IMG/VR virus record: IMGVR_UViG_3300032334_001488
Coordinates: 1-64,000 of that record
DNA from: a virus
Direction: 5' to 3' (one strand)
Length of the DNA: 64,000 bases
Positions 1-64,000 of the stretch are shown here, piece by piece (the first letter of the stretch is position 1; each line of letters begins with the position of its first letter). The notes below the pieces were generated by a model. That model was not told the origin of the DNA. It made no database searches and saw only the letters and a program-made list of their open reading frames with translations. Made by a program: the position numbers and the translations under genes.

Positions 1-1280
1 GATGCATAAACACCTTGGTTATTTGAGCTAGCCGCAACAGTAACACTGATTTCATAAGGAGTGCTTGTTAAACCATCTCGTTCCAATTGAGATTGAAACA
101 CGGCTTCTTTAAGAATATCAATAGGAACTTGATTGTTGTTACCACCAGCAAAATATCCTTGAGCCAAAATACGACCACCACTGCTTGACACACCAGATAA
201 GTTATATTCAACAGAAGAATTAACTCCTGCACTGGTCCATGTACCGCCACTAACGGTTGCGGCTTGGTTAACACGCCAGCTATAGTTGGCAGTTCCCCCA
301 CTTGCCATAATTGCAACTGCTGTAACAATTGCAATTGCATCTAAATTAGCAGCTTTAAGTCGAATAGCTACTGGTGGATAGTAAGTTCCAGAGGCGGTTA
401 GATTGTATGCTCCCGTAATGGTTGTGCCTACAGATTGCTGCGATCCACGTAATTCGTAACCACCTTCTGAAAGAACAGTTGAACAAACCTGTTTTAACGT
501 ACTGGTAGCAGTTGTTGTATTTGTATTGGTAATTTCATATCGCAGTGGAAGGGATGCTGTTGTTATATACGTTGAAGTAATTAAGTTTGCATGATGGAAT
601 GAATGGCAGTGTACAAATTCCCCATTGATAATAAAACCAATGCGAACCGTACCAAGTCCTAACCACTCAACATCCATCCATAAGATTTGCGCTTTAGTAA
701 GATCAAGTGTGTAACCGGATGGACCAGAGCCATCCATTGGATCAATGTTCCAACTAGCCTTGGCAACTTTGGTATCAACTACAGAACCAGTTACAGAACT
801 GCGTTCAACAAATGATATGGTTGTTCCATCCTGTTCAAGAAACATACCATTGCTTGCACCATAATATCCAACACGTTGTCGCAGGTTTGTTTGTGCCGCG
901 TTCATTACAAACGTGGACATGACCAACAAGGATTTCCCTGGTTGATACGAAAAACACTTAGTTGTTTCACGAACAATAGATGAACCAGAAGCTGTAGTTG
1001 TATTTAAAGTAACAAGGCCAGCATTGGAATCAAATGATGTAGTTCCCCCAGTACCTGTTGATGTTGTCCACAGACCATTATCTTTATAACGGTGGCTTGA
1101 ATCAAACAAAGTCAAAGGAGCAGAAACACGCAGGCGCCCAAACGCATCTGTTGCTGTGCTATTTGCTTGCGTGGTTACAGGAAGGGGTTGACCACTAACT
1201 GTGGTAACTACAATCCCAGAACCATAATCAACAAAACCTGAAGTTCCATCACCATAATCATTAGTATAACGAATTTGCAC
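1..1280 (-). CDS. Partial virion/adhesin-like protein (3' end beyond window)
   Basis: The frame is open from a GTG at 1280 to the left edge, about 426 codons, so the C-terminus is missing. The GTG has AAGGA seven bases upstream. The product is Thr/Ser/Gly rich and beta-like. Its middle (W-N-I-D, D-G-S-G, then L-D-L-T-K-x-Q and V-R-I-G-F) matches the same block in the divergent gene 1364-4222, so the two are paralogs. The block recurs in virion proteins of marine phages; its function is unknown. I infer a tail, fiber or head-decoration role from composition and the paralog. An unrelated 90-aa frame at 68-340 is a shadow of it. Confidence 0.75.
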   Translation of the reverse strand, partial: MQIRYTNDYGDGTSGFVDYGSGIVVTTVSGQPLPVTTQANSTATDAFGRLRVSAPLTLFDSSHRYKDNGLWTTSTGTGGTTSFDSNAGLVTLNTTTASGSSIVRETTKCFSYQPGKSLLVMSTFVMNAAQTNLRQRVGYYGASNGMFLEQDGTTISFVERSSVTGSVVDTKVAKASWNIDPMDGSGPSGYTLDLTKAQILWMDVEWLGLGTVRIGFIINGEFVHCHSFHHANLITSTYITTASLPLRYEITNTNTTTATSTLKQVCSTVLSEGGYELRGSQQSVGTTITGAYNLTASGTYYPPVAIRLKAANLDAIAIVTAVAIMASGGTANYSWRVNQAATVSGGTWTSAGVNSSVEYNLSGVSSSGGRILAQGYFAGGNNNQVPIDILKEAVFQSQLERDGLTSTPYEISVTVAASSNNQGVYA

Positions 1281-1363
1281 GTTGCTGTCCTTAGAACTTT
1301 CTTTTATTTTAAGCCACCAATCAAAACCTGGTGTTAAAATTAAAATACGAATGATACAGTGAC
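1281..1363. promoter_or_regulatory. Divergent promoter region between two virion paralogs
   Basis: This 83-bp AT-rich gap separates two divergent starts (GTG 1280 and ATG 1364). It holds an imperfect inverted repeat, ATTTTAA-GC-CACC against GGTG-TTAAAAT (about 1308-1342), so each gene has a similar A/T-rich -10-like sequence facing it. A divergent promoter pair is the likely role; no -35 box is clear. Confidence 0.45.
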
Positions 1364-4222
1364 ATGCCCCGCCAGTTTGCCAATAGCAATCTTTACGACG
1401 TAATTAAAACTCAAGGTAATGTTGCTATTACTCCTAGTGAAACTCTTACGGATCCTGTTGGTAAGTTACGCGTTTCCAACCCCCAAGCATTGATTGATAC
1501 TGACTTTGAATATTCAACTCAATCAACCAAATGGGAAACAATAAACCTGTTAAACAATAGGCCTAGTGCTTTTTATGATGTTACTGCACCTTTAAATATT
1601 ACTGGCGTATCTGCATCTACTACAACTATTACCGCCACTTTAGGCGTATCATTAACTGGCACATATTCACAAACGCTTACTGCAGTTACTCTTACTGTTG
1701 GCGCACATGCTGTACAAGTAGGACAAAGAATTTATGTTGACTACACCAGCGGCTCAGGCGTTGATGAGTTTGTAACAGTTACCGGTGTAACTGCCACTAC
1801 TATTTCATTTACTAGCGCCACAAGCATTGCCAGCACCTCTGGTAATGTTAGCGTTTATCTACCGCCCCCTCTTAATGGACCAATTTTTATTCAAGGCACA
1901 ACTCAAACAGTTGCCAATGGTTGGTTTCTTGTAAACGCAACTCCCACTGGCTCTACTTTTACTTACATTATTCCAACCACTGCTGGCAGCGGATCAATTT
2001 ATGACTCAACAAAAACTTATATTTATAATGCTAATTTTTACACTAATTCTGCAATTCCAGTATCAGCAAGTGCCGGTGCAGCTTTTGTTGCTTCAAGCAC
2101 TACTGTTACTTGTACTACTACCAATGCGCATGGCTTAACAGTTGGTGACGCTATTTTTGTTGTTGGCACTACAGCCGCAACATCAGGTCCTCCAAATGGT
2201 AGTTGGATTGTTCAAACCACTCCCACCGTAAACACATTTACTTTTACGGTTCTTACTGCACCCTCTGGTGCAATCACAGCAACTGCTGGCGCCACCTCAA
2301 CTTTATATCCCCGCCCTTATGGATCAGTTGTTCACCGTCCTTTTGATGGTGGTGTTGCTTTTAGCACCGGCTATCCATACACCGGCAACCAACTGATTCG
2401 TCAAACGCGTCGTTATTTTCGTTATCAGTCCGGAAAAGGTATTCAATTTAGCACAGGCACCTGCCTTAAACCAGCTTTCTTTTTAGACAGCATCACATCC
2501 TCTGGTACTACAGTTACTGTTACTACAAAAACACCACACAACATTAATGTTGGTGCATATGTAATTGTTAGTGGTTCAACAGATAGTGCTTATAATGGCA
2601 CATTTATTGTTACAGGTGCACCCACTGATTTAACTTTTACTTATACAGCAAACGCTACGCCAACAGCAACACCAGCGCCTGGTTTTCCACTTAGCGTTTC
2701 TCCCCAAAGCTGGTACGGATCTAAAAGTCGCATTGGTTTATTTGATGAACAAAATGGATTCTTTTTTGAATTTGATGGCCAAACTTTATATGCCGTAAAA
2801 CGTAGTAGCACCACTCAAATTAGCGGTACAGTTGCAACCACTAATGGCTCAACCACAGTCACTGGTACCAACACACTGTTCTCTACTCAATTAGCTCCTG
2901 GTAATTACATTGTTATTCGTGGCATGAGCTATGTAGTTCAATCTATTAGCAGTGATACGTCTATGAATATTTACCCCGAGTACAGAGGCACAACAATTGG
3001 TGGTAACTGCATTGTCAGCAAAACTATAGAAGAAAAATATCCGCAAAACTTATGGAACATTGATAAATGCGATGGCACAGGCTCAACCAAATTCAACTTA
3101 GACCTTACTAAAATGCAGATGCTCTACATCGATTATGCATGGTATGGGGCAGGTGCAATTCGTTTTGGATTTAAAGATCAATTTGGAACTATTATTTATT
3201 GTCATCGCGTTCCAAATAGCAACCGCAATACCGAAGCCTATATGCGTTCGGGTAACATGTGTTCTCGTTATGAAGCAAATACCTTTGCTCAATATACTAA
3301 TCTTGCCGCGACACTTAGCAGCAGCAACACTACTTCAGTAACAGTTGCAAGTACAACAGGCTTTCCTTCATCAGGAACATTAGTTATTACCGCCCCTGGC
3401 AACACAACTTCAGCTATTGAATATGTTAACTATACGGGTTTAACTGCAACTACTTTTACTGGTTTAACACGTGCTGTTACAAACTTAACTGGTCCCGGTG
3501 GTTTAACCGCTGGTGGTGGCAATGGTACTGCTCAAACTTTTACCTACAGTGCAACTGCTCCCATTCAAGTTGCTTCATTTCCCGCTCAATTTTCTAGCAG
3601 CTTATCTCATTGGGGTTCTGCTGTAATCATGGATGGTAAATACGACGATGATAAATCATACATTTTCCAGGCTGGTTTAAATACTCCGTTATCTAACCTT
3701 GGCGCCAACACTAGTGCAGCAGTGCTTAGCATTCGTATTGCACCTAGTGTTGATTCTGGTATTACCGGTTTACTTGGAGCACGTGACCTTATTAACCGCA
3801 TGCAGTTGACCTTGCGTCAGATGGATGTTGTTGCAACGGGTAGTGCTGCAATTTTTCGGGTTGAATTAATTCTTAATGGCAGACTTGGAGGCACAGGTGC
3901 TGGTGCATTTGCTGCAGCTGGTGGCTCTAGTCTTGCTCAAGTAGCTACACACTCAACCAGTGGTGCAACCACAATTAACGGTGGTGAAAGTATTCTTTCA
4001 TTCTTTGTTTATACACCTAGTGTTGTTCAACAAGATCTTATTTTGGTGCGTGATTTAGGCAACAGTATTCTTGGTGGTGGCACCAGTACCACTGTTCCAA
4101 CCAGCGCACTTAACTTGTATCCTGATGGCCCCGACGTTGTAACAATCAAAGTTACTAACGTAAGTGCGGTCACTACCAATACAATTGCAGCCCGTATTTC
4201 TTGGACGGAAGCACAAGCATAA
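1364..4222 (+). CDS. Large beta-rich virion/adhesin-like protein
   Basis: 952 aa, very rich in Thr, Ser, Gly, Ala. The first half carries about four loosely repeated modules of 60-80 residues with the pattern T-x-T-V-T-x-T-T, H-x-x-x-V-G, N-G-x-x-x-V, F-T-Y/F, typical of repeated beta-sandwich adhesin domains. The middle has the W-N-I-D, D-G-T-G, L-D-L-T-K-M-Q, I-R-F-G-F block shared with 1-1280. There is no catalytic motif. A tail fiber, tail-tip or outer virion protein is likely; the host receptor cannot be inferred. The ribosome binding site is weak. The gene ends at a bidirectional terminator facing the leftward module. Confidence 0.8.
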   Translation: MPRQFANSNLYDVIKTQGNVAITPSETLTDPVGKLRVSNPQALIDTDFEYSTQSTKWETINLLNNRPSAFYDVTAPLNITGVSASTTTITATLGVSLTGTYSQTLTAVTLTVGAHAVQVGQRIYVDYTSGSGVDEFVTVTGVTATTISFTSATSIASTSGNVSVYLPPPLNGPIFIQGTTQTVANGWFLVNATPTGSTFTYIIPTTAGSGSIYDSTKTYIYNANFYTNSAIPVSASAGAAFVASSTTVTCTTTNAHGLTVGDAIFVVGTTAATSGPPNGSWIVQTTPTVNTFTFTVLTAPSGAITATAGATSTLYPRPYGSVVHRPFDGGVAFSTGYPYTGNQLIRQTRRYFRYQSGKGIQFSTGTCLKPAFFLDSITSSGTTVTVTTKTPHNINVGAYVIVSGSTDSAYNGTFIVTGAPTDLTFTYTANATPTATPAPGFPLSVSPQSWYGSKSRIGLFDEQNGFFFEFDGQTLYAVKRSSTTQISGTVATTNGSTTVTGTNTLFSTQLAPGNYIVIRGMSYVVQSISSDTSMNIYPEYRGTTIGGNCIVSKTIEEKYPQNLWNIDKCDGTGSTKFNLDLTKMQMLYIDYAWYGAGAIRFGFKDQFGTIIYCHRVPNSNRNTEAYMRSGNMCSRYEANTFAQYTNLAATLSSSNTTSVTVASTTGFPSSGTLVITAPGNTTSAIEYVNYTGLTATTFTGLTRAVTNLTGPGGLTAGGGNGTAQTFTYSATAPIQVASFPAQFSSSLSHWGSAVIMDGKYDDDKSYIFQAGLNTPLSNLGANTSAAVLSIRIAPSVDSGITGLLGARDLINRMQLTLRQMDVVATGSAAIFRVELILNGRLGGTGAGAFAAAGGSSLAQVATHSTSGATTINGGESILSFFVYTPSVVQQDLILVRDLGNSILGGGTSTTVPTSALNLYPDGPDVVTIKVTNVSAVTTNTIAARISWTEAQA

Positions 4223-4227
4223 TAAAA

Positions 4228-4256
4228 ATCCCGCCACTAAATGTGACGGGATAAAC
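4228..4256. terminator. Strong bidirectional terminator between convergent modules
   Basis: Stem ATCCCGCCAC / GTGACGGGAT (4228-4252) with one internal mismatch and a 5-nt loop. Read leftward it is followed by TTTTTATT, so it ends the long leftward module after 4266; read rightward it follows the stop of 1364-4222. Confidence 0.85.
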
Positions 4257-4265
4257 AATTTGTTT

Positions 4266-4529
4266 TTACTTAATGTTGATTAAAAGTTCCCATCCATCAA
4301 TTAAATGACCATAGTCTCGTGGCTCAGTGCACGGGACATCATGTTTACCACATACATCACAAGTGTCATAATGCATGGTGGCGGAATGATTTTTGGGACC
4401 AGTGTATGCACTTGTAGCATACCACTTGCCTAACTTGAGGCCACAATCCCAACATATCCATGCAGGATACTGTTTCATTTTTTTACTAAAGTATTGTTTT
4501 GTTAATGTTTTTGATGTCTTCAAATTCAT
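4266..4529 (-). CDS. Small zinc-ribbon-like protein
   Basis: 87 aa, Lys-rich start, then two cysteine pairs: C-W-D-C-G near residue 26 and C-D-V-C-G near 57, plus a C and H nearby. This is the layout of a two-knuckle zinc ribbon. The start ATG overlaps the stop of the upstream gene as ATGA, so translation is probably coupled. Last gene of the leftward module. Function unknown; nucleic-acid or protein binding is a guess from the ribbon. Confidence 0.65.
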   Translation of the reverse strand: MNLKTSKTLTKQYFSKKMKQYPAWICWDCGLKLGKWYATSAYTGPKNHSATMHYDTCDVCGKHDVPCTEPRDYGHLIDGWELLINIK

Positions 4530-4768
4530 TTTTTTTGCAAAAGCTCTGCTTCTTGAAACTTTTTTATTGCCTCAAGGCGAGCAAAGTACTCATCTCGGCA
4601 ATAAGGCCCAGCTTCTTCCAGGCAAAAACGTTGCCACAATCCTGTGTAACAATGATTACTAGGTTTGTAGCATTGATAAAGGTGCTCTAAAAAATCAGCC
4701 TTTTGTTGTTCTTTTTTTACATCCCAATTGCGAAGAATTTCTTCGTAGTTGTAGTTAATTTCAGGCAT
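4526..4768 (-). CDS. Hypothetical 80-aa helical protein
   Basis: Acidic and Glu/Lys rich, mostly helical, with C-Y-K-P and C-Y-T-G-L-W-Q-R-F-C in the middle. It overlaps its upstream neighbour by 8 bp and its downstream neighbour by 4 bp, so it lies in a tight operon. Not recognised. Confidence 0.65.
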   Translation of the reverse strand: MPEINYNYEEILRNWDVKKEQQKADFLEHLYQCYKPSNHCYTGLWQRFCLEEAGPYCRDEYFARLEAIKKFQEAELLQKK

Positions 4769-4964
4769 TGCCTAGTACCTCAATGTTAGTGGTTTGAATA
4801 GAAGTTGAAATAACATTTGGGTGTGCTTCAAACAAAAGATCGCTTACAGAAGATTCCAACAGTCCCGCAACTGCTTCTGGTGTGCGTCCTTTAAATGGGT
4901 CGTATTCAATCTCAATGTCAACTGCAAAAGAAACTGTAAGGCATGGAACAGGAACGGGATCCAT
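4761..4964 (-). CDS. Hypothetical 67-aa protein
   Basis: Small acidic protein with alternating hydrophobic residues (V-S-F-A-V-D-I-E-I-E-Y-D) suggesting beta strands, then a helix (L-L-E-S-S-V-S-D-L-L). No known motif. First gene of a three-gene overlapping set with the two genes to its left. Confidence 0.6.
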   Translation of the reverse strand: MDPVPVPCLTVSFAVDIEIEYDPFKGRTPEAVAGLLESSVSDLLFEAHPNVISTSIQTTNIEVLGNA

Positions 4965-4984
4965 TAGACAAATGAAAGACCTTA

Positions 4985-5398
4985 TTAGGTTAGCAGATCT
5001 TCTCCTAGAAAGCTAGCGTCTATATTATTTACTTCATTTTCCATAATGTGAAGTTTTTCTTCTAATGTTTCTAGCTCTTCAATAATGTGCATGGTACTCA
5101 ACAAGGTATCTTTGGCATGGGAATGAGTTTCAATATCGCGTTGACGATCTATTTCGGACTGTCTGCGTTGAGACATTAGTATTAATGGGGTTGCAAATGC
5201 TGCCTGGGTAGACAACACTAAGTTCATCAATACATATGGCGCTGGATCAAATTGATATTTCTTAACAGCATTATTGTTCCATGTAATCCACATGGCTAAT
5301 ATTAATGACTGCGTAATAATGAATGGCCAAGAGCCTACGACATTAGCTACGCCATCAGCTATACGCTGTCCAAAATTGTACTTAGGTATTTCAACCAT
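4985..5398 (-). CDS. DUF1003 family membrane protein
   Basis: 137 aa. Residues about 11-75 match the DUF1003 pattern: A-D-G-V-A-N-V-V-G-S-W-P-F-I-I, a membrane helix, W-I-T-W-N-N, F-D-P-A-P-Y-V-L-M-N-L-V-L-S, A-A-F-A-T-P-L-I-L-M-S-Q-R-R-Q, then a Lys/Glu-rich coiled coil. Two hydrophobic segments place it in a membrane. The family occurs widely in bacteria, including cyanobacteria, with no settled function, so host origin is plausible. Isolated from its neighbour by a terminator. Confidence 0.85.
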   Translation of the reverse strand: MVEIPKYNFGQRIADGVANVVGSWPFIITQSLILAMWITWNNNAVKKYQFDPAPYVLMNLVLSTQAAFATPLILMSQRRQSEIDRQRDIETHSHAKDTLLSTMHIIEELETLEEKLHIMENEVNNIDASFLGEDLLT

Positions 5399-5401
5399 AA
5401 T

Positions 5402-5434
5402 AAAAATTGGCTAACAACTAACGCTGTTAGCCAA
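5402..5434 (-). terminator. Rho-independent terminator
   Basis: Perfect 10-bp stem TTGGCTAACA / TGTTAGCCAA at 5407-5434 with an 8-nt loop. On the minus strand it is followed by TTTTTATT. It ends transcripts of 5460-5657 just before the DUF1003 gene. Confidence 0.85.
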
Positions 5435-5459
5435 CAAACTCAACTGTATCTATTTTAAA

Positions 5460-5657
5460 TCAAACTGCATCTACAATTGCGTTTGCAACATCTACATTCT
5501 CCTCTTCTACAAGATCACGCAAAGCTTGCATGGCCCCTTGAAGAGCAATGATTTTTTCTTTGGTAGTGTTAACCGTACCAAGAGCTTCGTTATAAGTATT
5601 AACAGAAGCTTCAAGCTCTTTGTAGAGGTTGTCCAGTTTTTCTTGAATGTTGGCCAT
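5460..5657 (-). CDS. Small coiled-coil protein
   Basis: 65 aa, almost wholly helical with heptad hydrophobics (I-x-x-K-L-x-N-L-Y-K-E-L-E) and an acidic C-terminus. Single gene followed by a strong terminator. Function unknown. Confidence 0.65.
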   Translation of the reverse strand: MANIQEKLDNLYKELEASVNTYNEALGTVNTTKEKIIALQGAMQALRDLVEEENVDVANAIVDAV

Positions 5658-5709
5658 GGGTGCAATAGAACCTGTGCAAATTCTACACTACTTTTAATGC
5701 GGTAGTAGG

Positions 5710-6075
5710 TCAGGCAACTACCCCGGATGGGGGTGATTGCACCCAAGGAAGGGGTAGGGTTACAATCTTAGGATGCTTTTGCAATTCAATATTGTTAGCC
5801 AATGCTTCCTCCATAGCATCAACTTGTTCTTGACCCATAACAGCTTTAATCCAGCCCACTACTTCATCAAAAGTAAGGCCAGCATATGCGGTAAAGTCCT
5901 GCGGATTTGGTGCACCAAACCCAATAGAACCATAGGAACTTGCTACGTAAGTCTTATCACCATCAACTTCAGTTGCAGTAAAAGTCCAATGGGCAGTTCT
6001 AACTACGTCAGTCAACCCATCTTCAGATACAGCAGTCTCAAGCTGAGCAATACCCCAGGTAAAAACAATAGCCAT
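5710..6075 (-). CDS. Conserved phage protein of unknown function
   Basis: 121 aa. The start T-W-G-I-A-Q-L-E, the middle A-H-W-T-F-T-A-T-E and S-S-Y-G-S-I-G-F, and the end L-T-F-D-E-V-V-G-W-I-K-A-V-M-G-Q-E-Q-V follow a pattern I recall from small conserved cyanophage proteins of unknown role. Beta-rich N-terminus, helical C-terminus. Confidence 0.65.
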   Translation of the reverse strand: MAIVFTWGIAQLETAVSEDGLTDVVRTAHWTFTATEVDGDKTYVASSYGSIGFGAPNPQDFTAYAGLTFDEVVGWIKAVMGQEQVDAMEEALANNIELQKHPKIVTLPLPWVQSPPSGVVA

Positions 6076-6101
6076 GACAAATCTTTTTCTTTATTTTACT
6101 A

Positions 6102-6365
6102 TTAACCTTCCATCATACGTTCTAATGAATGCACTTGATTGCTTTGGTAATGCCCTAAACGTTTTTGAATAATTGTTGCATAGCTAATAGCAGCATCAAC
6201 CATCTCTTCTGCATCCATACTGGCAGCCAATCGATCATTGGAGATCATTGCAGCCGTAAGAATAGTAGCTTGCCACTCTAACCTGTTACCCATTATGGCG
6301 GAAAGAGGGGTACCTTCCGCCGTAAAGGTCGCCATCATTTGCGTCAAGCGATCTTCTACTGCCAT
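6102..6365 (-). CDS. Hypothetical 87-aa helical protein
   Basis: All-helical, Met- and Ala-rich, with no known motif. A 10-bp palindrome AGTTTAAACT lies just upstream at 6386-6395. Function unknown. Confidence 0.6.
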   Translation of the reverse strand: MAVEDRLTQMMATFTAEGTPLSAIMGNRLEWQATILTAAMISNDRLAASMDAEEMVDAAISYATIIQKRLGHYQSNQVHSLERMMEG

Positions 6366-6399
6366 GGTACCCCTTGTGTTTGTACTAGTTTAAACTGAT

Positions 6400-6618
6400 T
6401 TATTTATCAGCCTTAATACCATAATACCAATAGGCATTCTTGGCATTAGTATGAAACCGTTTGCCAGCCATTAGCTTGAGTTTTTTATTCTCAAGGTCTT
6501 CCATTTGCTTGACTTGATAAGGTGCTACCTCATCATCGCCACACAACATGGACAGCTCTAGTGAGCACATATCAATTTGCAATTGAAAGTCATCAACTGA
6601 GTGTTGATGACAAATCAT
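6400..6618 (-). CDS. Hypothetical ~72-aa protein, start uncertain
   Basis: The frame is open much further upstream, but that part only mirrors the overlapping gene 6653-7354. I place the start at ATG 6618 (GTG 6624 is possible), about 35 nt after the upstream stop. The product begins M-I-C-H-Q-H-S, has an acidic helical middle and ends in basic and aromatic residues. Function unknown. Confidence 0.5.
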   Translation of the reverse strand: MICHQHSVDDFQLQIDMCSLELSMLCGDDEVAPYQVKQMEDLENKKLKLMAGKRFHTNAKNAYWYYGIKADK

Positions 6619-6652
6619 TCGCACATGGGCATCATCTAAATCAACCGGCGCT

Positions 6653-7354
6653 TCAAGCTTCTGATAAAACGTCTCCGAAATATTCGGATGTGTCCAGTTC
6701 CATTTTGCGTTCAGTGAGGATTCGCTTGGAACGGACTGCGTATTCTTGGGTGACTTTGACACCGACTGGTAGTTGCTCATGGGCTTGGTAGGCATTGATG
6801 ATGTGGTCAAGGTTAGGAAGCAGTTCAGTTTTGGTTTTAGGAACAACCTTTTCTTCAAGGATTGTTCCATTTATAGAACGTACCACAGTTTGTGTGGTAG
6901 TGGTAACCTCTTGAACCATAGCAAATTTCTGCTGGTCTTCAGGGTCCCAGGTGCTAACGTCAGACGTTACCTCTACGGTTAAGTTCTTCTTTGGTACCAA
7001 AGTGAACTGATAGTTGCGTCCAGTAATTTTGCTGTGGTCTGCTGGTAACGACCGACGCAACCAGCCTAGTAGCCCCTTGAGGCTCCGCAGTTGGGATTCG
7101 TGGTGACGCTTGGCATCCGTGAGTAGCTCCGACTCTTTCTTGATCCGTTCCAGGGCATCCTCATGGGACGAGATCGCGTAATAGATACGATCAATTTTTT
7201 CTGAGCGTAGGTTGGCACAAGCTTCAAGCTCTGCTTTTGCCAACTCTTCGGACTCAGGGCTAAGCAAAGGAAGACTGCGTTCCAGGGCAGCATAGTGTTC
7301 GTAAAGTTTTAATACAGTAAGTTGATTAAGTTTAGCGTGAGTTAGCTGAGTCAT
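6653..7354 (-). CDS. Siphovirus Gp157-like protein
   Basis: 233 aa. The N-terminal 120 residues form a long coiled coil with R-S-E-K-I-D-R-I-Y-Y-A-I, then a turn L-L-G-W-L-R-R-S-L and a strand Y-Q-F-T-L-V-P-K-K-N. This coiled coil followed by a short beta segment is the Gp157 layout (PF05565). Family members usually sit next to SSB and recombination genes, as here. The extra 100 C-terminal residues are specific to this protein. Molecular role unproven. Confidence 0.7.
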   Translation of the reverse strand: MTQLTHAKLNQLTVLKLYEHYAALERSLPLLSPESEELAKAELEACANLRSEKIDRIYYAISSHEDALERIKKESELLTDAKRHHESQLRSLKGLLGWLRRSLPADHSKITGRNYQFTLVPKKNLTVEVTSDVSTWDPEDQQKFAMVQEVTTTTQTVVRSINGTILEEKVVPKTKTELLPNLDHIINAYQAHEQLPVGVKVTQEYAVRSKRILTERKMELDTSEYFGDVLSEA

Positions 7355-7381
7355 TGTTAAGTTGCGTTGGAATAAAGTTGA

Positions 7382-7507
7382 TCAGGCAAATTGAGTACGT
7401 AGCTTACTTAAAGTCCAAGTAATAAGTGCACCCGTGGCTGCAATTAAAATGTTGTGCAGTGCACTGGTCAAGCAAGGAAGGACCGTGGCAGCAAAGAACT
7501 CAAACAT
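7382..7507 (-). CDS. Small membrane peptide (41 aa)
   Basis: ATG at 7507 with GGAG upstream. The peptide has one hydrophobic span from about residue 11 to 33 (L-P-C-L-T-S-A-L-H-N-I-L-I-A-A-T-G-A-L) and a basic tail. First gene after RNA element A1. A membrane-anchored regulator or inhibitor is possible; nothing specific can be said. Confidence 0.6.
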   Translation of the reverse strand: MFEFFAATVLPCLTSALHNILIAATGALITWTLSKLRTQFA

Positions 7508-7534
7508 GAATTGACTCCGAATGTGTAGTTATGT

Positions 7535-7561
7535 TAAGCAGTTTAACGTCATGCTTAGGAC
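7535..7561 (-). promoter_or_regulatory. Structured leader element A, copy 1
   Basis: On the coding strand: GUCC, stem UAAGCA / UGCUUA (6 perfect pairs), loop UGACGUUAAAC. It ends 28 nt before the start of 7382-7507. See findings for the family. Confidence 0.75.
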
Positions 7562-7590
7562 GTAGGTTTACTTTAAAATTGATTGTGCTT

Positions 7591-8535
7591 TCATTTCTTT
7601 AAAAACCCTTGAAGTTGTGGTAATGAAGTCAAAGGAAAAGGTACGTAGCCAGCCTCCATCATGTTATCAAACAGGTCCCATGCGTTGTGTTGTGTAAACA
7701 ATGTGCGTGGCTTGTAGGTGCGCCAATGTGTTAAAGGCGCCATAGCTCCAGACTGAGTATGCAATAGAACCATTCTTCCATCACTTACTGAATCTGATGG
7801 AGGAGCATAAGCCCATGCAACACACTTCTCACTGGCACTACCACGTGCGTTATTACGTACGTCACTACGCTTAACAAGTAGTTCACGATACTTATTAAAC
7901 CAAGTCAAGTGAATGCACCAGGGTTTGTACCCTTCTATCTCAGCCTGGAAATCAGACAGATTATTTAGTTGTCTAGTGAATGATCCACATGAGCAATATG
8001 GCGCCAACGCTTGTACTCCATTGCCATTAGATTCCTCTCCAAATTCAGACTCCATATCAACAGGTTGTGACTCAGCTCGCCAGCCGTCCGGAGCAATAAG
8101 ATGACCCAGATCTGTTTGGTCAGACTGAAGTAACGCTTCCAAACGCGTTTTGTCTTTGATGTGAATAAACTTGTCAGCCCATAACGCTTGAAGTTTGGCG
8201 GATGCCGTAAGATGTCCCAGGCTATGGTTATAATTCCAGCCTTTAAAAATGACGTAGGCGTTGTTGTGCCAGATTGATGGGCCACGATAGTTTGCTCCGA
8301 GATAGGAAAAGAAATCTTTGAGTCTGAATGTGTAGTCAAGATAAGCTTGCTTGATCAATGCGCGATCATAACACTGAGTAGTATTATCAGACCGACGCAC
8401 AACAACATTAGTATCAAGTAAAGAGATGTTGCTAATCCCTGTATCATCAAAGCCAGGGAAAGCGCGAGATATGTTAGTACGAGAATAAATTGAAGACTGA
8501 GCAGTGTTGAGCGTTTTATTTAAAAGTGTAGTCAT
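7591..8535 (-). CDS. SWIM zinc-finger-like protein
   Basis: 314 aa. Residues about 182-210 read C-S-C-G, 22 more residues, C-I-H, which fits the SWIM zinc-finger spacing CxC-x(6-25)-CxH. The rest (W-H-N-N-A-Y-V-I-F-K-G-W-N-Y and T-H-W-R-T-Y-K-P-R-T) is not recognised. Possible DNA- or protein-binding role. Transcribed toward element A1; the start at 8535 faces the divergent gene 8601. Confidence 0.6.
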   Translation of the reverse strand: MTTLLNKTLNTAQSSIYSRTNISRAFPGFDDTGISNISLLDTNVVVRRSDNTTQCYDRALIKQAYLDYTFRLKDFFSYLGANYRGPSIWHNNAYVIFKGWNYNHSLGHLTASAKLQALWADKFIHIKDKTRLEALLQSDQTDLGHLIAPDGWRAESQPVDMESEFGEESNGNGVQALAPYCSCGSFTRQLNNLSDFQAEIEGYKPWCIHLTWFNKYRELLVKRSDVRNNARGSASEKCVAWAYAPPSDSVSDGRMVLLHTQSGAMAPLTHWRTYKPRTLFTQHNAWDLFDNMMEAGYVPFPLTSLPQLQGFLKK

Positions 8536-8600
8536 TGATACAGATTGGGTGGTTGAGTTGAAGTTGACTTAGCTGTAGACTAAACAAAACTCTGACTGAC

Positions 8601-8867
8601 ATGGAAGAGCTTGAGCATGGTACTTATGTACCACTTGAGAAGTTTGATTTATCTCCCAGTCTTAATGATAAGTTCTGGGAAGAAAACATCAAACGCCTCA
8701 TTCAAAAATCCACATCAGTCAGTGAGTTACGTGAGATTGCAACGTTGTTGGTAACACTTGCAACTACACGTCAAGGTGTAATTCGTGGGCTGGTAAAAGA
8801 CATGCACTCCTTTAACAATGTTGTTGTAGATAATGCAGCAATTACCAACCCAGAAGTTAAACCCTAA
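8601..8867 (+). CDS. Hypothetical 88-aa protein on the opposite strand
   Basis: One of two rightward genes inside the leftward module. It is acidic and helical (F-W-E-E-N-I-K-R-L-I-Q-K, L-R-E-I-A-T-L-L-V-T-L-A). Its stop abuts the stop of 8868-9872. The 65-bp gap to the divergent gene 7591-8535 must hold both promoters; TTGACT at about 8563 is a possible -35 box. Function unknown. Confidence 0.6.
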   Translation: MEELEHGTYVPLEKFDLSPSLNDKFWEENIKRLIQKSTSVSELREIATLLVTLATTRQGVIRGLVKDMHSFNNVVVDNAAITNPEVKP

Positions 8868-9872
8868 TTAAAACAAGGAGTCATCCTCACCTGTCATAGG
8901 ATCCTGAGCTGATTGAAGTTGCAACACAATGTGATCAGTCCCTCTGGAAGCAGGAAGGATTTCTACACCTGCCTTGATTCCATAAGCACCACCCAACTTG
9001 TCAGCATCTTGCTTGGAATGTTGATTGATGTAATCAGCAAACAGCTCTTGGAATTTCCAAGTTGATTCACGATCTTCATCAGGAATCGACATGCGATTCA
9101 ATGATTCGATAGCGGCTTCTTCTGTGCTGTAATCAGGTAGGTCAAAAGATTCAATTGCGCAAATCTCAACGTTGTTGGCGCCGCGCATGTCGTTGACAAG
9201 TACCGGAGTAAATACGGTAGTGGCGTAGAACTTTTCATTGAATGCAAGAGGAACTTCAGCGGCCAGTGCTTTACTAAGGCACTTGGACATTTCTTTTTCA
9301 TACAACTTGATCTTCTCAGCTGCATCAGTACCGTTCAATCCTTTCAGTGTTAGCACCATAGGAATTTTGTGGGCACGCACATTATCCTTGGTAAGAATGT
9401 ACACAAGGTACTTGGTGCGCACACTGAACTTGCGCTTGTACATCTCACCTTTGCTGTTGGCAAGATCAGAGGCAGTCTTGTCAGCATCCCACAGATCTTT
9501 AACATCGGGATTATCAAATGTACCGATAGTCATACGCATCCCAGTAGTTTCCTCAACCATGAGGGGAGAACGTAAAAGCACTTGAATTCGAGGCTCAGTA
9601 AAATTGAGTCCTTCTTCAATTGAAGTGTTGGGAGCCATACCAAAAGTTTGCTTGTAGTTCCAGATAACTGAACCTTTAGCAAATTGATCTTCAGTGGCAC
9701 TCCATCCGCAAGTGTCAAGGTCTGACTTCCGCACGAACCAACCTCGTGTCTTGGACTTGTTGAGAGGCTGGATAGTGACGAGGTTCTGGTACCCCGAAAC
9801 AAATTCTTTAGACTGAAAAAGCTGAAACGATTTGATTCCACGGGTTGCAATAGCAGCGGTTTTCGTAGTCAT
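8868..9872 (-). CDS. DUF5895-like protein with SSB-type acidic tail
   Basis: 334 aa. N-terminal half has G-W-F-V-R-K-S-D-L-D-T-C-G-W and a strand-rich region with I-Q-V-L-L-R-S-P-L; the layout resembles cyanobacterial/phage DUF5895 proteins (from memory). The C-terminus ends G-E-D-D-S-L-F, like the acidic-aromatic tip bacterial SSB uses to recruit partners. It sits next to SSB and DNA polymerase, so a single-strand DNA or replication role is inferred. Own leader element A2. Confidence 0.6.
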   Translation of the reverse strand: MTTKTAAIATRGIKSFQLFQSKEFVSGYQNLVTIQPLNKSKTRGWFVRKSDLDTCGWSATEDQFAKGSVIWNYKQTFGMAPNTSIEEGLNFTEPRIQVLLRSPLMVEETTGMRMTIGTFDNPDVKDLWDADKTASDLANSKGEMYKRKFSVRTKYLVYILTKDNVRAHKIPMVLTLKGLNGTDAAEKIKLYEKEMSKCLSKALAAEVPLAFNEKFYATTVFTPVLVNDMRGANNVEICAIESFDLPDYSTEEAAIESLNRMSIPDEDRESTWKFQELFADYINQHSKQDADKLGGAYGIKAGVEILPASRGTDHIVLQLQSAQDPMTGEDDSLF

Positions 9873-9896
9873 GTCAAGGTCGGTTGGGTTTGTTGG

Positions 9897-9923
9897 TGAG
9901 CAGTTTTACGTCATACTCAGGAC
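9897..9923 (-). promoter_or_regulatory. Structured leader element A, copy 2
   Basis: GUCC, arms UGAGUA / UGCUCA (6 pairs, one U-G), loop UGACGUAAAAC with one change from consensus. 24 nt before the start at 9872. Confidence 0.7.
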
Positions 9924-9939
9924 GGATTTTTAAAACTGA

Positions 9940-10749
9940 TTAGAAAGGTTCGTCACTAAGCTCCGGTGCAGTGCCATATTGACCAGGTAATTCTGGCAGA
10001 CCGCCGCCAGATGTCACGTTCCAAGGGTCAGAACCTTCATCGGCTGTGCGTCCACCCCACAAGGTTGTCACTCCTTCTGGCGAAGCTACTGTCGTCTGTG
10101 GCTTGATTTCCTGAGCACCTGTCTGCCCTTTGGGAGCCAGGGTCATGCTTACTAATTGAATCTTGGTAAGGCTGCGACGTTCTTTTGTTTCTTTATCTAG
10201 CCAAGCATCAGTAACAAGGCGGCCTTGAATAGTAAGACCAGTGCCTTTACGCGTGAAGTTAACAAGAAGTTCCGCTTGCTTAAGCTTGTCTTCTGCATTG
10301 TTGATTGCATAAAAGTTAAACAGATCAGACTGATTGCGTCCAGTGTTAACTGCTAATGTCTGGTTGCAGATCATGGTACCATCAGCCGTTGTCTTAAAGG
10401 CACGTGCATCTTGATGGTCAATGTCTTTAACACAACGACCACTAAGGATTACTGTGTTGAAGATAGGGAACTGATCATTAACTTGAGCAATGATTCCTCC
10501 ATGGAGAGAATAAGTTTTAGCCTCCAGATCGAACCGCAGTTTTGCACCATGGATGTAGATTTGAGCTCCTTGAGAAGTACGAGAAAAACGCTCAGCATTT
10601 TTTCCGTACACATTGAGTTCAATTGCAGTAGGTGCTTTGTTTCCAATGGGCGGCAGCAACACCATACAACGTGCTGCTGTGGATGTAGCGCTGGTGTAAA
10701 CTTCTCGTGGCGCTTCAGTAGTCTGAGCGCAAAGTGTAACAAAGTTCAT
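9940..10749 (-). CDS. ssb: Single-stranded DNA-binding protein with two OB-like halves
   Basis: 269 aa. The second half (about 95-205) has the SSB fold order: N-T-V-I-L-S-G-R-C-V-K-D, M-I-C-N-Q-T-L-A-V-N, F-N-F-Y-A-I-N-N, L-L-V-N-F-T-R-K-G-T-G-L-T-I-Q-G-R-L. The first 95 residues have a similar strand order (I-E-L-N-V-Y-G-K-N-A-E-R-F, I-Y-I-H-G-A-K-L-R-F), so it looks like a tandem OB protein. The Pro/Gly-rich tail ends E-L-S-D-E-P-F, the SSB partner-binding tip. Coats ssDNA during replication. Preceded by element A3. Confidence 0.75.
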   Translation of the reverse strand: MNFVTLCAQTTEAPREVYTSATSTAARCMVLLPPIGNKAPTAIELNVYGKNAERFSRTSQGAQIYIHGAKLRFDLEAKTYSLHGGIIAQVNDQFPIFNTVILSGRCVKDIDHQDARAFKTTADGTMICNQTLAVNTGRNQSDLFNFYAINNAEDKLKQAELLVNFTRKGTGLTIQGRLVTDAWLDKETKERRSLTKIQLVSMTLAPKGQTGAQEIKPQTTVASPEGVTTLWGGRTADEGSDPWNVTSGGGLPELPGQYGTAPELSDEPF

Positions 10750-10768
10750 GAAATCAAAAGTGTAGTTG

Positions 10769-10795
10769 AAAGCAGTTTAACGTCTTACTTGGGAC
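10769..10795 (-). promoter_or_regulatory. Structured leader element A, copy 3
   Basis: GUCC, arms CAAGUA / UGCUUU (outer pair broken, one U-G), loop AGACGUUAAAC. Weakest stem but the shortest gap to a known gene start (19 nt, ssb). Confidence 0.65.
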
Positions 10796-10801
10796 GGGGC
10801 A

Positions 10802-12628
10802 TTAGTGGGTCTGATCCCAGGACCAGCCTACTTTACAGTCGCCTTCAATCTCACAACGGAATGTAAAGAATTGTTGCGCTTGCGGGAAGGCAAGCAAGGC
10901 CTGTTCTCTAACAATTGCAGTGTTTGTCTTAGGACAAGACAACTGAATCTCATCATGAATCATGGCATGTTGAATCCAATCTTTACCATGCACTAAGCCT
11001 TTAGCTTCAAGATTGGTATGTGTATTAATTACAACTTGCTTCATAAGCATGGCACCTGCCCCTTGAAGCAACACATTCAATGCACTAAAGTCTGACCGAC
11101 AAAACAATGCACGTCCATCTAATCCACGTAGGTACCCACGTTGTTGTACAGCGCTTGCTAACTTTTGTTTTAATTTTTTAAGCGCTGGCACACCATCCAT
11201 AAAACCATTGATTGCATTACGTCCCAATTGTTTTAAACGCACAGGATCTTTTTCGCTTGGATCTACAATGCCACCAGCTTTTTCATTACCACAGCCATAG
11301 AGCATTGCATATATTAAACGCTTGGCAATGTCTCTAGTAGGCACACCAAACTTATCTTGGTTGTACACATGAATGTCAACTGATTCATCTGTCACAAGGT
11401 TGGCATATTCACCGTCATCCCATAGGGCAAGATACCCACCAAGACAACGCAACTCCAATGCTTTGGCATCTACACCTAACAAATCCCAGTCATCTGGCGC
11501 ATGAAATAAACTCCTGCATTCTTTACCGTACGGGCTATAAGATGCTGGCACTTGCCCCATGTTTGGATTACGATGTGCGCAACGTCCGGTAATACAACCA
11601 TTAGTTACAACTTCACCATGCATACATGAGTCTTGATTGTTTACATATTTAAGCCAAGCTTTGTCTCCATCAGCAATTTGCCCTAGTCTTTTCTTAATAG
11701 TTAAGTATTCACCCAACACCTTGGCCTCAGGATAATCCAATGCACTTAACACTTCATCGTCAAGGATTGGATTACCTTTATCCGTCAGCTCCTCTGGTAC
11801 CCACCCATATTTACTTTTAAGCCTGTTAACAATTTGAGGGCGGGAACCAGGATTAAATTTCTGATATGTCACTTTAGTAAATGGCTCACCTTTAATGTAA
11901 CCACGAGTCTTGTTGTTTACCTTTGGTACAAATATTGACTCTTGTTTAATGGGCGGAAATACTTCCATTACTTTTGCATGGAGTTCATCTTTCTTTGCTC
12001 TGAGTACATCCACCAGATCAAGACATACATCCACATCAAAAGGAAAACCTGCTCGCACTTGTTTATTAATTGCAAGAGCAAAGTCATGCTCCAACTTAAG
12101 CGCCGCTTCCGCATAATTTTGTTTCTGAATGAATTGGAATAATTCAAAAGTAACTTTAACATCTTGCTCGCAGTACGCCAGCATTTCCTCGGAGTACGCA
12201 CTAAAATCTTTGAACTCAATCTTGTAATTGGAAAGGCGGTAACCCCACGCTTTAAGGCCGGCCCTACCCTTGAGGTTCTTTGGTACGTCCGGATATTGTT
12301 CTGTGTCAAGGTCATAGAGAACTTCTTTTGGCCAAATGAGTTGTGTACAAATGAGTGTGTCAATAATTCTTCCCCGAAACTTTGCGGTATCGGGGAAAAG
12401 TTTTTGAAGAACTGGGATGTCATAGAACAGAATATTCTGCCCTATAAGGACATCACTGCTAGCAAGATGATTAATAGCAGCCAGAATAGAATCGGGTCCA
12501 TAGTGATGTACTTGTTTTGTTTGAATATTGTATATGACAATGCAATGGATAACCGTTACATTGTCATACAATCCATCTGACTCTAAATCAAATACCAGCC
12601 AAGTCTCATTTTCTAAAACGGGACTCAT
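10802..12628 (-). CDS. Family A DNA polymerase with 3'-5' exonuclease
   Basis: About 608 aa from ATG 12628; ATG 12667 in the same frame would add 13 residues. Exonuclease domain: F-D-L-E-S-D-G (ExoI, D14 and E16), G-Q-N-I-L-F-Y-D (ExoII), Y-C-E-Q-D-V (ExoIII). Polymerase: motif A G-V-D-A-K-A-L-E-L-R-C, motif B R-D-I-A-K-R-L-I-Y-A-M-L-Y-G, motif C M-I-H-D-E-I. T7-like layout, replicative polymerase. The residue equivalent to E. coli Pol I Phe762 (T7 Tyr526) is Tyr. It overlaps 12606-12839. Confidence 0.93.
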   Translation of the reverse strand: MSPVLENETWLVFDLESDGLYDNVTVIHCIVIYNIQTKQVHHYGPDSILAAINHLASSDVLIGQNILFYDIPVLQKLFPDTAKFRGRIIDTLICTQLIWPKEVLYDLDTEQYPDVPKNLKGRAGLKAWGYRLSNYKIEFKDFSAYSEEMLAYCEQDVKVTFELFQFIQKQNYAEAALKLEHDFALAINKQVRAGFPFDVDVCLDLVDVLRAKKDELHAKVMEVFPPIKQESIFVPKVNNKTRGYIKGEPFTKVTYQKFNPGSRPQIVNRLKSKYGWVPEELTDKGNPILDDEVLSALDYPEAKVLGEYLTIKKRLGQIADGDKAWLKYVNNQDSCMHGEVVTNGCITGRCAHRNPNMGQVPASYSPYGKECRSLFHAPDDWDLLGVDAKALELRCLGGYLALWDDGEYANLVTDESVDIHVYNQDKFGVPTRDIAKRLIYAMLYGCGNEKAGGIVDPSEKDPVRLKQLGRNAINGFMDGVPALKKLKQKLASAVQQRGYLRGLDGRALFCRSDFSALNVLLQGAGAMLMKQVVINTHTNLEAKGLVHGKDWIQHAMIHDEIQLSCPKTNTAIVREQALLAFPQAQQFFTFRCEIEGDCKVGWSWDQTH

Positions 12629-12839
12629 CTTGAATTGAGAGGTCTTGACTGGCGAGAGCGGGATCATTCTTATTAATCCAAGTTAAGATTTGTTGCGCAC
12701 CTGCGCGATGCGGGTGGGAAAAAATCTTGTTCAAAGCTACATCAGAGTCTAACGGAACCAGCTTGAAAGAGTTGCTTTGAGTACAAGCAGTAATGGCGGA
12801 TGGTTGATCCGTGTTCATTGAAACAATGACGTAGCTCAT
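12606..12839 (-). CDS. Hypothetical 77-aa protein upstream of the polymerase
   Basis: Begins M-S-Y-V-I-V-S-M and carries N-K-I-F-S-H-P-H-R-A-G-A-Q-Q-I-L. No known motif. Its 3' end overlaps the polymerase start by about 23 bp, which suggests translational coupling. Confidence 0.55.
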   Translation of the reverse strand: MSYVIVSMNTDQPSAITACTQSNSFKLVPLDSDVALNKIFSHPHRAGAQQILTWINKNDPALASQDLSIQDESRFRK

Positions 12840-12881
12840 GGATGTAAAAGAAGTCGGGCTAATGTTAACACGCCTGCAATT

Positions 12882-13691
12882 TCACGCACGAACTTTTTTG
12901 GTCTTGTTGTACCCAGTAAACTTACCCTGTTTGCGCCGAGCATTGATAGCAGCTTGCGCATCTGAACCAGCACGTTGTGGACTATGGACCAACAATGCAA
13001 AGGGCTTGTCACCAAAGCAGTGACTGTCATCATGGTCAATCTCAAGCCCTAGTTCTGCTGCTTCTTCTTCTGTGTACACAACATAAGCAACACGCTTAAA
13101 CACATTGGGATTGCGTAAAATCATACGGTCAAGCATGCCGCCGATTGATGCAGTCAACATAAAGTTTGCTGGTATCTTTTCGTGTATAGCTAGCCAATCA
13201 TTAAGCATCTTGGTGTACGCATAGAACTTAATAGCAGGATACCTGGTAGCAACACGTGCCCATGCTTCCATGTAAGCACGTGCCCAGAAGTCACCACTCT
13301 CATGGATGCGACAAATCTCAAGTGCTGGTTGTACTAGTAGTGACAACTCAATCAGTCCTGCAATCAACTCAACCTGCTGTTCATAACTCTTGCCTTGTAA
13401 CTCCCTGTAACTACCGTGGTCACCGCCATACATTGTCTCACGTAACAGATCCCAGTTGTGCCAGCGTGCATCACGTACGTTTGGAAACATGGCTTCTGAC
13501 ATGGCAGCAAAACATCTGTAGTCTTGCGTCAGATCAATAGGTTGTTGCGGTAGATCCATCAACCTACCTGTGGTGCGATCAGCCATTGCTTTACATACTC
13601 CTGCATTAGGGCATGTGTAACCTGCTGGCAAGCTAAAGATCAAACGCTTACCAAGCTTGGCGTTGCCTGTGGAAAATTTAAGAAGTTGCAT
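12882..13691 (-). CDS. GP88 family phage protein
   Basis: 269 aa, full length for the family. Signature blocks in order: F-S-T-G-N-A-K-L-G-K, L-P-A-G-Y-T-C-P-N-A-G-V-C-K-A-M-A, R-C-F-A-A-M-S-E-A, R-I-H-E-S-G-D-F-W, A-W-A-R-V-A, F-Y-A-Y-T-K-M-L, L-T-A-S-I-G-G, D-H-D-D-S-H, F-A-L-L-V-H, basic tail. Homologs (mycobacteriophage gp88 type) are common in phages; the conserved Cys/His/Asp set hints at a metal site but the function is unknown. Preceded by element A4. Confidence 0.85.
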   Translation of the reverse strand: MQLLKFSTGNAKLGKRLIFSLPAGYTCPNAGVCKAMADRTTGRLMDLPQQPIDLTQDYRCFAAMSEAMFPNVRDARWHNWDLLRETMYGGDHGSYRELQGKSYEQQVELIAGLIELSLLVQPALEICRIHESGDFWARAYMEAWARVATRYPAIKFYAYTKMLNDWLAIHEKIPANFMLTASIGGMLDRMILRNPNVFKRVAYVVYTEEEAAELGLEIDHDDSHCFGDKPFALLVHSPQRAGSDAQAAINARRKQGKFTGYNKTKKVRA

Positions 13692-13725
13692 GGTGTTGAA
13701 TGAAATGAATGATAATAAAAACTAA

Positions 13726-13752
13726 TGAGCAGTTTAACGTCATGCTTAGGAC
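13726..13752 (-). promoter_or_regulatory. Structured leader element A, copy 4
   Basis: GUCC, arms UAAGCA / UGCUCA (one A-C mismatch), loop UGACGUUAAAC. 34 nt before the start at 13691. Confidence 0.7.
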
Positions 13753-13758
13753 GTACAG

Positions 13759-14064
13759 CTAATCTACGTTAATAAGTTCAACGGATTCTCTGAATTGTTC
13801 ACGGCTTAGCCGTGCAAGAATAGCACCTCCTGTAGCTGGTACCTGGGTAGGACCATCATGAATTAAGATTTCCCATACCATGTCATCGGTATCCATCCAA
13901 TTCTTACCAGCTTTAACTGCAAGTTTGATTGCATGCTCAGTTGATTTCCTTGGAAGTTCAACACGAATAATCATAAATGGATCATCTTCATTGTCTTGAG
14001 TGAATGCAGCTAACCAAAACTTTTTAGTTTTGATTGCTGGTGGCGCAGCAAATCCTTTAGTCAT
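13759..14064 (-). CDS. Hypothetical 101-aa protein
   Basis: Contains F-W-L-A-A-F-T-Q-D-N-E-D-D-P-F and W-E-I-L-I-H-D-G-P-T-Q-V-P. The ATG overlaps the thyX stop as ATGA, so it is expressed with thyX. Function unknown. Confidence 0.6.
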   Translation of the reverse strand: MTKGFAAPPAIKTKKFWLAAFTQDNEDDPFMIIRVELPRKSTEHAIKLAVKAGKNWMDTDDMVWEILIHDGPTQVPATGGAILARLSREQFRESVELINVD

Positions 14065-14687
14065 TTAAATGCAGCCTCACCAATAACAGGGAATTGTTCA
14101 ATGAAGATTTGTTTGCAGCCTTCTGCAATCAACCGATGCTCTAGCTGTGTTTCTTTTGATGCACGTACATTGATATAGTGAATCCACGACCGGATCGAGC
14201 CGTTCATATACAAAGTAGTTTGTGTACTAAGTGGAAGAATGCGACGTGCACATTCTTTAGCTACACCATCTGCAATCATTTGCATATAAAGCTCTTCAAT
14301 GTCCGCATACTGATTACGAATCTGTTCATCATAATATTCTTGTATATTAAAATCCAAATCATTTGTACTGTTTTGCCTATTCTTTAGATCCTGCCTACGC
14401 AGATTTGGAATAGCAAATGGCTGCGCTTTTGCATACCTGGTACTAAACTCTTGAAAACTAAATGAACGATGGCGTAAGATCTGTGCGGAAATGTCACGTT
14501 CTGTGTGTATTTGCACACAAAGATTGGCCATTTCAAATATAGAAAAATGTTTATGATCTAAACAATACTTAAGAAGTTTGGGCCCTGTTTCCCAATTATC
14601 CTGATTAGAAGGATTGGAAACCCGAGCCATTTTGACAACTAGTTTTTCAGCTTCTGGTGTAGCCCAGACAAATTCAACGTTACTCAT
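14061..14687 (-). CDS. thyX: Flavin-dependent thymidylate synthase
   Basis: 208 aa. The ThyX signature R-H-R-S-F-S-F-Q-E-F-S-T-R is at residues 72-84, followed by M-N-G-S-I-R-S-W-I-H-Y-I-N-V-R and A-S-K-E-T-Q-L-E-H-R, the usual C-terminal dUMP/FAD site. It makes dTMP from dUMP using methylene-tetrahydrofolate and FAD, supplying thymidine for phage DNA. Overlaps the endonuclease gene upstream by 4 bp and 13759-14064 downstream by 4 bp. A second 5' thyX fragment lies beyond the endonuclease. Confidence 0.93.
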   Translation of the reverse strand: MSNVEFVWATPEAEKLVVKMARVSNPSNQDNWETGPKLLKYCLDHKHFSIFEMANLCVQIHTERDISAQILRHRSFSFQEFSTRYAKAQPFAIPNLRRQDLKNRQNSTNDLDFNIQEYYDEQIRNQYADIEELYMQMIADGVAKECARRILPLSTQTTLYMNGSIRSWIHYINVRASKETQLEHRLIAEGCKQIFIEQFPVIGEAAFK

Positions 14688-15121
14688 TTTAGTAAATAGT
14701 TAACAGCTTTTTGAATAAGAACTGGATCATCATTAAATTTTCCAATTGATTGGTTGCACCTTCTACATAAAAGCCCTCGTATTTTACCAGTAATGTGGCA
14801 GTGGTCAACCGCTAAGCGTTTACCGCTACTACACGTATTGTTACAAATAACGCACACATTATTTTGAGCCACAAGCATTTGATCATAGTCTTCAATAGTT
14901 AACCCAAATGTTTTTAAATTTGCTTTGCGTTTATAAACCGGTTTATACGGATTATTATTTGTATACCCTCTATATTTTTCTGGATTTTTTTTATAATTTA
15001 TTCTAAAAGTTTCAGCGTAACATGTTTTACAAATTGTTCTAGGTTTAGGATTTGTTTTACCTGTTTTGTAAAACTCAGACTCAAGTTTTAATTCTTTACA
15101 TTTTGTACATTCTTTTGTCAT
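14684..15121 (-). CDS. Endonuclease VII-like HNH (homing-type) endonuclease
   Basis: About 145 aa from ATG 15121. N-terminal zinc knuckles C-T-K-C and C-K-T-C flank a basic segment. The C-terminal domain (L-T-I-E-D-Y-D-Q-M-L, C-V-I-C, L-A-V-D-H-C-H-I-T-G-K-I-R-G-L-L-C-R-R-C-N) is the recombination endonuclease VII fold (PF02945), with D-H-C-H as the His-metal motif. Its position between a thyX fragment and an intact thyX suggests a mobile homing gene. ATGA overlaps on both sides give it coupled translation. Confidence 0.85.
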   Translation of the reverse strand: MTKECTKCKELKLESEFYKTGKTNPKPRTICKTCYAETFRINYKKNPEKYRGYTNNNPYKPVYKRKANLKTFGLTIEDYDQMLVAQNNVCVICNNTCSSGKRLAVDHCHITGKIRGLLCRRCNQSIGKFNDDPVLIQKAVNYLLK

Positions 15122-15306
15122 GATAGTGCTCCATAAATAACAAGCCACTTTACAGCAAACGGCGACCAATGCTGATGATCAATAAGATACCGCAATAGTT
15201 TTGGTGCAGTTGCCAAGTTGTTTTCATTGTCAGGATTGGATACCCTGGCCATCTTTACAATCAAAGCTTCTGCGTTGGGAGTGCAGTGAACAAATTCAAC
15301 AGTCAT
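15118..15306 (-). pseudogene. 5' fragment of a second thyX
   Basis: 62 codons. The first about 50 residues (V-E-F-V-H-C-T-P, I-V-K-M-A-R-V-S-N-P, A-P-K-L-L-R-Y, H-Q-H-W-S-P-F) align with the start of the intact ThyX at roughly 60% identity by eye. Homology stops at the conserved W-S-P-F and changes to unrelated residues V-K-W-L-V-I-Y-G-A-L-S. It lacks the R-H-R active site, so it cannot be a working synthase. The stop overlaps the endonuclease ATG as ATGA. Confidence 0.8.
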
Positions 15307-15337
15307 GATTTAATAGTTGTGTGTTTATGTAATTAAA

Positions 15338-15574
15338 TTAATTAACTTTGTTTGTTGCAGTAGCAGCATGTACTTCTGCAACAAACTCAACAAGAAGTTG
15401 TTCTACAAAATCTTCTTGATGTAGTTTTTGTTTGGCAGCAATACTTACTAGTGCCCAATGAGTATCATCATCTACTTCAATATGATAAGTACGTCTTTCT
15501 TTGGTAGATTCTACAGGTGTAGACTTAGAAAAAGTAAGTAATTCTTGACTTGTAAGATCAAATAAATTAGTCAT
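15338..15574 (-). CDS. Hypothetical 78-aa protein
   Basis: Centre T-Y-H-I-E-V-D-D-D-T-H-W-A-L-V-S-I-A-A-K is strand-then-helix, loosely like ribbon-helix-helix DNA-binding proteins. That assignment is weak. Overlaps 15571-15879 by 4 bp. Confidence 0.55.
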   Translation of the reverse strand: MTNLFDLTSQELLTFSKSTPVESTKERRTYHIEVDDDTHWALVSIAAKQKLHQEDFVEQLLVEFVAEVHAATATNKVN

Positions 15575-15879
15575 GGGTTGATTTCTCCAAGGGAAGTGCG
15601 GTAGTCTGCAACAATTGAATCTACATCTGCTATGTGACAGATGCGTGACTGGGCATGTTCACTTGCTGATTGCAAATGATCCCATTTAACAAGCACATAC
15701 TTTGTTACTTGTTTGCTGGAGTTTACCTTGGCAGTAAGCCCAGTCACTATACCATAACGCTGTTGGTTGTTGGCTGCTGCCGTCTGCCTTGCCTTGGTAC
15801 TAAGACCAGAAAAAATCATGTTCTTAGGACGCTCGGCAACACGGTCACCAACTTGAAACACTGTTTTGTTTCGAGTCAT
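15571..15879 (-). CDS. Hypothetical KOW/SH3-like protein
   Basis: 102 aa. F-Q-V-G-D-R-V-A-E-R-P and R-Y-G-I-V-T-G-L-T, then K-Y-V-L-V-K-W-D-H-L resemble a small KOW/SH3 barrel. Overlaps its neighbours by 4 bp on both sides. Function unknown. Confidence 0.55.
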   Translation of the reverse strand: MTRNKTVFQVGDRVAERPKNMIFSGLSTKARQTAAANNQQRYGIVTGLTAKVNSSKQVTKYVLVKWDHLQSASEHAQSRICHIADVDSIVADYRTSLGEINP

Positions 15880-16208
15880 TTAATGTTCTTGTAAGTTTTG
15901 TAGTTGACAATTTTGCAGATAGTACTGCGGTGCATCTTAAGCCTTAAAGCAATCTGTCCATTGCTATAACCTTGTTGATGCAGATGCCTAACCGTTTGCA
16001 CTTGAATTGAATTTAGTTTTGCATTTGGATTTTTATCTCCACGCAAAACATGTGGATCAATTGGAATTGGTTTGGCAACTGCATAGCGTTCAATGGTTCG
16101 GTACTTGGTACCACAATCAAGACACCTACAGAATCGTTTGGTTAACTCATCTGTGTGTTCTGTGCAGGTAACACGGGTGTTGACACTGGCGCATGCGCGA
16201 CACTTCAT
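15876..16208 (-). CDS. NrdR-like zinc ribbon plus HTH regulator
   Basis: 110 aa. N-terminus C3-x2-C6, T-R-V, then C-L-D-C-G-T-K-Y-R-T-I-E-R-Y matches the zinc ribbon of the ribonucleotide reductase repressor NrdR. The C-terminal 45 residues form a resolvase-like HTH (Q-V-Q-T-V-R-H-L, G-Y-S-N-G-Q-I-A-L-R-L, R-S-T-I-C-K-I-V-N). NrdR itself carries an ATP-cone in place of the HTH, so this is a different architecture. Probable DNA-binding regulator in the ATGA-linked operon. Confidence 0.7.
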   Translation of the reverse strand: MKCRACASVNTRVTCTEHTDELTKRFCRCLDCGTKYRTIERYAVAKPIPIDPHVLRGDKNPNAKLNSIQVQTVRHLHQQGYSNGQIALRLKMHRSTICKIVNYKTYKNIK

Positions 16209-16543
16209 TCCATTGCCTCCTCTGACTCAAGGTCAACATCAACATCATCTTTGGATACAATCAAGTCAAGGTAATAACACGTTTGTGTAGTACCAAGAAT
16301 TTGAAATGCATCCAAGATTAAAGTAAGATGACGTTCGGTTGAGTCATAGTATTCAGTAAGAAACTTTTCAGCTTGATCATAATCATCACGTGTGCCAGTC
16401 AGCTTTTGCATAATGTCTGCTGGCATCTCATCAATAATTTTTTCGATTAAATACTCACGCACTGCAGGCCATGCGTGATGGATTGTAATCACATCAACAA
16501 TTTGATTGGCAAGATCAACGTCAACAGAATTGAGTTTAGGCAT
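16205..16543 (-). CDS. Hypothetical acidic 112-aa protein
   Basis: Helical with a strongly acidic end (D-D-V-D-V-D-L-E-S-E-E-A-M-E). First gene after a strong terminator, and first in a chain linked by 4-bp overlaps through 15338. No known motif. Confidence 0.6.
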   Translation of the reverse strand: MPKLNSVDVDLANQIVDVITIHHAWPAVREYLIEKIIDEMPADIMQKLTGTRDDYDQAEKFLTEYYDSTERHLTLILDAFQILGTTQTCYYLDLIVSKDDVDVDLESEEAME

Positions 16544-16555
16544 GGTTGTGTTGAT

Positions 16556-16582
16556 AGAAAAAACCCCCGCTTGCGCAGGGGC
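16556..16582 (-). terminator. Rho-independent terminator with GCAA loop
   Basis: On the minus strand: CCCC-U-GC, loop GCAA, GCGGGG, then GUUUUUUC. It separates 16602-16964 from 16205-16543, so the latter needs its own promoter in under 20 bp or depends on read-through. Confidence 0.85.
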
Positions 16583-16601
16583 CGAACATTCCGTAGCCAG
16601 C

Positions 16602-16964
16602 TTACACGGCTTGAGCTTCTGTGTCTAGTGTCGGCGCAGCAACCCCAGCTTTTGTTAACTTATCTAACATCTGGCACATGACAGTTGCATGCTGGTGCGT
16701 CTGCTCCATGAAGTGAGCAGCACGCTCTGCACTGATGCGATGCACGGTACCACTGGGATCCCTGTATGCCCAGCTTCCATCAGGCTGTGGATCCCCCTGG
16801 AGAGCAAGACGTTCTGAATTGTGTACATACCTAAGCTCAAGGTTATGAAAATCCTTGAGTCCATCAGATGATGTCCAGGTAGCACCAAGGTTGTAACGCT
16901 GCTCTTCATCACTGAATGCATGGACTTCAGGGATAAGATGCTGGAAACAAGCAAAGATGTTCAT
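16602..16964 (-). CDS. Hypothetical 120-aa protein
   Basis: Beta-rich start (Y-N-L-G-A-T-W-T-S-S-D-G), a Gly/Pro turn (P-Q-P-D-G-S-W-A-Y-R-D-P-S-G) and a helical C-terminus with H-F-M-E-Q-T-H-Q-H-A. No known motif. Confidence 0.6.
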   Translation of the reverse strand: MNIFACFQHLIPEVHAFSDEEQRYNLGATWTSSDGLKDFHNLELRYVHNSERLALQGDPQPDGSWAYRDPSGTVHRISAERAAHFMEQTHQHATVMCQMLDKLTKAGVAAPTLDTEAQAV

Positions 16965-16985
16965 GAGTTGAATGTAAAGATGTTG

Positions 16986-17210
16986 TTAGCTTGGACTTAC
17001 ATCAATAGATGTTGAACGCCAAGTGTGATCATGAGGCAAAGGCTCGGTACCGTAATCCCATGTATCAAAGTCATCCTCATTGCGAGGATCATTGTTCTCA
17101 AACAATATGTATTGAGGTTGACCATGTTCTGTGATGTACGCACCAAGGTTTTGCAATGCTTGTTGAAGCAGTGCTTCTTCTTCTGGTGTTATGTCACGAT
17201 GTTCAGTCAT
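16986..17210 (-). CDS. Hypothetical acidic 74-aa protein
   Basis: Acidic helix (T-P-E-E-E-A-L-L-Q-Q-A-L-Q-N-L) followed by an Asp/Asn-rich loop. Next gene starts 21 nt later. Function unknown. Confidence 0.55.
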   Translation of the reverse strand: MTEHRDITPEEEALLQQALQNLGAYITEHGQPQYILFENNDPRNEDDFDTWDYGTEPLPHDHTWRSTSIDVSPS

Positions 17211-17228
17211 GGTAAAGGGCTGGGCTTA

Positions 17229-17283
17229 CATAGGTTGATCCTAATGCCAGCGGCTGTGGGGGCCGACCCTATGCTACAGCATT
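17229..17283 (-). promoter_or_regulatory. Structured leader before 16986-17210
   Basis: On the minus strand, outer stem CAUAGG / CCUAUG (ends at 17283 and 17229) encloses hairpin CGGC-CCCCACA-GCCG. The upper arm overlaps the 3' end of 17269-19002. The CCCCCACA run also occurs in family E. Confidence 0.45.
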
Positions 17284-19002
17284 ACGTAACGCCAGTGCTT
17301 GCTTGAATACTTTTGCGTAGTCTGATTCTTCTTGACTTGTCAATGCCTTATTGCTAATACCTTTGATTTGTTTAACGGCTAACATGCCTTGATTAAGTGA
17401 TAGTTGAATTGTAAACAAAGGCTTGCCTTCAATCATACATAGTACAATAAACTCTTTACGTTTCTTAACAGCTTCTGCATATTGGTTGTGACTACCAACG
17501 CAATTACGTACGGCTTGACCCCAGCTTGCAAGCTGATGGGTATCTGATGGCTGAAAGAATGTCCACTTTTGATCAAGGTATTCAACCTTGATTGGAGTAG
17601 GAAATAAATCCTGGGGCAAATCTACTTTATTATTTTTAACCTTCCATGATTCAGCTTGCACATAATCATGGAACTCAGTAAGACGCCAACGCTTAGGTGG
17701 ATCAATAGTTTTATTTGCATTAAAGATAGTACTAAGCATTCCAAATGTATCTGCTAATTGATAACACAAGAGTGTATCTTTTTCGCCATACCTATGACCA
17801 ATATGTGGCTCATAGTTTTCTTTGTAATACTTATCAAGAATTAAAACAATTGAAGATACTGGCATGTGTTTTCTTAACCAATTACGTACAGGTATATAAG
17901 ATTGATTATCTATGACATAAGTCATTCTCCAATTGCTGTAATCTAAACAACTTAATGCTTCTTTATATGTTTGATAATAATCAATAGGTGTATTAGGCCA
18001 AACACTATGCAACCATTTAATGCCATACATATAATGAATAAATTTATTCATTGGATCTAAAGCTTTTGTGAATTTAGTAGTGGTTGGATCTTGAAATATT
18101 TGTATTACTTTATTGCATACAGCTTGCAATTCCTTTTGAATAAAAGGCTTGCTTAAGATATCAGCCGGAACACCAAGCCTGCGTTGAATATGTGGAGTTA
18201 GATTTGCTGCAGTAGGTAACCAGTTAGGATCTAATACAATTTCTGTAAGACTTGGAAAATAAGCCACATAAACTCCAAACAAATAATGTAAATTGTTTCT
18301 TCTTTTGTCAACACGAGCAAACAAATTTGATTGATCTTTCCAAACAGGAATAGATTTTGAAAGTTGTTTATAAAAAGGATTGATGCAATTATCTTTTATG
18401 TACTTACCTTTTTCTGTCCATGCTGGCACACTTAAAGGATTCCAATGATAAAGATTAACACAACGCGCTGTATCTAATGTTATTTTCTTTGTGTAAATAT
18501 GATACTCAACGCGTCCATATTTCTTTAACGTCATATCATCTAAACTAAAATCTAAATCTTGATCACCAAATCTAAAACCATCTAGCCCTTTGCGAGTAGC
18601 TTTAGTTGTAGAAATTGCATAACTAAAACCATACAAGTAACTTTCATCTGCATTAGGCAGCCATGCCGCAATCCATGTTGATTCATAGTAATAAAGAATT
18701 GCTTTTACTTCATTGCATGTATGCTGTGCAACTCCATTAATTATTTCTAAAACTTGTTTATAAAACACCCAATATTTACGTGGTGCAGTTTGTGAATTAA
18801 TATGATCAACAGCTTGTTGCATTTCTGCCGCAGGAACAATATCAACAGGAATCAAATCATTAATATTACCAATAGGATATTTAGATTTCTTTTTAGTTGT
18901 TGCAGGTCCTTCTTCAATAGCTTTTTCTTTAGCTAATGCTTTCAATGCTGGATCATAAGCCAGCAGTTCATGATGCAGTTTTTCTGGGAGACGGAATTCC
19001 AT
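17269..19002 (-). CDS. PcfJ-like protein
   Basis: 577 aa. The C-terminal third matches the PcfJ-like domain (PF14284): F-H-D-Y-V-Q-A-E, L-P-Q-D-L-F, F-F-Q-P-S-D-T-H-Q-L-A-S-W-G, R-N-C-V-G-S-H, F-I-V-L-C-M-I-E-G-K-P-L-F-T-I-Q-L, V-K-Q-I-K-G-I-S-N-K. The N-terminal 350 residues are not recognised. PcfJ was named from conjugative plasmids and is widespread in mobile elements and phages; the function is unknown. Preceded by element A5. Confidence 0.75.
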   Translation of the reverse strand: MEFRLPEKLHHELLAYDPALKALAKEKAIEEGPATTKKKSKYPIGNINDLIPVDIVPAAEMQQAVDHINSQTAPRKYWVFYKQVLEIINGVAQHTCNEVKAILYYYESTWIAAWLPNADESYLYGFSYAISTTKATRKGLDGFRFGDQDLDFSLDDMTLKKYGRVEYHIYTKKITLDTARCVNLYHWNPLSVPAWTEKGKYIKDNCINPFYKQLSKSIPVWKDQSNLFARVDKRRNNLHYLFGVYVAYFPSLTEIVLDPNWLPTAANLTPHIQRRLGVPADILSKPFIQKELQAVCNKVIQIFQDPTTTKFTKALDPMNKFIHYMYGIKWLHSVWPNTPIDYYQTYKEALSCLDYSNWRMTYVIDNQSYIPVRNWLRKHMPVSSIVLILDKYYKENYEPHIGHRYGEKDTLLCYQLADTFGMLSTIFNANKTIDPPKRWRLTEFHDYVQAESWKVKNNKVDLPQDLFPTPIKVEYLDQKWTFFQPSDTHQLASWGQAVRNCVGSHNQYAEAVKKRKEFIVLCMIEGKPLFTIQLSLNQGMLAVKQIKGISNKALTSQEESDYAKVFKQALALRNAVA

Positions 19003-19027
19003 TTGTGTGTGATGTGGTTATGTGTGT

Positions 19028-19056
19028 TGAGCCAGTTTAATGTCTTAGCTCAGGAC
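19028..19056 (-). promoter_or_regulatory. Structured leader element A, copy 5
   Basis: GUCC, 7-bp arms UGAGCUA / UGGCUCA (one U-G pair), loop AGACAUUAAAC. 25 nt before the start at 19002 through a CA-rich spacer. Confidence 0.75.
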
Positions 19057-19066
19057 AATCAAATAA

Positions 19067-19450
19067 TTATTTTTTATCGATCAATGCTTTGATTAAAGCA
19101 TTGACAACTTCAAGAGCCAATGCAGGATCTACATTTACTTCAACCTCTTCATCCTCATCTTCATCTTCATCAATGTAGTCATCTACCAGTTCATCATCTT
19201 CTGTTGATGGTTCCATGCCATACAACTCAGTAAGCATCTCGGCTACACGAATACGAACACGTGAGCTGGTTGGATAGTTAAGATCTTCCAGTTCATCTAG
19301 CATATTTACATAAGCCCAGCGAAGAACGCTGCTAACAACTTTATGCTCAGCGTGTTTTTCCATGACATATACACTACCGCCTACTGCAACAGCATCGGTA
19401 TGTGCATCTTGGAACCAGGAGTTAATGACTTCAGTAGAAGGGAAAGACAT
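19067..19450 (-). CDS. Hypothetical protein with acidic tract
   Basis: About 127 aa from ATG 19450, where TTGAGG sits upstream; a TTG 15 nt earlier is less likely. N-terminus S-F-P-S-T-E-V-I-N-S-W-F, then a long Asp/Glu run near residues 90-107 and a helical end. Acidic tracts are common in DNA-mimic and chaperone proteins, but no function is shown. Preceded by element A6. Confidence 0.6.
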   Translation of the reverse strand: MSFPSTEVINSWFQDAHTDAVAVGGSVYVMEKHAEHKVVSSVLRWAYVNMLDELEDLNYPTSSRVRIRVAEMLTELYGMEPSTEDDELVDDYIDEDEDEDEEVEVNVDPALALEVVNALIKALIDKK

Positions 19451-19481
19451 TGAAATAAACCTCAAGTAATGTGTGTGTTGT

Positions 19482-19510
19482 TGAGTCAGTTTAACGTCAT
19501 GACTCAGGAC
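19482..19510 (-). promoter_or_regulatory. Structured leader element A, copy 6
   Basis: GUCC, perfect 7-bp arms UGAGUCA / UGACUCA, loop UGACGUUAAAC. This copy changes two stem pairs relative to copy 8 while keeping pairing. 31 nt before ATG 19450. Confidence 0.8.
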
Positions 19511-19516
19511 GCATGA

Positions 19517-19753
19517 TTAGCTTACCTGAACCCAGTTCAGATTGCAATCATTAATGTACGCAAGCAGCTCATCATCTCCAGCAGGGAGATCAGCTTCGTC
19601 ATCTGTAAGTAAAGAAGCCTTGCATAATGCAGGACAGTACTCAGCAGGGTCGTACATAGTCTGCTGATAAAGCAGCTGCATGTCATCAACCATTGCAAAG
19701 ATTGTGTATCCATCATGATCAGTTTGTACCTTGACAATCTCAAGTACATCCAT
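19517..19753 (-). CDS. Hypothetical acidic 78-aa protein
   Basis: Start ATG 19753 overlaps the upstream stop as TGATG. M-D-V-L-E-I-V-K-V-Q, Y-T-I-F-A-M-V-D-D, then acidic helices. No known motif. Confidence 0.6.
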   Translation of the reverse strand: MDVLEIVKVQTDHDGYTIFAMVDDMQLLYQQTMYDPAEYCPALCKASLLTDDEADLPAGDDELLAYINDCNLNWVQVS

Positions 19754-19971
19754 CAGTAGATACCCCACAGTGTGTTGGCAACTTTGCGTGTACCCTCATA
19801 GCCACCCTTGGCATTCATTGCCCGTGCATATGCACACTTAGCAGGACCTGGGTGCAGATAGTACAACTTAATCCAAGTCTGTAGTTCATCCTGCCACAGA
19901 CGCATGTATTCATCTTGAATCTTTGTAGTCTCAAGCCAAGCAGTCATAAGAGTTGCAGTGTGAATTGACAT
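19753..19971 (-). CDS. Hypothetical 72-aa protein
   Basis: Helical with Trp-rich patches (Y-M-R-L-W-Q-D-E-L-Q-T-W). Preceded by element A7 and coupled to 19517-19753. Function unknown. Confidence 0.55.
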   Translation of the reverse strand: MSIHTATLMTAWLETTKIQDEYMRLWQDELQTWIKLYYLHPGPAKCAYARAMNAKGGYEGTRKVANTLWGIY

Positions 19972-19988
19972 GTGAGTTGAGTAAGTGG

Positions 19989-20015
19989 ACAGCAGTTTAA
20001 CGTCATGCTTAGGAC
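19989..20015 (-). promoter_or_regulatory. Structured leader element A, copy 7
   Basis: GUCC and loop UGACGUUAAAC are exact, but only four stem pairs form (AGCA / UGCU). 17 nt before ATG 19971. Confidence 0.65.
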
Positions 20016-20021
20016 GTGCAA

Positions 20022-20096
20022 CTATTTTAAAGTTGCGACAATAGCACCAACTAAATAACCAAAAACAAAACTAGCAAGCATAAGTCCACTTGTCAT
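20022..20096 (-). CDS. Small membrane peptide (24 aa)
   Basis: ATG two bases after the TAG of 20099-20296, so coupled translation is likely. Almost entirely hydrophobic (M-T-S-G-L-M-L-A-S-F-V-F-G-Y-L-V-G-A-I-V-A) with a Lys at the end: one transmembrane helix. Could be chance. Confidence 0.4.
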   Translation of the reverse strand: MTSGLMLASFVFGYLVGAIVATLK

Positions 20097-20098
20097 AA

Positions 20099-20296
20099 CT
20101 AAAACAATTGAATGTTACGTTTTGATAAGCCTGTACCTGGTAGAGATACAGATGCCCGGACTCCTGAGTCGCGGGCATTAAGTGTTACTTGGAATGGTCC
20201 AAGTTTAATTGACTTACTAAATGATTTAATACCACGTTCAGTAATATTAAATCCAGCAATTGTTTTATCAAAGTTAATTGGTGATTTCTTAGTCAT
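20099..20296 (-). CDS. DUF4236-like small protein
   Basis: About 65 aa from ATG 20296, which overlaps the previous stop by 8 bp. S-K-S-I-K-L-G-P-F-Q-V-T-L-N, S-G-V-R-A-S-V-S-L-P-G-T-G-L-S resembles DUF4236 (K-S-I-K-x-G-P, V-P-G-T-G-L-S), a small beta-rich bacterial family of unknown function. Confidence 0.55.
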   Translation of the reverse strand: MTKKSPINFDKTIAGFNITERGIKSFSKSIKLGPFQVTLNARDSGVRASVSLPGTGLSKRNIQLF

Positions 20297-20606
20297 CGTT
20301 CCAAGTGTCATACTCTGCCACTACAAAACTTAACGTAAAACTTTCAAGTTCTTCATGAGTAGAATACCTAGCAACAAATCCACCTGACCCTGCAAATCCA
20401 CTTTTAATTGAACTAATCAATAATTGAGTAGCACTTTGTTTTAGTCTTGCAATAGTAGGTACGGCCATTAATTGATTTGTAATTGCATCTAATGATGTAA
20501 TCCATTTCCAATCAAGAGAAGTCATTGCAATGTGAACTTTTTCAAATTCAAACTCTTCAATAACATCATTGATTAAACTTAGTTGATGCTCAGTTGGTTT
20601 AGTCAT
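20289..20606 (-). CDS. Hypothetical 105-aa protein
   Basis: Helical start, then I-S-S-I-K-S-G-F-A-G-S-G-G-F-V-A-R-Y, resembling the G-F-I-G-G-F-V-A patch of the adjacent 20603-20812; the two may be distant relatives. ATGA overlap with 20603-20812. Confidence 0.55.
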   Translation of the reverse strand: MTKPTEHQLSLINDVIEEFEFEKVHIAMTSLDWKWITSLDAITNQLMAVPTIARLKQSATQLLISSIKSGFAGSGGFVARYSTHEELESFTLSFVVAEYDTWNDD

Positions 20607-20812
20607 TTCAAATGCTCCGGCATGAGTAACTTTTGGTCATCATCATCCATGTTGGACACAATAAACTTTTGTCCATCGGGGGCGACAAAGCCCCCGATGA
20701 ATCCAACACCTAATCGATCAGCAGATTCTTTCATCTTGGCAATGAACTGCATTGCTTCGAGTCGTTGCCGATCAATTGAATCAGGAATCTTTGGTAACTC
20801 AGGTCCAGTCAT
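20603..20812 (-). CDS. Hypothetical 69-aa protein
   Basis: Helical N-half and a short strand pair around V-G-F-I-G-G-F-V-A-P-D-G-Q-K-F-I-V. Preceded by a leader with three hairpins. Function unknown. Confidence 0.55.
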   Translation of the reverse strand: MTGPELPKIPDSIDRQRLEAMQFIAKMKESADRLGVGFIGGFVAPDGQKFIVSNMDDDDQKLLMPEHLK

Positions 20813-20878
20813 GTGTTGATTTGTAATGTGTGTGTTGAAGCTATCGACACTGTCAATGGTAGCACAGCAGCAGGGAGC

Positions 20879-20986
20879 AGCCCCACCGGAGCGACCGGCA
20901 GGGCTGTTCTGTTACCCACTGTAGGAAACCTTAAAAACTACAGTGCCCTGAAATATGGAGCTGACAAGGTTCTTCTTCGCTCCATA
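20879..20986 (-). promoter_or_regulatory. Three-hairpin leader of 20603-20812
   Basis: In transcript order: UAUGGAGC / GCUCCAUA (20986-20954), CACUGUAG / CUACAGUG (20945-20917), and an 11-bp stem AGCCCUGCCGG / CCGGUGGGGCU with a 5-nt loop (20905-20879). No U-run follows, so it does not look like a terminator. Probable structured 5' leader. Confidence 0.6.
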
Positions 20987-20992
20987 CATATA

Positions 20993-21286
20993 TTAGCTAT
21001 GCATTGCTTGATGTTGTTGCCATGCAGCAGTATGCATTTCATCTAATGTGATAGGTGGTTCGCCAAAGCTATCACCTGGATCGCCAAAGTATAACAACAC
21101 ATGATTTAATGCTTCAATTGCATCATGCAAATAATCTCGTTGTATATCCGCTAAGTTAGGTTCTTTAATCATATCTTCTAGAACATTTGTTATTAACTGA
21201 AGCTTAACCTCGGCGTCAGCTTGCACAACACGTTTGGTACCATCACGATTGATGATAACCTTTGGAACAAAATAGAGTTGATGCAT
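20993..21286 (-). CDS. Hypothetical 97-aa protein
   Basis: ATG 21286 has GAGG six bases upstream; earlier in-frame starts lie inside the RlpA-like gene. Product: M-H-Q-L-Y-F-V-P-K-V-I-I-N-R-D-G-T-K-R, then helices. Seven bases after the RlpA-like stop, so co-transcribed. Confidence 0.6.
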   Translation of the reverse strand: MHQLYFVPKVIINRDGTKRVVQADAEVKLQLITNVLEDMIKEPNLADIQRDYLHDAIEALNHVLLYFGDPGDSFGEPPITLDEMHTAAWQQHQAMHS

Positions 21287-21293
21287 GGTGTCC

Positions 21294-21620
21294 TCAGTAA
21301 TGAATGTGTACGCGAGCAATGCCATCCACTGGAACACCCAGTATCTTGGCAGCTCGATAGCTTAGGTCAATGCTGTCACACTCACATCGATCTGTGATTG
21401 GAACAACCAATGTCCTACCTCTGTACTGCACCTCGACTTGTGTGCCGCATGGCAACCAAGGATGTGCAGCACTGACTTTGTTATCACGGTATGTTCCACC
21501 GCAATAGTCTGGTCTACCGTCATACCACTGGTGATAGACAGTGGCAATCACTGGTCTTGCCTGTGCTGGTAAGCAGTTCAGTACTGCAAGTGTAATGAGG
21601 AATAGTCTTGAAGTAATCAT
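21294..21620 (-). CDS. Secreted RlpA-like double-psi beta-barrel protein
   Basis: 108 aa. Residues 1-21 are a signal peptide ending A-Q-A. The rest has the RlpA/expansin-like order: T-V-Y-H-Q-W-Y-D-G, A-A-H-P-W-L-P-C-G-T-Q-V-E-V, G-R-T-L-V-V-P-I-T-D-R-C, I-D-L-S-Y-R-A-A-K-I-L-G-V. The D-R and I-D-L-S blocks are the family hallmarks. RlpA proteins bind or cleave peptidoglycan glycans. Export during infection would put it in the periplasm. Four cysteines may form disulfides. Confidence 0.75.
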   Translation of the reverse strand: MITSRLFLITLAVLNCLPAQARPVIATVYHQWYDGRPDYCGGTYRDNKVSAAHPWLPCGTQVEVQYRGRTLVVPITDRCECDSIDLSYRAAKILGVPVDGIARVHIHY

Positions 21621-21660
21621 GTGTTAAAGCAATGGGATAGTCCTATAAAGATCAAAGGAT

Positions 21661-21709
21661 TCCCTGGTAGATCTTTACGGGGGTGTGGGGGGTTGGTCAG
21701 TAGTTATCC
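21661..21709 (-). repeat. C-rich leader element E, copy 1
   Basis: Shares CCCTGGTAG, ACGGGG-GTGTGGGGG, TCAG and GTTATCC in order with 23261-23324. Here the arms AAAGATC / GATCTTT can pair (about 21648-21677). Lies 41 nt upstream of the RlpA-like start; the divergent gene 21756 is on the other side. Confidence 0.55.
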
Positions 21710-21755
21710 GACAGGACCCCAGTGATAGACTGATTAAAACATTAGACATACGTAT

Positions 21756-22331
21756 ATGCCTAACCCATCTTTCTTTGATGCAATGGAAGCCAATGGCGGC
21801 ATGCGCTTTGGTCCACCCAGTTTACCAGATGCCCCAGGCATGTCGCCACAGCAGTACGTACAAAACTTAAGACTTAAAGCAGGCTATAACAATACCTGGG
21901 GCACAAACATCGGAGCTGAATACGAACCAAACACAGGTACTTTTAAAGGTAATGTAGACATTCCACTTGGCTCCCATGCTACTGGCTGGAAAGCAGGAGT
22001 AAGTGCATATGCTCGCCCTAGTTTTATGGGTGGCCCTACTGATACTGGAGCTATGTTTACTTTAGGAAAGAAAACATTAGAGCAAGTTGATACTGCAGAT
22101 GTATTGAATAGGGTAAGCCCTAGTCTCAGAACCTTGTTAGAAAATAATCCTGCTGCCGCAGAAGAATTGCGCATGCAAGAGTTTAATCGTCGAAATAATT
22201 TTAATCAACCTGGTACAGATAAGTTTAAATTTTATGGAGGCTTTGATACTAATACTCCAGGTGGCCCACCTAATCCCCAACAATTCCTTCGTCAAAATAT
22301 TCAACAAGGATTAGGTGCACCTAACGAATAA
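21756..22331 (+). CDS. Hypothetical Gly/Pro/Asn-rich protein on the opposite strand
   Basis: 191 aa. Starts M-P-N-P-S-F-F-D-A-M-E-A-N-G-G. The middle is beta-rich (W-G-T-N-I-G-A-E-Y-E-P, G-F-D-T-N-T-P-G-G). Composition matches the late virion proteins better than the early genes around it, so it may be a stray virion gene. It is one of two + strand genes within the leftward module. Confidence 0.6.
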   Translation: MPNPSFFDAMEANGGMRFGPPSLPDAPGMSPQQYVQNLRLKAGYNNTWGTNIGAEYEPNTGTFKGNVDIPLGSHATGWKAGVSAYARPSFMGGPTDTGAMFTLGKKTLEQVDTADVLNRVSPSLRTLLENNPAAAEELRMQEFNRRNNFNQPGTDKFKFYGGFDTNTPGGPPNPQQFLRQNIQQGLGAPNE

Positions 22332-22334
22332 AAA

Positions 22335-22529
22335 TTACGTGTGCTCACCCATGTCAGCACGGTATGCTTCATCGTATAACCAACCAGTACATCGGTTGGT
22401 ACCAAACTCCTGCACCATGCGTCTCCGTATGACTTCTAGCATGGCGCCATAGTCTAACCAATCCATTTGTGGTGCAAGCCCACGACTGATTAGTTCACAT
22501 TCCATGTCACGCCACAATGGTGCAGTCAT
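22335..22529 (-). CDS. Hypothetical 64-aa protein
   Basis: Small protein, W-R-D-M-E-C-E-L and M-L-E-V-I-R-R-R-M-V, no known motif. Convergent with 21756-22331, only 3 bp apart. Confidence 0.5.
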   Translation of the reverse strand: MTAPLWRDMECELISRGLAPQMDWLDYGAMLEVIRRRMVQEFGTNRCTGWLYDEAYRADMGEHT

Positions 22530-22540
22530 TGGTTAATACC

Positions 22541-22894
22541 TCAAACTAAACTGAGAAGCCTAAGCCAGGAGTCTGGGTGATCGTGTTCGACTTCGTCACC
22601 CGCCGGGGTCGGGCAGCACGAGTCGAAGGTCCACTCTTCGATGTCTTCAAGGTCTGGGACATCGTACCATCCTGCAAGTTCGTCGTGTTCTTCAGAGGTG
22701 TAGTTGGCTCCTTGTGGAGCCCAGAAGCAACGCAAGATTCCTTGTTTGTTGCGGTAGACATCTCCGTTGTACGGAACTGCTGGAGCACCTGGGTAGGTGA
22801 CTTCGACTGGATACTGTTCACTCCCTTCCTCTTCGGTAAGGGGTTCGTAGCTAAGGGCTTGGGCAATGAGCTGTTGTTCCGGCGTAAGAGCCAT
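22541..22894 (-). CDS. Hypothetical acidic 117-aa protein
   Basis: ATG 22894 has GGAG eight bases upstream. M-A-L-T-P-E-Q-Q-L-I, V-E-V-T-Y-P-G-A-P-A-V-P-Y-N-G-D-V-Y, then C-C-P-T-P-A-G-D-E-V. Fully overlapped in another frame by 22546-23004. This frame looks more protein-like over the overlap. Confidence 0.6.
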   Translation of the reverse strand: MALTPEQQLIAQALSYEPLTEEEGSEQYPVEVTYPGAPAVPYNGDVYRNKQGILRCFWAPQGANYTSEEHDELAGWYDVPDLEDIEEWTFDSCCPTPAGDEVEHDHPDSWLRLLSLV

Positions 22895-23004
22895 GATGCA
22901 ATCTCCGTAATGAGTTGGATGAATAGAATGCTGAGGCAGTAAATGACACCGATACACACAGTGAGTGTATCGTATGTGTCAATGGACTTTGCTTTGGTTG
23001 TCAT
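22546..23004 (-). CDS. Membrane-anchored ORF overlapping 22541-22894
   Basis: ATG 23004 has GGAGG seven bases upstream, the best ribosome site in the area. Residues 11-36 form a membrane helix (L-T-V-C-I-G-V-I-Y-C-L-S-I-L-F-I-Q). From residue 38 on, the frame overlaps another gene and becomes Ser/Thr/Lys/Pro rich. The start overlaps 23001-23192 as ATGA. The N-terminus is convincing; the long tail may be real or passive. Confidence 0.5.
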   Translation of the reverse strand: MTTKAKSIDTYDTLTVCIGVIYCLSILFIQLITEIASWLLRRNNSSLPKPLATNPLPKRKGVNSIQSKSPTQVLQQFRTTEMSTATNKESCVASGLHKEPTTPLKNTTNLQDGTMSQTLKTSKSGPSTRAARPRRVTKSNTITQTPGLGFSV

Positions 23005-23192
23005 GAACAATCCTCCAATTGTGTTGTGTTGATTTGCTGACATTCCGATAGTTGATCTTGTGTCCAAGCCATTGGCATGTCGTCTTCATCTAGTTCTTCT
23101 TGCATGGCCATACGTTGGTAGTACGCCATGTCTGCTAGTACTTCCCAATGATCAGACCATTCCTGATCAAAAGTTTCCACTGGTTGATGCAC
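23001..23192 (-). CDS. Hypothetical acidic 63-aa protein (GTG start)
   Basis: An upstream ATG lies inside element A8, so I prefer GTG 23192, which has GGAGG eight bases upstream. Product: V-H-Q-P-V-E-T-F-D-Q-E-W, acidic and Met-rich. Overlaps the next start as ATGA. Confidence 0.55.
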   Translation of the reverse strand: MHQPVETFDQEWSDHWEVLADMAYYQRMAMQEELDEDDMPMAWTQDQLSECQQINTTQLEDCS

Positions 23193-23218
23193 TGAGTTAC
23201 CTCCGAATGAATGTGGGT

Positions 23219-23247
23219 TGAGCCAGTTTAACGTCATAGCTCAGGAC
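23219..23247 (-). promoter_or_regulatory. Structured leader element A, copy 8
   Basis: GUCC, 7-bp arms UGAGCUA / UGGCUCA (one U-G pair), loop UGACGUUAAAC. 26 nt before GTG 23192. Confidence 0.75.
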
Positions 23248-23260
23248 GTACACCTCCATA

Positions 23261-23324
23261 GATAACAGCCTTCTCCCTGGTAGTGGCTGTCACTACGGGG
23301 TGTGGGGGTCAGTTTCTGTTATCC
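23261..23324 (-). repeat. C-rich leader element E, copy 2
   Basis: Outer arms GATAACAG / CTGTTATC (23261-23268 and 23316-23323) enclose a hairpin GTAGTG / CACTAC and the run ACGGGGTGTGGGGG. It overlaps the stop of 23319-23684 and is followed by element A8, so the leader of 23001-23192 holds two elements. Confidence 0.55.
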
Positions 23325-23684
23325 TTCAATATGCCAGGTAATAGTTGACTTACCTTTCTTAATAGTTATGACTACACCCTGTCCCCCTGGAACAATAGTC
23401 ACATGATCAGGGTTTACTATATCAATTTGCTCTGTCAATATTTGTGACTGACTTGATTCCAATGGGAGAATTTCTGCAATATCATGGGGGCTAGAACGTT
23501 TAGCTTCCATCCAAAAACTACCGTTCCAACTACCGTTCCTTGTATAGCTGTACCCATTTACTGAGTGTGTGTATATTTCGTTTCCATCTATTACTCCATC
23601 GTATATACCAATCTTTCCACTACGAAACTTAACTTTCTGCCCTGGTACACAACAGTCAAGATTAATGCCGGATTGAGTGGTCAT
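23319..23684 (-). CDS. Hypothetical beta-rich 121-aa protein
   Basis: V-K-F-R-S-G-K-I-G-I-Y-D-G-V-I, Y-T-H-S-V-N-G-Y-S-Y-T-R-N-G-S-W, then V-V-I-T-I-K-K-G-K-S-T-I-T-W-H at the end. Mostly beta. No known motif. Confidence 0.55.
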   Translation of the reverse strand: MTTQSGINLDCCVPGQKVKFRSGKIGIYDGVIDGNEIYTHSVNGYSYTRNGSWNGSFWMEAKRSSPHDIAEILPLESSQSQILTEQIDIVNPDHVTIVPGGQGVVITIKKGKSTITWHIEG

Positions 23685-23724
23685 GCTAGTACTGCATCGG
23701 TGTGGGTGATTAGTTCTTGTGTAA

Positions 23725-23967
23725 TCAATTTATGTTACACATCTTAAGAACAGCAATGGCATAATCTTTGTCAGTAGCAAAAGGATCTTCAAATACAGTG
23801 ACAGCCAACGCCATCAACTCATTATCAGTTGGTCGTTTCTTTGGTGATGTAGCTAAAGCCGCATTAGCGCGATCAACTAGTTCCATTGTTTGGGTATGGG
23901 TGCGGTCGTACTTACAAATTTCAACAAACTCAGCGCATAATGCACGAAAGTCAGGAGTGTTTGTCAT
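23725..23967 (-). CDS. Hypothetical 80-aa helical protein
   Basis: F-R-A-L-C-A-E-F-V-E-I, then R-P-T-D-N-E-L-M-A-L-A resembles small conserved proteins in phages (R-A-L-C-A-E-L, P-T-D-E-E-L-x-x-L-A). Role unknown. Confidence 0.6.
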   Translation of the reverse strand: MTNTPDFRALCAEFVEICKYDRTHTQTMELVDRANAALATSPKKRPTDNELMALAVTVFEDPFATDKDYAIAVLKMCNIN

Positions 23968-23970
23968 GGC

Positions 23971-24207
23971 TTAAAAAAGAATAGCGTCAGTGTGGGTAAT
24001 TAGTTCTTGTACGGTAACGACACCGTACTCATGCATATCGTCAAGTGTTAGCTCGTCGATAGGATCATAGTCATCTGTCTGGTTTTCAATTACTTCACAT
24101 CCCACCTCTTCGAGCTGGTCAACGAAGCAAGACCAGTCTATAGCAGTGCCGTAGACATGGGCATAACGCCCTGTCATATCAGCAATCAATGCAACATAAG
24201 TTTGCAT
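23971..24207 (-). CDS. Hypothetical acidic 78-aa protein
   Basis: ATG 24207 with GAGG seven bases upstream. M-Q-T-Y-V-A-L-I-A-D-M-T-G-R-Y-A-H-V-Y-G. Strongly acidic. Start overlaps the stop of 24207-24365 as TAATG. Confidence 0.6.
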   Translation of the reverse strand: MQTYVALIADMTGRYAHVYGTAIDWSCFVDQLEEVGCEVIENQTDDYDPIDELTLDDMHEYGVVTVQELITHTDAILF

Positions 24208-24365
24208 TAGTAACCTCGTGTAGTAGTTTGAATGTATGCAGCAGAACAATTTGTCCGTTGCAATGTAGCAAAAGCTGCCGTTACAATGCCAATTAAAATA
24301 ACATAAGCTAAGACTTTGCTTGCGTAAAACTTAAATGAATCTATGGGATACATTTGAATTTTCAT
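24207..24365 (-). CDS. Small membrane protein (52 aa)
   Basis: ATG overlaps the stop of 24362-24676 as ATGA, and the stop overlaps the next start. Residues about 18-35 (V-L-A-Y-V-I-L-I-G-I-V-T-A-A-F-A-T) form one membrane helix with a Lys-containing N-side. The perfect overlaps at both ends make it convincing despite its size. Function unknown. Confidence 0.65.
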   Translation of the reverse strand: MKIQMYPIDSFKFYASKVLAYVILIGIVTAAFATLQRTNCSAAYIQTTTRGY

Positions 24366-24676
24366 GGTGTAATCCACTCGTAATCACTTGGTTCATATAC
24401 TGTTTCTGACCCATCATATTCTTCAATACGATAAGGGCCAAACACTTGTGCAATTTTTAAATCAGAACCACAGCCATTAGCTTTTTTGCCAAGTTCTTGT
24501 ACGACTTGCACTAAGATTGGATTGTGACGAGCACAATCATATAAGTATGCACAATTGTTGTGAAGACTGTTGATACTAGTTTCGCCTGTAAATCCTAACT
24601 CTTTCATTCTTGTTAAAGCTTCAGCTGAAATACTGAATCCTCCATAACAAGCGTTGTAAACAACTTTGGTAAGCAT
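24362..24676 (-). CDS. Conserved phage protein of unknown function
   Basis: 104 aa. Starts M-L-T-K-V-V-Y-N-A-C-Y-G-G-F-S-I-S-A-E-A, a start I recall from many conserved phage proteins, then N-G-C-G-S-D-L-K-I and Y-R-I-E-E-Y-D-G-S-E. Function unknown. Leader carries element B1. Confidence 0.65.
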   Translation of the reverse strand: MLTKVVYNACYGGFSISAEALTRMKELGFTGETSINSLHNNCAYLYDCARHNPILVQVVQELGKKANGCGSDLKIAQVFGPYRIEEYDGSETVYEPSDYEWITP

Positions 24677-24701
24677 TGAATCCTCCTTGAGTTAAGTGTG
24701 C

Positions 24702-24750
24702 GCAGAACCTTGTGAGTTCTGCAGAGGGCCATTGCTGGCCCAGTGCAGAC
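24702..24750 (-). promoter_or_regulatory. Double-hairpin leader element B, copy 1
   Basis: Transcript order: GUCUGCACU, hairpin GGGCCA-GCAA-UGGCCC (GNRA loop), UCU, hairpin GCAGAAC / GUUCUGC. Lies between 24753-24899 and the start at 24676. Confidence 0.7.
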
Positions 24751-24752
24751 TT

Positions 24753-24899
24753 CTACCAGTCGTAGATACGCACCACGTTTAACTCAACAGGTGATCTGTT
24801 GAGCAACTCTGCGCCTGTGACCAAGGCTTCTGTCTTTGTACGGGCATAGAGCTCTACAACAGAATCCTGGTACCACACTCGCCATAGTGTGCGTTCCAT
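24753..24899 (-). CDS. Small conserved protein (48 aa)
   Basis: ATG 24899 overlaps the stop of 24899-25156 as ATGA. Product M-E-R-T-L-W-R-V-W-Y-Q-D-S-V-V-E-L-Y-A-R-T-K-T-E-A. Resembles short phage proteins of the form Y-R-V-W-x-x-D-x-x-x-x-F-A-R-T-x-x-E-A. Function unknown. Confidence 0.65.
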   Translation of the reverse strand: MERTLWRVWYQDSVVELYARTKTEALVTGAELLNRSPVELNVVRIYDW

Positions 24900-25156
24900 C
24901 ACTCCTCAATGCCATAGGCCTGTTCCCACTTAAGGAACTCCCTATTGCATTGTACTTTCTGTTCTAGTACAGCACAGATAGGCATTAGATCAGTAAACTG
25001 AGTTATCCCATCTTGAAACTGATAAAACAACTCTAGTGCTTGTTGTCTAAGCTTTTCGATTTCCCAATCAATGCATGGGTGTGCACTGGTTGAATCTCGA
25101 CGAGCAAGCAGCCTGACACGCTGAGTTAATAACTCTTCAACGTAGGAAATTTCCAT
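24899..25156 (-). CDS. Hypothetical 85-aa helical protein
   Basis: Helical throughout (Y-V-E-E-L-L-T-Q-R-V-R-L-L-A-R-R, I-D-W-E-I-E-K-L-R-Q-Q-A). Leader carries element B2. Function unknown. Confidence 0.55.
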   Translation of the reverse strand: MEISYVEELLTQRVRLLARRDSTSAHPCIDWEIEKLRQQALELFYQFQDGITQFTDLMPICAVLEQKVQCNREFLKWEQAYGIEE

Positions 25157-25179
25157 GGTGTTGAATTGAGGTGTACTAA

Positions 25180-25229
25180 GCAGACAATGAAGTCTGCAGA
25201 GAGGGCCGTAGCCCTCAGTGCAAACGTCA
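25180..25229 (-). promoter_or_regulatory. Double-hairpin leader element B, copy 2
   Basis: CUGACGUUUGCACU, hairpin GAGGGC-UACG-GCCCUC (UNCG loop), UCU, hairpin GCAGAC / GUCUGC. Overlaps the stop of 25227-25448; 24 nt before ATG 25156. Confidence 0.75.
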
Positions 25230-25448
25230 GTCGCCTAGCTCTGCAAAGAAAGCTTTGGCTAGCTCTTGTGCTTGTAACCAGGCTGTTACTGACATGACTG
25301 CCAGCAAAGGCATGGTTGCACTATTAGAACCAGCAGCTTTCCATTCAAAGCTAAGCTCTAAAGCATACTCTTGTGCTTGCTCTTCTGTTTCGAAGAGCTC
25401 TGGTTCCCCATTTACAGCACAAACGTATGCATTCTTAATGAGTGACAT
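25227..25448 (-). CDS. Hypothetical small protein, paralog of 25511-25663
   Basis: 73 aa from ATG 25448; upstream in-frame codons lie in leader element C1. Pattern N-A-Y-V-C-A-V-N-G-E-P-E-L-F-E-T, E-Q-A-Q-E-Y-A-L-E-L, P-L-L-A-V-M-S-V aligns with the next gene upstream. It has 20 extra C-terminal residues. Function unknown. Confidence 0.6.
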   Translation of the reverse strand: MSLIKNAYVCAVNGEPELFETEEQAQEYALELSFEWKAAGSNSATMPLLAVMSVTAWLQAQELAKAFFAELGD

Positions 25449-25465
25449 TGAATTAATTTGCAATA

Positions 25466-25501
25466 GGATGCATGCGTTATTACAGAGACGCATCCCTCTG
25501 G
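25466..25501 (-). promoter_or_regulatory. Leader element C, copy 1
   Basis: CCAGAGGGATGCGTC, loop, ACGCATGCATCC: a hairpin with alternative pairings (GGATGC/GCATCC or ATGCGT/ACGCAT). Nearly identical to copy 2 over about 36 nt; 17 nt before ATG 25448. Confidence 0.65.
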
Positions 25502-25510
25502 CGTTGATGC

Positions 25511-25663
25511 TTAATCTATGCTACAAAATAATAAACAAGGCATCTCCTTGCCTTCTGCAATTAACTTAGCCTCCAGCTCTTTTGAAAAGCTGGAGGCTTC
25601 ATCCATATCTTTGAAGAATATGGGTGCATCATTGTAAATGCACACGTATTCGTAGTTGTCCAT
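25511..25663 (-). CDS. Hypothetical small protein, paralog of 25227-25448
   Basis: 50 aa from ATG 25663; the longer in-frame ORF to 25726 runs through the leader. Y-E-Y-V-C-I-Y-N-D-A-P-I-F-F-K-D, S-F-S-K-E-L-E-A-K-L, P-C-L-L-F-C-S-I-D aligns with 25227-25448. The gene and its leader appear tandemly duplicated. Confidence 0.6.
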   Translation of the reverse strand: MDNYEYVCIYNDAPIFFKDMDEASSFSKELEAKLIAEGKEMPCLLFCSID

Positions 25664-25677
25664 GTGTTGAATGCAAT

Positions 25678-25714
25678 GGGATGTATGCGTTATTACAGAG
25701 ACGCATCCCTCTGG
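25678..25714 (-). promoter_or_regulatory. Leader element C, copy 2
   Basis: Matches copy 1 at nearly every base over about 36 nt. 14 nt before ATG 25663. Confidence 0.65.
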
Positions 25715-25718
25715 GGCA

Positions 25719-25874
25719 TCAAACAATAGGACGTATGTCCTTGGGTTGAATCCAGTCAGCTAACTTACGTCGTACTGCACGAATGTCAGCTTGGATCATC
25801 TCCTTCGTTTGATCCTTCTCTAGCTTGACTGCTGTTGCCAGCAGTACATTAGACAGGAACTTACGTACAGCCAT
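25719..25874 (-). CDS. Small basic protein (51 aa)
   Basis: ATG 25874, with AAGGAG upstream. M-A-V-R-K-F-L-S-N-V-L-L-A-T-A-V-K, then a helical basic region (D-I-R-A-V-R-R-K-L-A-D-W). Its stop lies just upstream of element C2. Not recognised. Confidence 0.6.
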   Translation of the reverse strand: MAVRKFLSNVLLATAVKLEKDQTKEMIQADIRAVRRKLADWIQPKDIRPIV

Positions 25875-25894
25875 GATGCTCCTTGGTAAATGAA

Positions 25895-25944
25895 GCAGAC
25901 TTGAGGTCTGCAGAAAGGGCCGTAGCCCTTAGTGCAAACGTCAG
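25895..25944 (-). promoter_or_regulatory. Double-hairpin leader element B, copy 3
   Basis: CUGACGUUUGCACU, hairpin AAGGGC-UACG-GCCCUU (UNCG loop), UCU, hairpin GCAGAC / GUCUGC. 21 nt before ATG 25874. Confidence 0.75.
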
Positions 25945-26132
25945 ATCTTGTAGCCGTTCGCTACACACCACTTAGATGTGGCGACTGCCTTATCGGCAGG
26001 CCAATCGTGTGTACGGCATTGTGCTGCCGTTGCTTTATCCAGGGCTTTAACACCCACTGTCGCCATGACTCCTGTAACTGCTAGCCATGGTGCGACCATG
26101 GCAATGTACAGTGCGATGACTTGCTTAGCCAC
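25941..26132 (-). CDS. Small membrane-anchored protein (GTG start)
   Basis: 63 aa from GTG 26132 with GGAG six bases upstream; the longer frame to 26174 enters leader D1. Residues 4-30 (Q-V-I-A-L-Y-I-A-M-V-A-P-W-L-A-V-T-G) form a membrane helix, followed by a soluble part with two Cys (A-A-Q-C, K-W-C-V). Function unknown. Confidence 0.6.
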   Translation of the reverse strand: MAKQVIALYIAMVAPWLAVTGVMATVGVKALDKATAAQCRTHDWPADKAVATSKWCVANGYKI

Positions 26133-26146
26133 AGGAATCTCCTGTT

Positions 26147-26175
26147 GTGCGGTGCCTATCTCCGCTGGAGGCAAT
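26147..26175 (-). promoter_or_regulatory. Leader element D, copy 1
   Basis: UUGCCUCCAGCGGAGAUAGG then CACCGCAC: TGCC/GGCA and TCC/GGA pair around AGC with GAUA bulged. Followed by ACAGGAG, the ribosome binding site of 25941-26132. Confidence 0.65.
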
Positions 26176-26202
26176 TGCTAGTCCCGGCATCACGCCTGGT
26201 AC

Positions 26203-26334
26203 TCAGTTGTACTTACTCAGTGCTAACTGAATAAGCTCTTTAACCACTTCGCGGGAGAGTGGATACAGTAATGTTGTGCGCCATGTGCGCAATACAACCT
26301 CTCGTTGAGCACGAGGTAGATTAATGTAGCTCAC
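26203..26334 (-). CDS. Small basic protein (43 aa, GTG start)
   Basis: GTG 26334 with AGGAG six bases upstream. M-S-Y-I-N-L-P-R-A-Q-R-E-V-V-L-R-T-W-R, helical. Flanked by D elements on both sides. Confidence 0.55.
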   Translation of the reverse strand: MSYINLPRAQREVVLRTWRTTLLYPLSREVVKELIQLALSKYN

Positions 26335-26349
26335 AGAAAACTCCTGTGT

Positions 26350-26378
26350 GTGCGGTGCCTATCTCCGCTGGAGGCAAT
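26350..26378 (-). promoter_or_regulatory. Leader element D, copy 2
   Basis: Identical core to D1, preceded by an extra hairpin (CUGGGGGG / CCCUCCC, 26379-26405) and the shared GUACCAUGCGUGAUGC segment. Followed by ACAGGAG. Confidence 0.65.
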
Positions 26379-26420
26379 AACTGTGGGAGGGTTTGCACCC
26401 CCCAGCATCACGCATGGTAC

Positions 26421-26624
26421 TTAGAAGGGAAACGTATCAATCTCCCCGTAAGAGTTAATGCTCTCATTGGGCTCTAACTCATGGACAAGTTGATGCGCCC
26501 ATAAGTTACCCCATGGGTGAAACTGATTAGCGAACTCGCCAATTACTTCTTCTGCAAGAAGGATGGCTTCTTCTTTCGTGGCGGCTGCTTTATACCAGCA
26601 GCCACAATCAACTGCGTAGGTCAT
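26421..26624 (-). CDS. Hypothetical 67-aa protein
   Basis: M-T-Y-A-V-D-C-G-C-W-Y-K-A-A-A-T-K-E-E-A-I-L-L-A-E-E may be a distant relative of 25227-25448 (strand then acidic helix). Function unknown. Confidence 0.55.
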   Translation of the reverse strand: MTYAVDCGCWYKAAATKEEAILLAEEVIGEFANQFHPWGNLWAHQLVHELEPNESINSYGEIDTFPF

Positions 26625-26681
26625 GACTTAAATAAGCCACACTCAGTGTGTGGCAATAACCAAAGGGAGAGTTGCACTCCC

Positions 26682-26719
26682 TCCTGCATTGCTGCAGGGA
26701 CCCTGCATTGCTGCAGGGA
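26682..26719. repeat. Tandem 19-bp hairpin repeat in the leader of 26421-26624
   Basis: Two adjacent copies of CCTGCATTGCTGCAGGGA (each pairs CCTGCA / TGCAGG around TTGC). The surrounding 180-bp gene-free stretch also has GCCACAC / GTGTGGC (26635-26653), GGGAG / CTCCC (26665-26681) and a duplicated TACGTATCAGC at 26787-26808. Confidence 0.75.
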
Positions 26720-26808
26720 CTACTCTTGGCTAGCGCTACAATTCTGTACCGCGAAAGCGGGGGAGTGTAGCACACCCTAATATGAATACGTATCAGCTAC
26801 GTATCAGC

Positions 26809-27081
26809 TTAATCCATGTAGGTGACGCTACCGAAGCGCCAATCAGGGTAGAAGTGCTTCTCCCAGAGATCAGGGCGAATCCGCCCCTTAACTAAAACTT
26901 GCTGGACAAGCGCCTTGGCGCGCTCGGGTGTGTGACCGTCGATTGATAAGCCGAGCTTATCACTCCACTTGATGTACACCCTGGAGCCAAAGCTCCATAC
27001 CTTCGCGTAGTCCTTCAGCCGCCACACCGTGCTAGTATTGCTGCCGGCGTAGGTTGCTGGTGCTGCACTGGCTGTACTCAT
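26809..27081 (-). CDS. Hypothetical 90-aa protein
   Basis: ATG 27081 with AGGAG upstream, favoured over 27129. Small-residue-rich start (M-S-T-A-S-A-A-P-A-T-Y-A-G-S-N), then V-W-R-L-K-D-Y-A-K-V-W-S-F-G-S-R-V-Y-I-K-W and K-H-F-Y-P-D-W-R-F-G-S-V-T-Y. Role unknown. Confidence 0.6.
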   Translation of the reverse strand: MSTASAAPATYAGSNTSTVWRLKDYAKVWSFGSRVYIKWSDKLGLSIDGHTPERAKALVQQVLVKGRIRPDLWEKHFYPDWRFGSVTYMD

Positions 27082-27094
27082 GGTCTCTCTCCTG

Positions 27095-27124
27095 GTGCGG
27101 GGTGCTAATCTCCCCTGGTAGCCA
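27095..27124 (-). promoter_or_regulatory. Leader element D, copy 3 (diverged)
   Basis: GGCUACCAGGGGAGAUUAGCACC: GCUA / UAGC and CC / GG pair, with AG loop and GAGAU bulge. The arms differ from D1 and D2 but keep pairing; CC-AG-x-GG-AGAU is conserved. Followed by CAGGAG. Confidence 0.6.
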
Positions 27125-27139
27125 ACCATCGGAAATTTA

Positions 27140-27157
27140 AAAGGGCTACCGCCCTTT
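27140..27157. terminator. Hairpin between modules
   Basis: AAAGGGC-TACC-GCCCTTT; a T-run follows on the plus strand (CTTTTTT), a weaker TTTTAAATTT on the minus. A second hairpin CCCACC / GGTGGG follows at about 27167-27190. The 276-bp stretch 27082-27357 holds no gene. Confidence 0.6.
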
Positions 27158-27303
27158 CTTTTTTCCTCCCACCTTTTACTTCTGGTGGGTGGTTGGAGAA
27201 GCGTCAGGAAAATCTATTACCTACTTGGAGGTATATAGGGCCGACTTTTAAGTAAAACGTTAATTTTGTAATGGTTTTACCTACTTAGCCCAAATATTTA
27301 CAC

Positions 27304-27329
27304 AAAAAATCCAGGGTGTTAACCCTGGA
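27304..27329 (-). terminator. Rho-independent terminator
   Basis: Minus strand: UCCAGGGU, loop UAAC, ACCCUGGA, then UUUUUUG. Ends transcription of 27358-27570. Confidence 0.9.
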
Positions 27330-27357
27330 AATAAAATTATTTTTCCCTAATCAAGGT

Positions 27358-27570
27358 TTAAATTTCCCGTGAACGCTTGTAGGCTGCTGCTGCCCCCCTG
27401 GCGGCACTAAATGCTTCCGTATCTGGGTACTTATAAGCAATTTTTTTGCTGTGTTCAGAAATAAAATTGCGTACATCCGTAGAATTTGCACCGCGATCGA
27501 CTAAATCAAAGGCAGCGCTTTTGACTCCTTCAAGTTCTTGTACTTTTTTTGCGCGGTCGTCAATATTCAT
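27358..27570 (-). CDS. Hypothetical 70-aa protein at the divergent control region
   Basis: Helical and basic at both ends (D-D-R-A-K-K-V-Q-E-L, A-A-A-A-Y-K-R-S-R). It is monocistronic with a strong terminator and its start is five bases from an 18-bp palindrome. That arrangement is typical of a small autoregulated gene, but no DNA-binding motif is clear. Confidence 0.6.
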   Translation of the reverse strand: MNIDDRAKKVQELEGVKSAAFDLVDRGANSTDVRNFISEHSKKIAYKYPDTEAFSAARGAAAAYKRSREI

Positions 27571-27574
27571 TGGG

Positions 27575-27592
27575 GTGAATTAGCTAATTCAC
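27575..27592. promoter_or_regulatory. Perfect 18-bp palindrome (operator candidate)
   Basis: GTGAATTAGCTAATTCAC reads the same on both strands and lies between two divergent genes, one at each module's start. Dimeric repressor operators have this form. Confidence 0.6.
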
Positions 27593-27636
27593 TTGATAAT
27601 ATCTACTATACAACCGATATTTTTGAATTTTTACCG

Positions 27637-27644
27637 TATAAAAT
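27637..27644 (+). promoter_or_regulatory. Candidate late promoter TATAAAAT
   Basis: TATAAAAT 35 bases before the first late gene (27679). Similar A/T strings (TAAAATAA, TATAATAAATA) precede other late genes, for example at about 32230, 35940, 40800 and 46847, and resemble the T4-type late promoter TATAAATA. Confidence 0.5.
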
Positions 27645-27678
27645 ACTAACAAGAGCAAAAAATTACTAATAACCTCAA

Positions 27679-30600
27679 ATGCCCCTGTCACCTGCTGATT
27701 TCTACGCTTACAGCCGCGCAACAGGGGCTCCTGTCGCTGATACTCCCGAAGAACGGGCACGGCAAGCGCCTGATGTGTACGCATTTCGGCAGTCGCAGTT
27801 ACAATCGTATCAGCAGCCCGCTCAACAAGGCTTCAATGTCCTGGATGCTATTGGAAAAACTGCCCTTGCCGCCGGTGCTCTTGCCGGTGGTATTGGTTTA
27901 TACCGTGGCCTTCGTGGCAAAGGAGCTGTCCAGCAAGTAAAACGCCCTGGGACACCAGCTACAGCTCCATCTGTGCGTCAGCCCTTGGAGCGTGTAGCAA
28001 ACCTTACCAAAACTGCACCAGTACCTTCTCAAGCACCACCTGCAACGCGTCCTGTTGCGGTCGTAGTAACGGAAGCTAAGCCAAACCTTGGTGTACAAGT
28101 AACAAATCTTAACAAACCGGTTTCTGTTTCTACAGAAAAACCATTAGATCCTTGGCAAAGCGGTTTACCAACAAAGCCGATGCCTACGTCGGCACCGGTT
28201 CAGCGTACTGTAGCTGCTTTGCCACCAGCAGCAAAACAAACTAGCGCACTTCCTTTAGCCAATGAATTTCTTTATTCACAAATTGGCAAAATTTTTGGGG
28301 ATGCCCCAAATGAAGATATTGTTGCAATTTCAAAACTTCGCCCATTTAGTGAATCACAATTGACAGTATCAAGCGGTCTTGATGCAGGAGATCGTTTTAT
28401 TGAAGAGTATGCACCGGAGTACGAGAAACTTGTACGTGGGCAGGCTCGTCAGGATGCTGACGTTGCCCGAAGGGTACGTGCACATCAAATGCAAGTACAA
28501 GGCAAAGCCGAACGAATTCTTGCTGACATTAGACAAGAGGCCTTGGCAGAAAACAAACCTACTTCTCAAGCTTTTTTAAAAACAACGACTCAGCCTAGCG
28601 AAGAAGTCCTTGATCGGTTGGCAGAAGATTATGAACAACGAGCAGCGGCAAATATTGCGGGACAGCATGTTGGTGAAACAATGGTTGACCAACACAACGC
28701 TGAAGCCCTTCAACATTCTTATCAATCCGTTGCTGCTGTTAATTCAGCGGAAGACCAAGTAACTGGTCGTGCAGTTCATGAATTACAACAAGATCCCCAT
28801 GTAGACATGGGGCAAGTTAATGCACAGCCTCGTGCAACAATGCAGGGTCCGCTTATGGCAAGCGACCTTAACTATGTCAATTTAAAACATTCAGGCATGC
28901 ATCCTTTTGAAATTGAAGCACGGATGCAAGCATATGCAAATACCGGGGATCTTCGTTTATTGCATCCTCATTTTAACGTTGATTCTGTTGGTGCCCCAGA
29001 ATTTGCAAAAGCTCTTGGGGTTGTTAACGCACAAATTGCCACTGGTCCAGAAGGAAGAACTCAGCTGGTAGCAGGTGATTTATTAAACCCACAAGGGGAA
29101 ACTGCTAGGTCTTTTAGAGGTTCCAAAGGCACAACTATTTCCACTAAAGACGATGACTATGATCCTATGGCAGAGATGTTTGGGGTTGAAGGCGGAGTTG
29201 AGGTAACCCCTAGTGGAGAAGAGTTTCTTAAGGGAGGTGCATCTGCCGCATCCGATCCTCAAGGATTTGCAGCTCGTCAACTAGCTGCAGTACAAAATCA
29301 ACAAGCACGTAGGGTAACGCAACAAAAACAAGGCGAACAATTTGAAAAAGCAATTGATGATTTTGGTACGCGTTGGGATGAATTACATCGTTTACAGGCT
29401 TCTGGAGAAGAACACACAGGGGTTCATTTTCCTAGGCGTACTGTTCGCCCTATTGATGCTTACGACTTAGATATTCCTACTCGTATCGAAGCAGATGAGA
29501 ATGGTAATCTTTACCCAACGCGCTTGTTCCGCGACAGCTTGGATCCTGAAACAGTAGCCAAAGTTGAGGCTGGGCAACATGTTGAAGTAGAAGTTCCTTA
29601 TCTTGTTAACAAAGAACGTGCTTATGCAGATGCAGATGCCTTTGGTAAACAAATGCCAGAGTTGCGTACTCTTGCGGCCAAATACCAAGAAACTGGATCA
29701 ACATTAACGGGTCATTATTCATCTATTGTTGCTCCCTATGAAGGATCCGAAAAAGTTAATTTTGGAATCCAGGAAGGGCGTTATTTTGAGCCTGGTGAAA
29801 CAGGAATTACCCCTGCCTCTGGCAAAGGTTCAGAAAGAGGCAAGTTAGTTGGTGGTACCGCTGAACGTGAATTGCCAACTGACATATACCGTTTGGAATA
29901 CCATACAAATCCAGATGCACAAGGAAATGTTACCGTATATCCAAAAGGTATTTCTTTTGATCCAGAAACAGGAGAAGCAATTGTTTCAGAAGTTTCTTAT
30001 CACAATTTAAATGCTACTCACTTAAAAACAAATGAACCTTTGTATAAAATTCAAGGCCGCTTAGATGCTGCTCCCGGAATGATTGCAACTCAACCAATGC
30101 GTATTAGACGTGTTCTCACAAATGAACCCGTTGGCAAAATTGTAAAACAAGGACAAAGAGGCCCTTGGCAAGCAGACGTTCATGTTGCTACAGATGAACT
30201 TGTTAACGCTCCACTCCAAATACAAGACCTGGAAGGCAATCCCGTAAGTTACAACGGACAAATTACAAAAGAATATTTACAAGCGTTAGATAATCGCGCA
30301 CGTACTGAATTTAATAGCATTAAACATCAAAACTTAACCGAGCTCGAAAAATTGCGTCGATATGGGCACTTTAGTAATGAAGAAGCAAATCAAGTAAGAA
30401 TGCTTGTAGATGAGCCAAGCAATAGCGAATTAATGGCATCACATCCCCTGGCGCAAAAAGCACAGGAATCAGGTATCCTTCTAGGTCTTGGAGATGAGTA
30501 TGTACATCAAAATAATATTGTCAAACATCTATTAGCAACTGAAGCCGGCATTAAATTACCGGTTTTAGATTCTAATGCTCGTTATGAGTTTATGGCGCAA

Positions 30601-31449
30601 GCCACTGGACGCCCCAGAAATCCAACAGCAACGCGCACTTTGGTAACCGTAAATAACAATACAGGAGTTATTTACCCAATTAAACAAGAAGAGCTTGAGC
30701 ATGCTCAATCAATTTTAGATGAAAACAACAATCCACTAATGCCGAAACATTTTGGCAAAGTAAAACAAAAAGACACTACCATATTCCGTGGTGCAACTGG
30801 GCAAACATTGCAAGATGCTACTCAATCAGCCAAGGATTATTCTGGTCGCCCGACTGGGGAGCGCGTTGGGTACGGTGACGAAGACTTTATTGAGGTTGAG
30901 GGAGCTTATGGAGACGAAGCCGTTGGTAACTTTGGCTCTGTAGAACTTGGCAAACACCGGACACCCCAAGAAATGCGTCGGTATACCAGTCCAGCAAACA
31001 AAGCATATTCAACAGGTGGTCCCATGGTTGGACCTAATCCTCATATAGAAGCTGTTAGCAGGACAACTGGGCAATGGGTCCCGGCGGGCTCTTCTCCGGA
31101 TCTTAATAATGTGTTGTTTGCCCCGCGTCTTACCTATACCACTGCACCAAGGTCCCCTCGCGCCGTTCGCTATGGCGGCAGCCTAGAGCAAGCAATTATT
31201 GCTGCAGACCCACAAGGTGTCGGCCAAGCCATGCCAGGAATCAGGCAGCAAATGGGTCAAATCCAAAAATTAAAATTAGGTCTTGTACCGCGTTCAGAAA
31301 CGGAAGGAAGAGTCTCTACTTTCCAACAACAACCATTTGATAGACGTACCGATGCTCCTGGTATTGAATCCAGTTACGATATAGGAGCTGTTATGCAACA
31401 GCTCCAAAGTCAAGCAGCTCGTCGTTCAGCAAAAAGAGGTAGGCGTTAA
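27679..31449 (+). CDS. Very large virion (inner) protein
   Basis: 1256 aa, first gene of the late module. It has one strongly hydrophobic stretch at about residues 54-76 (L-D-A-I-G-K-T-A-L-A-A-G-A-L-A-G-G-I-G-L), Gln/Ala-rich helical regions, and scattered beta segments in the last third. No enzymatic motif is visible. Size, position and a membrane-active patch suggest an internal or ejected virion protein. Confidence 0.65.
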   Translation: MPLSPADFYAYSRATGAPVADTPEERARQAPDVYAFRQSQLQSYQQPAQQGFNVLDAIGKTALAAGALAGGIGLYRGLRGKGAVQQVKRPGTPATAPSVRQPLERVANLTKTAPVPSQAPPATRPVAVVVTEAKPNLGVQVTNLNKPVSVSTEKPLDPWQSGLPTKPMPTSAPVQRTVAALPPAAKQTSALPLANEFLYSQIGKIFGDAPNEDIVAISKLRPFSESQLTVSSGLDAGDRFIEEYAPEYEKLVRGQARQDADVARRVRAHQMQVQGKAERILADIRQEALAENKPTSQAFLKTTTQPSEEVLDRLAEDYEQRAAANIAGQHVGETMVDQHNAEALQHSYQSVAAVNSAEDQVTGRAVHELQQDPHVDMGQVNAQPRATMQGPLMASDLNYVNLKHSGMHPFEIEARMQAYANTGDLRLLHPHFNVDSVGAPEFAKALGVVNAQIATGPEGRTQLVAGDLLNPQGETARSFRGSKGTTISTKDDDYDPMAEMFGVEGGVEVTPSGEEFLKGGASAASDPQGFAARQLAAVQNQQARRVTQQKQGEQFEKAIDDFGTRWDELHRLQASGEEHTGVHFPRRTVRPIDAYDLDIPTRIEADENGNLYPTRLFRDSLDPETVAKVEAGQHVEVEVPYLVNKERAYADADAFGKQMPELRTLAAKYQETGSTLTGHYSSIVAPYEGSEKVNFGIQEGRYFEPGETGITPASGKGSERGKLVGGTAERELPTDIYRLEYHTNPDAQGNVTVYPKGISFDPETGEAIVSEVSYHNLNATHLKTNEPLYKIQGRLDAAPGMIATQPMRIRRVLTNEPVGKIVKQGQRGPWQADVHVATDELVNAPLQIQDLEGNPVSYNGQITKEYLQALDNRARTEFNSIKHQNLTELEKLRRYGHFSNEEANQVRMLVDEPSNSELMASHPLAQKAQESGILLGLGDEYVHQNNIVKHLLATEAGIKLPVLDSNARYEFMAQATGRPRNPTATRTLVTVNNNTGVIYPIKQEELEHAQSILDENNNPLMPKHFGKVKQKDTTIFRGATGQTLQDATQSAKDYSGRPTGERVGYGDEDFIEVEGAYGDEAVGNFGSVELGKHRTPQEMRRYTSPANKAYSTGGPMVGPNPHIEAVSRTTGQWVPAGSSPDLNNVLFAPRLTYTTAPRSPRAVRYGGSLEQAIIAADPQGVGQAMPGIRQQMGQIQKLKLGLVPRSETEGRVSTFQQQPFDRRTDAPGIESSYDIGAVMQQLQSQAARRSAKRGRR

Positions 31450-31451
31450 TC

Positions 31452-31661
31452 ATGGCTGACAAAAAAGAAAAAAAGTGGATTCAAGACGCTGACATTAAAG
31501 AAGGCGCTTTTACTGCCAAGGCAAAAAAGAAAGGCATTACTTCGGCGCAGCTGCAAGAAAACGTATTGTCTGATCCAGATAAGTACGATGAAAAAACAGT
31601 AAAGCAAGCCAACCTTCGCCGGACTCTAGTAGGATTACATAAGAAGAAATCTAAGGAATAA
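31452..31661 (+). CDS. Small Lys-rich conserved phage protein
   Basis: 69 aa, W-I-Q-D-A-D-I-K-E-G-A-F-T-A-K-A, L-R-R-T-L-V-G-L. This W-I-Q-x-A-x-x-x-x-G-A-x-x-x-K-A pattern recurs in small phage proteins. Two bases after the preceding stop. Function unknown; a minor virion or DNA-binding role is possible. Confidence 0.65.
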   Translation: MADKKEKKWIQDADIKEGAFTAKAKKKGITSAQLQENVLSDPDKYDEKTVKQANLRRTLVGLHKKKSKE

Positions 31662-31666
31662 GCTCA

Positions 31667-32227
31667 ATGTTATTTGATGATGAACGGCCCGATCCAAGTA
31701 AATATATTGGAATTGCTAATGACGGCAAGATTAAAAAATCGTTTGCAGATAACTTTCGCGTCAGTGCAAACAAAGGAATCGGTGGCCAATACCCCTGGGA
31801 CCCTGGTAGAAGCACCGAACAAGATATCTTAAACAGAGTTCAATCTGCAAAAATTACCCTTAACCCACGTCTTGGCAGGGTAGACGATCAAGCTCCGTTA
31901 AATCATCAATTATTTATTGGACTTGGTAAATTTGTTCGGCATGAAAACTATGATTTTCAAGAAGGCAGACCCTTGACTGACCATCGGCCACAGAACAATA
32001 AAGATTTCAATAGTATCTGGGTGCAGGCCTACAAAATTAGCCCAACTATTCCTCCTGATAAACGTGCTAAGAACAGGATGCCAACCGCGGCAAATCCAGA
32101 TCCAAACGGATATATTAAACAACTGGCAGAAAAACAAGCTGTCAACGATGTGGAGGGGGCTCCTTTGGATTCAGCACCTGAGGAGCCTTCATTGCCAAGC
32201 GCAGAAGACAAAACAAAAACAGCTTGA
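31667..32227 (+). CDS. Hypothetical virion-module protein
   Basis: 186 aa, Asp/Asn/Pro rich, G-I-G-G-Q-Y-P-W-D-P-G-R, I-W-V-Q-A-Y-K-I-S-P. Acidic C-terminus. No known motif. Confidence 0.55.
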   Translation: MLFDDERPDPSKYIGIANDGKIKKSFADNFRVSANKGIGGQYPWDPGRSTEQDILNRVQSAKITLNPRLGRVDDQAPLNHQLFIGLGKFVRHENYDFQEGRPLTDHRPQNNKDFNSIWVQAYKISPTIPPDKRAKNRMPTAANPDPNGYIKQLAEKQAVNDVEGAPLDSAPEEPSLPSAEDKTKTA

Positions 32228-32253
32228 AATATAATAAATAAAAAGGTAAAAAT

Positions 32254-32889
32254 ATGGGAATTAGGAGCGGTCTTGCAGGAGTAGCGAGGAACGTTGGTAA
32301 AGCTATCCAGGCAGAAGCTCCTGTTGTAGAGAGGGCTGCTGCAAAGGGTACGCAACGTGGCATGTCTGCCATGAGTAAGGCAATTTTGCAGGACTCAATT
32401 CCAAGTGCAGTTTTAACTACAGGGTTTAATCTCATTGCCGGTGTCAATCCATTGACTGCCCTGGCAGCAGGCGCAATTGATCTTGGCATGAATTATGGAG
32501 GCATTCAATTAGCAGGTAAATACTCCCCTGGAAACCTAGGCAAACTATCTTATACAGACCCAAGAACAAAAGAACTGGTAGAGCATAATCAATTTATTCC
32601 TTCTCGTATGCAACGTGGCGTGCAAATGGTTGCACCTATTGCGTCAAGCCTTGCAATTATGCCTTTAATTCAGGCGCAAGAACAACAGCAACCAGAGCAA
32701 ATAGATCAAACTGTTTCAACTGATCAACAAATTATGCAACGGCAATACATTAACAATTTACAAAACCAAGCAGTTTCTCCTGGAACCAACTTTCAAATGC
32801 AAGGGCTTGAGTCTACCCTGGACCCAGGAGCCCGAGATTTTGAAAATGCTTTAGCCATGATGGCAAATTCTGGATCTAGGTGGTATTAA
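32254..32889 (+). CDS. Hydrophobic virion-module protein
   Basis: 211 aa. Hydrophobic stretches at about 46-80 (A-V-L-T-T-G-F-N-L-I-A-G-V, L-T-A-L-A-A-G-A-I) and 115-130 (A-P-I-A-S-S-L-A-I-M-P), then a Gln-rich tail. Preceded by TATAATAAATA. A membrane-interacting ejection role is possible. Confidence 0.55.
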   Translation: MGIRSGLAGVARNVGKAIQAEAPVVERAAAKGTQRGMSAMSKAILQDSIPSAVLTTGFNLIAGVNPLTALAAGAIDLGMNYGGIQLAGKYSPGNLGKLSYTDPRTKELVEHNQFIPSRMQRGVQMVAPIASSLAIMPLIQAQEQQQPEQIDQTVSTDQQIMQRQYINNLQNQAVSPGTNFQMQGLESTLDPGARDFENALAMMANSGSRWY

Positions 32890-33923
32890 TGAACTTAATT
32901 GATCATGTCTTAAATTTTGGTAAAAGCCTAAAAGAAGGTTACACCACTGCTGCGGAAATGATGTCCGCAGCAGGAGATAGGGGCCATAGCATCTTTAATC
33001 CTACGTTTTATCGTGAACTAAAAGCAGGCGCTCCCGAGCAAACAGCACGAAGAATTGTAGCAGATCCTGGAACTAATATTGGCAGGCCTCAACAAGTTGT
33101 TACATCTCCGGGAAGAAATCCTATTTCTTTAACGGAAACGCCCGGTAAATTTTTAGGGGCTTATACAGCGCGTTTATTGACAGATGTTGGAAATGATTCC
33201 ACCAGGCGGTTTTATTGGCGTTACAACCATCCTTTGGCAATTGCAGATAAAGTTCTTGAAAATGCCATTGGGGAAAAAGTTGCTCAAAAGCTTACCCCAA
33301 CTCAACGCTCTTTAGTCAACTTAGGTGCAGTAATACCGGCTGCTGCCTCTATGGGAATTTACGATATTACAAATCCGGAAGAGCAATTTAGGCCTAAAGG
33401 CTACACACAAGAATACTCGGCACTTGGTGCAGATGATCGAAGGTTATCTGTTCAACCAGGACAAGAGTTGTTCGATCGTTTTTTCTTGCAACGCCAAGGG
33501 GATCCTTTGAAGTATGAAACAGCAAAAGCAGAAATTCCTGATCTAACTCCAGAGCGTTACGGTAACTATATGAATTTTAGGTACCAAGATAAAGGCTTGC
33601 TTGGCCTGGGACTTGTCAAAGCAACACCAGAAAATTTACAAGGTGTTCCAGAAGCTAGGATTCTTAACGTACCTGTAAGTGTGCCAGCAGTCACTGCAAT
33701 TGCTGGCGGAGCGGCTGCATTGCGTTATGCCGGACAAAATAAAGTTAAGCCAGGTAAAATGGCACTAGCAGGCCTAGCTGGTTCCACTGCTGGAGCAGCA
33801 GTGGGCAATCTTGTGAATGAAGTAATTGCCATGGCCAACCGACCCAAGCTACCAGACTTACATCAGTACCAAGAGCAATACGGCATGAATTTTATTAATG
33901 ATTCCCGGCAAGGAATAAACTGA
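32889..33923 (+). CDS. Virion-module protein with glycine-rich hydrophobic patch
   Basis: 344 aa from ATG 32889, which overlaps the previous stop as TAATG. Late hydrophobic region (A-V-T-A-I-A-G-G-A-A-A-L-R-Y, A-L-A-G-L-A-G-S-T-A-G-A-A-V-G). The N-terminal part has the helical L-T-D-V-G-N-D-S-T-R-R-F-Y-W-R-Y. No known family recognised. Confidence 0.55.
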   Translation: MNLIDHVLNFGKSLKEGYTTAAEMMSAAGDRGHSIFNPTFYRELKAGAPEQTARRIVADPGTNIGRPQQVVTSPGRNPISLTETPGKFLGAYTARLLTDVGNDSTRRFYWRYNHPLAIADKVLENAIGEKVAQKLTPTQRSLVNLGAVIPAAASMGIYDITNPEEQFRPKGYTQEYSALGADDRRLSVQPGQELFDRFFLQRQGDPLKYETAKAEIPDLTPERYGNYMNFRYQDKGLLGLGLVKATPENLQGVPEARILNVPVSVPAVTAIAGGAAALRYAGQNKVKPGKMALAGLAGSTAGAAVGNLVNEVIAMANRPKLPDLHQYQEQYGMNFINDSRQGIN

Positions 33924-33956
33924 TAAAATTAATGTATTGAAAGATAGTTTGTAAAC

Positions 33957-34907
33957 ATGACTTGGTCTTCTATAGCTGGTTTAGGAGGGCGACAAGCGCC
34001 GACAGCTTATGATTTGCGAATGGCACAAATGCGTGCAAATCAATCTGCGCAAGGCCAAGCGCCAGGTTCTCCTTCTGCCGCTACTACCAATCTAGATGGT
34101 GCAGGTGCTTCGCAGCTTTGGGATACAGTAATGCAAACTGTCAATAATATTCCTGGGCAGCTAGAAGCATTACAAGGAAGAATGAATACCGCAGTTCAAA
34201 ATATTCCCGCAGGTGCTAAAACTGCCGCCAGCCGCACCGCTCGTTACGCTCCTGGTGCTGCCGTTGCTTTAGGTCAATTTGGTCAAGGCAATATTCTTGA
34301 GGGCCTTGGTGCCACAGGTGGTACTGCCCTAGCTGGACAGTTGGTAAAAAATCTTCCGATTCCGGGAGGCCCGCTCGCCAAGGGTGCAGTTAAGGGTGCA
34401 GTTGCTGTTGGCGCCAGCCTCCTTGGTGGCATCGGTGGCGGTGTTGTGGGCCATGCCGTCAGTGGCATCGGTGGGCAGCTTGCGGGTGGCCTTGGTCAGC
34501 TTATGGGTGGCGCACAAACTGCTGCACAGAACGTCGCTAACACTGTTGGAGGGGTACAACGTGAAGCAGGCACTTCTGCTGGTAGCGGCAGGGAAGTAGG
34601 CCTTGGTGGCATGAGTGACCAGGAGTTCAACCGCCTTAAGGCCCTGGAACAAATGGGAATCAATACTAAGCTTTCCTATGCCCAGTCAATGATGCCGCTA
34701 ATCAACCAGCAGAAGCAAAACGATTTTGTGCGCTTCATGCAAGCCAATCAACAACAAGGTCAGATTACTGGTGCACTTAATCGTCAAGCCCGTGCTTACG
34801 ATTTGGTTTCCCAGTCATCTGCCGAAAATACTGCTATTACTCAACAGATGCTTGCATCTAATCCTTACGCTCAGGTTGCAGGAAACTTTGCCAGCGCTCG
34901 CGCTTAA
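33957..34907 (+). CDS. Glycine-zipper virion protein (ejection candidate)
   Basis: 316 aa. Residues about 144-185 are a long Gly/Ala/Val run with G-x-x-x-G spacing (A-S-L-L-G-G-I-G-G-G-V-V-G-H-A-V-S-G-I-G-G), the kind that inserts into membranes. Flanks are Gln-rich helices. Fits an inner protein that helps DNA cross the envelope. Confidence 0.6.
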   Translation: MTWSSIAGLGGRQAPTAYDLRMAQMRANQSAQGQAPGSPSAATTNLDGAGASQLWDTVMQTVNNIPGQLEALQGRMNTAVQNIPAGAKTAASRTARYAPGAAVALGQFGQGNILEGLGATGGTALAGQLVKNLPIPGGPLAKGAVKGAVAVGASLLGGIGGGVVGHAVSGIGGQLAGGLGQLMGGAQTAAQNVANTVGGVQREAGTSAGSGREVGLGGMSDQEFNRLKALEQMGINTKLSYAQSMMPLINQQKQNDFVRFMQANQQQGQITGALNRQARAYDLVSQSSAENTAITQQMLASNPYAQVAGNFASARA

Positions 34908-34912
34908 TAGAT

Positions 34913-35428
34913 ATGGGATTCAAACTTGACCCAACTGAAGCTTTCAGGGGCATCCAACCAGGAGCTGCCCCAGGGCTTTTTAGTTCAAATTTAACCAATG
35001 CAATTCCATTAACTAAATTTAAATATGATTTTAAAGGAGATTTTAATCCGGTGCCAGGTATTGCATCGCAGGCGTCTTTTAACACGCCTCAACTGGATTA
35101 CACTAAACTTAGTTCTGGGGCGCAAGAACTGGCAGTTTTAATGAACGCCAATAGGGTTACTCCAGAGCAAAGACTACAGCAAACGCGAGAGCTGATGGAG
35201 TTACAAAACGAATATGATAAAAGAAAGGGAGATCAAACTCAACAATATGCGCTTGTAAACGGCATCATCAATTCGCTGGGGAGTATTGGCAGAAACGCTG
35301 GTTCTAGGTATGGATCTGATCCTGATGCTGTAGCAGCAGCTGCTCAACGCATGGCAGCCCTATCTGCCTCTGGACCCGGTTTAACGCCGCTTCCCAATGT
35401 GCCAGCGGTCAGGTACTATAACGTTTAA
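34913..35428 (+). CDS. Hypothetical virion-module protein
   Basis: 171 aa, N-terminus F-K-L-D-P-T-E-A-F-R-G-I-Q-P-G, helical Gln-rich middle, Ala-rich tail. Begins five bases after the previous stop. Function unknown. Confidence 0.55.
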   Translation: MGFKLDPTEAFRGIQPGAAPGLFSSNLTNAIPLTKFKYDFKGDFNPVPGIASQASFNTPQLDYTKLSSGAQELAVLMNANRVTPEQRLQQTRELMELQNEYDKRKGDQTQQYALVNGIINSLGSIGRNAGSRYGSDPDAVAAAAQRMAALSASGPGLTPLPNVPAVRYYNV

Positions 35429-35453
35429 TTATTGCAAAGGGTAAATAACAGCC

Positions 35454-35924
35454 ATGGCAGATTCACCGTTCAATCCTTGGTCACTAGGAGTAGCAGGCAT
35501 AGGCGGAGCCTTTTCTCTTGCTAACGGTCTTATTGCTGCTGATGCACAAAACAAATCCACTGCTTTGCAGATGGATATGGCGGCACGTGCTCAAGAATTC
35601 CAAGAGCGTAAAGTTGCAACCGACGCTCTTCAGCAACGTTGGGGTGCAATCGAAGTTCCTGCTTGGCAACAATATCTACAAGGCAATGCAGCGCTTAAAC
35701 AACAAAATATTTTTGATCCAAAACAAATAGCTTTGGAGTCAGATCGTTATGGTTTTAATCTTAAAAACGAACTTTCTCCTGATGCCCTGAAATACACACA
35801 AAAGAAAAACAGAGATGCTCTGGAAGAAGCAATTAAAACTCAAGGCGCAGCTGCTGAACGGCATTTTGGCTATTCAACTCCCAGTCCTTTTGCATTCTCA
35901 AATCCTTCATATTCCGTAGGCTAA
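35454..35924 (+). CDS. Hypothetical virion-module protein
   Basis: 156 aa. Hydrophobic start (G-V-A-G-I-G-G-A-F-S-L-A-N-G-L-I-A-A-D) followed by Gln/Glu-rich coiled coil with R-K-V-A-T-D-A-L-Q-Q-R-W. Possibly an internal virion protein. Confidence 0.55.
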   Translation: MADSPFNPWSLGVAGIGGAFSLANGLIAADAQNKSTALQMDMAARAQEFQERKVATDALQQRWGAIEVPAWQQYLQGNAALKQQNIFDPKQIALESDRYGFNLKNELSPDALKYTQKKNRDALEEAIKTQGAAAERHFGYSTPSPFAFSNPSYSVG

Positions 35925-35964
35925 GTCTTAAGTTGTATTAAAATAAAAAAAAGAGCGTAAACTA

Positions 35965-36849
35965 ATGGGCGGCACACCTAGCTATAGAGCTCCTGAACCT
36001 GATCCTACAGTTCAGGCGATTAATGCGCATACGTTAAAACGTTTGCAGCATGATGAAGAAATAAAAGATGCTCAAGATCTTGTTGATAAACAAAGAGCAG
36101 AAGCGGTAGTAACTACTGGCAAGGAAGGTTTTAATTCTTTTCTTAGCAATCTAAAAAACAGATATAGTTCTGGTCTTGAAACCACACAAGGAGCTAAAGC
36201 GGCCTACGACAAATACGTTGCAGATTACAACTTAGGCAAGGACTTTTCTGGTGCATCTGAATTTAATAATTTCTACGCAACTACTGCAAACAAGGAAGCA
36301 GGTGACCGCACCTATCTAGCGGGACAAACCTACAGGGATCTTCTGGGGCGCGAGGCAAAAGCTGACGAACTTGAGAAATTTAGTACTAGTGCCACCCATG
36401 GTTTTACCCTTGGGATGCTTGCTGATAGTCTTAAAAATTCAGATGAATACAAGCAAAGCGCAAGTTATTTTGCTAGCCCAGCAGAAGCTGAAGCTTCTTT
36501 TAAATATGGCACGCAAGTCCGTGATGCAGAAGGTAAAAAAACTGGTAAATATTCATTTACATTTGCCCCTAGCGCAAGTCCCACCCTTAACAGCGGTTCT
36601 TTAAGGGCAGGTGGAATTTCTTTTGGTGAATCACCTACTACAGTTACCGGAACGCCAGAGGAAATTGAAGCCGCAAGAAAGAAGGAAGACATGAAAACTA
36701 CCTTTTTGTACAACGCAGGGCTTGCCAACCTTCAAGGTCAAATTGATAAAGAAACAACCAAACTTAAAAATGCTGGCGCCAAAGAAGTTGCACAAGTTCA
36801 AGGACAAGGTCAATTACTTTCAAACTTAACTTCAGGATTCTGGGGATAA
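35965..36849 (+). CDS. Hypothetical virion-module protein
   Basis: 294 aa. Helical N-half, beta-rich middle with a Ser/Thr/Pro patch, helical C-terminus ending S-N-L-T-S-G-F-W-G. Preceded by the A-rich late-promoter-like string. No motif recognised. Confidence 0.55.
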   Translation: MGGTPSYRAPEPDPTVQAINAHTLKRLQHDEEIKDAQDLVDKQRAEAVVTTGKEGFNSFLSNLKNRYSSGLETTQGAKAAYDKYVADYNLGKDFSGASEFNNFYATTANKEAGDRTYLAGQTYRDLLGREAKADELEKFSTSATHGFTLGMLADSLKNSDEYKQSASYFASPAEAEASFKYGTQVRDAEGKKTGKYSFTFAPSASPTLNSGSLRAGGISFGESPTTVTGTPEEIEAARKKEDMKTTFLYNAGLANLQGQIDKETTKLKNAGAKEVAQVQGQGQLLSNLTSGFWG

Positions 36850-36896
36850 GTACGGATTTAGGTTTGCTATGATTTAAACAGTTAACCAAGATTGAC

Positions 36897-37184
36897 ATGG
36901 CTTTACCCGATATTTCAGCCAATGAATATTACAGGAAGGCTCTAGCAGATAGCCAAAGTGCTGACGCAGATACTAAATCTAGTGGTCAAGCTGCACTTGA
37001 AGATATTTACAAGCAACGTTACCAGCAAGAGTATGGTGGCATGGGTGCCGCTGCCCTTGGCGACTTTAAAACTCTTCTTGGTCGCTTGGAAGGCTCCAAG
37101 ATTCGTCAACAGCAAGCCAAAGATATCTCGGCCCGTCCCAACATCTATGCTGGCGGCCTCGCTAACATGATGGCTAACTTCTGA
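36897..37184 (+). CDS. Hypothetical 95-aa protein
   Basis: Helical, with Y-K-Q-R-Y-Q-Q-E-Y-G-G-M-G-A-A-A-L-G and a final M-M-A-N-F. Function unknown. Confidence 0.55.
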   Translation: MALPDISANEYYRKALADSQSADADTKSSGQAALEDIYKQRYQQEYGGMGAAALGDFKTLLGRLEGSKIRQQQAKDISARPNIYAGGLANMMANF

Positions 37185-37210
37185 TTTATTTATTGCTTAG
37201 GTAAAAGAAA

Positions 37211-37498
37211 ATGGCCGCTGATCTTAGTTATCAAAATGATCCCCGCTGGGGAAGTTTTACGGACGAAGAAAAATCGGCTTATGATAAAGAACGCCTTAAG
37301 CAGGACTACAATCCAACGCTTACGGAAGATCAACTTAAAGCATACAAGGATACTGCCGCAGTAACATACGAATATAAAAAGAAGCAGCTTGAAGACACTC
37401 GTGCCCAGCAGGAAGCTCTTAACACCCAGAAGCAGCAGTTCAGTCAGCAAGACGAAGATCGAGACTACCGACAGGCCAACCAGGCTTATCGATATTGA
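37211..37498 (+). CDS. Hypothetical 95-aa protein upstream of a TerS candidate
   Basis: Helical and charged, Y-D-K-E-R-L-K-Q-D-Y-N-P-T-L-T-E-D-Q, ending Q-A-N-Q-A-Y-R-Y at a TGA. The next frame (+1) carries on immediately after this stop. Possibly the N-terminal part of a frameshift product. Confidence 0.55.
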   Translation: MAADLSYQNDPRWGSFTDEEKSAYDKERLKQDYNPTLTEDQLKAYKDTAAVTYEYKKKQLEDTRAQQEALNTQKQQFSQQDEDRDYRQANQAYRY

Positions 37499-37985
37499 GC
37501 TGTTTGACTCCTGGACGGACAACCTGGATTCGTCTACCCAAGAGTCATTCTATTCTTTTGCTGAAGAAAGTTATTCTGTAATTGAATGCTACCTCTACGC
37601 CCGTTTCCTTGGGTATAGAGGTAGTATTGTTGCGTGTGAAGAATGGATTAAAGATCGATATACAAAGCCAGATTATCGCAAGGTGCTGGCAAGTGAAATC
37701 GATGAAATGCAGGAAGACATTCGCAAGCTACGAGACGCAGTTGAAGAAAATACTGTAAAGCGTGACGCAGGTGTTGCACGTATTGCTCAGATGCAAAAAG
37801 AATTGCGTGGCACAATTGCTCAGATGGAAGAGTTTACTTCCGCCAAGGATCGCAAAGGCTTGTTAATGGCTGGTGCAGATAGGGCCATTCGTGAGATTAT
37901 GTTTATTTTTAAAGATGATCCAATCGAATTGCCGCTGCATGAGGCCACAATGAGTGTGTGGGCACGCATGCAATTAGAAGAATAA
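37389..37985 (+). CDS. Helical protein, terminase small subunit candidate
   Basis: Conserved-looking sequence starts at about 37497 (E-L-F-D-S-W-T-D-N-L-D), just after the upstream stop, and continues to 37985: N-terminal helices with E-C-Y-L-Y-A-R-F-L-G-Y, a coiled coil E-I-D-E-M-Q-E-D-I-R-K-L-R, and a C-terminal globule. Only TTG 37389 and GTG 37398 are available inside the upstream gene. Size, coiled coil and position before TerL suit a terminase small subunit; no HTH is clear. Confidence 0.5.
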   Translation: MKTLVPSRKLLTPRSSSSVSKTKIETTDRPTRLIDIELFDSWTDNLDSSTQESFYSFAEESYSVIECYLYARFLGYRGSIVACEEWIKDRYTKPDYRKVLASEIDEMQEDIRKLRDAVEENTVKRDAGVARIAQMQKELRGTIAQMEEFTSAKDRKGLLMAGADRAIREIMFIFKDDPIELPLHEATMSVWARMQLEE

Positions 37986-38016
37986 TGTTCTAATATAGAT
38001 ACAAAGCATAAAGTAC

Positions 38017-38181
38017 ATGGCTTTTCCTATTCCCCCCAAGGGCCAACCTCCCGCCGGCAAAGGTGCAGTTCCTCCTGGTAAAGGCCAGCCTCCTTCTGGC
38101 AAGGGTAAGCCAGTTCCCCCTACCAAAGGCAAGCCCGTACCTCCGGCCAAGGGTAAGCCCGTCCCTCCTAAAAAGAAGTAA
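38017..38181 (+). CDS. Pro/Lys/Gly repeat protein (54 aa)
   Basis: ATG 38017. Made of repeats of the type P-P-x-x-G-K-G-x-P-V, ending P-P-K-K-K, with no hydrophobic core; it must be disordered and very basic. Repetitive codons and a normal position between 37985 and 38185 support it. Confidence 0.65.
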   Translation: MAFPIPPKGQPPAGKGAVPPGKGQPPSGKGKPVPPTKGKPVPPAKGKPVPPKKK

Positions 38182-38184
38182 GAA

Positions 38185-38637
38185 ATGGGCGCCACAGCAC
38201 CACAGCCTTCTGGTAAAGGAACCAATACCTCTTCTGGTTTTTACCAGAATGCGATGCAAAATGCAAAGCAACAGGTAGCAAACGTTGATCAAACCCAGCA
38301 AGCGCAATCGCAACCTGGTCAACCCCCCAATGCTCCTGGTGGGGCAAACAGTGATTCGCTTGCTGCATACAACAATTACATGGCAAAAGTTGGTCCTCAA
38401 AACAACCAGCCTTTCCAAAGAAGCACATCTGATTCTGCGCCCCCTCCTAACTACAGCGCAATCTTTGGAGGCGACTGGAATACACGGGCCCCTGGAGCAC
38501 CTACTCCGCAATCACCCGGAAATGCCACGCAGCCCCCTGGAAACCCGCCGCCTACCCAACAGCGCATACGTCCTGGTCAAAAGCCTCCACAGGGCATTAC
38601 AATGGGCGCTGGACGCGCTAGCCGCTCCTTTGAGTAA
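38185..38637 (+). CDS. Pro/Gln/Asn-rich low-complexity protein
   Basis: 150 aa, disordered-looking, with a Gly-Gly-Asp-Trp patch near 100 and a basic tail. Four bases after the previous stop and overlapping the next start (TAATG). Probably a minor virion or assembly protein. Confidence 0.6.
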   Translation: MGATAPQPSGKGTNTSSGFYQNAMQNAKQQVANVDQTQQAQSQPGQPPNAPGGANSDSLAAYNNYMAKVGPQNNQPFQRSTSDSAPPPNYSAIFGGDWNTRAPGAPTPQSPGNATQPPGNPPPTQQRIRPGQKPPQGITMGAGRASRSFE

Positions 38638-38789
38638 TGGCTATTTCTAAGATGCCGCCAGAGCTGCTTTCTCATTTTAAAAAGAAAGAAGCAAAGAACG
38701 AAGACGGTAGTGATATGGATGACAAGCAAAAGCGCAGGGCTGCCCTGGAAAAAGCACGCCAATATAAAGAACAGAAAGCCAAGAAGTAG
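38637..38789 (+). CDS. Small charged protein (50 aa)
   Basis: ATG 38637 overlaps the previous TAA. M-A-I-S-K-M-P-P-E-L-L-S-H-F-K-K-K, then an acidic patch and a basic helix ending Q-K-A-K-K. Lies 33 nt before TerL. Confidence 0.6.
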   Translation: MAISKMPPELLSHFKKKEAKNEDGSDMDDKQKRRAALEKARQYKEQKAKK

Positions 38790-38821
38790 GGTAGTATTTA
38801 GGTAGTAACTACAACTACCAG

Positions 38822-40348
38822 ATGCCTTCCTACTTACATCTTGCTTATCGTAGGAATGCGCGTGCAGTTGCAAAAAATCATCAAATTAAAGAAGTTAGAA
38901 ATATTGAGCAAATTCAAAAGGCTCGTGATGACTTTGGCTACTTTTGTGACTACGTAGCTGATAAGCCTCCCGCTGAGCACCATAAAGATTGGCATAAACA
39001 TTTTGTAACAAATACTGATAGTGCTTGCCTTACAAAAATTGGTGGTCCCAATATTGATCTACTTGCTCCACGAGGATCAGCAAAGTCCACAATCTTAGGT
39101 TTGTTTACCGCCTGGGCCATTGGTGTACACACCACCGCTAAGAAGCCTCTTCAGATTCTGTACCTTTCGTACACCGTAGATATTGCTCGTTCTAAGTCGG
39201 CAACCATTAAACGCATCATCGAAAGTAAACGCTATCAAGAAGTATTCCCAACGGTACGACTTCTAAAAAACGTAACCAGTAATGAGTATTGGTCAATTGA
39301 TCATCGCTTTGCAGGGATTGATACCACTGGTGATGAACAATTTACCTTATGTGCTGCAGGCCTCAAGGGTTCAGTGACTTCCAAGCGTTCACACCTAGTC
39401 TGTATCGATGACCCTATTAAATCTGCGGCGGACATTAGTAATCCTGACATCCGCAAAACCATGCAGGATAACTGGAACGCAGTGATTGCTCCCACCATGT
39501 TTGAAGGTGCGCGGGCTATCTGCCTTGGTACCAGATTCAGGCATGATGATATTCACGCAACAACCTTCAATGAACAAAACAATTGGACCCAAATCGTCCT
39601 TTCTGCAATTCAAAATGATCCAAAAACAGGAGAAGAGATTTCTTACTGGCCGTCCCAGTGGTCGCTAGATTACCTAAAAGAAAAGAAACGGCAAGCACCT
39701 ATTGCTTTTTCGTTTCAGTACATGAATCAAATTGTCAGACAAAATGAATTATCACTGGCGCCAGAACTTATTGTCAAGGCAGAAATTGCAACAGAGTTTG
39801 ATGCCCTGGGAATTGGCGTTGACCTGTCTGCGGGTATTAAGGAAAAGAATGATTACACAGTATTTGTCCTTGGTGGGCGAATAGGTGATGTCATTCATAT
39901 CATTGATTACAGGCGTATTCGTGTCATGGGTAACTTGGAAAAACTAGACGCCCTAAAAGAACTTCTCAATGATTGGTCTATTATTGGCCAAGATATGAAC
40001 GGTAATTATTTTCCAACCTACTCCACATGTGACATCTGGTCTGAAGCGGTACAATATCAGGCCTCACTGGAAGCAGACTTTAAACGCGTCTGTCTTAATA
40101 ACGAAAGTCTCTACAACTTGATTTGGCACCCAGTGAAAGGGTTCCGTGCAGACAAGCTTGCGCGATTCCGTGGCATCATAGGCATGTTTGAAGACAGAAA
40201 AATTATCTTCAACCGGTTTAGGAACTTCACTAATCTCTTCGAGGAACTCACAAACTTCGGAGTAAGTGGGCATGATGACACTGTCGATGCTCTCGTTTGG
40301 TTGGTTACCGGATTGGCAAGGAAAGGAGACCTTCACCTTGATTACTAA
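38822..40348 (+). CDS. terL: Terminase large subunit
   Basis: 508 aa. ATPase: Walker A L-A-P-R-G-S-A-K-S-T at 81-90, Walker B L-V-C-I-D-D-P at 192-198. Nuclease: G-V-D-L-S-A-G-I-K-E-K-N-D-Y (about 320) and G-H-D-D-T-V-D-A-L-V near 485, the acidic residues of an RNase H-like fold. It packages DNA into the capsid by ATP-driven translocation through the portal and cuts the concatemer. Confidence 0.93.
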   Translation: MPSYLHLAYRRNARAVAKNHQIKEVRNIEQIQKARDDFGYFCDYVADKPPAEHHKDWHKHFVTNTDSACLTKIGGPNIDLLAPRGSAKSTILGLFTAWAIGVHTTAKKPLQILYLSYTVDIARSKSATIKRIIESKRYQEVFPTVRLLKNVTSNEYWSIDHRFAGIDTTGDEQFTLCAAGLKGSVTSKRSHLVCIDDPIKSAADISNPDIRKTMQDNWNAVIAPTMFEGARAICLGTRFRHDDIHATTFNEQNNWTQIVLSAIQNDPKTGEEISYWPSQWSLDYLKEKKRQAPIAFSFQYMNQIVRQNELSLAPELIVKAEIATEFDALGIGVDLSAGIKEKNDYTVFVLGGRIGDVIHIIDYRRIRVMGNLEKLDALKELLNDWSIIGQDMNGNYFPTYSTCDIWSEAVQYQASLEADFKRVCLNNESLYNLIWHPVKGFRADKLARFRGIIGMFEDRKIIFNRFRNFTNLFEELTNFGVSGHDDTVDALVWLVTGLARKGDLHLDY

Positions 40349-40382
40349 ATAGTACAATATAAGAAAATAAAAGCAACCTACC

Positions 40383-40613
40383 TTGGCTCCCTTTAATAAC
40401 GCTGGTTTTTTTGGGAGATCCCAAGACCGCTTTCAGGCGCTATACGAACGCATCTTGGAAAACGAAAAAAGGATTGATTTTCTCCAGGAGCAGATTAATC
40501 GAATGCCACTGGAGTACGTTTTAAAAGTTGACTTTCTCCGTGAGCTACAACAGATGCAAGATAATTTTAAGCAGATCAACATGAAACTTGATAAACTAAT
40601 CGAAAGACTTTGA
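40383..40613 (+). CDS. Short coiled-coil protein (TTG start)
   Basis: 76 aa from TTG 40383 (no ATG nearby), preceded by ACCTACC like the TTG start at 50657. Heptads R-I-D-F-L-Q-E-Q-I-N-R and L-D-K-L-I-E-R-L. Between TerL and the AbrB-like gene; function unknown. Confidence 0.5.
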   Translation: MAPFNNAGFFGRSQDRFQALYERILENEKRIDFLQEQINRMPLEYVLKVDFLRELQQMQDNFKQINMKLDKLIERL

Positions 40614-40617
40614 GCAC

Positions 40618-40800
40618 ATGAGCTACATCCTGGAAGTACAAGAAGACAAGAATGGTGAGAAATTTCTCATATTTCCAGACGACATCATAGAAGATCTTGG
40701 TTGGCAAGAAGGTGATATCCTGGAATGGAAGCTAAAAGGTAACGGAATTGTCTTAAGCAAACTTAACGACAGTGCCGGTTACGAGGTTATAGAAGAGTAA
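40618..40800 (+). CDS. AbrB/SpoVT-like small protein
   Basis: 60 aa. N-G-E-K-F-L-I-F-P-D-D-I-I-E-D-L-G-W-Q-E-G-D-I-L-E-W matches the swapped-hairpin AbrB pattern (I-P-x-x-I-x-x-x-L-G-x-x-x-G-D-x-L-x-W). Antitoxin or regulator-type DNA-binding fold; no toxin gene is adjacent. Small AbrB-like proteins recur in cyanophages. Confidence 0.65.
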   Translation: MSYILEVQEDKNGEKFLIFPDDIIEDLGWQEGDILEWKLKGNGIVLSKLNDSAGYEVIEE

Positions 40801-40825
40801 AATAAAAACAACGAAAAGAATTAAG

Positions 40826-41257
40826 ATGTTTAACAACAGTCTTTACGGGGGATACATGGGAAATGCTGGTGCATTGGCTCAGGGTAATCCTAATTTCTTA
40901 GGAGGAACACGCACTGCAATTCCAGGAGCAATACCTGGTCCCTACCCAGTTCTTCCTGGAGAAGATCCAGAAGCAATTAAGGGTGTGTATGGGCCTCCGG
41001 TTCAAATGCAACCTCCTGTAAATATGCAGCCAAGGCTTCCACTTGCGCAAGGCTTTGGAGATATTGGGAATATGGGCGGTATGCAGCTGGCTAGCGCAAA
41101 AGGTTTTAATTTGTTTGACCCCAGGTCTTGGTTTGGAGGTGCTGAAGAAGTAATGAAAAAAGGAGTAAGAACAGATACTCCAGCCGGAAAAGTAATAGAT
41201 GCCAATCAACGTGAAAAACAGATGTATGATCAACTAAAGCAGCAAGGACTGCTGTAG
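40826..41257 (+). CDS. Gly/Pro-rich virion-module protein
   Basis: 143 aa, N-terminal half Gly/Asn/Pro-rich and disordered (V-Y-G-P-P-V-Q-M-Q-P-P-V), C-terminal helix with N-L-F-D-P-R-S-W-F. Function unknown. Confidence 0.55.
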   Translation: MFNNSLYGGYMGNAGALAQGNPNFLGGTRTAIPGAIPGPYPVLPGEDPEAIKGVYGPPVQMQPPVNMQPRLPLAQGFGDIGNMGGMQLASAKGFNLFDPRSWFGGAEEVMKKGVRTDTPAGKVIDANQREKQMYDQLKQQGLL

Positions 41258-41268
41258 CAAATATTGAC

Positions 41269-41415
41269 ATGAAAACAAAAAAACTGGTTAAAAAAGCACT
41301 CAAGACTCCGGAGCTTTATACTCCTGCTGAGGTATTGTTTTTTATGCGTTGGTTAAAACAAAAGAAGCTTAACAAAACTGCTAAGATACAGAAAGATAAA
41401 GGGGTTAGTAGTTAA
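41269..41415 (+). CDS. Small basic protein (48 aa) before the portal
   Basis: M-K-T-K-K-L-V-K-K-A-L-K, P-E-L-Y-T-P-A-E-V-L-F-F-M-R-W-L. The start L-V-K-K-A-L-K-x-P-E-L-Y-T-P-A-E recurs in small cyanophage proteins next to portal genes (from memory). The stop TAA overlaps the portal ATG. Confidence 0.7.
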   Translation: MKTKKLVKKALKTPELYTPAEVLFFMRWLKQKKLNKTAKIQKDKGVSS

Positions 41416-43754
41416 TGGCGGTCGATGCAAAAGCTAGATTAAAAGAAATTATTGACGCTACGGTCGAAAAAGATGGGTCGGCGCATGTCGATACCATGGT
41501 CGTTGGGTCGCACTTGGCACAAATGAAGATGTTCGGCATCCGTCAGGGTGTCGAATTTTTTCCTTCCCAAGATAACTTTGGCAATCAACGTAAAGATTTC
41601 CTTGATCGTGTAGTTAAATACAACCAGTTAGATACCAGGCTTGATTCCATTTGGGACTACTTCTTGTGTGATGGAAAAGGCATTTTTTACATTCGCCCTA
41701 CTCAGTCCAACTATCGCCTGTATTATTTTCGTAACCATGAATATCGTAGTTATTACAACGTTGATGGCCAGCTGGATGAAGTCGTAATCATCTACAGTTA
41801 TAAGGTTAAGAAGGGCAATGGCTTTGGTGATAACATTGCGGTAAGCAATATTACAGGTACGCAAACCCTTGGCGCACAGGGAGCCAAGCGTTACATCAGG
41901 CTTTCGATTAAACGCCGCACCATTGAAGAAACGCATTCAGAAGGCGAGATGTCTTTTGATATGCCCAACTATACTGCACTTGGTAAAACAAAGAAATTTG
42001 ATAACACTCTCGGATTTATTCCTTGCGTAGAAATCTTTAATAATCCCAAGGGTTTTTCGACCGAAGGTACGGGTGAATTTGATGCTTTTGCTTCTCACAT
42101 TACTACGCACGATGAACTGGTACGCACCATGCGTAAAAACGTTCAGTTCTTTGGTAATCCAACTCTTCTTTCTTCCAGGCCTAAAACAGACCTTATGGAG
42201 TCAGGTTCAGACTCCGCTGTTCAGCGTCCATCCATTGCAGCAAACTCAGGCTTTGGAAGCCTTGGCGCACTAAGCCGTTCTACATTCAAGGCTGATCCCA
42301 TTGGTCGAAGCAGTGTAGATGGACAGATTCGCGTGCCACGGGTCATTGCAAACCTGGAGCCAAACGATAGGGTTGGCTATATTGTGCCAGATGCTATTAC
42401 TGGTGATCAAAACGCATTTGCTCGTACGTATCGAGAAGAAATTCGCACTGCCCTTGGTGGTGTAGATGAACTATCAATTTCCGCTGGCGTAACTGCAACT
42501 GAATACAAATCATTGTTTGGCCGTGTAGCTGCAACATCAAAGAAAAAAGCTATTGCTATTTATACTTATGGGATTGCACGTTGCCTTGAATTAATTATTT
42601 TTCAAGAAGAAAGATTGTTCAGGGCGTCGTTAGCGCATGCCGCAGGTTTTGAGGAACCTGTGGAACCCCCGGAGGATGCACCGCCAGAGGAAAATCAAGC
42701 ATACAAAGAAGCTGTCACTGGGTTTGATGAAAAAGTCAAACAAGTCATGATGGCTTGCATGGAAACCAAGATTGTTCCACCTGGTGTTACGGGACTAATT
42801 CCTGATGGTGACGTAACAGTTCTTTGGCGTTGGACGGGTCCTGTGTATGAGGAATCAACACAAGATGTTTTGAACAACTCTATTGTTGTTAGAAACCTAC
42901 AGGAGTTAGGTGTTGATAGCATTGAAGCACTGAAGTTTCTCTTTCCGTCAAAAACGGATGAGGAACGAGCCGCAATGTTAAGCGGTTTCCCGTTCAGGAT
43001 GGTAGGCGAATTGCAGAATGCATTTTCTCAATTTGCTCGCCTTGTGGGTGGAATGATGCAGACCCCCCACCCGGAGTCACCGGATCTTCCGATGGCTGCG
43101 GATCCAAGGCTGGATCTAACACCGTATCTGTATCGAACACTAGAAGCATTACAAAAGGAGATGAGTTATGCAGGACGCTACCGTCCAATCGATCCCACAG
43201 ACGAGCCCAGTGTCGTCAGTAGCTCCAAGCAGCTACGTGATGGCGGCTCCGACTCCGACGCAAGCGGTGGCGGTCCAGGCCCCCAGCTACCAGCAAGCGC
43301 CGGCACCCCAGGCGTATCAGGTGGGTACCAGTTACCCCCAAGCGGTACCTCAGGCGACGCCCAACTACCAATACGCCCCTACTCAGTACGCCCCCCAATC
43401 CCAACCGAACTACTCAGTGCCCTCTCAGGAGGCACCGGTCAGCAACCCATGGGAATCGGCGTTCAACAAGGTGGTCAACCTACTGAGCGCTCCAGTCCAA
43501 TCCCCCTTCCAGGGTCAACAGTCGACTCCGACGACTCAGTACGCCCCGGCCAATTATGGAATGCAGAGCAGCCCCCAAGCTTTGCAACCCTTGGGGATGC
43601 AGACCTCATATCACAGCCAGGCCTCATCGCCCAGCTATTCCCAAACCTCGTCAGCTCCTTCCTTGGAGCAAATCGCGGACCTGGTGGGGATGGGGCAGGA
43701 AAGCCGCCAAGTGATGGACGCGTTCGGAATCGAGGCGCCCGCCGTTCTAAATAA
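41415..43754 (+). CDS. Portal protein with an overlapped C-terminal tail
   Basis: 779 aa. Residues 1 to about 590 are mixed alpha/beta with features seen in portals: a strand-rich wing (Y-R-L-Y-Y-F-R-N-H-E-Y-R), a long helix (E-L-V-R-T-M-R-K-N-V-Q-F) and the position after TerL. The final 195 residues are Gly/Pro/Ser-rich, end R-N-R-G-A-R-R-S-K, and share DNA with the start of 43168-44178 in another frame. Forms the DNA entry and exit ring of the head. Confidence 0.8.
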   Translation: MAVDAKARLKEIIDATVEKDGSAHVDTMVVGSHLAQMKMFGIRQGVEFFPSQDNFGNQRKDFLDRVVKYNQLDTRLDSIWDYFLCDGKGIFYIRPTQSNYRLYYFRNHEYRSYYNVDGQLDEVVIIYSYKVKKGNGFGDNIAVSNITGTQTLGAQGAKRYIRLSIKRRTIEETHSEGEMSFDMPNYTALGKTKKFDNTLGFIPCVEIFNNPKGFSTEGTGEFDAFASHITTHDELVRTMRKNVQFFGNPTLLSSRPKTDLMESGSDSAVQRPSIAANSGFGSLGALSRSTFKADPIGRSSVDGQIRVPRVIANLEPNDRVGYIVPDAITGDQNAFARTYREEIRTALGGVDELSISAGVTATEYKSLFGRVAATSKKKAIAIYTYGIARCLELIIFQEERLFRASLAHAAGFEEPVEPPEDAPPEENQAYKEAVTGFDEKVKQVMMACMETKIVPPGVTGLIPDGDVTVLWRWTGPVYEESTQDVLNNSIVVRNLQELGVDSIEALKFLFPSKTDEERAAMLSGFPFRMVGELQNAFSQFARLVGGMMQTPHPESPDLPMAADPRLDLTPYLYRTLEALQKEMSYAGRYRPIDPTDEPSVVSSSKQLRDGGSDSDASGGGPGPQLPASAGTPGVSGGYQLPPSGTSGDAQLPIRPYSVRPPIPTELLSALSGGTGQQPMGIGVQQGGQPTERSSPIPLPGSTVDSDDSVRPGQLWNAEQPPSFATLGDADLISQPGLIAQLFPNLVSSFLGANRGPGGDGAGKPPSDGRVRNRGARRSK

Positions 43755-44178
43755 CTACGCCCTTCAACTTGAAGGGATGCTCGATAGTGCTGTTGCCTGG
43801 AGCAATGAGGCACTTGGCACCCTGCAAGGTTATGCCAACTTTGCAGTTAATGAGCACCAGGAGAACCTGGTGTATAACGAGATTCTGACTAATCCCGACA
43901 CCCTTAGCGATTACACGCTGCGGTTCTTCGGTCCGGAAGGTCCCTATCCCGTGTACGAAAGCACTGCAGAACTTGAGCGTCCCGGTTATCCGACTCGGCC
44001 TGCCATGGCTAACGTCGGCAACTTCCCGGCTCCTCCTTCTGCTGATGCTCCCCAACAGCCTGAAAACTTCTGGGGTGGTTTCAACGAAATCATGGCACGT
44101 GACCCCCAGAATGCCTGGCGCGTTCTGAACCAAGCCCAACCTCAAGTTGTCGCAAACAAATTGTTTGTGATGGAATAA
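43168..44178 (+). CDS. Scaffold- or head-assembly-like protein
   Basis: 336 aa from ATG 43168 inside the portal gene. The first 180 residues are Pro/Gln/Ser/Tyr-rich and disordered; the rest (L-E-Q-I-A-D-L-V-G-M-G, N-N-Y-A-L-Q-L-E-G-M-L) is helical, ending N-K-L-F-V-M-E. Placed between portal and capsid gene, where scaffold or maturation proteins sit. G+C at third positions is high, as in the capsid gene, so it is well expressed. Confidence 0.65.
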   Translation: MQDATVQSIPQTSPVSSVAPSSYVMAAPTPTQAVAVQAPSYQQAPAPQAYQVGTSYPQAVPQATPNYQYAPTQYAPQSQPNYSVPSQEAPVSNPWESAFNKVVNLLSAPVQSPFQGQQSTPTTQYAPANYGMQSSPQALQPLGMQTSYHSQASSPSYSQTSSAPSLEQIADLVGMGQESRQVMDAFGIEAPAVLNNYALQLEGMLDSAVAWSNEALGTLQGYANFAVNEHQENLVYNEILTNPDTLSDYTLRFFGPEGPYPVYESTAELERPGYPTRPAMANVGNFPAPPSADAPQQPENFWGGFNEIMARDPQNAWRVLNQAQPQVVANKLFVME

Positions 44179-44188
44179 TTGAGGGAAT

Positions 44189-44230
44189 AATTTTAGCAGT
44201 TAATATGTAAAATTATTAGCTGCTAAAATT
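44189..44230 (+). promoter_or_regulatory. Inverted repeat upstream of the capsid gene
   Basis: AATTTTAGCAG / CTGCTAAAATT, perfect 11 bp with a 20-nt loop. Followed by TACAATAGATAAGAC, a possible -10 region, and a small hairpin GACAT-TTTG-ATGTC. Could be a promoter operator, an RNA processing hairpin or a weak terminator. Confidence 0.55.
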
Positions 44231-44309
44231 TACAATAGATAAGACATTTTGATGTCTGAATCTTTCACCTGACAAACTACAGTCCTGCGACACTGGAGGA
44301 TAAAACAAA

Positions 44310-45476
44310 GTGTTTCTTGATAACGATTTTCCTAAGATTCTTGGTGCGGAACTCTATCGTCCCCACCCTGCATACATCGCGGAAATGGCAGTTGAGCCCG
44401 TGGTTGTTCACGACTTCACTCGCCAACCCGGCCAAACCGTTCAGCTAGACCGCTATAAGTTCTGGGGTACTCCTGGTACCAAGGACAGCCGTGAGCGTAT
44501 TGCCGACCAAACCATCGGTACCGCTAACAGCCGTAACATCACCAAGGAGAAAGTCCTGGTGGTGCTTAAGGAATACACCGGTCCTGCAGACCCCGGCGAT
44601 CCCACCCAGCCTTCGACCTTCAAGATTGCCCGTGAGACCCTGATCACTGCCCAGCGCATGCTGCTGGACACTGGCAACCTCAACATGTTCCACCAGTCTA
44701 TCGGTAGCCTGACGCTGCTTGATGACTATCGTCGTTGGCGCGACCGCGTCTTCATTGACGAACTGGCCAAAGCTGAAGCCAATGGTAAAGCTGACACCAC
44801 CCAGGGCGGTTACTACTTTGCTGGCGGTAAGACCAAAGATTCCTCTGGTCGTATCTCCTATACCTCTACTGAATACACTGCTCAAGTTCAGCAGTTCCAA
44901 GTTCGTACCGACCTCCTGAACGTCGTCAAGGACTTGCGTAAGCGTAACGTGCCGACCTATTCCGATGGTCTGTATCGTTGCATCTGCGATCCTACGTTCA
45001 TGATGCACCTGCGTCGTGACTCTGACTTCCGTGAGATCGCTCGTTATGCTGGCAACCCTGGTCAGGGCATGTACATGGGCAACCCCGGTATGCCCAACAA
45101 CGCCAGCTTCTACATGGGTCCCCAAGCCGGCCAAGGTTATTTCCTTGCTGGTGAACCTGTCATGCCTACTGGCGTGCAGTTTGAAGGTGTTAAGTTCTTT
45201 GAGTCGACCAACTTCCCGACCAAGACGATTAGCGCTTCCTTCGATGGTGGTTCCACCTACACTTCCCAAGAAGCAGCCCAAGGTTACTTCTTCGGTCCCC
45301 AGGCAGTTGGCGTCGGTATCGGCGGCCCCAACGCTCAGGTGCTCATCAACAACAACGATGACTTCAGCCGTTTCATCATCCTGATTTGGCAGCTGTACGC
45401 TGGTTTTGAAATCCTCAACAAAGATTTCATTACCGATGCCTTCAGCTTTGTCTCGGATGACGGCGTTATTAAGTAA
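44310..45476 (+). CDS. Major capsid protein candidate
   Basis: 388 aa from GTG 44310, with GGAGG 10 bases upstream. Position right after portal and scaffold and strong codon bias (many C-ending codons) point to the main head protein. The pattern (K-I-L-G-A-E-L-Y, V-H-D-F-T-R-Q-P-G-Q-T-V, Y-R-C-I-C-D-P-T-F-M-M-H-L, D-F-S-R-F-I-I-L-I-W-Q-L) suits an HK97-fold capsid protein, but this is judged from context as much as sequence. Confidence 0.8.
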   Translation: MFLDNDFPKILGAELYRPHPAYIAEMAVEPVVVHDFTRQPGQTVQLDRYKFWGTPGTKDSRERIADQTIGTANSRNITKEKVLVVLKEYTGPADPGDPTQPSTFKIARETLITAQRMLLDTGNLNMFHQSIGSLTLLDDYRRWRDRVFIDELAKAEANGKADTTQGGYYFAGGKTKDSSGRISYTSTEYTAQVQQFQVRTDLLNVVKDLRKRNVPTYSDGLYRCICDPTFMMHLRRDSDFREIARYAGNPGQGMYMGNPGMPNNASFYMGPQAGQGYFLAGEPVMPTGVQFEGVKFFESTNFPTKTISASFDGGSTYTSQEAAQGYFFGPQAVGVGIGGPNAQVLINNNDDFSRFIILIWQLYAGFEILNKDFITDAFSFVSDDGVIK

Positions 45477-45516
45477 CTTAATTAAGTAACTTATACCTCA
45501 CTCTTAGGAGAAATAA

Positions 45517-46353
45517 ATGACCTACTTGTCCGCTAAAAAGATCTATCCAGGTAACTGGAACAATGCTCTCAATGGTTGGTACAAAAACATTGACGCTAAC
45601 CCCGTCGATGGTACCAACGATGCCTCCAAAGGTGGCCCCACTTCAGTGTTGGCTACCCCTGGTTATCGTTACTTCCAGCAGCGCGGTTACATTCCCGTGA
45701 CCTGGGCCTCTGGTAACGCTACCGCCAGCGGTGCCTACATGAGCGTGATCGTTCCTTCGCCTTACCGCCAGGACGACACCCGTACTGACATCACTGGCAT
45801 GGTGATCTCTGGTAGCTCTACCCAGCCTATTTACGTGTATCGCACTGCGATCTCCGTGGCTTCCGGCTGGGGCGATGGTCGCGTTGCATCTGGTGTGTAT
45901 GCTGCTACTGGCAACATCATCTCCTTCGGTCGTAACGTTGGCACTGCAGCTGCTGCTACTGGCGTTGCCTTCTCTGGTGTTGCTGAAGGCGCCATCCAAG
46001 CCAACATGACCTCCACGGTCTCTGGTGATGCTTCCACCAAGATTTACTTTGCTGGCGGTACGCAAGGCTTTGGTACCAACCCTTTCATCACTAGCACGGG
46101 CACTCCTGCTATCTCTGGTGTTGGCTCAGGTACTGTTTGCTACTACTCTGCTACTGCTGCTACCACTCTTGGTGTGTTTGCAAAGGGCGCCGCAAATGAT
46201 ACTTCCACTTCTGGTGGTGTGTACATTTCTGATGCTGACGTTGCTGCAGGCCGTACTGGCTACCTGGTTGTCGAAGTGTGCTACATCCGTCCGGATGATG
46301 CTCCTGGCTACGAAGACATCGACGGCTACCTGACCGGTCGCACCGTTAGCTGA
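45517..46353 (+). CDS. Abundant virion protein after the capsid gene
   Basis: 278 aa with a strong AGGAG site. Gly/Ser/Thr/Ala-rich beta protein (Y-I-P-V-T-W-A-S-G-N, Y-V-Y-R-T-A-I-S-V-A) with capsid-like codon bias, so probably abundant: a head decoration, head-tail or tail tube protein. A repeated ATTAAGTAACTTA spans the capsid stop just before it. Confidence 0.65.
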   Translation: MTYLSAKKIYPGNWNNALNGWYKNIDANPVDGTNDASKGGPTSVLATPGYRYFQQRGYIPVTWASGNATASGAYMSVIVPSPYRQDDTRTDITGMVISGSSTQPIYVYRTAISVASGWGDGRVASGVYAATGNIISFGRNVGTAAAATGVAFSGVAEGAIQANMTSTVSGDASTKIYFAGGTQGFGTNPFITSTGTPAISGVGSGTVCYYSATAATTLGVFAKGAANDTSTSGGVYISDADVAAGRTGYLVVEVCYIRPDDAPGYEDIDGYLTGRTVS

Positions 46354-46363
46354 TTAGGTTAAA

Positions 46364-46801
46364 GTGGATACCAGACACCCTCTGGTATCCATGCTTTACC
46401 AACACAAGAAGAATGGCGCTCGCGTCAAGATTGTAAGTGAGTTTGATAATGGCGACTGGTATATGGTTGAAGACCAAGACGGTCGCCTTTTTACCGCTTA
46501 CAAATCAGAACTCTTGCCAGATGAAGAGGCAACTAAAAAAGTTAAAACTCTTCAGGTAAAAGATAAGGCTGCGGCTGAAGAACCACGCAAGTTCCCTCCT
46601 GATACCCGCCTTAATATTAATAGTGCTACGGCACAAATGATTGCGGATCACATTAAGGGGATTGGCCTTAAGACTGCTCGGGAAATTAAGGACTTGCAAA
46701 TGAGCCTGTCAGGTGAAAGGTTTAATAGCTTGGAGCAGTTGAAGCAAGTGAAACGTGTTGATTGGGATTCAGTCTTTGCCGCAAATCTGGTAAGAGTGTG
46801 A
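46364..46801 (+). CDS. SH3-like plus helix-hairpin-helix DNA-binding protein
   Basis: 145 aa from GTG 46364; ATG 46391 is the alternative. N-terminus (G-A-R-V-K-I-V-S-E-F-D-N-G-D-W-Y-M-V) resembles a KOW/SH3 barrel. C-terminus L-N-I-N-S-A-T-A-Q-M-I, I-K-G-I-G-L-K-T-A-R-E-I, F-N-S-L-E-Q-L-K-Q-V is a ComEA-type HhH domain, which binds DNA without sequence specificity. Role in packaging or in the virion is unknown. Confidence 0.75.
   Translation: MDTRHPLVSMLYQHKKNGARVKIVSEFDNGDWYMVEDQDGRLFTAYKSELLPDEEATKKVKTLQVKDKAAAEEPRKFPPDTRLNINSATAQMIADHIKGIGLKTAREIKDLQMSLSGERFNSLEQLKQVKRVDWDSVFAANLVRV
46366..46390 (+). other. Perfect 10-bp hairpin touching ATG 46391
   Basis: GGATACCAGA-CACCC-TCTGGTATCC, ending right before the ATG. 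If GTG 46364 is the start, the hairpin is inside the coding region. Confidence 0.7.
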
Positions 46802-46811
46802 TTCACATTTA

Positions 46812-46839
46812 ATCCCGTCGATTGTGACGGGATTTTTTT
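46812..46839 (+). terminator. Rho-independent terminator
   Basis: ATCCCGTC-GATTGT-GACGGGAT followed by TTTTTTTG. Ends the head transcript after 46801; TTAAAATAAC just downstream may be the next late promoter. Confidence 0.92.
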
Positions 46840-46868
46840 GTCTTAAAATAACAAAAAGAACAACGATA

Positions 46869-47582
46869 ATGGCACTTGATGCTGCTACTTACATTCCACT
46901 AGGTAAGATCGGAGCTACTGGTCGCACCACTGGACCTCATGGTCATTTTGAAATTACAAAAGACGGTAAGAAATACGGATTATCACAGACTCGCGGGGAC
47001 ATTGGCCAGAATATTCAGTTTCGACTCCCAGGTAGCCAAGACTGGCGGCCAATGTATTCTCCCTTACCTGGGGGACAGTATCAATTAAATCCTATTGTAC
47101 CTATGACAGAAGGCATGGGTACAAGATCAGTACATCCTGTGACAGGTGCCCGTAACGTGCCACATGGTGGAGAAGATTACGCTTTTCCTCTTGGTACTGA
47201 TTTACGTTTTGCAGGGGTAGGAAGCGTTCAAGGTACAGCTAATGCAGGTGCTGCAGGTAACATTTCAACTTTACAAACAGGCCCATACAAGTTAGATGTA
47301 TTTCACATGAGCCAACTTCCAGCTGCTGCTACCGTTGGGGCAGCGCCACAGGCTGGTACATCGCCTACATACGAACAATCGCAACAGCGCACTAATGATT
47401 TATTGACTGCTTTTCTTTATGGTAAAAAGAATGCAGAGCAGCAAACAAATCCAATTAATATGATCAAACAACAACTTCTTGCCTCGGCTATTAATAGGGC
47501 CAATGAAGATGATTCTATTTTCCAACCTTCGGCAACAGCTCTTCCTTCTGAGTATTTGAATGCAATTTATGGCCAGGCTTAA
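46869..47582 (+). CDS. Circularly permuted M23-type peptidase domain protein
   Basis: 237 aa from ATG 46869. Residues 12-28 carry K-I-G-A-T-G-R-T-T-G-P-H-G-H-F-E-I, normally the last block of an M23/LytM domain (H24 and H26). The usual first block follows later: H-P-V-T-G at 89-93, H99-G-G-E-D103, F-P-L-G-T, F-A-G-V-G-S-V, then L-D-V-F-H146-M-S-Q-L. All metal-ligand positions (H-x-x-x-D and H-x-H) are present in swapped order. M23 enzymes cut peptidoglycan peptide bridges; here likely virion-associated. Confidence 0.7.
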   Translation: MALDAATYIPLGKIGATGRTTGPHGHFEITKDGKKYGLSQTRGDIGQNIQFRLPGSQDWRPMYSPLPGGQYQLNPIVPMTEGMGTRSVHPVTGARNVPHGGEDYAFPLGTDLRFAGVGSVQGTANAGAAGNISTLQTGPYKLDVFHMSQLPAAATVGAAPQAGTSPTYEQSQQRTNDLLTAFLYGKKNAEQQTNPINMIKQQLLASAINRANEDDSIFQPSATALPSEYLNAIYGQA

Positions 47583-47616
47583 AGCTCTTATAATTGACAA
47601 ATAACGTATTAAATTA

Positions 47617-48078
47617 GTGCAACTAGCTGAGTACGACAAAAGCAGGGTCCGATACCATCTCGGATACTTCACGGTTTCAGTGCCGGCAGGCGACTACGCA
47701 CGCCTGGAAGAATCCCTTAACACAATCCCGGACTCATACTTTTACGACAAGTTGATTATTCAACTAGGTCGTTGCGATACCGCTGAAAAGAAAACTGAGG
47801 TTGCCTCCAATCCCAGCACTCGCCTGGAAAGCATCCTTGGTGACGTGGATCGTACGATTCGCTCAAGCAATGCTGCAGAAGCACTTAAGGTCTGGAATCA
47901 GATTTATCTCTATGAGACAAATCGCCTAGCCGGTATTCTTTTTGTGCCGAACTATAAGGATGAATTCCAAGCTCGGTATCGCTACGAACGCTCAGGTGCT
48001 GAGTTTATTCAAGCGTTGCCAGGACCTGCTGACACCGCTGTTGGTTCACGTATCTATCTTCATGAGGTTTATCGGTAA
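47617..48078 (+). CDS. Virion protein, head-tail connector candidate
   Basis: 153 aa from GTG 47617. V-R-Y-H-L-G-Y-F-T-V-S-V-P-A-G-D-Y-A-R-L-E-E, then helices with L-I-I-Q-L-G-R-C-D. Size and position suit a head completion protein; no fold-specific motif. Overlaps the next gene by one base. Confidence 0.55.
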   Translation: MQLAEYDKSRVRYHLGYFTVSVPAGDYARLEESLNTIPDSYFYDKLIIQLGRCDTAEKKTEVASNPSTRLESILGDVDRTIRSSNAAEALKVWNQIYLYETNRLAGILFVPNYKDEFQARYRYERSGAEFIQALPGPADTAVGSRIYLHEVYR

Positions 48079-49064
48079 TGGCCGACTTACTATCCAACAT
48101 TAAAAATGCAGCCTGGCTGGCAAGTAGGCAAGCTTCGGCAGCTAACATCAAAAACATTGGTGGAATTGGAAGTTTAACAGGAAAAATAAACTTTTTAACG
48201 GAAGCGGCAGCATTGCCCAGTGCAGCGGCAAAAGCCTGGAATGGGGTACAGGGATTGTATGAGACTGGTGAAGGCCTTTTAAAAGGACGCCCTCTAATTG
48301 AAACAGCACGTCGTTCAAATACTCCTGGCTACCAACCAACAGGGCCAATTGGAATTGGAAGCATTCCTCCCAAAAATAAAACCGGTGAATGGTACCGAGA
48401 CCAAGAACTTCAATTTTCTGCAGCAGCCCGTGCAGCAGGCGGTCCTAGTGCCGGTGGCGGCATTGGTGGTGGAAATATGGCAAGCTTTGTTCCCAATCCC
48501 CAGTCTTCTCCTGCTGCAGAACGTGCTTATCGACAACAGCTTTCCAGCACTGCGCAACAAGTTGCGCAAGACCCGCAGCTAGATGACTGGTCTAAACAAC
48601 GCGCACTTGATGTTGCGTCTAAAGATTATTCAAAATCTGAAGACATGGGTATGAAGATTTGGGCAGAACGCCATAAGGATCTAGCAGGCAAAGTCAAGCC
48701 TGGTCAAGCTGGATACGACGTTATTCAAAGTGTTCTCAATAAACAAACTACGCCAACTCCTACGTTTAATCCTTATGCAGCTTCGGTTAAGCTTCCGGGC
48801 CTAGAAGAGTATGCAAACTCAATGCAAGGAGCAATCATTCATCCGCTAGAAGGCACTCCTATGAACGCAATGAATGATCCACGCTTTGGGGAATACAACA
48901 GCACCTGGAAAGAAGCATACAATCTTACCAATGTATTTCCTTCTGTAACCACACAACAAACATTGTCCCTCCCTGTTGGGACATATCCTATTCCCAACAT
49001 GTCAGCTTATGGAGGTGGCATTTACCCAGGGGAGCCCCTCAAGATTCCTTTCCAGGCTCGGTAA
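48078..49064 (+). CDS. Hypothetical virion protein
   Basis: 328 aa. Helical Ala-rich start (I-K-N-A-A-W-L-A-S-R-Q-A-S-A-A), Gly-rich middle, Pro/Tyr-rich C-terminus (P-V-G-T-Y-P-I-P-N-M). No known motif. Confidence 0.55.
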   Translation: MADLLSNIKNAAWLASRQASAANIKNIGGIGSLTGKINFLTEAAALPSAAAKAWNGVQGLYETGEGLLKGRPLIETARRSNTPGYQPTGPIGIGSIPPKNKTGEWYRDQELQFSAAARAAGGPSAGGGIGGGNMASFVPNPQSSPAAERAYRQQLSSTAQQVAQDPQLDDWSKQRALDVASKDYSKSEDMGMKIWAERHKDLAGKVKPGQAGYDVIQSVLNKQTTPTPTFNPYAASVKLPGLEEYANSMQGAIIHPLEGTPMNAMNDPRFGEYNSTWKEAYNLTNVFPSVTTQQTLSLPVGTYPIPNMSAYGGGIYPGEPLKIPFQAR

Positions 49065-49298
49065 AATTACTGTTTGGTAGACTAAAGGGAGCTTGTATTT
49101 ATACAGGCTCCTACTGGCATGAACTTTGAGTTTGCGGAGGCCAGTGTTGTTGCATCAAACCGATGATTCTTTGCCCTAACTTTGTCAAGCGTTTGACGGC
49201 CCAGTTAAGTTTGGTAGTAGGACTACAAACTGTATTTGTACCTGGACTCAAAGCTGACTCAAATTGGGTAGGAAAATAAGCCAAAATTAACATTTAAC
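49065..49298. other. Gene-free stretch with a strong hairpin
   Basis: Holds a 10-bp hairpin GGAGCTTGTA-TTTA-TACAGGCTCC at 49088-49111 (one G-U pair on the plus strand), with no T-run, so a processing or regulatory element is more likely than a terminator. The rest is unremarkable. Confidence 0.5.
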
Positions 49299-50027
49299 AT
49301 GCCACGTACTACCCAGCAGTTGTTAAACCTTACCCCAGGGCAAATGACCGCCCTGGTAGGGACCAACCTGGGAGAAGCTGGGCATACCGCTAAAGATCAA
49401 GCGTTAGTAGCTGCGACTGTACTAGGACGTACGCTTGTCCCTGGATATGGAAAGACACCTACTGACGTTGGTTGGGCTCCAAATCAATTTGTTGCTAACG
49501 CAGGCATTAGCCGTGCCCAGGCAGAAGATCCAAACTTTTGGATGAAGCGATATGGCGCAAAACAATACCAGGAAAGACTAGCTCTTCTTAATGATCCCAA
49601 CACACTTTTAAATACTGTAAATTCTTACGGTGTTCCTCTTTCATTTAGAAGTGGTTCATCTATTCCGCCAAACAAAAGACTTAAAACTGATATTTACGGC
49701 GGCATTGATGAAAGAGGCAATCAAATTGCTGGCAATGTATTTTTTGATACAAGCAAAAGTGCTGCAAATCTTTTGAGGCAAAGATTGAGTGCAGGAATTA
49801 CAGATCAGGTTTCTACTGTTAACCAGGGTGTTCCTGGTCAATCTTTTCCTAGCGTAAGAGATTCTCTTTCCGCGGCATTAGGTTATCAACTAGATCCCAC
49901 TGGGCAAACTATTGAGAGTCAAACACTTGCGCAAAAGCTTTTAGCCGATGCAAAAAATAATTTGCTGTGGCAAGCAATTACACAACAGCAACAGCCCGAT
50001 TTGTTGACGGCTTACGTTCCCCAGTGA
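49299..50027 (+). CDS. SleB-like cell wall hydrolase candidate
   Basis: 242 aa. N-terminal 65 residues: T-N-L-G-E-A-G-H, Q-A-L-V-A-A-T-V-L-G-R-T-L, P-T-D-V-G-W-A-P-N-Q-F follows the SleB-type pattern (E-A-x-x, V-A-x-V-x-x-N-R, Q-F). The Glu in G-E-A-G would be catalytic. The remainder is helical and Gln-rich. Possible virion-bound peptidoglycan hydrolase acting at infection. Confidence 0.5.
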   Translation: MPRTTQQLLNLTPGQMTALVGTNLGEAGHTAKDQALVAATVLGRTLVPGYGKTPTDVGWAPNQFVANAGISRAQAEDPNFWMKRYGAKQYQERLALLNDPNTLLNTVNSYGVPLSFRSGSSIPPNKRLKTDIYGGIDERGNQIAGNVFFDTSKSAANLLRQRLSAGITDQVSTVNQGVPGQSFPSVRDSLSAALGYQLDPTGQTIESQTLAQKLLADAKNNLLWQAITQQQQPDLLTAYVPQ

Positions 50028-50044
50028 AATCTTAAATACTACTT

Positions 50045-50593
50045 TTATCGTTTAAACGCTCTTTCCAGGTCCCAACCTTTATTTAATCTTTTTTGCATGG
50101 ATTGAGGAGCTATTCCAACTTCTTTGGCCCAGTCTGCAATACACATTGTTTTCCCTTCAAAAGTGTATAGCCTTGTTGCGCGTTTTCCTCCACGGTTTCG
50201 CGTTTGTTCTTTGTGTGTTGCCCAACAACAATTTTCTTTGCAATAATTTTTATCATTATCTTTTCGTTCTAATTCCATTTTAGGATTAGGCTTTTCTCCC
50301 ATATCTTTAAGAAAATTTTTAAAATCACTCCAGCTAGGGTCGTAAGAAATGCCACGTCCCCCATACCTCACATATGATTCGTGTTTGGGATTGTTGCAAC
50401 GATTTTTCATTGCAAGCCAAGAACTATATTCCGGCATTTTATTTTTAAATCCTCCATGTTTAAAATTTCCACAAGAATTAGAACAAAACACATGGCCTCG
50501 AATTTTTAGGCGACTTCTGCATGTTGCCCCTGCGGCACCAAAGCGTTCAAAATGCTTTCCGCAAGTCTTACAAACAAATTCAGTTTGTGCCAT
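50045..50593 (-). CDS. HNH homing endonuclease (free-standing, antisense)
   Basis: 182 aa, opposite strand within the late module. N-terminal zinc knuckle C-K-T-C-G-K-H-F, then Y-S-S-W-L-A-M-K-N-R-C-N-N-P, G-I-S-Y-D-P-S-W, M-E-L-E-R-K-D-N-D-K-N-Y, E-N-C-C-W-A-T-H-K-E-Q-T-R-N-R, and a C-terminal HTH-like unit (I-A-D-W-A-K-E-V-G-I). This is a common phage homing nuclease type; it probably spreads between phages by cutting genomes lacking it. Confidence 0.85.
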   Translation of the reverse strand: MAQTEFVCKTCGKHFERFGAAGATCRSRLKIRGHVFCSNSCGNFKHGGFKNKMPEYSSWLAMKNRCNNPKHESYVRYGGRGISYDPSWSDFKNFLKDMGEKPNPKMELERKDNDKNYCKENCCWATHKEQTRNRGGKRATRLYTFEGKTMCIADWAKEVGIAPQSMQKRLNKGWDLERAFKR

Positions 50594-50656
50594 TAGAATG
50601 AAAGAAGTTTTTCAGGACCCCTATCAATTTACCAGAGATAGGGTGTTTAGTCTACC

Positions 50657-51436
50657 TTGAGCTCGACTAACACGAACAAGCAACCCTTGCTTATAGATCG
50701 CCCTCTGTTTGATCGAGTGCGAGTCACTACTCAAATTGTAGGCAGCTCTACTGCAAACACTTTGTTTGTGCAGGGTGGCCAAGCTCCTTCCATCCTGGTG
50801 GATATGGACGCTGCCTTGAGTGATGACAACAATAGTGGTGGCGTTGTTGATTCCATCACAATTGTGCGCAATGATGCTTATCGTTCTGCAGACTATACCT
50901 TGGATACCACTACATCAGGAACTGCTGTTTCCCTGGTAAGCGGTCAAATTGTTTCAATTACCACTACAGGCGCAATGAATACCGGTACCGCAAGCGGTAT
51001 CGGTTATTACACTTACACTGGCGCCACCACAATCACTGGTAAGCTGGGCGCAATTAATTATTCCGGTGGACTTGCATCCGGCTTTCTATACCAAGGTATT
51101 TCATACGGCTATCAGCCAGCAGCTACGTTTGCTTTTTACCAGACTCGTAACACCACTACGCCAATTCCTGCAAGCGGCGACTACAATCTTTTGTTCTCCA
51201 AGACTGTACCCGCCAATACGGCGGAAGTTGACTGCTCTGACGTAATGCCCGCCTTAGGCGCTCCTATGCCCGCTGCAGGCAATACAAACGGCCTTGGGCA
51301 GACTTCCCCCCTACGCAACAAAGGCATCTACCTGGAGCGCGGAGACCGCCTCTACGTGGGTGTCTTTGCTGATGGTCCCAACATCTCTGGCTACACCCCT
51401 GGCGCCCATGTGTATGCTCAGGGTGGATTCTTCTAA
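50657..51436 (+). CDS. Beta-rich virion protein (TTG start)
   Basis: 259 aa from TTG 50657 (CTACC upstream, as at 40383). Thr/Ser/Gly-rich beta strands (I-V-S-I-T-T-T-G, Y-Y-T-Y-T-G-A-T-T-I), ending G-A-H-V-Y-A-Q-G-G-F-F. Likely tail or outer virion protein. Confidence 0.55.
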   Translation: MSSTNTNKQPLLIDRPLFDRVRVTTQIVGSSTANTLFVQGGQAPSILVDMDAALSDDNNSGGVVDSITIVRNDAYRSADYTLDTTTSGTAVSLVSGQIVSITTTGAMNTGTASGIGYYTYTGATTITGKLGAINYSGGLASGFLYQGISYGYQPAATFAFYQTRNTTTPIPASGDYNLLFSKTVPANTAEVDCSDVMPALGAPMPAAGNTNGLGQTSPLRNKGIYLERGDRLYVGVFADGPNISGYTPGAHVYAQGGFF

Positions 51437-51446
51437 CTAAACGTGT

Positions 51447-52958
51447 ATGGCCAAAAAAGATATCTTTGGTACTTTTGGTCAGTCAGAAGATTTTGCTCCG
51501 GTAAAGTTTAAACCACTTAGAGCAGAGTTTGCAAAAGGCAGCCTGCCCAACTCAATTGCGCGAGTGAATAGAGACTCTACCTGGGCGCGTTGGCGGCGAG
51601 GCTATGAGCTTGGCGTATCAACAAGCTATACAAATGCTTTTGTCTATCCATTTACTTATAGGATTCCATTACCTGAAGGCGTAGAGGCTCCACCAGAAAC
51701 AAATCCTGCTGTTCCAGGAGTTTTTGTAGGGTTTCCAACAAACAATAGAGAAGCGGGAATGCACTGGGCTGGAGCACGCGTTGCTGGCAGTGTGCGTTTT
51801 GATAATATAAAAGACTCTACAGGCGCTCCTGCTTCGATTAGTTATGTGGCGCAAGATGACGATTATGTATATGTAACTTTAAGCGGTACGTGGAGCACCA
51901 GTAACCCGTTGCCGCCTCCCTTGTACATACCAATTCCAGGTTCTGATTCAGGTGTTAAACCGCTTAATGGTGAAGTACTAGAAGACAGGATCATTACTGT
52001 AGGAGGTGTTCCTGTTACAAGATTAACAGTTGATCCAAACACACAAAAAAAATATGGTTACACGCAATATCTTCTTGTTGATCTTGATCCATTTAATGGG
52101 ATCCTTACTTTAAAAAAAGCTGGTTCTGTAGAAGCCACATTTGATTATGCAGTCATAACACCAGCAATTAGCATGCCTTCTATCGGAAGGTTTTTTATGA
52201 CTGGATCAAAATATTGTTGCACTTGCCAAGATTTTACACAGCGCGATTATGCGTTTATGACCAACCTTGGCAATAGAAAAAAAGTTTATTTTCCACTGAC
52301 AAAAGCAGCATCCATTAAGCCTGGGCGTTATGAGACAGTTACAACTGATGGATTGTTAGACAACAGAGCAATGACTGCCGCCGATGTCAATCGTGATTTG
52401 ACTGTAATTTCTCCAGCAACGGAATACAATTTACCGCAAAGCTCAACCCCTACAGCAAATACTGTGCCGACTGCAACCAGGGATAATCCTGGTGTGTTTA
52501 GAGATTTTGGTTATATCAGCGCACAGAAAAATAGTTTTCCTGATTATCAAGATTACACTGCAGTAAACAATAAACTTCAAACCCTTCACGACTACTGGAC
52601 TCCGTTGCTTGATGAGCAACGCTATTGCAAGCACATCTACGCCATGAAGTTTTTGGAAGGTGTGCATCCACCCGAACCATCGGATATTCCAGTGGAACCA
52701 GAAAGCATTGCAGAATGGGAGCAAAATTTAGTCATTAACATGCAAAAAGAAGATCGCGGAAAAATGTACAATGACATGAAAGAAAGCCTTGCGTACATGG
52801 ATACACCTCCATATAACTGTCAAGCTCCTTACATGCTTCCTATGATGCAAAAACTTTTTAATATTCCCGCAAGTTTTGTAAGGATTGAAGGTTTTACTAT
52901 GCTTGATAAAAACGGTCAGGCTTATGATCCTATTAAAGGACAAAAAGCAGGACTATGA
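51447..52958 (+). CDS. Virion protein with cysteine patch
   Basis: 503 aa. N-terminal D-S-T-W-A-R-W-R-R-G-Y-E-L, beta-rich middle, then S-K-Y-C-C-T-C-Q-D-F-T-Q-R-D-Y-A-F-M, a Cys cluster that may bind metal, and a helical C-terminus. Probably tail or baseplate; similar cyanophage proteins are annotated only as structural. Confidence 0.6.
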   Translation: MAKKDIFGTFGQSEDFAPVKFKPLRAEFAKGSLPNSIARVNRDSTWARWRRGYELGVSTSYTNAFVYPFTYRIPLPEGVEAPPETNPAVPGVFVGFPTNNREAGMHWAGARVAGSVRFDNIKDSTGAPASISYVAQDDDYVYVTLSGTWSTSNPLPPPLYIPIPGSDSGVKPLNGEVLEDRIITVGGVPVTRLTVDPNTQKKYGYTQYLLVDLDPFNGILTLKKAGSVEATFDYAVITPAISMPSIGRFFMTGSKYCCTCQDFTQRDYAFMTNLGNRKKVYFPLTKAASIKPGRYETVTTDGLLDNRAMTAADVNRDLTVISPATEYNLPQSSTPTANTVPTATRDNPGVFRDFGYISAQKNSFPDYQDYTAVNNKLQTLHDYWTPLLDEQRYCKHIYAMKFLEGVHPPEPSDIPVEPESIAEWEQNLVINMQKEDRGKMYNDMKESLAYMDTPPYNCQAPYMLPMMQKLFNIPASFVRIEGFTMLDKNGQAYDPIKGQKAGL

Positions 52959-53185
52959 CCGAACCCAATTTTGGAGACATTGTACAAACTCAATATGTAC
53001 AATCACCTGACCAAATTGATACTCGTGCTTTTGGCTTCAGTGAAATTCGTGCCAGCGGTAACATCCCATCTGTTTACCATGCTGGAGATATTGTCCATCT
53101 TCCGTACGCTTCGGGGGAAGTATCTACAATTGAAGCAATGGGCCTAGCGTGGGCAGCTTACATCAGTGGCGTACCGCCCGCATAA
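52955..53185 (+). CDS. Small virion-module protein
   Basis: 76 aa, overlaps the previous stop as ATGA. F-G-D-I-V-Q-T-Q-Y-V-Q-S-P, I-V-H-L-P-Y-A-S-G-E. Last gene before the terminator at 53211. Function unknown. Confidence 0.6.
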   Translation: MTEPNFGDIVQTQYVQSPDQIDTRAFGFSEIRASGNIPSVYHAGDIVHLPYASGEVSTIEAMGLAWAAYISGVPPA

Positions 53186-53211
53186 AAAACAGCCCCCTTG
53201 CGGAGGCTGTT
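53185..53211 (-). terminator. Terminator (mainly leftward)
   Basis: AACAGCC-CCC-TTGC-GGAGGCTGTT. On the minus strand it is followed by UUUUUUAUG and ends 53233-53454; on the plus strand it ends the late run without a T-tract. Confidence 0.8.
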
Positions 53212-53232
53212 GGATCCCATATCCTCAGTAGT

Positions 53233-53454
53233 CTACACTGCAGCCAGCTCTAGCTTCTCAAGCTTGCTCATGGTCTTGCGAATAGCATTGACGTTCCAGC
53301 GGAAGCTATCCCGTGAACGCGTTTCAGGAAATGCTGCATAGTGTGGACCAAGGCGAAGGGTCCCGTTGTCACGCATCTTAAAAAGCGTTTTGCGATCAAG
53401 GCCCAACATCTCGCCGGCCCTGGTAGCAGAGACCCATCCTTGGTGCGTTGTCAT
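53233..53454 (-). CDS. Excisionase-type HTH protein
   Basis: 73 aa. W-V-S-A-T-R-A-G-E-M-L-G-L-D-R-K-T-L-F-K-M-R-D-N-G is a MerR/Xis-type winged HTH, followed by a wing with R-S-R-D-S-F-R-W-N. Binds DNA; regulator of its own or divergent transcription. No integrase is visible, so a lysogeny role is not supported. Confidence 0.75.
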   Translation of the reverse strand: MTTHQGWVSATRAGEMLGLDRKTLFKMRDNGTLRLGPHYAAFPETRSRDSFRWNVNAIRKTMSKLEKLELAAV

Positions 53455-53588
53455 GACCGAAAAGTCTTGTACAGCCTTAACCTAGGACATGACCGGCTTG
53501 TGTCAACAGATTTTATTAAAACTTCACAATTGCTTTTTGCTTAGCCTTGGGAAGCCCAACTTAAAATAAGTTAACGACATAGGAACTT

Positions 53589-53921
53589 ATGTTCAGCAGC
53601 GCACAGGAACCGCTCGCACTGCTCATTGAACTAACTCCTAAATTGGCCAAGAAACGTTTTAGACAATGTATATATGATGAATGGAATCACCTTTGTGGTT
53701 ACTGTGAAGAGCCCGCCACAAGCCTAGATCACATTGTTCCACGCCATCGGTCTGGTTCTAGTAACAGGCATAATCTTCTTCCATGTTGCCGACGTTGCAA
53801 TCAATCAAAGTCTAGTACTCGAATGGAAGATTGGTATTTACAGCAAGAATTTTTTACTCAGGCTAGGATAGATAAAATCACCTCCTGGACCAAACAAGGA
53901 ATTGTTGACTTGTTTGCTTAA
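53589..53921 (+). CDS. HNH endonuclease
   Basis: 110 aa. C-G-Y-C-E-E-P-A-T-S-L-D-H-I-V-P-R, N-L-L-P-C-C-R-R-C-N-Q-S-K: the two CxxC zinc pairs and D-H of a compact HNH domain. Preceded by TTAAAATAAG. Small HNH proteins of this type occur in many phages, some linked to packaging; here it could also be homing. Confidence 0.85.
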   Translation: MFSSAQEPLALLIELTPKLAKKRFRQCIYDEWNHLCGYCEEPATSLDHIVPRHRSGSSNRHNLLPCCRRCNQSKSSTRMEDWYLQQEFFTQARIDKITSWTKQGIVDLFA

Positions 53922-53927
53922 ACATCA

Positions 53928-56900
53928 ATGACACTTTTTTACAACGTTGCAAATAAAGCCTGGAATCTAACACCATATGAACTAGAAAAAACTGATTTAC
54001 CAACAACAAAAACACTATACCTTATATACTCATTTGCACCGTATGAAAATGGTAAAGGAGGAGGAGTCACAAGTTATTCACTATCTGAAACTCCTCCTGC
54101 TACACCCGCTCCTTATAGATACAGAAGTGAAACAATTTACCCCCCGGCACCAACATATACAATTTTAAAATTAACGCCATCGGGATCTTCTAATTTAGGG
54201 TTATCTGGCATTGGTTTTATTCCTGCAAATATTACAGGAACAATAGCGGCAACTGTTAAAACTCTTCAGCTTAATGAAGAAGATAATAATAAGGCAATAA
54301 TTACAAATAAAAAACTTGTTGCAAAAAATGAATTTGAAGCGCAAGCAAAGGCTTCAATTGATAACTTAAAAAAAGTAGTAAATATTCAGTCAACTGCTCC
54401 GGTCAGTAAGTATGTAACCGTTCAGAATGAAATTAAAAACTTAAAGTATCTTTTAACCAACGGAGGCCATACCAGTGAAGAAGCCGATAAAGAAATAAAC
54501 AACTTAATAGCACCGTACTCCGGCTCCCTGGATCAATATTACAGAAACGATCCAAGCATAAAACCTTCGATTTATTCAGCTACCGACCAAGACAAGTTAC
54601 TGCTATCTAATAGAGAGGGTGCGCTTAGCGCAAATCAAACCTTTGATCGTTTTAATAAGTATAGAAATGGAACCTCGGGATACTTTTTTGATAAAACAGA
54701 TTTAGGAAAACAAGCCGCAAAAGAATGGGATGACGCACTAAACTCAAATGATCTAGACATACTTCTTCGCTATGACTATAGCAAAGAACAGTATGGTCTT
54801 TCTAAATACTTACAAGCCCTTAAGGGAGATCCCAATAATATAAATATTCGCGGTAGCGAAATTGCTCCGCTTAAAAGTCAAGAATATAAAGAGCCTATTA
54901 GGACGGATGCAAATAATGCTGAAATAAGAGACAATATTTTTGGCTTAAGGTCTACTACGGATGAGACTGGCGCATTAACTTACGAGCTAAAAAATACTGG
55001 AACAGGAGAAGAATTAGCATCTTTTGTAAAAAGTAATAAAACTGCAAGCAATCTATTTGCGCAAGCACAAAAAGAAGCTGGTCTTTTAGAGTTGGGAAAT
55101 ATTTCAGGCCCGTGGACAAAACTTGTAAATGATGTTTCAAGTACAAAGGGTGTAAAAACAGACCTTAAAACAATAACAAGTTCAGAGGCAGCGTTTGCCA
55201 GCTTTCTAGGATTAGCGGCAACCCTGGATCCACAACAAAATAGTCAAGTAATTTCTAACAACAAGACCCTTTACGATTCTATTAATGGTTTAAATTCTGA
55301 CTCAACATTTACTGAGCTGACTTCTTCCGCTCCAGAAATTACAAATGTTTTTAAACAGGTAATTAGTCAATCAGATGTTGCTCAAAAACAACAGTTTGAC
55401 GTATTACGCAAACAGGCGTTAACCGATACTATTGCAGCACTAAAAGAAGCAAAACAAAAAGAAGGTAAAATTGCTTACTTTCAACCTCTTATCAAAGATC
55501 TTCAGTCCGTACAGGATGAGTTCAATGCATCAATAAATAGTGCAGTCTTAAGTGATTCTGGGCTAGGAAATGTTAATCCTATTGGAGGACAACAAGCAAA
55601 TACACAACAAAAATACAAACTAGACTTTGGCATTAATAATATTTTTAACACAAGAAACGGTTTGATTTATAACTGGCAAGATTGGATAAACAATGAAATT
55701 GAAAAGAAATATGCTGGCGGCATTGATATCCCAAATGATTATGTTCCATTAAATTTGCGCACAGAGGCAAATGGATTTATTGATAAAACAGGGTGGAGCA
55801 ATGAAAAGAAAGCAGCTTGGGACAAGGCAGACAAAGCGTATCTTACTTTAAAAACAAATCCAAATGATTTTACATCTAAAAATGTAATTAAAAATCTTCC
55901 AGAGGGATACGTTCCAGTAGAAAACAGAAAACTAGTTCAAGATAGTTGGAAAAAATATGAAGATCAATTGAAAGCTAATGGATATGTGGACCCAGAAACA
56001 GTAACTTCTTGGAAACAGTACGACGATGCCTGGCGTAATTGGCAGGATCAGCCCGAAGGATCCAGCGCAAAAGCTGCAGCCCTTGAGGCGTACAACAAAC
56101 TTCAAAAACCAGAGGGATATATTCCGCCAGACAAGCGGATGGGACAAGAGGTTCAGTTTGCTAGAGATTTTTACACTCAATACTTAAAGCCGCGCTTTGA
56201 TGCCTCACAATCAATTGCTGAATTTCAAGATTATATTGATGTTACAGATAAAACTCAAAACCCATTTCAAACGCAAGACAAAGTAAACGCCTTAAAAATG
56301 GCGGCGCAAAATGATATAACCAGGTGGTACGCAAACTTACAAAAACTAAACAATACAGAGCAAGGATTTAATGCTGAGTACTACATTGATCCAAATAAAT
56401 ACCTTCAGAAATATGGCTTGGTAGGAAAAGACGCTAAAGGCGGAGAAATTGGTTTATTGGCTCCTGATGCCTTTGATGGGTTTGTTGATACCGTAGCTGG
56501 TTTCAATAACTCTGTTCAGGCAAAAAGAGTTGCAGATGATTGGGAGGCGGCAAAAGCTGGAAGAATTACTAAAGATGATCAAGGAAATGCTATTAACTGG
56601 GCAGCAAAAGCTTATGAGTATGGGATTGATATTACAAATCCAAACGAATTTGCAAAACTGCACTACCAAATGGTTGGGCTGCGTGCAGCCAAAAAAGATA
56701 AAGATGGAAACATTGTTTACCAACAAGATGATAAAGGCAATTACATCTTGGATTCACAAGGCAATAAAATGCCTGAACTTTTGTCATATGACGGTTCACC
56801 AGCAATGCTGGCACCTAACATTGCAAACTTATATATTTCAAAAGTATTAACACCTCTTTTAATCAAAGAAGCTGATAAAATTGGCACTGTTTTTGGTCAG

Positions 56901-57749
56901 TTTATTAAACCTGAAGAATATGTAAATAATTTGGTTAAAGCCGTAGGTTTAGTTCAAGGCACTCCTGAATGGCAAAAACTCCTCAAAGATCATGGCCTAG
57001 ATCCGAATAGTTCCTTAACAGATTTAAAAAACGAATTAGCATCAGCCCTGGCGCAAGATTCAACGGTAAACATTAAAAACGCAATTGGTGGTTTAATCGA
57101 CCAGCAAGCTGAAATTAATCAGCTGACTGCTGGAGTTGAATACATTCAAAAAGACACAACCCCTACTGGCACAACAACACAGCCAAGCGGTGTGTATGCA
57201 GTTTTTAAAAATGCTGGATTTACTGGTACCGAGCAACAATTTTACGATCAATTCATGCCTGGGGCCAGTAAAGAAGACATTAACATAATTAATGCTGCGT
57301 ATACTCCAGGAGGAATCAAAGATCTTACTGGAATAGATACAACAGCCAGCGCAACAGATCAATTCACAAACATTAGTTCTTTATTTGGAGATACAAGTTT
57401 TTCTGAGATATCTTCTTTAACAGGAAAAGGAACAACAACTGCTGCACCAAAGACTTCATTACTTTCGTTTGATGAGACTAGCACGGAAGATTCTTTTACT
57501 TTTAAGGATCCGTTTGCGACTTCTTCTGGTAAAGAAGAAATAGGAATTGGCGACCCATTTGATGAAGTTGGCATAGGAGATCCCTTTGCGGAAACTAGTG
57601 ATCCATTCTCAGATAGTTCCAATCCATTTGGAACAATTACAGCAAATACCAGTAGTAAAATTAATTCTATAGGTAATTTTTTCCCAAGTCTTTCAAGTAG
57701 TTCTAAAAGTAACTCCTTTGCTGACTTCTCTTCCTGGACTAGCTTCTGA
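53928..57749 (+). CDS. Very large virion protein with internal repeats and DPF tail
   Basis: 1273 aa. Long helical regions; three related repeats in the middle share the core D/G-Y-V/I-P-x-x-x-R (N-D-Y-V-P-L-N-L-R, E-G-Y-V-P-V-E-N-R, E-G-Y-I-P-P-D-K-R) spaced about 60-90 residues. The last 80 residues are disordered with D-P-F four times plus N-P-F. No enzyme motif. By size and position, an inner virion or ejection protein like 27679-31449. Confidence 0.65.
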   Translation: MTLFYNVANKAWNLTPYELEKTDLPTTKTLYLIYSFAPYENGKGGGVTSYSLSETPPATPAPYRYRSETIYPPAPTYTILKLTPSGSSNLGLSGIGFIPANITGTIAATVKTLQLNEEDNNKAIITNKKLVAKNEFEAQAKASIDNLKKVVNIQSTAPVSKYVTVQNEIKNLKYLLTNGGHTSEEADKEINNLIAPYSGSLDQYYRNDPSIKPSIYSATDQDKLLLSNREGALSANQTFDRFNKYRNGTSGYFFDKTDLGKQAAKEWDDALNSNDLDILLRYDYSKEQYGLSKYLQALKGDPNNINIRGSEIAPLKSQEYKEPIRTDANNAEIRDNIFGLRSTTDETGALTYELKNTGTGEELASFVKSNKTASNLFAQAQKEAGLLELGNISGPWTKLVNDVSSTKGVKTDLKTITSSEAAFASFLGLAATLDPQQNSQVISNNKTLYDSINGLNSDSTFTELTSSAPEITNVFKQVISQSDVAQKQQFDVLRKQALTDTIAALKEAKQKEGKIAYFQPLIKDLQSVQDEFNASINSAVLSDSGLGNVNPIGGQQANTQQKYKLDFGINNIFNTRNGLIYNWQDWINNEIEKKYAGGIDIPNDYVPLNLRTEANGFIDKTGWSNEKKAAWDKADKAYLTLKTNPNDFTSKNVIKNLPEGYVPVENRKLVQDSWKKYEDQLKANGYVDPETVTSWKQYDDAWRNWQDQPEGSSAKAAALEAYNKLQKPEGYIPPDKRMGQEVQFARDFYTQYLKPRFDASQSIAEFQDYIDVTDKTQNPFQTQDKVNALKMAAQNDITRWYANLQKLNNTEQGFNAEYYIDPNKYLQKYGLVGKDAKGGEIGLLAPDAFDGFVDTVAGFNNSVQAKRVADDWEAAKAGRITKDDQGNAINWAAKAYEYGIDITNPNEFAKLHYQMVGLRAAKKDKDGNIVYQQDDKGNYILDSQGNKMPELLSYDGSPAMLAPNIANLYISKVLTPLLIKEADKIGTVFGQFIKPEEYVNNLVKAVGLVQGTPEWQKLLKDHGLDPNSSLTDLKNELASALAQDSTVNIKNAIGGLIDQQAEINQLTAGVEYIQKDTTPTGTTTQPSGVYAVFKNAGFTGTEQQFYDQFMPGASKEDINIINAAYTPGGIKDLTGIDTTASATDQFTNISSLFGDTSFSEISSLTGKGTTTAAPKTSLLSFDETSTEDSFTFKDPFATSSGKEEIGIGDPFDEVGIGDPFAETSDPFSDSSNPFGTITANTSSKINSIGNFFPSLSSSSKSNSFADFSSWTSF

Positions 57750-58039
57750 TGTCAGAACAACATAAAAAAGCCGCAAGTGCAGCGCATCGTTATCAGAAGG
57801 ATGAGATGACTTGCAACAAGCCGCAGAAGGCTCCTCCAGGGGACACCCATAAGTGGGTTGTTAAATCTTGCTACGACGGTGAAGAGAAGATTGTGCGCTA
57901 TGGTAGGCGCGGTTACCAGGACTACACACAGCATCACGACAAGGACCGCCGTACCAACTTCCGTGCTCGCATGGGGTGCGACAAGCCCATGGATAAAAAC
58001 ACCCCACGGTACTGGGCATGCTCTCGCCTCTGGGCGTAA
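57749..58039 (+). CDS. Small conserved phage protein
   Basis: 96 aa; ATG overlaps the previous stop (TGATG). M-S-E-Q-H-K-K-A-A-S-A-A-H-R, D-E-M-T-C-N-K-P-Q-K, H-K-W-V-V-K-S-C-Y-D-G, R-Y-G-R-R-G-Y, R-T-N-F-R-A-R-M-G-C-D. Resembles a family of short Cys/Lys-rich phage proteins. Function unknown. Confidence 0.7.
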   Translation: MSEQHKKAASAAHRYQKDEMTCNKPQKAPPGDTHKWVVKSCYDGEEKIVRYGRRGYQDYTQHHDKDRRTNFRARMGCDKPMDKNTPRYWACSRLWA

Positions 58040-58076
58040 ATGGCTATGGTAGAATAGACTTAATTCTTTGAAGTCT

Positions 58077-58541
58077 ATGATTACTAACAAAGGGGTTTGG
58101 CGTTATGTGCAAGCATTTTGCGTTGATTGCAATAAAGAAAAACAAGTTCGTATTGATGCATGGAATCGTCTAAACCAGCAGTGGCGCTGTTTAAGCTGTG
58201 CAACTAAAAAAAATTTTAAAGATAATCCCAAGCTAAAAGAAATTTTAAAAGAAAGCCATATTACGCATGGCGAATCAAAAAACAAAAATAAAAAAGGTCA
58301 TTGGCTTTACAGCCGGTGGCAAAAAATGAAAGCACGGTGCAAGCGCTGGCCTACTTACATAGAAAAAAATATTAAAGTTTGCGATGAGTGGGAAACTAGT
58401 TACACTCTTTTTAAGAAATGGGCAGAGGCAAACAACGCGGATCCCTCTTTAGAGCTAGATAGAATTAACAATCATGGGAACTATGAACCAGCAAACTGCC
58501 GGTGGGTTACACATCAAGAAAACTGTAACAATAGGAAATAA
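58077..58541 (+). CDS. HNH homing endonuclease
   Basis: About 154 aa from ATG 58077. N-terminal zinc pairs (C-V-D-C, C-L-S-C), H-W-L-Y-S-R-W-Q-K-M-K-A-R-C, then L-E-L-D-R-I-N-N-H-G-N-Y-E-P-A-N-C-R-W-V-T-H-Q-E-N. Same type as 50045-50593 but clearly different in sequence. Probably mobile. Confidence 0.85.
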   Translation: MITNKGVWRYVQAFCVDCNKEKQVRIDAWNRLNQQWRCLSCATKKNFKDNPKLKEILKESHITHGESKNKNKKGHWLYSRWQKMKARCKRWPTYIEKNIKVCDEWETSYTLFKKWAEANNADPSLELDRINNHGNYEPANCRWVTHQENCNNRK

Positions 58542-58588
58542 AGCCTGCTCTCGTCTCTGGTAAGATACAAGCTGTTCACTTCTGATCC

Positions 58589-58708
58589 ATGGCCAAAGCT
58601 AAAGCTGTTGCAAACAAGATCGAGTCCAAGCCCAAGAAGACTCGTCAAGGGGATGGCCAGCACTCCAAGCCATCCCATGGCCGCAAAAAAAGCCGTGGCC
58701 AAGGCTAA
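58589..58708 (+). CDS. Small basic protein (39 aa)
   Basis: ATG 58589. M-A-K-A-K-A-V-A-N-K, K-P-K-K-T-R-Q-G-D-G-Q-H, H-G-R-K-K-S-R-G-Q-G. The K-K-T-R-Q-G, G-R-K-K, R-G-Q-G signature recurs in small cyanophage proteins. Possibly a minor virion or DNA-binding protein. Confidence 0.65.
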   Translation: MAKAKAVANKIESKPKKTRQGDGQHSKPSHGRKKSRGQG

Positions 58709-58754
58709 TATCAACACTTAAGATGTGTATGATGGGAGTACATATTGTGCTCCC

Positions 58755-59444
58755 ATGTCTTACTATCCTCTTGCTCTGGAGCTAATCTGTAAGCACGAAG
58801 GCTTTAATGAAAAAGCCTATGCTGATCCAGAGACAGGAGGTGCTCCTTATACGTTTGGCTTTGGCACGCAATTTTACCAAGACGGCTCACCTGTAAAGTC
58901 TGGTCATTGTTGCACTAAACAAAAAGCCCTGGAATATTTGATGCACGAGATACGTGCAATTGAGAAGGAGCTAAATGAATTAAACCTGCACCTAGACGAA
59001 TATATGAGGCAGGCCTTGATCTCGTTTATTCATTCGGTAGGATGGAAACCATTCTTATATAGCGCATTGATTGACTGTATTGAAGTTGAAGATTGGGCTG
59101 GTGTTGTAGAAGAATTTTCCCAGTGGATTTTTGATCAAGAACACCAGGTAATTGGAGGTCTTCTGGAACGCCGCAGAGAAGAAAGCATGTTGTTCTTGAC
59201 TGAAGTAAAGCAAGCCATACCCAAATGTGAAGATTTGTTGCTGACTGCGTTTAGGAGTTACGCTGCGTCCACTGAGCAAATATCCGCCATTCGCAAACTA
59301 GAGCAAAAAATCAACCCTTACGTTCTTGCGGAATTTGCAAATGACTTTTCAATTACAAAAGACCCCTGGGTGCCACTGAACGACGAATCACTCGATAGTC
59401 TTTTTCAGTTTCCAGGAGACTGTTGGCATGAAGATCGGGCTTAG
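58755..59444 (+). CDS. GH24-type lysozyme (endolysin)
   Basis: 229 aa from ATG 58755 (GTG 58725 is possible). Catalytic-like residues match T4 lysozyme: E15 (K-H-E-G-F), D24 (Y-A-D-P-E-T), T33 (Y-T-F-G-F-G), with the E-to-D spacing (9) as in T4. Followed by Y-L-M-H-E-I-R-A, A-L-I-S-F-I-H-S-V-G and G-L-L-E-R-R. It cuts the glycan chains of peptidoglycan at lysis. About 60 extra C-terminal residues of unknown role. No signal peptide, so a holin outside this window is expected. Confidence 0.85.
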   Translation: MSYYPLALELICKHEGFNEKAYADPETGGAPYTFGFGTQFYQDGSPVKSGHCCTKQKALEYLMHEIRAIEKELNELNLHLDEYMRQALISFIHSVGWKPFLYSALIDCIEVEDWAGVVEEFSQWIFDQEHQVIGGLLERRREESMLFLTEVKQAIPKCEDLLLTAFRSYAASTEQISAIRKLEQKINPYVLAEFANDFSITKDPWVPLNDESLDSLFQFPGDCWHEDRA

Positions 59445-59473
59445 AATAGAATCACAAAAGCTTGTTGATTCCA

Positions 59474-59761
59474 ATGGAAGACTTTCCAGAACCCAAGGAA
59501 TTTGAACTTCCATTGGAACTCCAGTTTTCTATGCGGAAAGCTGAGCTTGCTGCAGAGGAAATGACCTGGGATGAACTGCGTGCCGCATTACTTAATCTGT
59601 ACTACCGTAGATTAATGGAATGGCAAGCAATCAAGACCATCATGGAAAACGAAAATATTATTCTTGAGTTTGATATTCCAACGGATATTGAGTTAGAGGC
59701 GCTTGCCGTCGCCTGTACAGAAGATGATGACGACGGCGAAGATCTGCCTATTCCTTTTTAA
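59474..59761 (+). CDS. nblA: NblA-like phycobilisome degradation adaptor
   Basis: 95 aa from ATG 59474. Residues about 8-52 follow the NblA pattern: E-L-P-L-E-L-Q-F-S-M-R, A-E-E-M-T-W-D-E-L, A-L-L-N-L-Y-Y-R-R-L-M, helix-turn-helix in the NblA sense. NblA dimers link phycobiliproteins to Clp protease so phycobilisomes are broken down. Host NblA is about 60 aa; this copy has an added acidic tail. It implies a phycobilisome-bearing host and probably feeds amino acids to phage synthesis. Confidence 0.75.
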   Translation: MEDFPEPKEFELPLELQFSMRKAELAAEEMTWDELRAALLNLYYRRLMEWQAIKTIMENENIILEFDIPTDIELEALAVACTEDDDDGEDLPIPF

Positions 59762-60234
59762 ACGTAGTCACTCTCTAAGCGATCAATCAAACGATTAAGA
59801 TACCAACGCGCTTTTTTGGCATCTTGCAGCATATTGCCTTTATACCAAAGCCGTAACAAATATTTTAATGTTTGCCACAGCAAGCCGCCGCTAATTGGAT
59901 CTGGAGCATCTTGTACTGCTTGTTCCAGAATTTCAATGACTTCGACTTTGCCGGCAGTGTAATGCTCAGGATGGTTTACTGGATCGCCCTTTGGCGCCAC
60001 AGATGCTTTGGTAGCTGTTGCCCAGGGGACTGGGCATACGCCATCAACACATTCAGTTGTAATGCCGTAATCTACCGGAGGACAGGAGTTGGGTTCAAGT
60101 TGACCAGTAATTTCTGACCCATTGGCAGTGTTCCTGGGTACAGATGGGCTTCCTCCATCGACGGAATGGAACCAGTCACGCCGGGTCGATTGCCCTCCAA
60201 TGCTAAATTCGTTCTCGGTCTGCTGTCCTGACAC
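59758..60234 (-). CDS. DUF3310 protein
   Basis: 158 aa from GTG 60234. From about residue 89: V-N-H-P-E-H-Y-T-A-G-K-V-E-V-I-E-I-L-E, L-L-W-Q-T-L-K-Y-L-L-R-L-W-Y-K-G, D-A-K-K-A-R-W-Y-L-N-R-L is a clear DUF3310 domain. In T7, gp1.7, a nucleotide kinase, carries a similar domain. The first 85 residues overlap 60072-60392 in another frame and may not be the true N-terminus. Convergent with nblA, 4-bp overlap. Confidence 0.7.
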   Translation of the reverse strand: MSGQQTENEFSIGGQSTRRDWFHSVDGGSPSVPRNTANGSEITGQLEPNSCPPVDYGITTECVDGVCPVPWATATKASVAPKGDPVNHPEHYTAGKVEVIEILEQAVQDAPDPISGGLLWQTLKYLLRLWYKGNMLQDAKKARWYLNRLIDRLESDYV

Positions 60235-60392
60235 AGTGCTAGTCCACGGTTATATTGATCATAGATCGGAACGTCATGCTTTGCGGTTGCCATGGGGGCA
60301 CCAAAATCACAACAGCATGCCATTCGCTTAAGCAGCTCGTCATCACTGGTAATAAATTGATTTAGAAACGCATCGGGATCGGGAGTATTCAT
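60072..60392 (-). CDS. Hypothetical 106-aa protein overlapping DUF3310
   Basis: ATG 60392. M-N-T-P-D-P-D-A-F-L-N-Q-F-I-T-S-D-D-E-L-L-K-R-M-A-C-C-C-D is a good globular start; the last 50 residues are Pro-rich and overlap the DUF3310 frame. May be an N-terminal domain joined to DUF3310 by frameshifting. Confidence 0.5.
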   Translation of the reverse strand: MNTPDPDAFLNQFITSDDELLKRMACCCDFGAPMATAKHDVPIYDQYNRGLALCQDSRPRTNLALEGNRPGVTGSIPSMEEAHLYPGTLPMGQKLLVNLNPTPVLR

Positions 60393-60434
60393 TGAAATAT
60401 TCAGTACATAAATACCTTCAATTAAAATATTATC

Positions 60435-60863
60435 ATGGGAAAATTTAACGAACAAACCAGTAATCACAAAGGCGGTCGCGCTTTTGTTAAACAAAGTTAC
60501 GACCCCACTTCGCATGGGGGATCATCGTCAATTGATACCAGCGATCGAAATCCTGGTAACTCTTACGTAACAGATACAAGGAATTTTGATAAGTCTGAAA
60601 AAGCCACCGCTGAAAAAGCTGGTACCAATAATCAGCGCACTGACGACCGCACGCAAAAATTTCTTGCAGCTGCCAGGGCCTCTGGTAGATTCAAACAAAA
60701 CGCATCGATTAATGAGCCAGGCATCCTAGGCAAAACTCCTCGTACTGAAGCAAGCATTAAGGGAACCAATGTCCCTACCCTTGGTGACAAGATAGGGACC
60801 ACTGGCAGTACTAACTATTCACAAAAACCAAGCGGTTCTTCTGGTACTTTTAGGGGATTTTAA
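60435..60863 (+). CDS. Ser/Thr/Gly/Asn-rich protein
   Basis: 142 aa, disordered-looking, no Cys, basic (A-R-A-S-G-R-F-K-Q-N). Likely a minor virion protein. Stop overlaps the stop of the opposing gene 60860-61075 by 4 bp. Confidence 0.6.
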   Translation: MGKFNEQTSNHKGGRAFVKQSYDPTSHGGSSSIDTSDRNPGNSYVTDTRNFDKSEKATAEKAGTNNQRTDDRTQKFLAAARASGRFKQNASINEPGILGKTPRTEASIKGTNVPTLGDKIGTTGSTNYSQKPSGSSGTFRGF

Positions 60864-61075
60864 GATTCTCTGTGATTTACTTCTTCCATCTCAAGAGCAT
60901 CTCTAAGCTGTTTAAAGTTTTCTTCAAGCATATTTAATACCCATTGAATGTTGTCGGATCGATAGCGCACTAGACGATCACTTAATTCTTTATTGCGTAA
61001 CTCAACTACGTCTCCGTAGATAAGCTCTAATATGTCAAGGCGTTGGTCAAGATCAATATAAGAAATTTTAGTCAT
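60860..61075 (-). CDS. Hypothetical 71-aa helical protein
   Basis: Charged helical protein, L-D-Q-R-L-D-I-L-E-L-I-Y-G-D-V-V. ATG overlaps the dCTP deaminase stop as ATGA. Function unknown. Confidence 0.6.
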   Translation of the reverse strand: MTKISYIDLDQRLDILELIYGDVVELRNKELSDRLVRYRSDNIQWVLNMLEENFKQLRDALEMEEVNHRES

Positions 61076-61659
61076 GGCTTGGAAAACACAATTTCTTTTT
61101 TCTGGTCTTGATACTTGCCTTTACGATCTTGATACGACACCTCGCAAGGCTCACCACGATAGAACAACAGTTGCGTAATGCCTTCGTCAGCGTAAATACG
61201 ATTAAACAAGCCAGTGCAATTGCTAATTTCCAACGTAAGGTACCCCTCCCAGCCTGCTTCTGCTGGCGTAATATTTACCAGGATTCCTGAACGGGCATAT
61301 GTTGATTTGCCCACAGCAACTACAGTCACATCACGAGGAAGTTTGATGCGTTCTTGTGCAACACCAAGGCAATACCCATAAGGAGGCAAGATAAAATACT
61401 GGCCTTTTTCGTCTTCCAACAACTCTGCATTGTGAAGAATGTCAGGGTTAAAGTCCTTGGGATCGCAATCACCAGCCTGGATGCGACCAAAGATCAAACA
61501 TTGTTTAGGAGACAGGCGAATATCATAACCATACGAGCTAAGGCCATAGCTTAAAATACGGCGACCATCTACTTCGCTGACCAATCGATCTTGGAACGGA
61601 GAAATCATTCCCTCTTGTTCTGCCAGTTCCCTGATCTCGCGGTCGCAAAGAATGCTCAT
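61072..61659 (-). CDS. dcd: dCTP deaminase
   Basis: 195 aa from ATG 61659 (GTG 61671 possible). G-K-S-T-Y-A-R-S-G-I at 117-126 is the conserved nucleotide site; A-E-A-G-W-E-G-Y-L-T-L-E-I-S-N carries the catalytic Glu in T-L-E. Converts dCTP to dUTP, feeding ThyX with dUMP after dUTPase or related cleavage; some members do both steps. With thyX this makes a phage dTTP supply route. Confidence 0.92.
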   Translation of the reverse strand: MSILCDREIRELAEQEGMISPFQDRLVSEVDGRRILSYGLSSYGYDIRLSPKQCLIFGRIQAGDCDPKDFNPDILHNAELLEDEKGQYFILPPYGYCLGVAQERIKLPRDVTVVAVGKSTYARSGILVNITPAEAGWEGYLTLEISNCTGLFNRIYADEGITQLLFYRGEPCEVSYQDRKGKYQDQKKEIVFSKP

Positions 61660-61690
61660 TGTTTTTTCCACTCATTAATAGTCTACAAAA

Positions 61691-62275
61691 TCAACAGACT
61701 ATCCTGCCCTTTGGCGAGTAAATATTTATAAATCTTTCGGTAGCAGCAGCGGAATTGCGTTTTGGTTGCAGGTACACAACAAAGCACGTACCTGTTTTGT
61801 GGTTGCCTACCCCTTCGCTTGAATTCATTTTTAATATGGGAGGCGTCTTGAGAAAACAAATTGGAAAATCAAAAATGCGTTGATCATATCGAAGCATGTC
61901 CATACAGTTGGTAAAGTACACAGCTTCGGTTACCACATCAGCAAGCCAAAGTTTGTAAAGTTTTTTAAACCATACCGAATGTGATGAGATCAGTGATGGA
62001 GACGAAGCCCTAGTCAGCTTCCACTTACCTAAATCTTTACTAAAAAAGTAGGCGCCACTAGGAGGAAACAAGTAAACTTTTCCTGCCCACTCTTGGACAT
62101 TTAATCCGTCATCCTGTGGTGTGTAAATTTTATCTGCACCTACAAACTCATTGGCAACACGTGAGCTAGCGGGATCTAGATCAATACTTCCCATGAGGGA
62201 GTGGGCAGCACAAGCCAAATCCGTGTTAGTGATTAGCTCACGGTCTTCAACTTTTTTTCTAAACGGTGCGCCCAT
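61691..62275 (-). CDS. Degenerate Dam-like adenine methyltransferase
   Basis: 194 aa. T-D-L-A-C-A-A, I-D-L-D-P-A-S-S-R-V-A-N-E-F-V-G-A-D-K-I-Y-T and D-D-G-L-N-V-Q-E-W-A-G are the signature of the phage N6-adenine methylase family (PF05869). The next block, normally N/D-P-P-Y, is here F-P-P-S, so the base-flipping catalytic Asp/Asn and Tyr are gone. Probably not an active methylase in the standard way; binding or anti-restriction role is possible. Confidence 0.7.
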   Translation of the reverse strand: MGAPFRKKVEDRELITNTDLACAAHSLMGSIDLDPASSRVANEFVGADKIYTPQDDGLNVQEWAGKVYLFPPSGAYFFSKDLGKWKLTRASSPSLISSHSVWFKKLYKLWLADVVTEAVYFTNCMDMLRYDQRIFDFPICFLKTPPILKMNSSEGVGNHKTGTCFVVYLQPKRNSAAATERFINIYSPKGRIVC

Positions 62276-62661
62276 TAGGATTCCGATTGCTGGTTATAGT
62301 CTATTTCCAAATAGCGAATGCCTTCCTTGTCATTAATAATGTAACCGGCTTTTTCTTCCGGGTTAATTTTTTGTGCGGCACCAAGGATGCGTCTAAATGT
62401 TTCAGCTAGGTCACCGTTGTTTTCTTGTTCACACGATTCCTCGGCTGCGTGCAACTCCTTGAGCGTAAGAAAGAACATTGAACGATCTTGGTTGGATGGC
62501 TGGAAGCAAATTACGCCAGGCCCTTCCGACTCCCAGAAGCGGTTGTAGACCGTAGCCAGATCACCCAATACGAGCTTGACAACAGCATCAAGCATCTTTC
62601 CGCTGGTCTCATCAACCTTGCCCTCAAGAGCCTGGGCTATCAACTTCTCTCGGCGGCTCAT
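62275..62661 (-). CDS. Hypothetical 128-aa protein
   Basis: M-S-R-R-E-K-L-I-A-Q-A-L, D-A-V-V-K-L-V-L-G-D-L-A, mostly helical with an acidic end. Overlaps the next start as TAATG. Function unknown. Confidence 0.55.
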   Translation of the reverse strand: MSRREKLIAQALEGKVDETSGKMLDAVVKLVLGDLATVYNRFWESEGPGVICFQPSNQDRSMFFLTLKELHAAEESCEQENNGDLAETFRRILGAAQKINPEEKAGYIINDKEGIRYLEIDYNQQSES

Positions 62662-63115
62662 TAGGTATAAGTCCTTGCTTAAGGAGTGCTTCAGTCAGTT
62701 TAGGAAGGGGCTGGTACACAACGACAAGTTTTCCAAGAACTCCTCGTTTTTTGACCAACTTGCCAGTCTCGTCTTTCATCTTATCAAATTCCCCGGCACG
62801 AATCAAGTATTCGGCTACGCAACGCAAACGCCTTTTTAACGGGAGTTCTGCCTGCGGAAATTTACCACAGATTGTATCTGGGACTAAATCTTTAAATGCT
62901 AAACGCAATCTATTGGCAAGGGTCATGCCAGAATTAATATCTTCCTCTTCAAATTTCTTAATATTTTCCAGGTATCGCTGGATGCACCCGTCATCAAATG
63001 AGCCGAAGGGCGGCATAAAATCTTCTAGTTGCAACGCCAAAGATTCAGGCAGTAATTGAGAATAGTTCTCAACAGTGATCTTATGTATCTCTATGCTTTG
63101 AAATCTATTCGTCAC
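62624..63115 (-). CDS. Hypothetical 163-aa protein (GTG start)
   Basis: GTG 63115 inside the end of 63105-63524. P-P-F-G-S-F-D-D-G-C-I-Q-R-Y-L-E-N-I-K-K, then helices with K-K-R-G-V-L-G-K-L-V-V-V-Y. Overlaps 62275-62661 by 38 bp. Function unknown. Confidence 0.6.
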   Translation of the reverse strand: MTNRFQSIEIHKITVENYSQLLPESLALQLEDFMPPFGSFDDGCIQRYLENIKKFEEEDINSGMTLANRLRLAFKDLVPDTICGKFPQAELPLKRRLRCVAEYLIRAGEFDKMKDETGKLVKKRGVLGKLVVVYQPLPKLTEALLKQGLIPNEPPREVDSPGS

Positions 63116-63524
63116 GCTGAGGTTCCTCTACTCTTGTTGATTGATACATCCGGGGATTTCTTACGTCAGTAATATCTATTTCTTTAGTTTTAGCAAATGA
63201 TTGGACTAGCTGTGTCCATGGAACACGGATTACTGCTCGTTTATTATTGTCAATTGCAATATTGACATAATGAATTCCTTCCACCCATCCTTTGCCCTTT
63301 GCTTGTTTGCCTGCAAAAATCCAATTTCTAATTGTTTGATCTGATACGCTTAGCCTGCGGGCGCATTCTTCTGTAGAAATGTACTCATCCGTGAATGCCT
63401 CTGGATGTAACCTGCTTGTTTCTTCGGTTTGATACTTGCTGTGCCACATGGAAGAGAGAATGTTTTTAATCCCTTTTAACTCATGGGCAATATCTTCTAA
63501 ACCTTTTCTGATCCCATGGGTCAT
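63105..63524 (-). CDS. Excisionase-type HTH protein with coiled-coil N-terminus
   Basis: ATG 63524 (GTG 63539 possible). Residues 1-40 are helical; then Y-I-S-T-E-E-C-A-R-R-L-S-V-S-D-Q-T-I-R-N-W-I-F-A-G-K is a MerR/Xis HTH with wing G-W-V-E-G-I-H-Y-V. DNA-binding; begins a four-gene overlapping group. Likely regulator. Confidence 0.7.
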   Translation of the reverse strand: MTHGIRKGLEDIAHELKGIKNILSSMWHSKYQTEETSRLHPEAFTDEYISTEECARRLSVSDQTIRNWIFAGKQAKGKGWVEGIHYVNIAIDNNKRAVIRVPWTQLVQSFAKTKEIDITDVRNPRMYQSTRVEEPQRDE

Positions 63525-63580
63525 GGCAACATTTTTCACTTGTTTAATGCTAGTGTGTAAGCAAAGATTTTGCTAGGTCC

Positions 63581-63925
63581 ATGGAAGAACAGATTCCCGC
63601 CAGTCAAGTACCCCAGCAACTGCAAGGAATTTCTCCTGAGCAGCTGGCGGAAATGAAAGCACGTGCTAGAGAACAGGCAATTCGCATGACTATGCAACAA
63701 CAAACGCCTCCACCACAATCTCCTCAGGCACCCGTCACGCTCCCTGGTGGTTACGTTTATATGCCCGAAGCTCCTGAACCTAAGATTGTTTATGTGCGTC
63801 GTAACATGACCGTTGCGGAAATCCTGGTAATGGTAGTCCTTTCTTGCGTTATTGTTGGCGGCATTCAAGGAGTTTGGAATTTTACCTCCAAGTATCTGCC
63901 GCAAATTGAAGTTCGAGTCAAGTAA
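63581..63925 (+). CDS. Membrane-anchored Pro/Gln-rich protein
   Basis: 114 aa. Soluble Pro/Gln-rich N-half, M-K-A-R-A-R-E-Q-A, then one membrane helix at about 79-97 (I-L-V-M-V-V-L-S-C-V-I-V-G-G-I-Q-G-V-W). Divergent from the HTH gene. A single-span anchor near the C-terminus could fit a spanin- or holin-type protein, but this is only a possibility. The remaining 75 bases to the window end hold no gene. Confidence 0.6.
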   Translation: MEEQIPASQVPQQLQGISPEQLAEMKARAREQAIRMTMQQQTPPPQSPQAPVTLPGGYVYMPEAPEPKIVYVRRNMTVAEILVMVVLSCVIVGGIQGVWNFTSKYLPQIEVRVK

Positions 63926-64000
63926 CCCTAAGCACAACCATTTATAATAACTGAATAGGTTCATGTTTTTTATAAGTGGCTAACAGGCGCATATCTGAGC

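Follow-up and report, generated by a model that had tools for sequence, protein, structure and literature searches.

A three-strand RNA element with a built-in stop codon recurs between genes of unrelated cyanophages

The window, meaning the whole 64,000-nucleotide stretch of DNA analysed here, is part of a 66.5-kb virus record (IMG/VR IMGVR_UViG_3300032334_001488). The freshwater cyanophage S-EIV1 is a relative of the window phage, with a family A DNA polymerase that is 66% identical. Three copies of an RNA element were observed between short genes, all reading on the minus strand as those genes do (Table 1). A sequence-only reading had described them as paired hairpins at 24702-24750, 25180-25229 and 25895-25944, and all three were present with the stems and loops quoted for them. 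Homologues of the MLTKVVYN gene downstream of copy 3 lie 3' of the element in three other contigs (L002, L110, L128). A megablast search with an 11-kb stretch found no matching phage record, and Rfam 15 gave no match at gathering, with two sub-threshold matches at E<=5, both off the element. When searched by cmsearch with our model R1, copies 1 and 2 scored 77 and 78 bits, both being within the model's own alignment, while copy 3, outside the model-building set, scored 32 bits.

Table 1. Element copies and adjoining genes in the window
Feature	Positions	Strand	Stop codon	s1	H1	s2	s3	Remarks
Element copy 1	25895..25943	-	TGA 25943-25941	GTTTGCA 25939-25933	AAGGGC-UACG-GCCCUU 25930-25915	TGCAGAC 25912-25906	GTCTGC 25900-25895	
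Element copy 2	25180..25229	-	TGA 25229-25227	GTTTGCA 25225-25219	GAGGGC-UACG-GCCCUC 25216-25201	TGCAGAC 25198-25192	GTCTGC 25185-25180	
Element copy 3	24702..24755	-	TAG 24755-24753	GTCTGCA 24750-24744	GGGCCA-GCAA-UGGCCC 24741-24726	TGCAGAA 24723-24717	TTCTGC 24707-24702	
Gene upstream of copy 1	25941..26174	-						Stop codon is the element's stop; start provisional
Gene downstream of copy 1	25719..25874	-						51 aa; AAGGAG ahead of ATG
Gene upstream of copy 2	25227..25493	-						Stop codon is the element's stop
Gene downstream of copy 2	24899..25156	-						MEISYVEELL..., 85 aa; relatives in S-EIV1 and other phages
Gene upstream of copy 3	24753..24902	-						49 aa; stop is the element's TAG
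Gene downstream of copy 3	24362..24676	-						MLTKVVYN..., 104 aa

Other repeats were also observed in the window. A repeat folding as UGAGCUA-loop-UGGCUCA occurs on the minus strand at 19020-19056, 19474-19510 and 23211-23247, and the hairpin of the 23211 copy contains the start codon of the ORF at 23001-23237; this is probably the repeat that had earlier been called family A. A 43-nt repeat (25459-25501 and 25672-25714, 95% identical) lies ahead of two small genes, has related sequences in contigs L158 and L171 and may likewise offer competing pairings.

The element runs in the order stop codon, one nucleotide of any kind, s1 (7 nt), CU, hairpin H1, UC, s2 (7 nt), another free nucleotide, UCA and s3. 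Folding paired the lead-in GUUUGCA (s1) with UGCAGAC (s2), which is also the 5' strand of the second hairpin, formed with GUCUGC (s3). Since the lead-in and GUCUGC pair with the same strand, the element consists of three strands, with H1 between s1 and s2. Pairing of s1 with s2 gives one long hairpin, in which UGA:UCA, one mismatch and the 7-bp s1:s2 stem make up 11 positions, followed by a CU/UC pyrimidine internal loop and H1 on top; pairing of s2 with s3 gives the second hairpin of the double-hairpin form, in whose loop the UCA opposite the UGA of the upstream gene is located. The two pairings are mutually exclusive and both are conserved, as in bistable RNAs controlled by ribosome position. 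The sequence-only reading was thus correct about the two hairpins and about a lead-in that includes the upstream stop codon, but incomplete, as the lead-in is a third structural strand and competes with s3 for s2. The structure is strongly supported; its function is a proposal.

Covariation was evaluated on 11 aligned copies, where 99.2% of cells were paired in the double hairpin and 99.4% in the long hairpin, with four and five pair changes on both sides, respectively. Loose descriptors gave an excess of chance matches and were tightened, and of 58 candidates seven were removed by hand as chance or antisense matches, leaving 51 distinct elements. For s1:s2, 93.6% of cells were paired with 70 double changes (shuffles 77.0% and 21); for s2:s3, 94.8% with 75 double changes (shuffles 72.0% and 22); and the base of H1 had 103 double-changed cells against 24 in shuffles. 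None of 2000 shuffles equalled the observed double changes in any of the three; the shuffles ignore the relatedness of the elements, so these figures are not probabilities. The count of extra pair types in the 51 elements was no higher than in shuffles, and the paired percentages are biased upward, since the elements were gathered by descriptors that require much pairing. Stronger evidence comes from the s2 base triples and from the excess over shuffled genomes. At s2 positions 3 to 7 the base changes jointly with both partners, giving the triples U-A-U, C-G-C, A-U-A and G-C-G at single positions, and 41 of the 51 elements satisfy both pairings at five or more of six positions. In related phages totalling 543 kb, a descriptor free of sequence letters matched 30 times; the shuffled background was 4.2 matches per set and fell to 0.8 when stop:UCA pairing was also demanded. 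Both pairings are under selection. The copies are not due to chance, as further viral contigs carry exactly this element. The earlier claim that RNA structure is selected is strongly supported by covariation, G-U pairs and recurrence in unrelated phages. A G-U pair at one s1:s2 position in 27/51 elements, along with the sense-only orientation, argues for RNA and against a DNA-level palindrome or recombination site, which we rejected. An integron attC site was also rejected, as judged by eye, because the arrangement does not match the R'/R'' orientation of such sites.

The H1 loop was UNCG in 20 of the 51 elements, GNRA in five and another sequence in 26, so a stable tetraloop is not obligatory. 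Exchange of UNCG and GNRA loops, as had been proposed, was observed across contigs, between orthologous sites that precede the MLTKVVYN gene or follow the MEISYVEELL gene (window 24747, L002:4475, L110:5707, L165:6950). Within the window the proposal did not hold, as the GCAA loop sits on a wholly different stem, which indicates a replaced hairpin and not a simple loop swap. Stable loops in half of the copies, the intercistronic position and the presence of several copies per genome would also suit a passive stabiliser or insulator, one that blocks exonucleases and separates cistrons with neither cleavage nor switching, the redundancy of s1, s2 and s3 providing robustness. A passive hairpin would not need strands that covary three ways and keep the same stability ranking throughout, and 41 of the 51 elements retain both pairings; we regard this explanation as unlikely. 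The internal-loop bases were kept in many candidates (CU in 41/58, UC in 45/58). Together with the sharing of the element by unrelated phages of one host group, this could point to a binding site at the three-strand junction for a phage or host RNA-binding protein or a small RNA, for example one timing early expression; the letters of s1, s2, s3 and H1 are largely exchangeable and leave few fixed bases to read, making such a site quite improbable.

Folding energies place the two states in a consistent order. Calculated energies favoured the long over the double hairpin in 50 of the 51 elements, by a mean of 4.9 kcal/mol, and when flanking sequence was included the probability of s1:s2 exceeded 0.5 in 48/51 (median 0.84), with s2:s3 near 0. 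With the long hairpin favoured to this extent, s2:s3 requires that s1 be blocked or removed, and the double hairpin is predicted to be a second state that arises once s1 is removed or occupied. In an RNA cut one base before s2, s2:s3 is predicted to form with a median probability of 0.98. The third strand is predicted to weaken re-annealing of the cut products by 3 kcal/mol; products lacking s3 are predicted to be mostly separate already at 100 nM, so s3 is unnecessary for release alone.

The stop codon forms part of the element. It was one nucleotide from s1 in 47 of the 51 elements and two nucleotides away in the remaining four, which are the TAG copies. UGA was used in 46/51 elements, compared with 147 of 352 (42%) long open frames of these genomes (p about 2e-11, with a crude six-frame count as background and elements that are not independent of one another). 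The stop was paired as UGA:UCA in 36 elements, UGA:UUA in six and UAA:UUA in one, the single UAA copy being that of S-CBP3. The last sense codon before the stop was of 17 different kinds with no conservation, and many copies had, by eye, a second in-frame stop 9 nt beyond the first; stop-codon readthrough was rejected on these grounds. The distance from s3 to the next start codon was 17-29 nt in 38 of 45 leaders, about 22 nt, and the leader is G-poor, with an SD-like 4-mer in only 10/45.

Intercistronic C(UUCG)G hairpins are known from phage T4. Like these, and like the T4 gene 60 bypass hairpin (PMC3014915), the element has a hairpin just after a stop codon, with a stable tetraloop in about half of the copies, but the T4 hairpins are not known to have a second, competing partner strand and the cyanophage element has no take-off and landing codons. 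The stop codon, tetraloop hairpin and gap of ~50 nt resemble the gene 60 layout (PMC3014915), in which a ribosome hops from the stop into the next gene. No matching pair of take-off and landing codons and no single continuous product were found; the last codon varies and each downstream gene begins at a start codon of its own, a fixed distance away, so bypass was rejected as very improbable. An intrinsic terminator was also rejected, as no U-run stands behind H1 (UCUG follows); in terminator scoring only the second hairpin of copy 1 scored weakly, with the tail UUCAUUUACC. Distinct from the element, an H1-like AAAGGGCUACCGCCCUUU followed by CUUUUUU was observed at 27140-27157 (plus strand), resembling an intrinsic terminator and lying between divergent gene blocks.

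A base-paired stop codon in nearly fixed register, with UGA enriched, is consistent with an RNA switch gated by translation termination, in which the long hairpin would be the resting state and would be opened by the ribosome at the built-in stop. With the stop in its A site, a ribosome would extend over the stop, the spacer, s1 and the CU (about +4 to +16) as far as the foot of H1, where, from the general geometry of the ribosome, its leading edge would halt. By taking s1 away it would let s2 pair with s3, as the energy difference above demands; with s1 availability set by the terminating ribosome, the state of the junction would report upstream translation and tune the stability or reinitiation of the next gene. 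Bistable attenuators controlled by the ribosome are exemplified by the trp leader, which would be alike, if the switch is right, in having one strand with two exclusive partners and a ribosome whose position chooses between them; the cyanophage element differs in having no terminator U-run as output and no leader peptide with regulatory codons, and in following an ordinary gene. Against an output of this kind, no conserved pairing of s3 with a Shine-Dalgarno sequence or start codon was evident by eye, and the leaders are poor in G and in SD-like motifs. We consider the switch, the main rival of the reading favoured below, possible but doubtful, and say the same, no more firmly, of a new class of stop-codon-embedded bistable RNA in which termination at UGA would open the long hairpin and the junction would gate processing or expression of the next gene.

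Pattern scans of IMG/VR and the covariance model located the element in the S-EIV1-like contigs L002, L068, L110, L127 and L128, in S-CBP3 (L126) and in the G+C-rich contigs L124, L125 and L129-L133, where an ArdC-type anti-restriction gene is among the genes 3' of it. Protein searches added loci of the DUF7222 gene and of the MEISYVEELL gene, many of which carry further copies with very different letters, e.g. AGTTACA/TGTAGCT/AGCTAC, GATTACA/TGTAGTC/GACTAC and TCTCTCA/TGAGGGA/TCTCTC for s1/s2/s3. A total of 78 instances were observed at 52 loci, some of which share one contig, and genomes carry several copies. The isolates with copies are S-EIV1 and the T7-like Synechococcus phages S-CBP3, S-CBP4, S-RIP2 and KBS-P-1A; the hosts of the metagenomic members are inferred from these isolates. 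All copies found in S-CBP4 and S-RIP2 belong to the early region and precede the RNA polymerase gene. The covariance model saw no copy in S-EIV1, and the sequence-free descriptor found one there, at record position 42717 (minus strand), directly after the stop of the MEISYVEELL homologue. The ATG (ATGTCTTACCCCGATC...) 3' of this copy (L123 12714, record 42717, minus) may open an unannotated frame between AHV82199 and AHV82198. The first 8 kb of P-SSP7 and the T7 early region yielded no copy, and plasmids gave no match. A host-borne element was rejected, as the sole strict-pattern match among genome contigs (L144) was a 5-of-6 stem with the rest of the element absent. A search for related leaders elsewhere, which had been suggested as a check, thus found relatives to be common, in keeping with the original reading.

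S-SBP1, S-TIP37 and Syn5 have other hairpins at similar places. A second intergenic repeat was observed on the minus strand of the window (26349-26403, 26146-26175, 26652-26681 and 27096-27125), a GGGGUGCAAACCC-type hairpin followed by UUGCCUCCAGCGGAGAUAGGCACC. Similar hairpins (GGUGCAAxxCC, then UAUUGCC...GCGGGG) lie 3' of the DUF7222 gene in S-SBP1 (L241 1330-1410) and S-TIP37 (L243 1424-1525), the same position that holds the three-strand element in S-CBP3/4 and S-RIP2; their GCAA loop could pair with the UUGC downstream.

The reading we favour, tentatively and at somewhat below an even chance, is that the element serves as an intercistronic endonuclease site, like the RNase III sites of T7, and refolds once it has been cut, with H1 left as a 3' cap and s2:s3 as a 5' cap. 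Before cleavage the RNA would be in the long irregular hairpin. A host endonuclease specific for double strands, most likely RNase III, would cut between H1 and s2, in the 3' strand of the internal loop. The upstream message would then end in H1, close behind its stop codon, and the hairpin would resist 3' exonucleases. On the downstream message, s2 freed from s1 would pair with s3 to form a hairpin at the extreme 5' end, where it would protect the monophosphorylated terminus against RNase J and RNase E. All sequenced cyanobacteria have RNase III genes, and their RNase J, absent from E. coli, is a 5'-3' exonuclease on non-triphosphorylated ends (PMC10989914). When one RNase III cut leaves the 3' end folded, the processed message is stabilised (PMC6993053). 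Synthetic cassettes with the RNase III sites R0.5/R1.1 and a ribozyme-borne 5' hairpin follow the same idea of a cut plus a 5' hairpin on the cistron; they are man-made from separate parts, while in the cyanophage element one strand, s2, would do both jobs (PMC6993053).

We prefer cleavage because the plan of the long hairpin and the letters of its internal loop resemble those of the T7 early RNase III sites, because S-CBP4 and S-RIP2 have the element in the early region, and because cleavage would give s3 a clear role in forming a 5' hairpin some 22 nt before the start codon. The T7 sites R0.3, R0.5, R1, R1.1 and R1.3 are likewise irregular hairpins between early genes, with a lower stem, an internal loop and an upper stem, the plan found here; the identity of the T7 RNase III sites and their cut positions were reportedly given by Dunn and Studier in 1983. 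The T7 internal loop reads ACU(C) and CUUU(A/C)UG, and a GCAA loop occurs in R0.3 and R1.1. H1 with its internal loop reads ACU-NAGGG...CCCUUUCUG in many cyanophage copies and ACUC-AAGGG...CCCUUUAUGA in T7 R0.3. At the foot of the R0.5 hairpin the UGA stop of gene 0.4 is paired with UCA (L246 931-1001, T7 record 1430-1500), as in the cyanophage element, and the S-CBP4 and S-RIP2 copies precede the polymerase gene much as the T7 early sites lie around that of T7. The T7 sites differ in having longer upper stems, weaker lower stems and no s3 in the folds shown, and, apart from R0.5, a stop codon at no fixed register.

Several observations count against processing. H1 has only 6 bp in many copies, which may make the duplex short for RNase III. 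A T7-type site would call for about two helical turns of stacked duplex; with mismatches counted, the element has 11 lower positions (seven in the four TAG copies) plus the base pairs of H1, reaching 17-18 in 28/51 elements and 20 or more in 18/51. The nearly fixed register of the stop codon is not required by a pure processing model, and the ribosome model accounts for it better. That S-SBP1, S-TIP37 and Syn5 manage with other hairpins also weighs against processing, as does the predicted separation of the cut products even when s3 is absent. A literature search found no transcript data for the element-bearing phages. The cleavage and ribosome models can be combined: cleavage would then be held off for as long as a ribosome occupies the stop.

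The element is a structured RNA with no Rfam match, common to at least three cyanophage groups and with unusually clean three-way covariation, and it is carried by the cultured phages S-EIV1, S-CBP3, S-CBP4 and S-RIP2. If processing is true, the element would show how phages whose hosts have RNase J overcome a difficulty that T7 does not meet in E. coli, with one strand that first forms the site to be cut and later caps the resulting end. If the ribosome-gated model is true, the element would be a new kind of RNA switch, spread through unrelated cyanophages. Under either model it would provide a compact natural part to separate genes in cyanobacterial operons.
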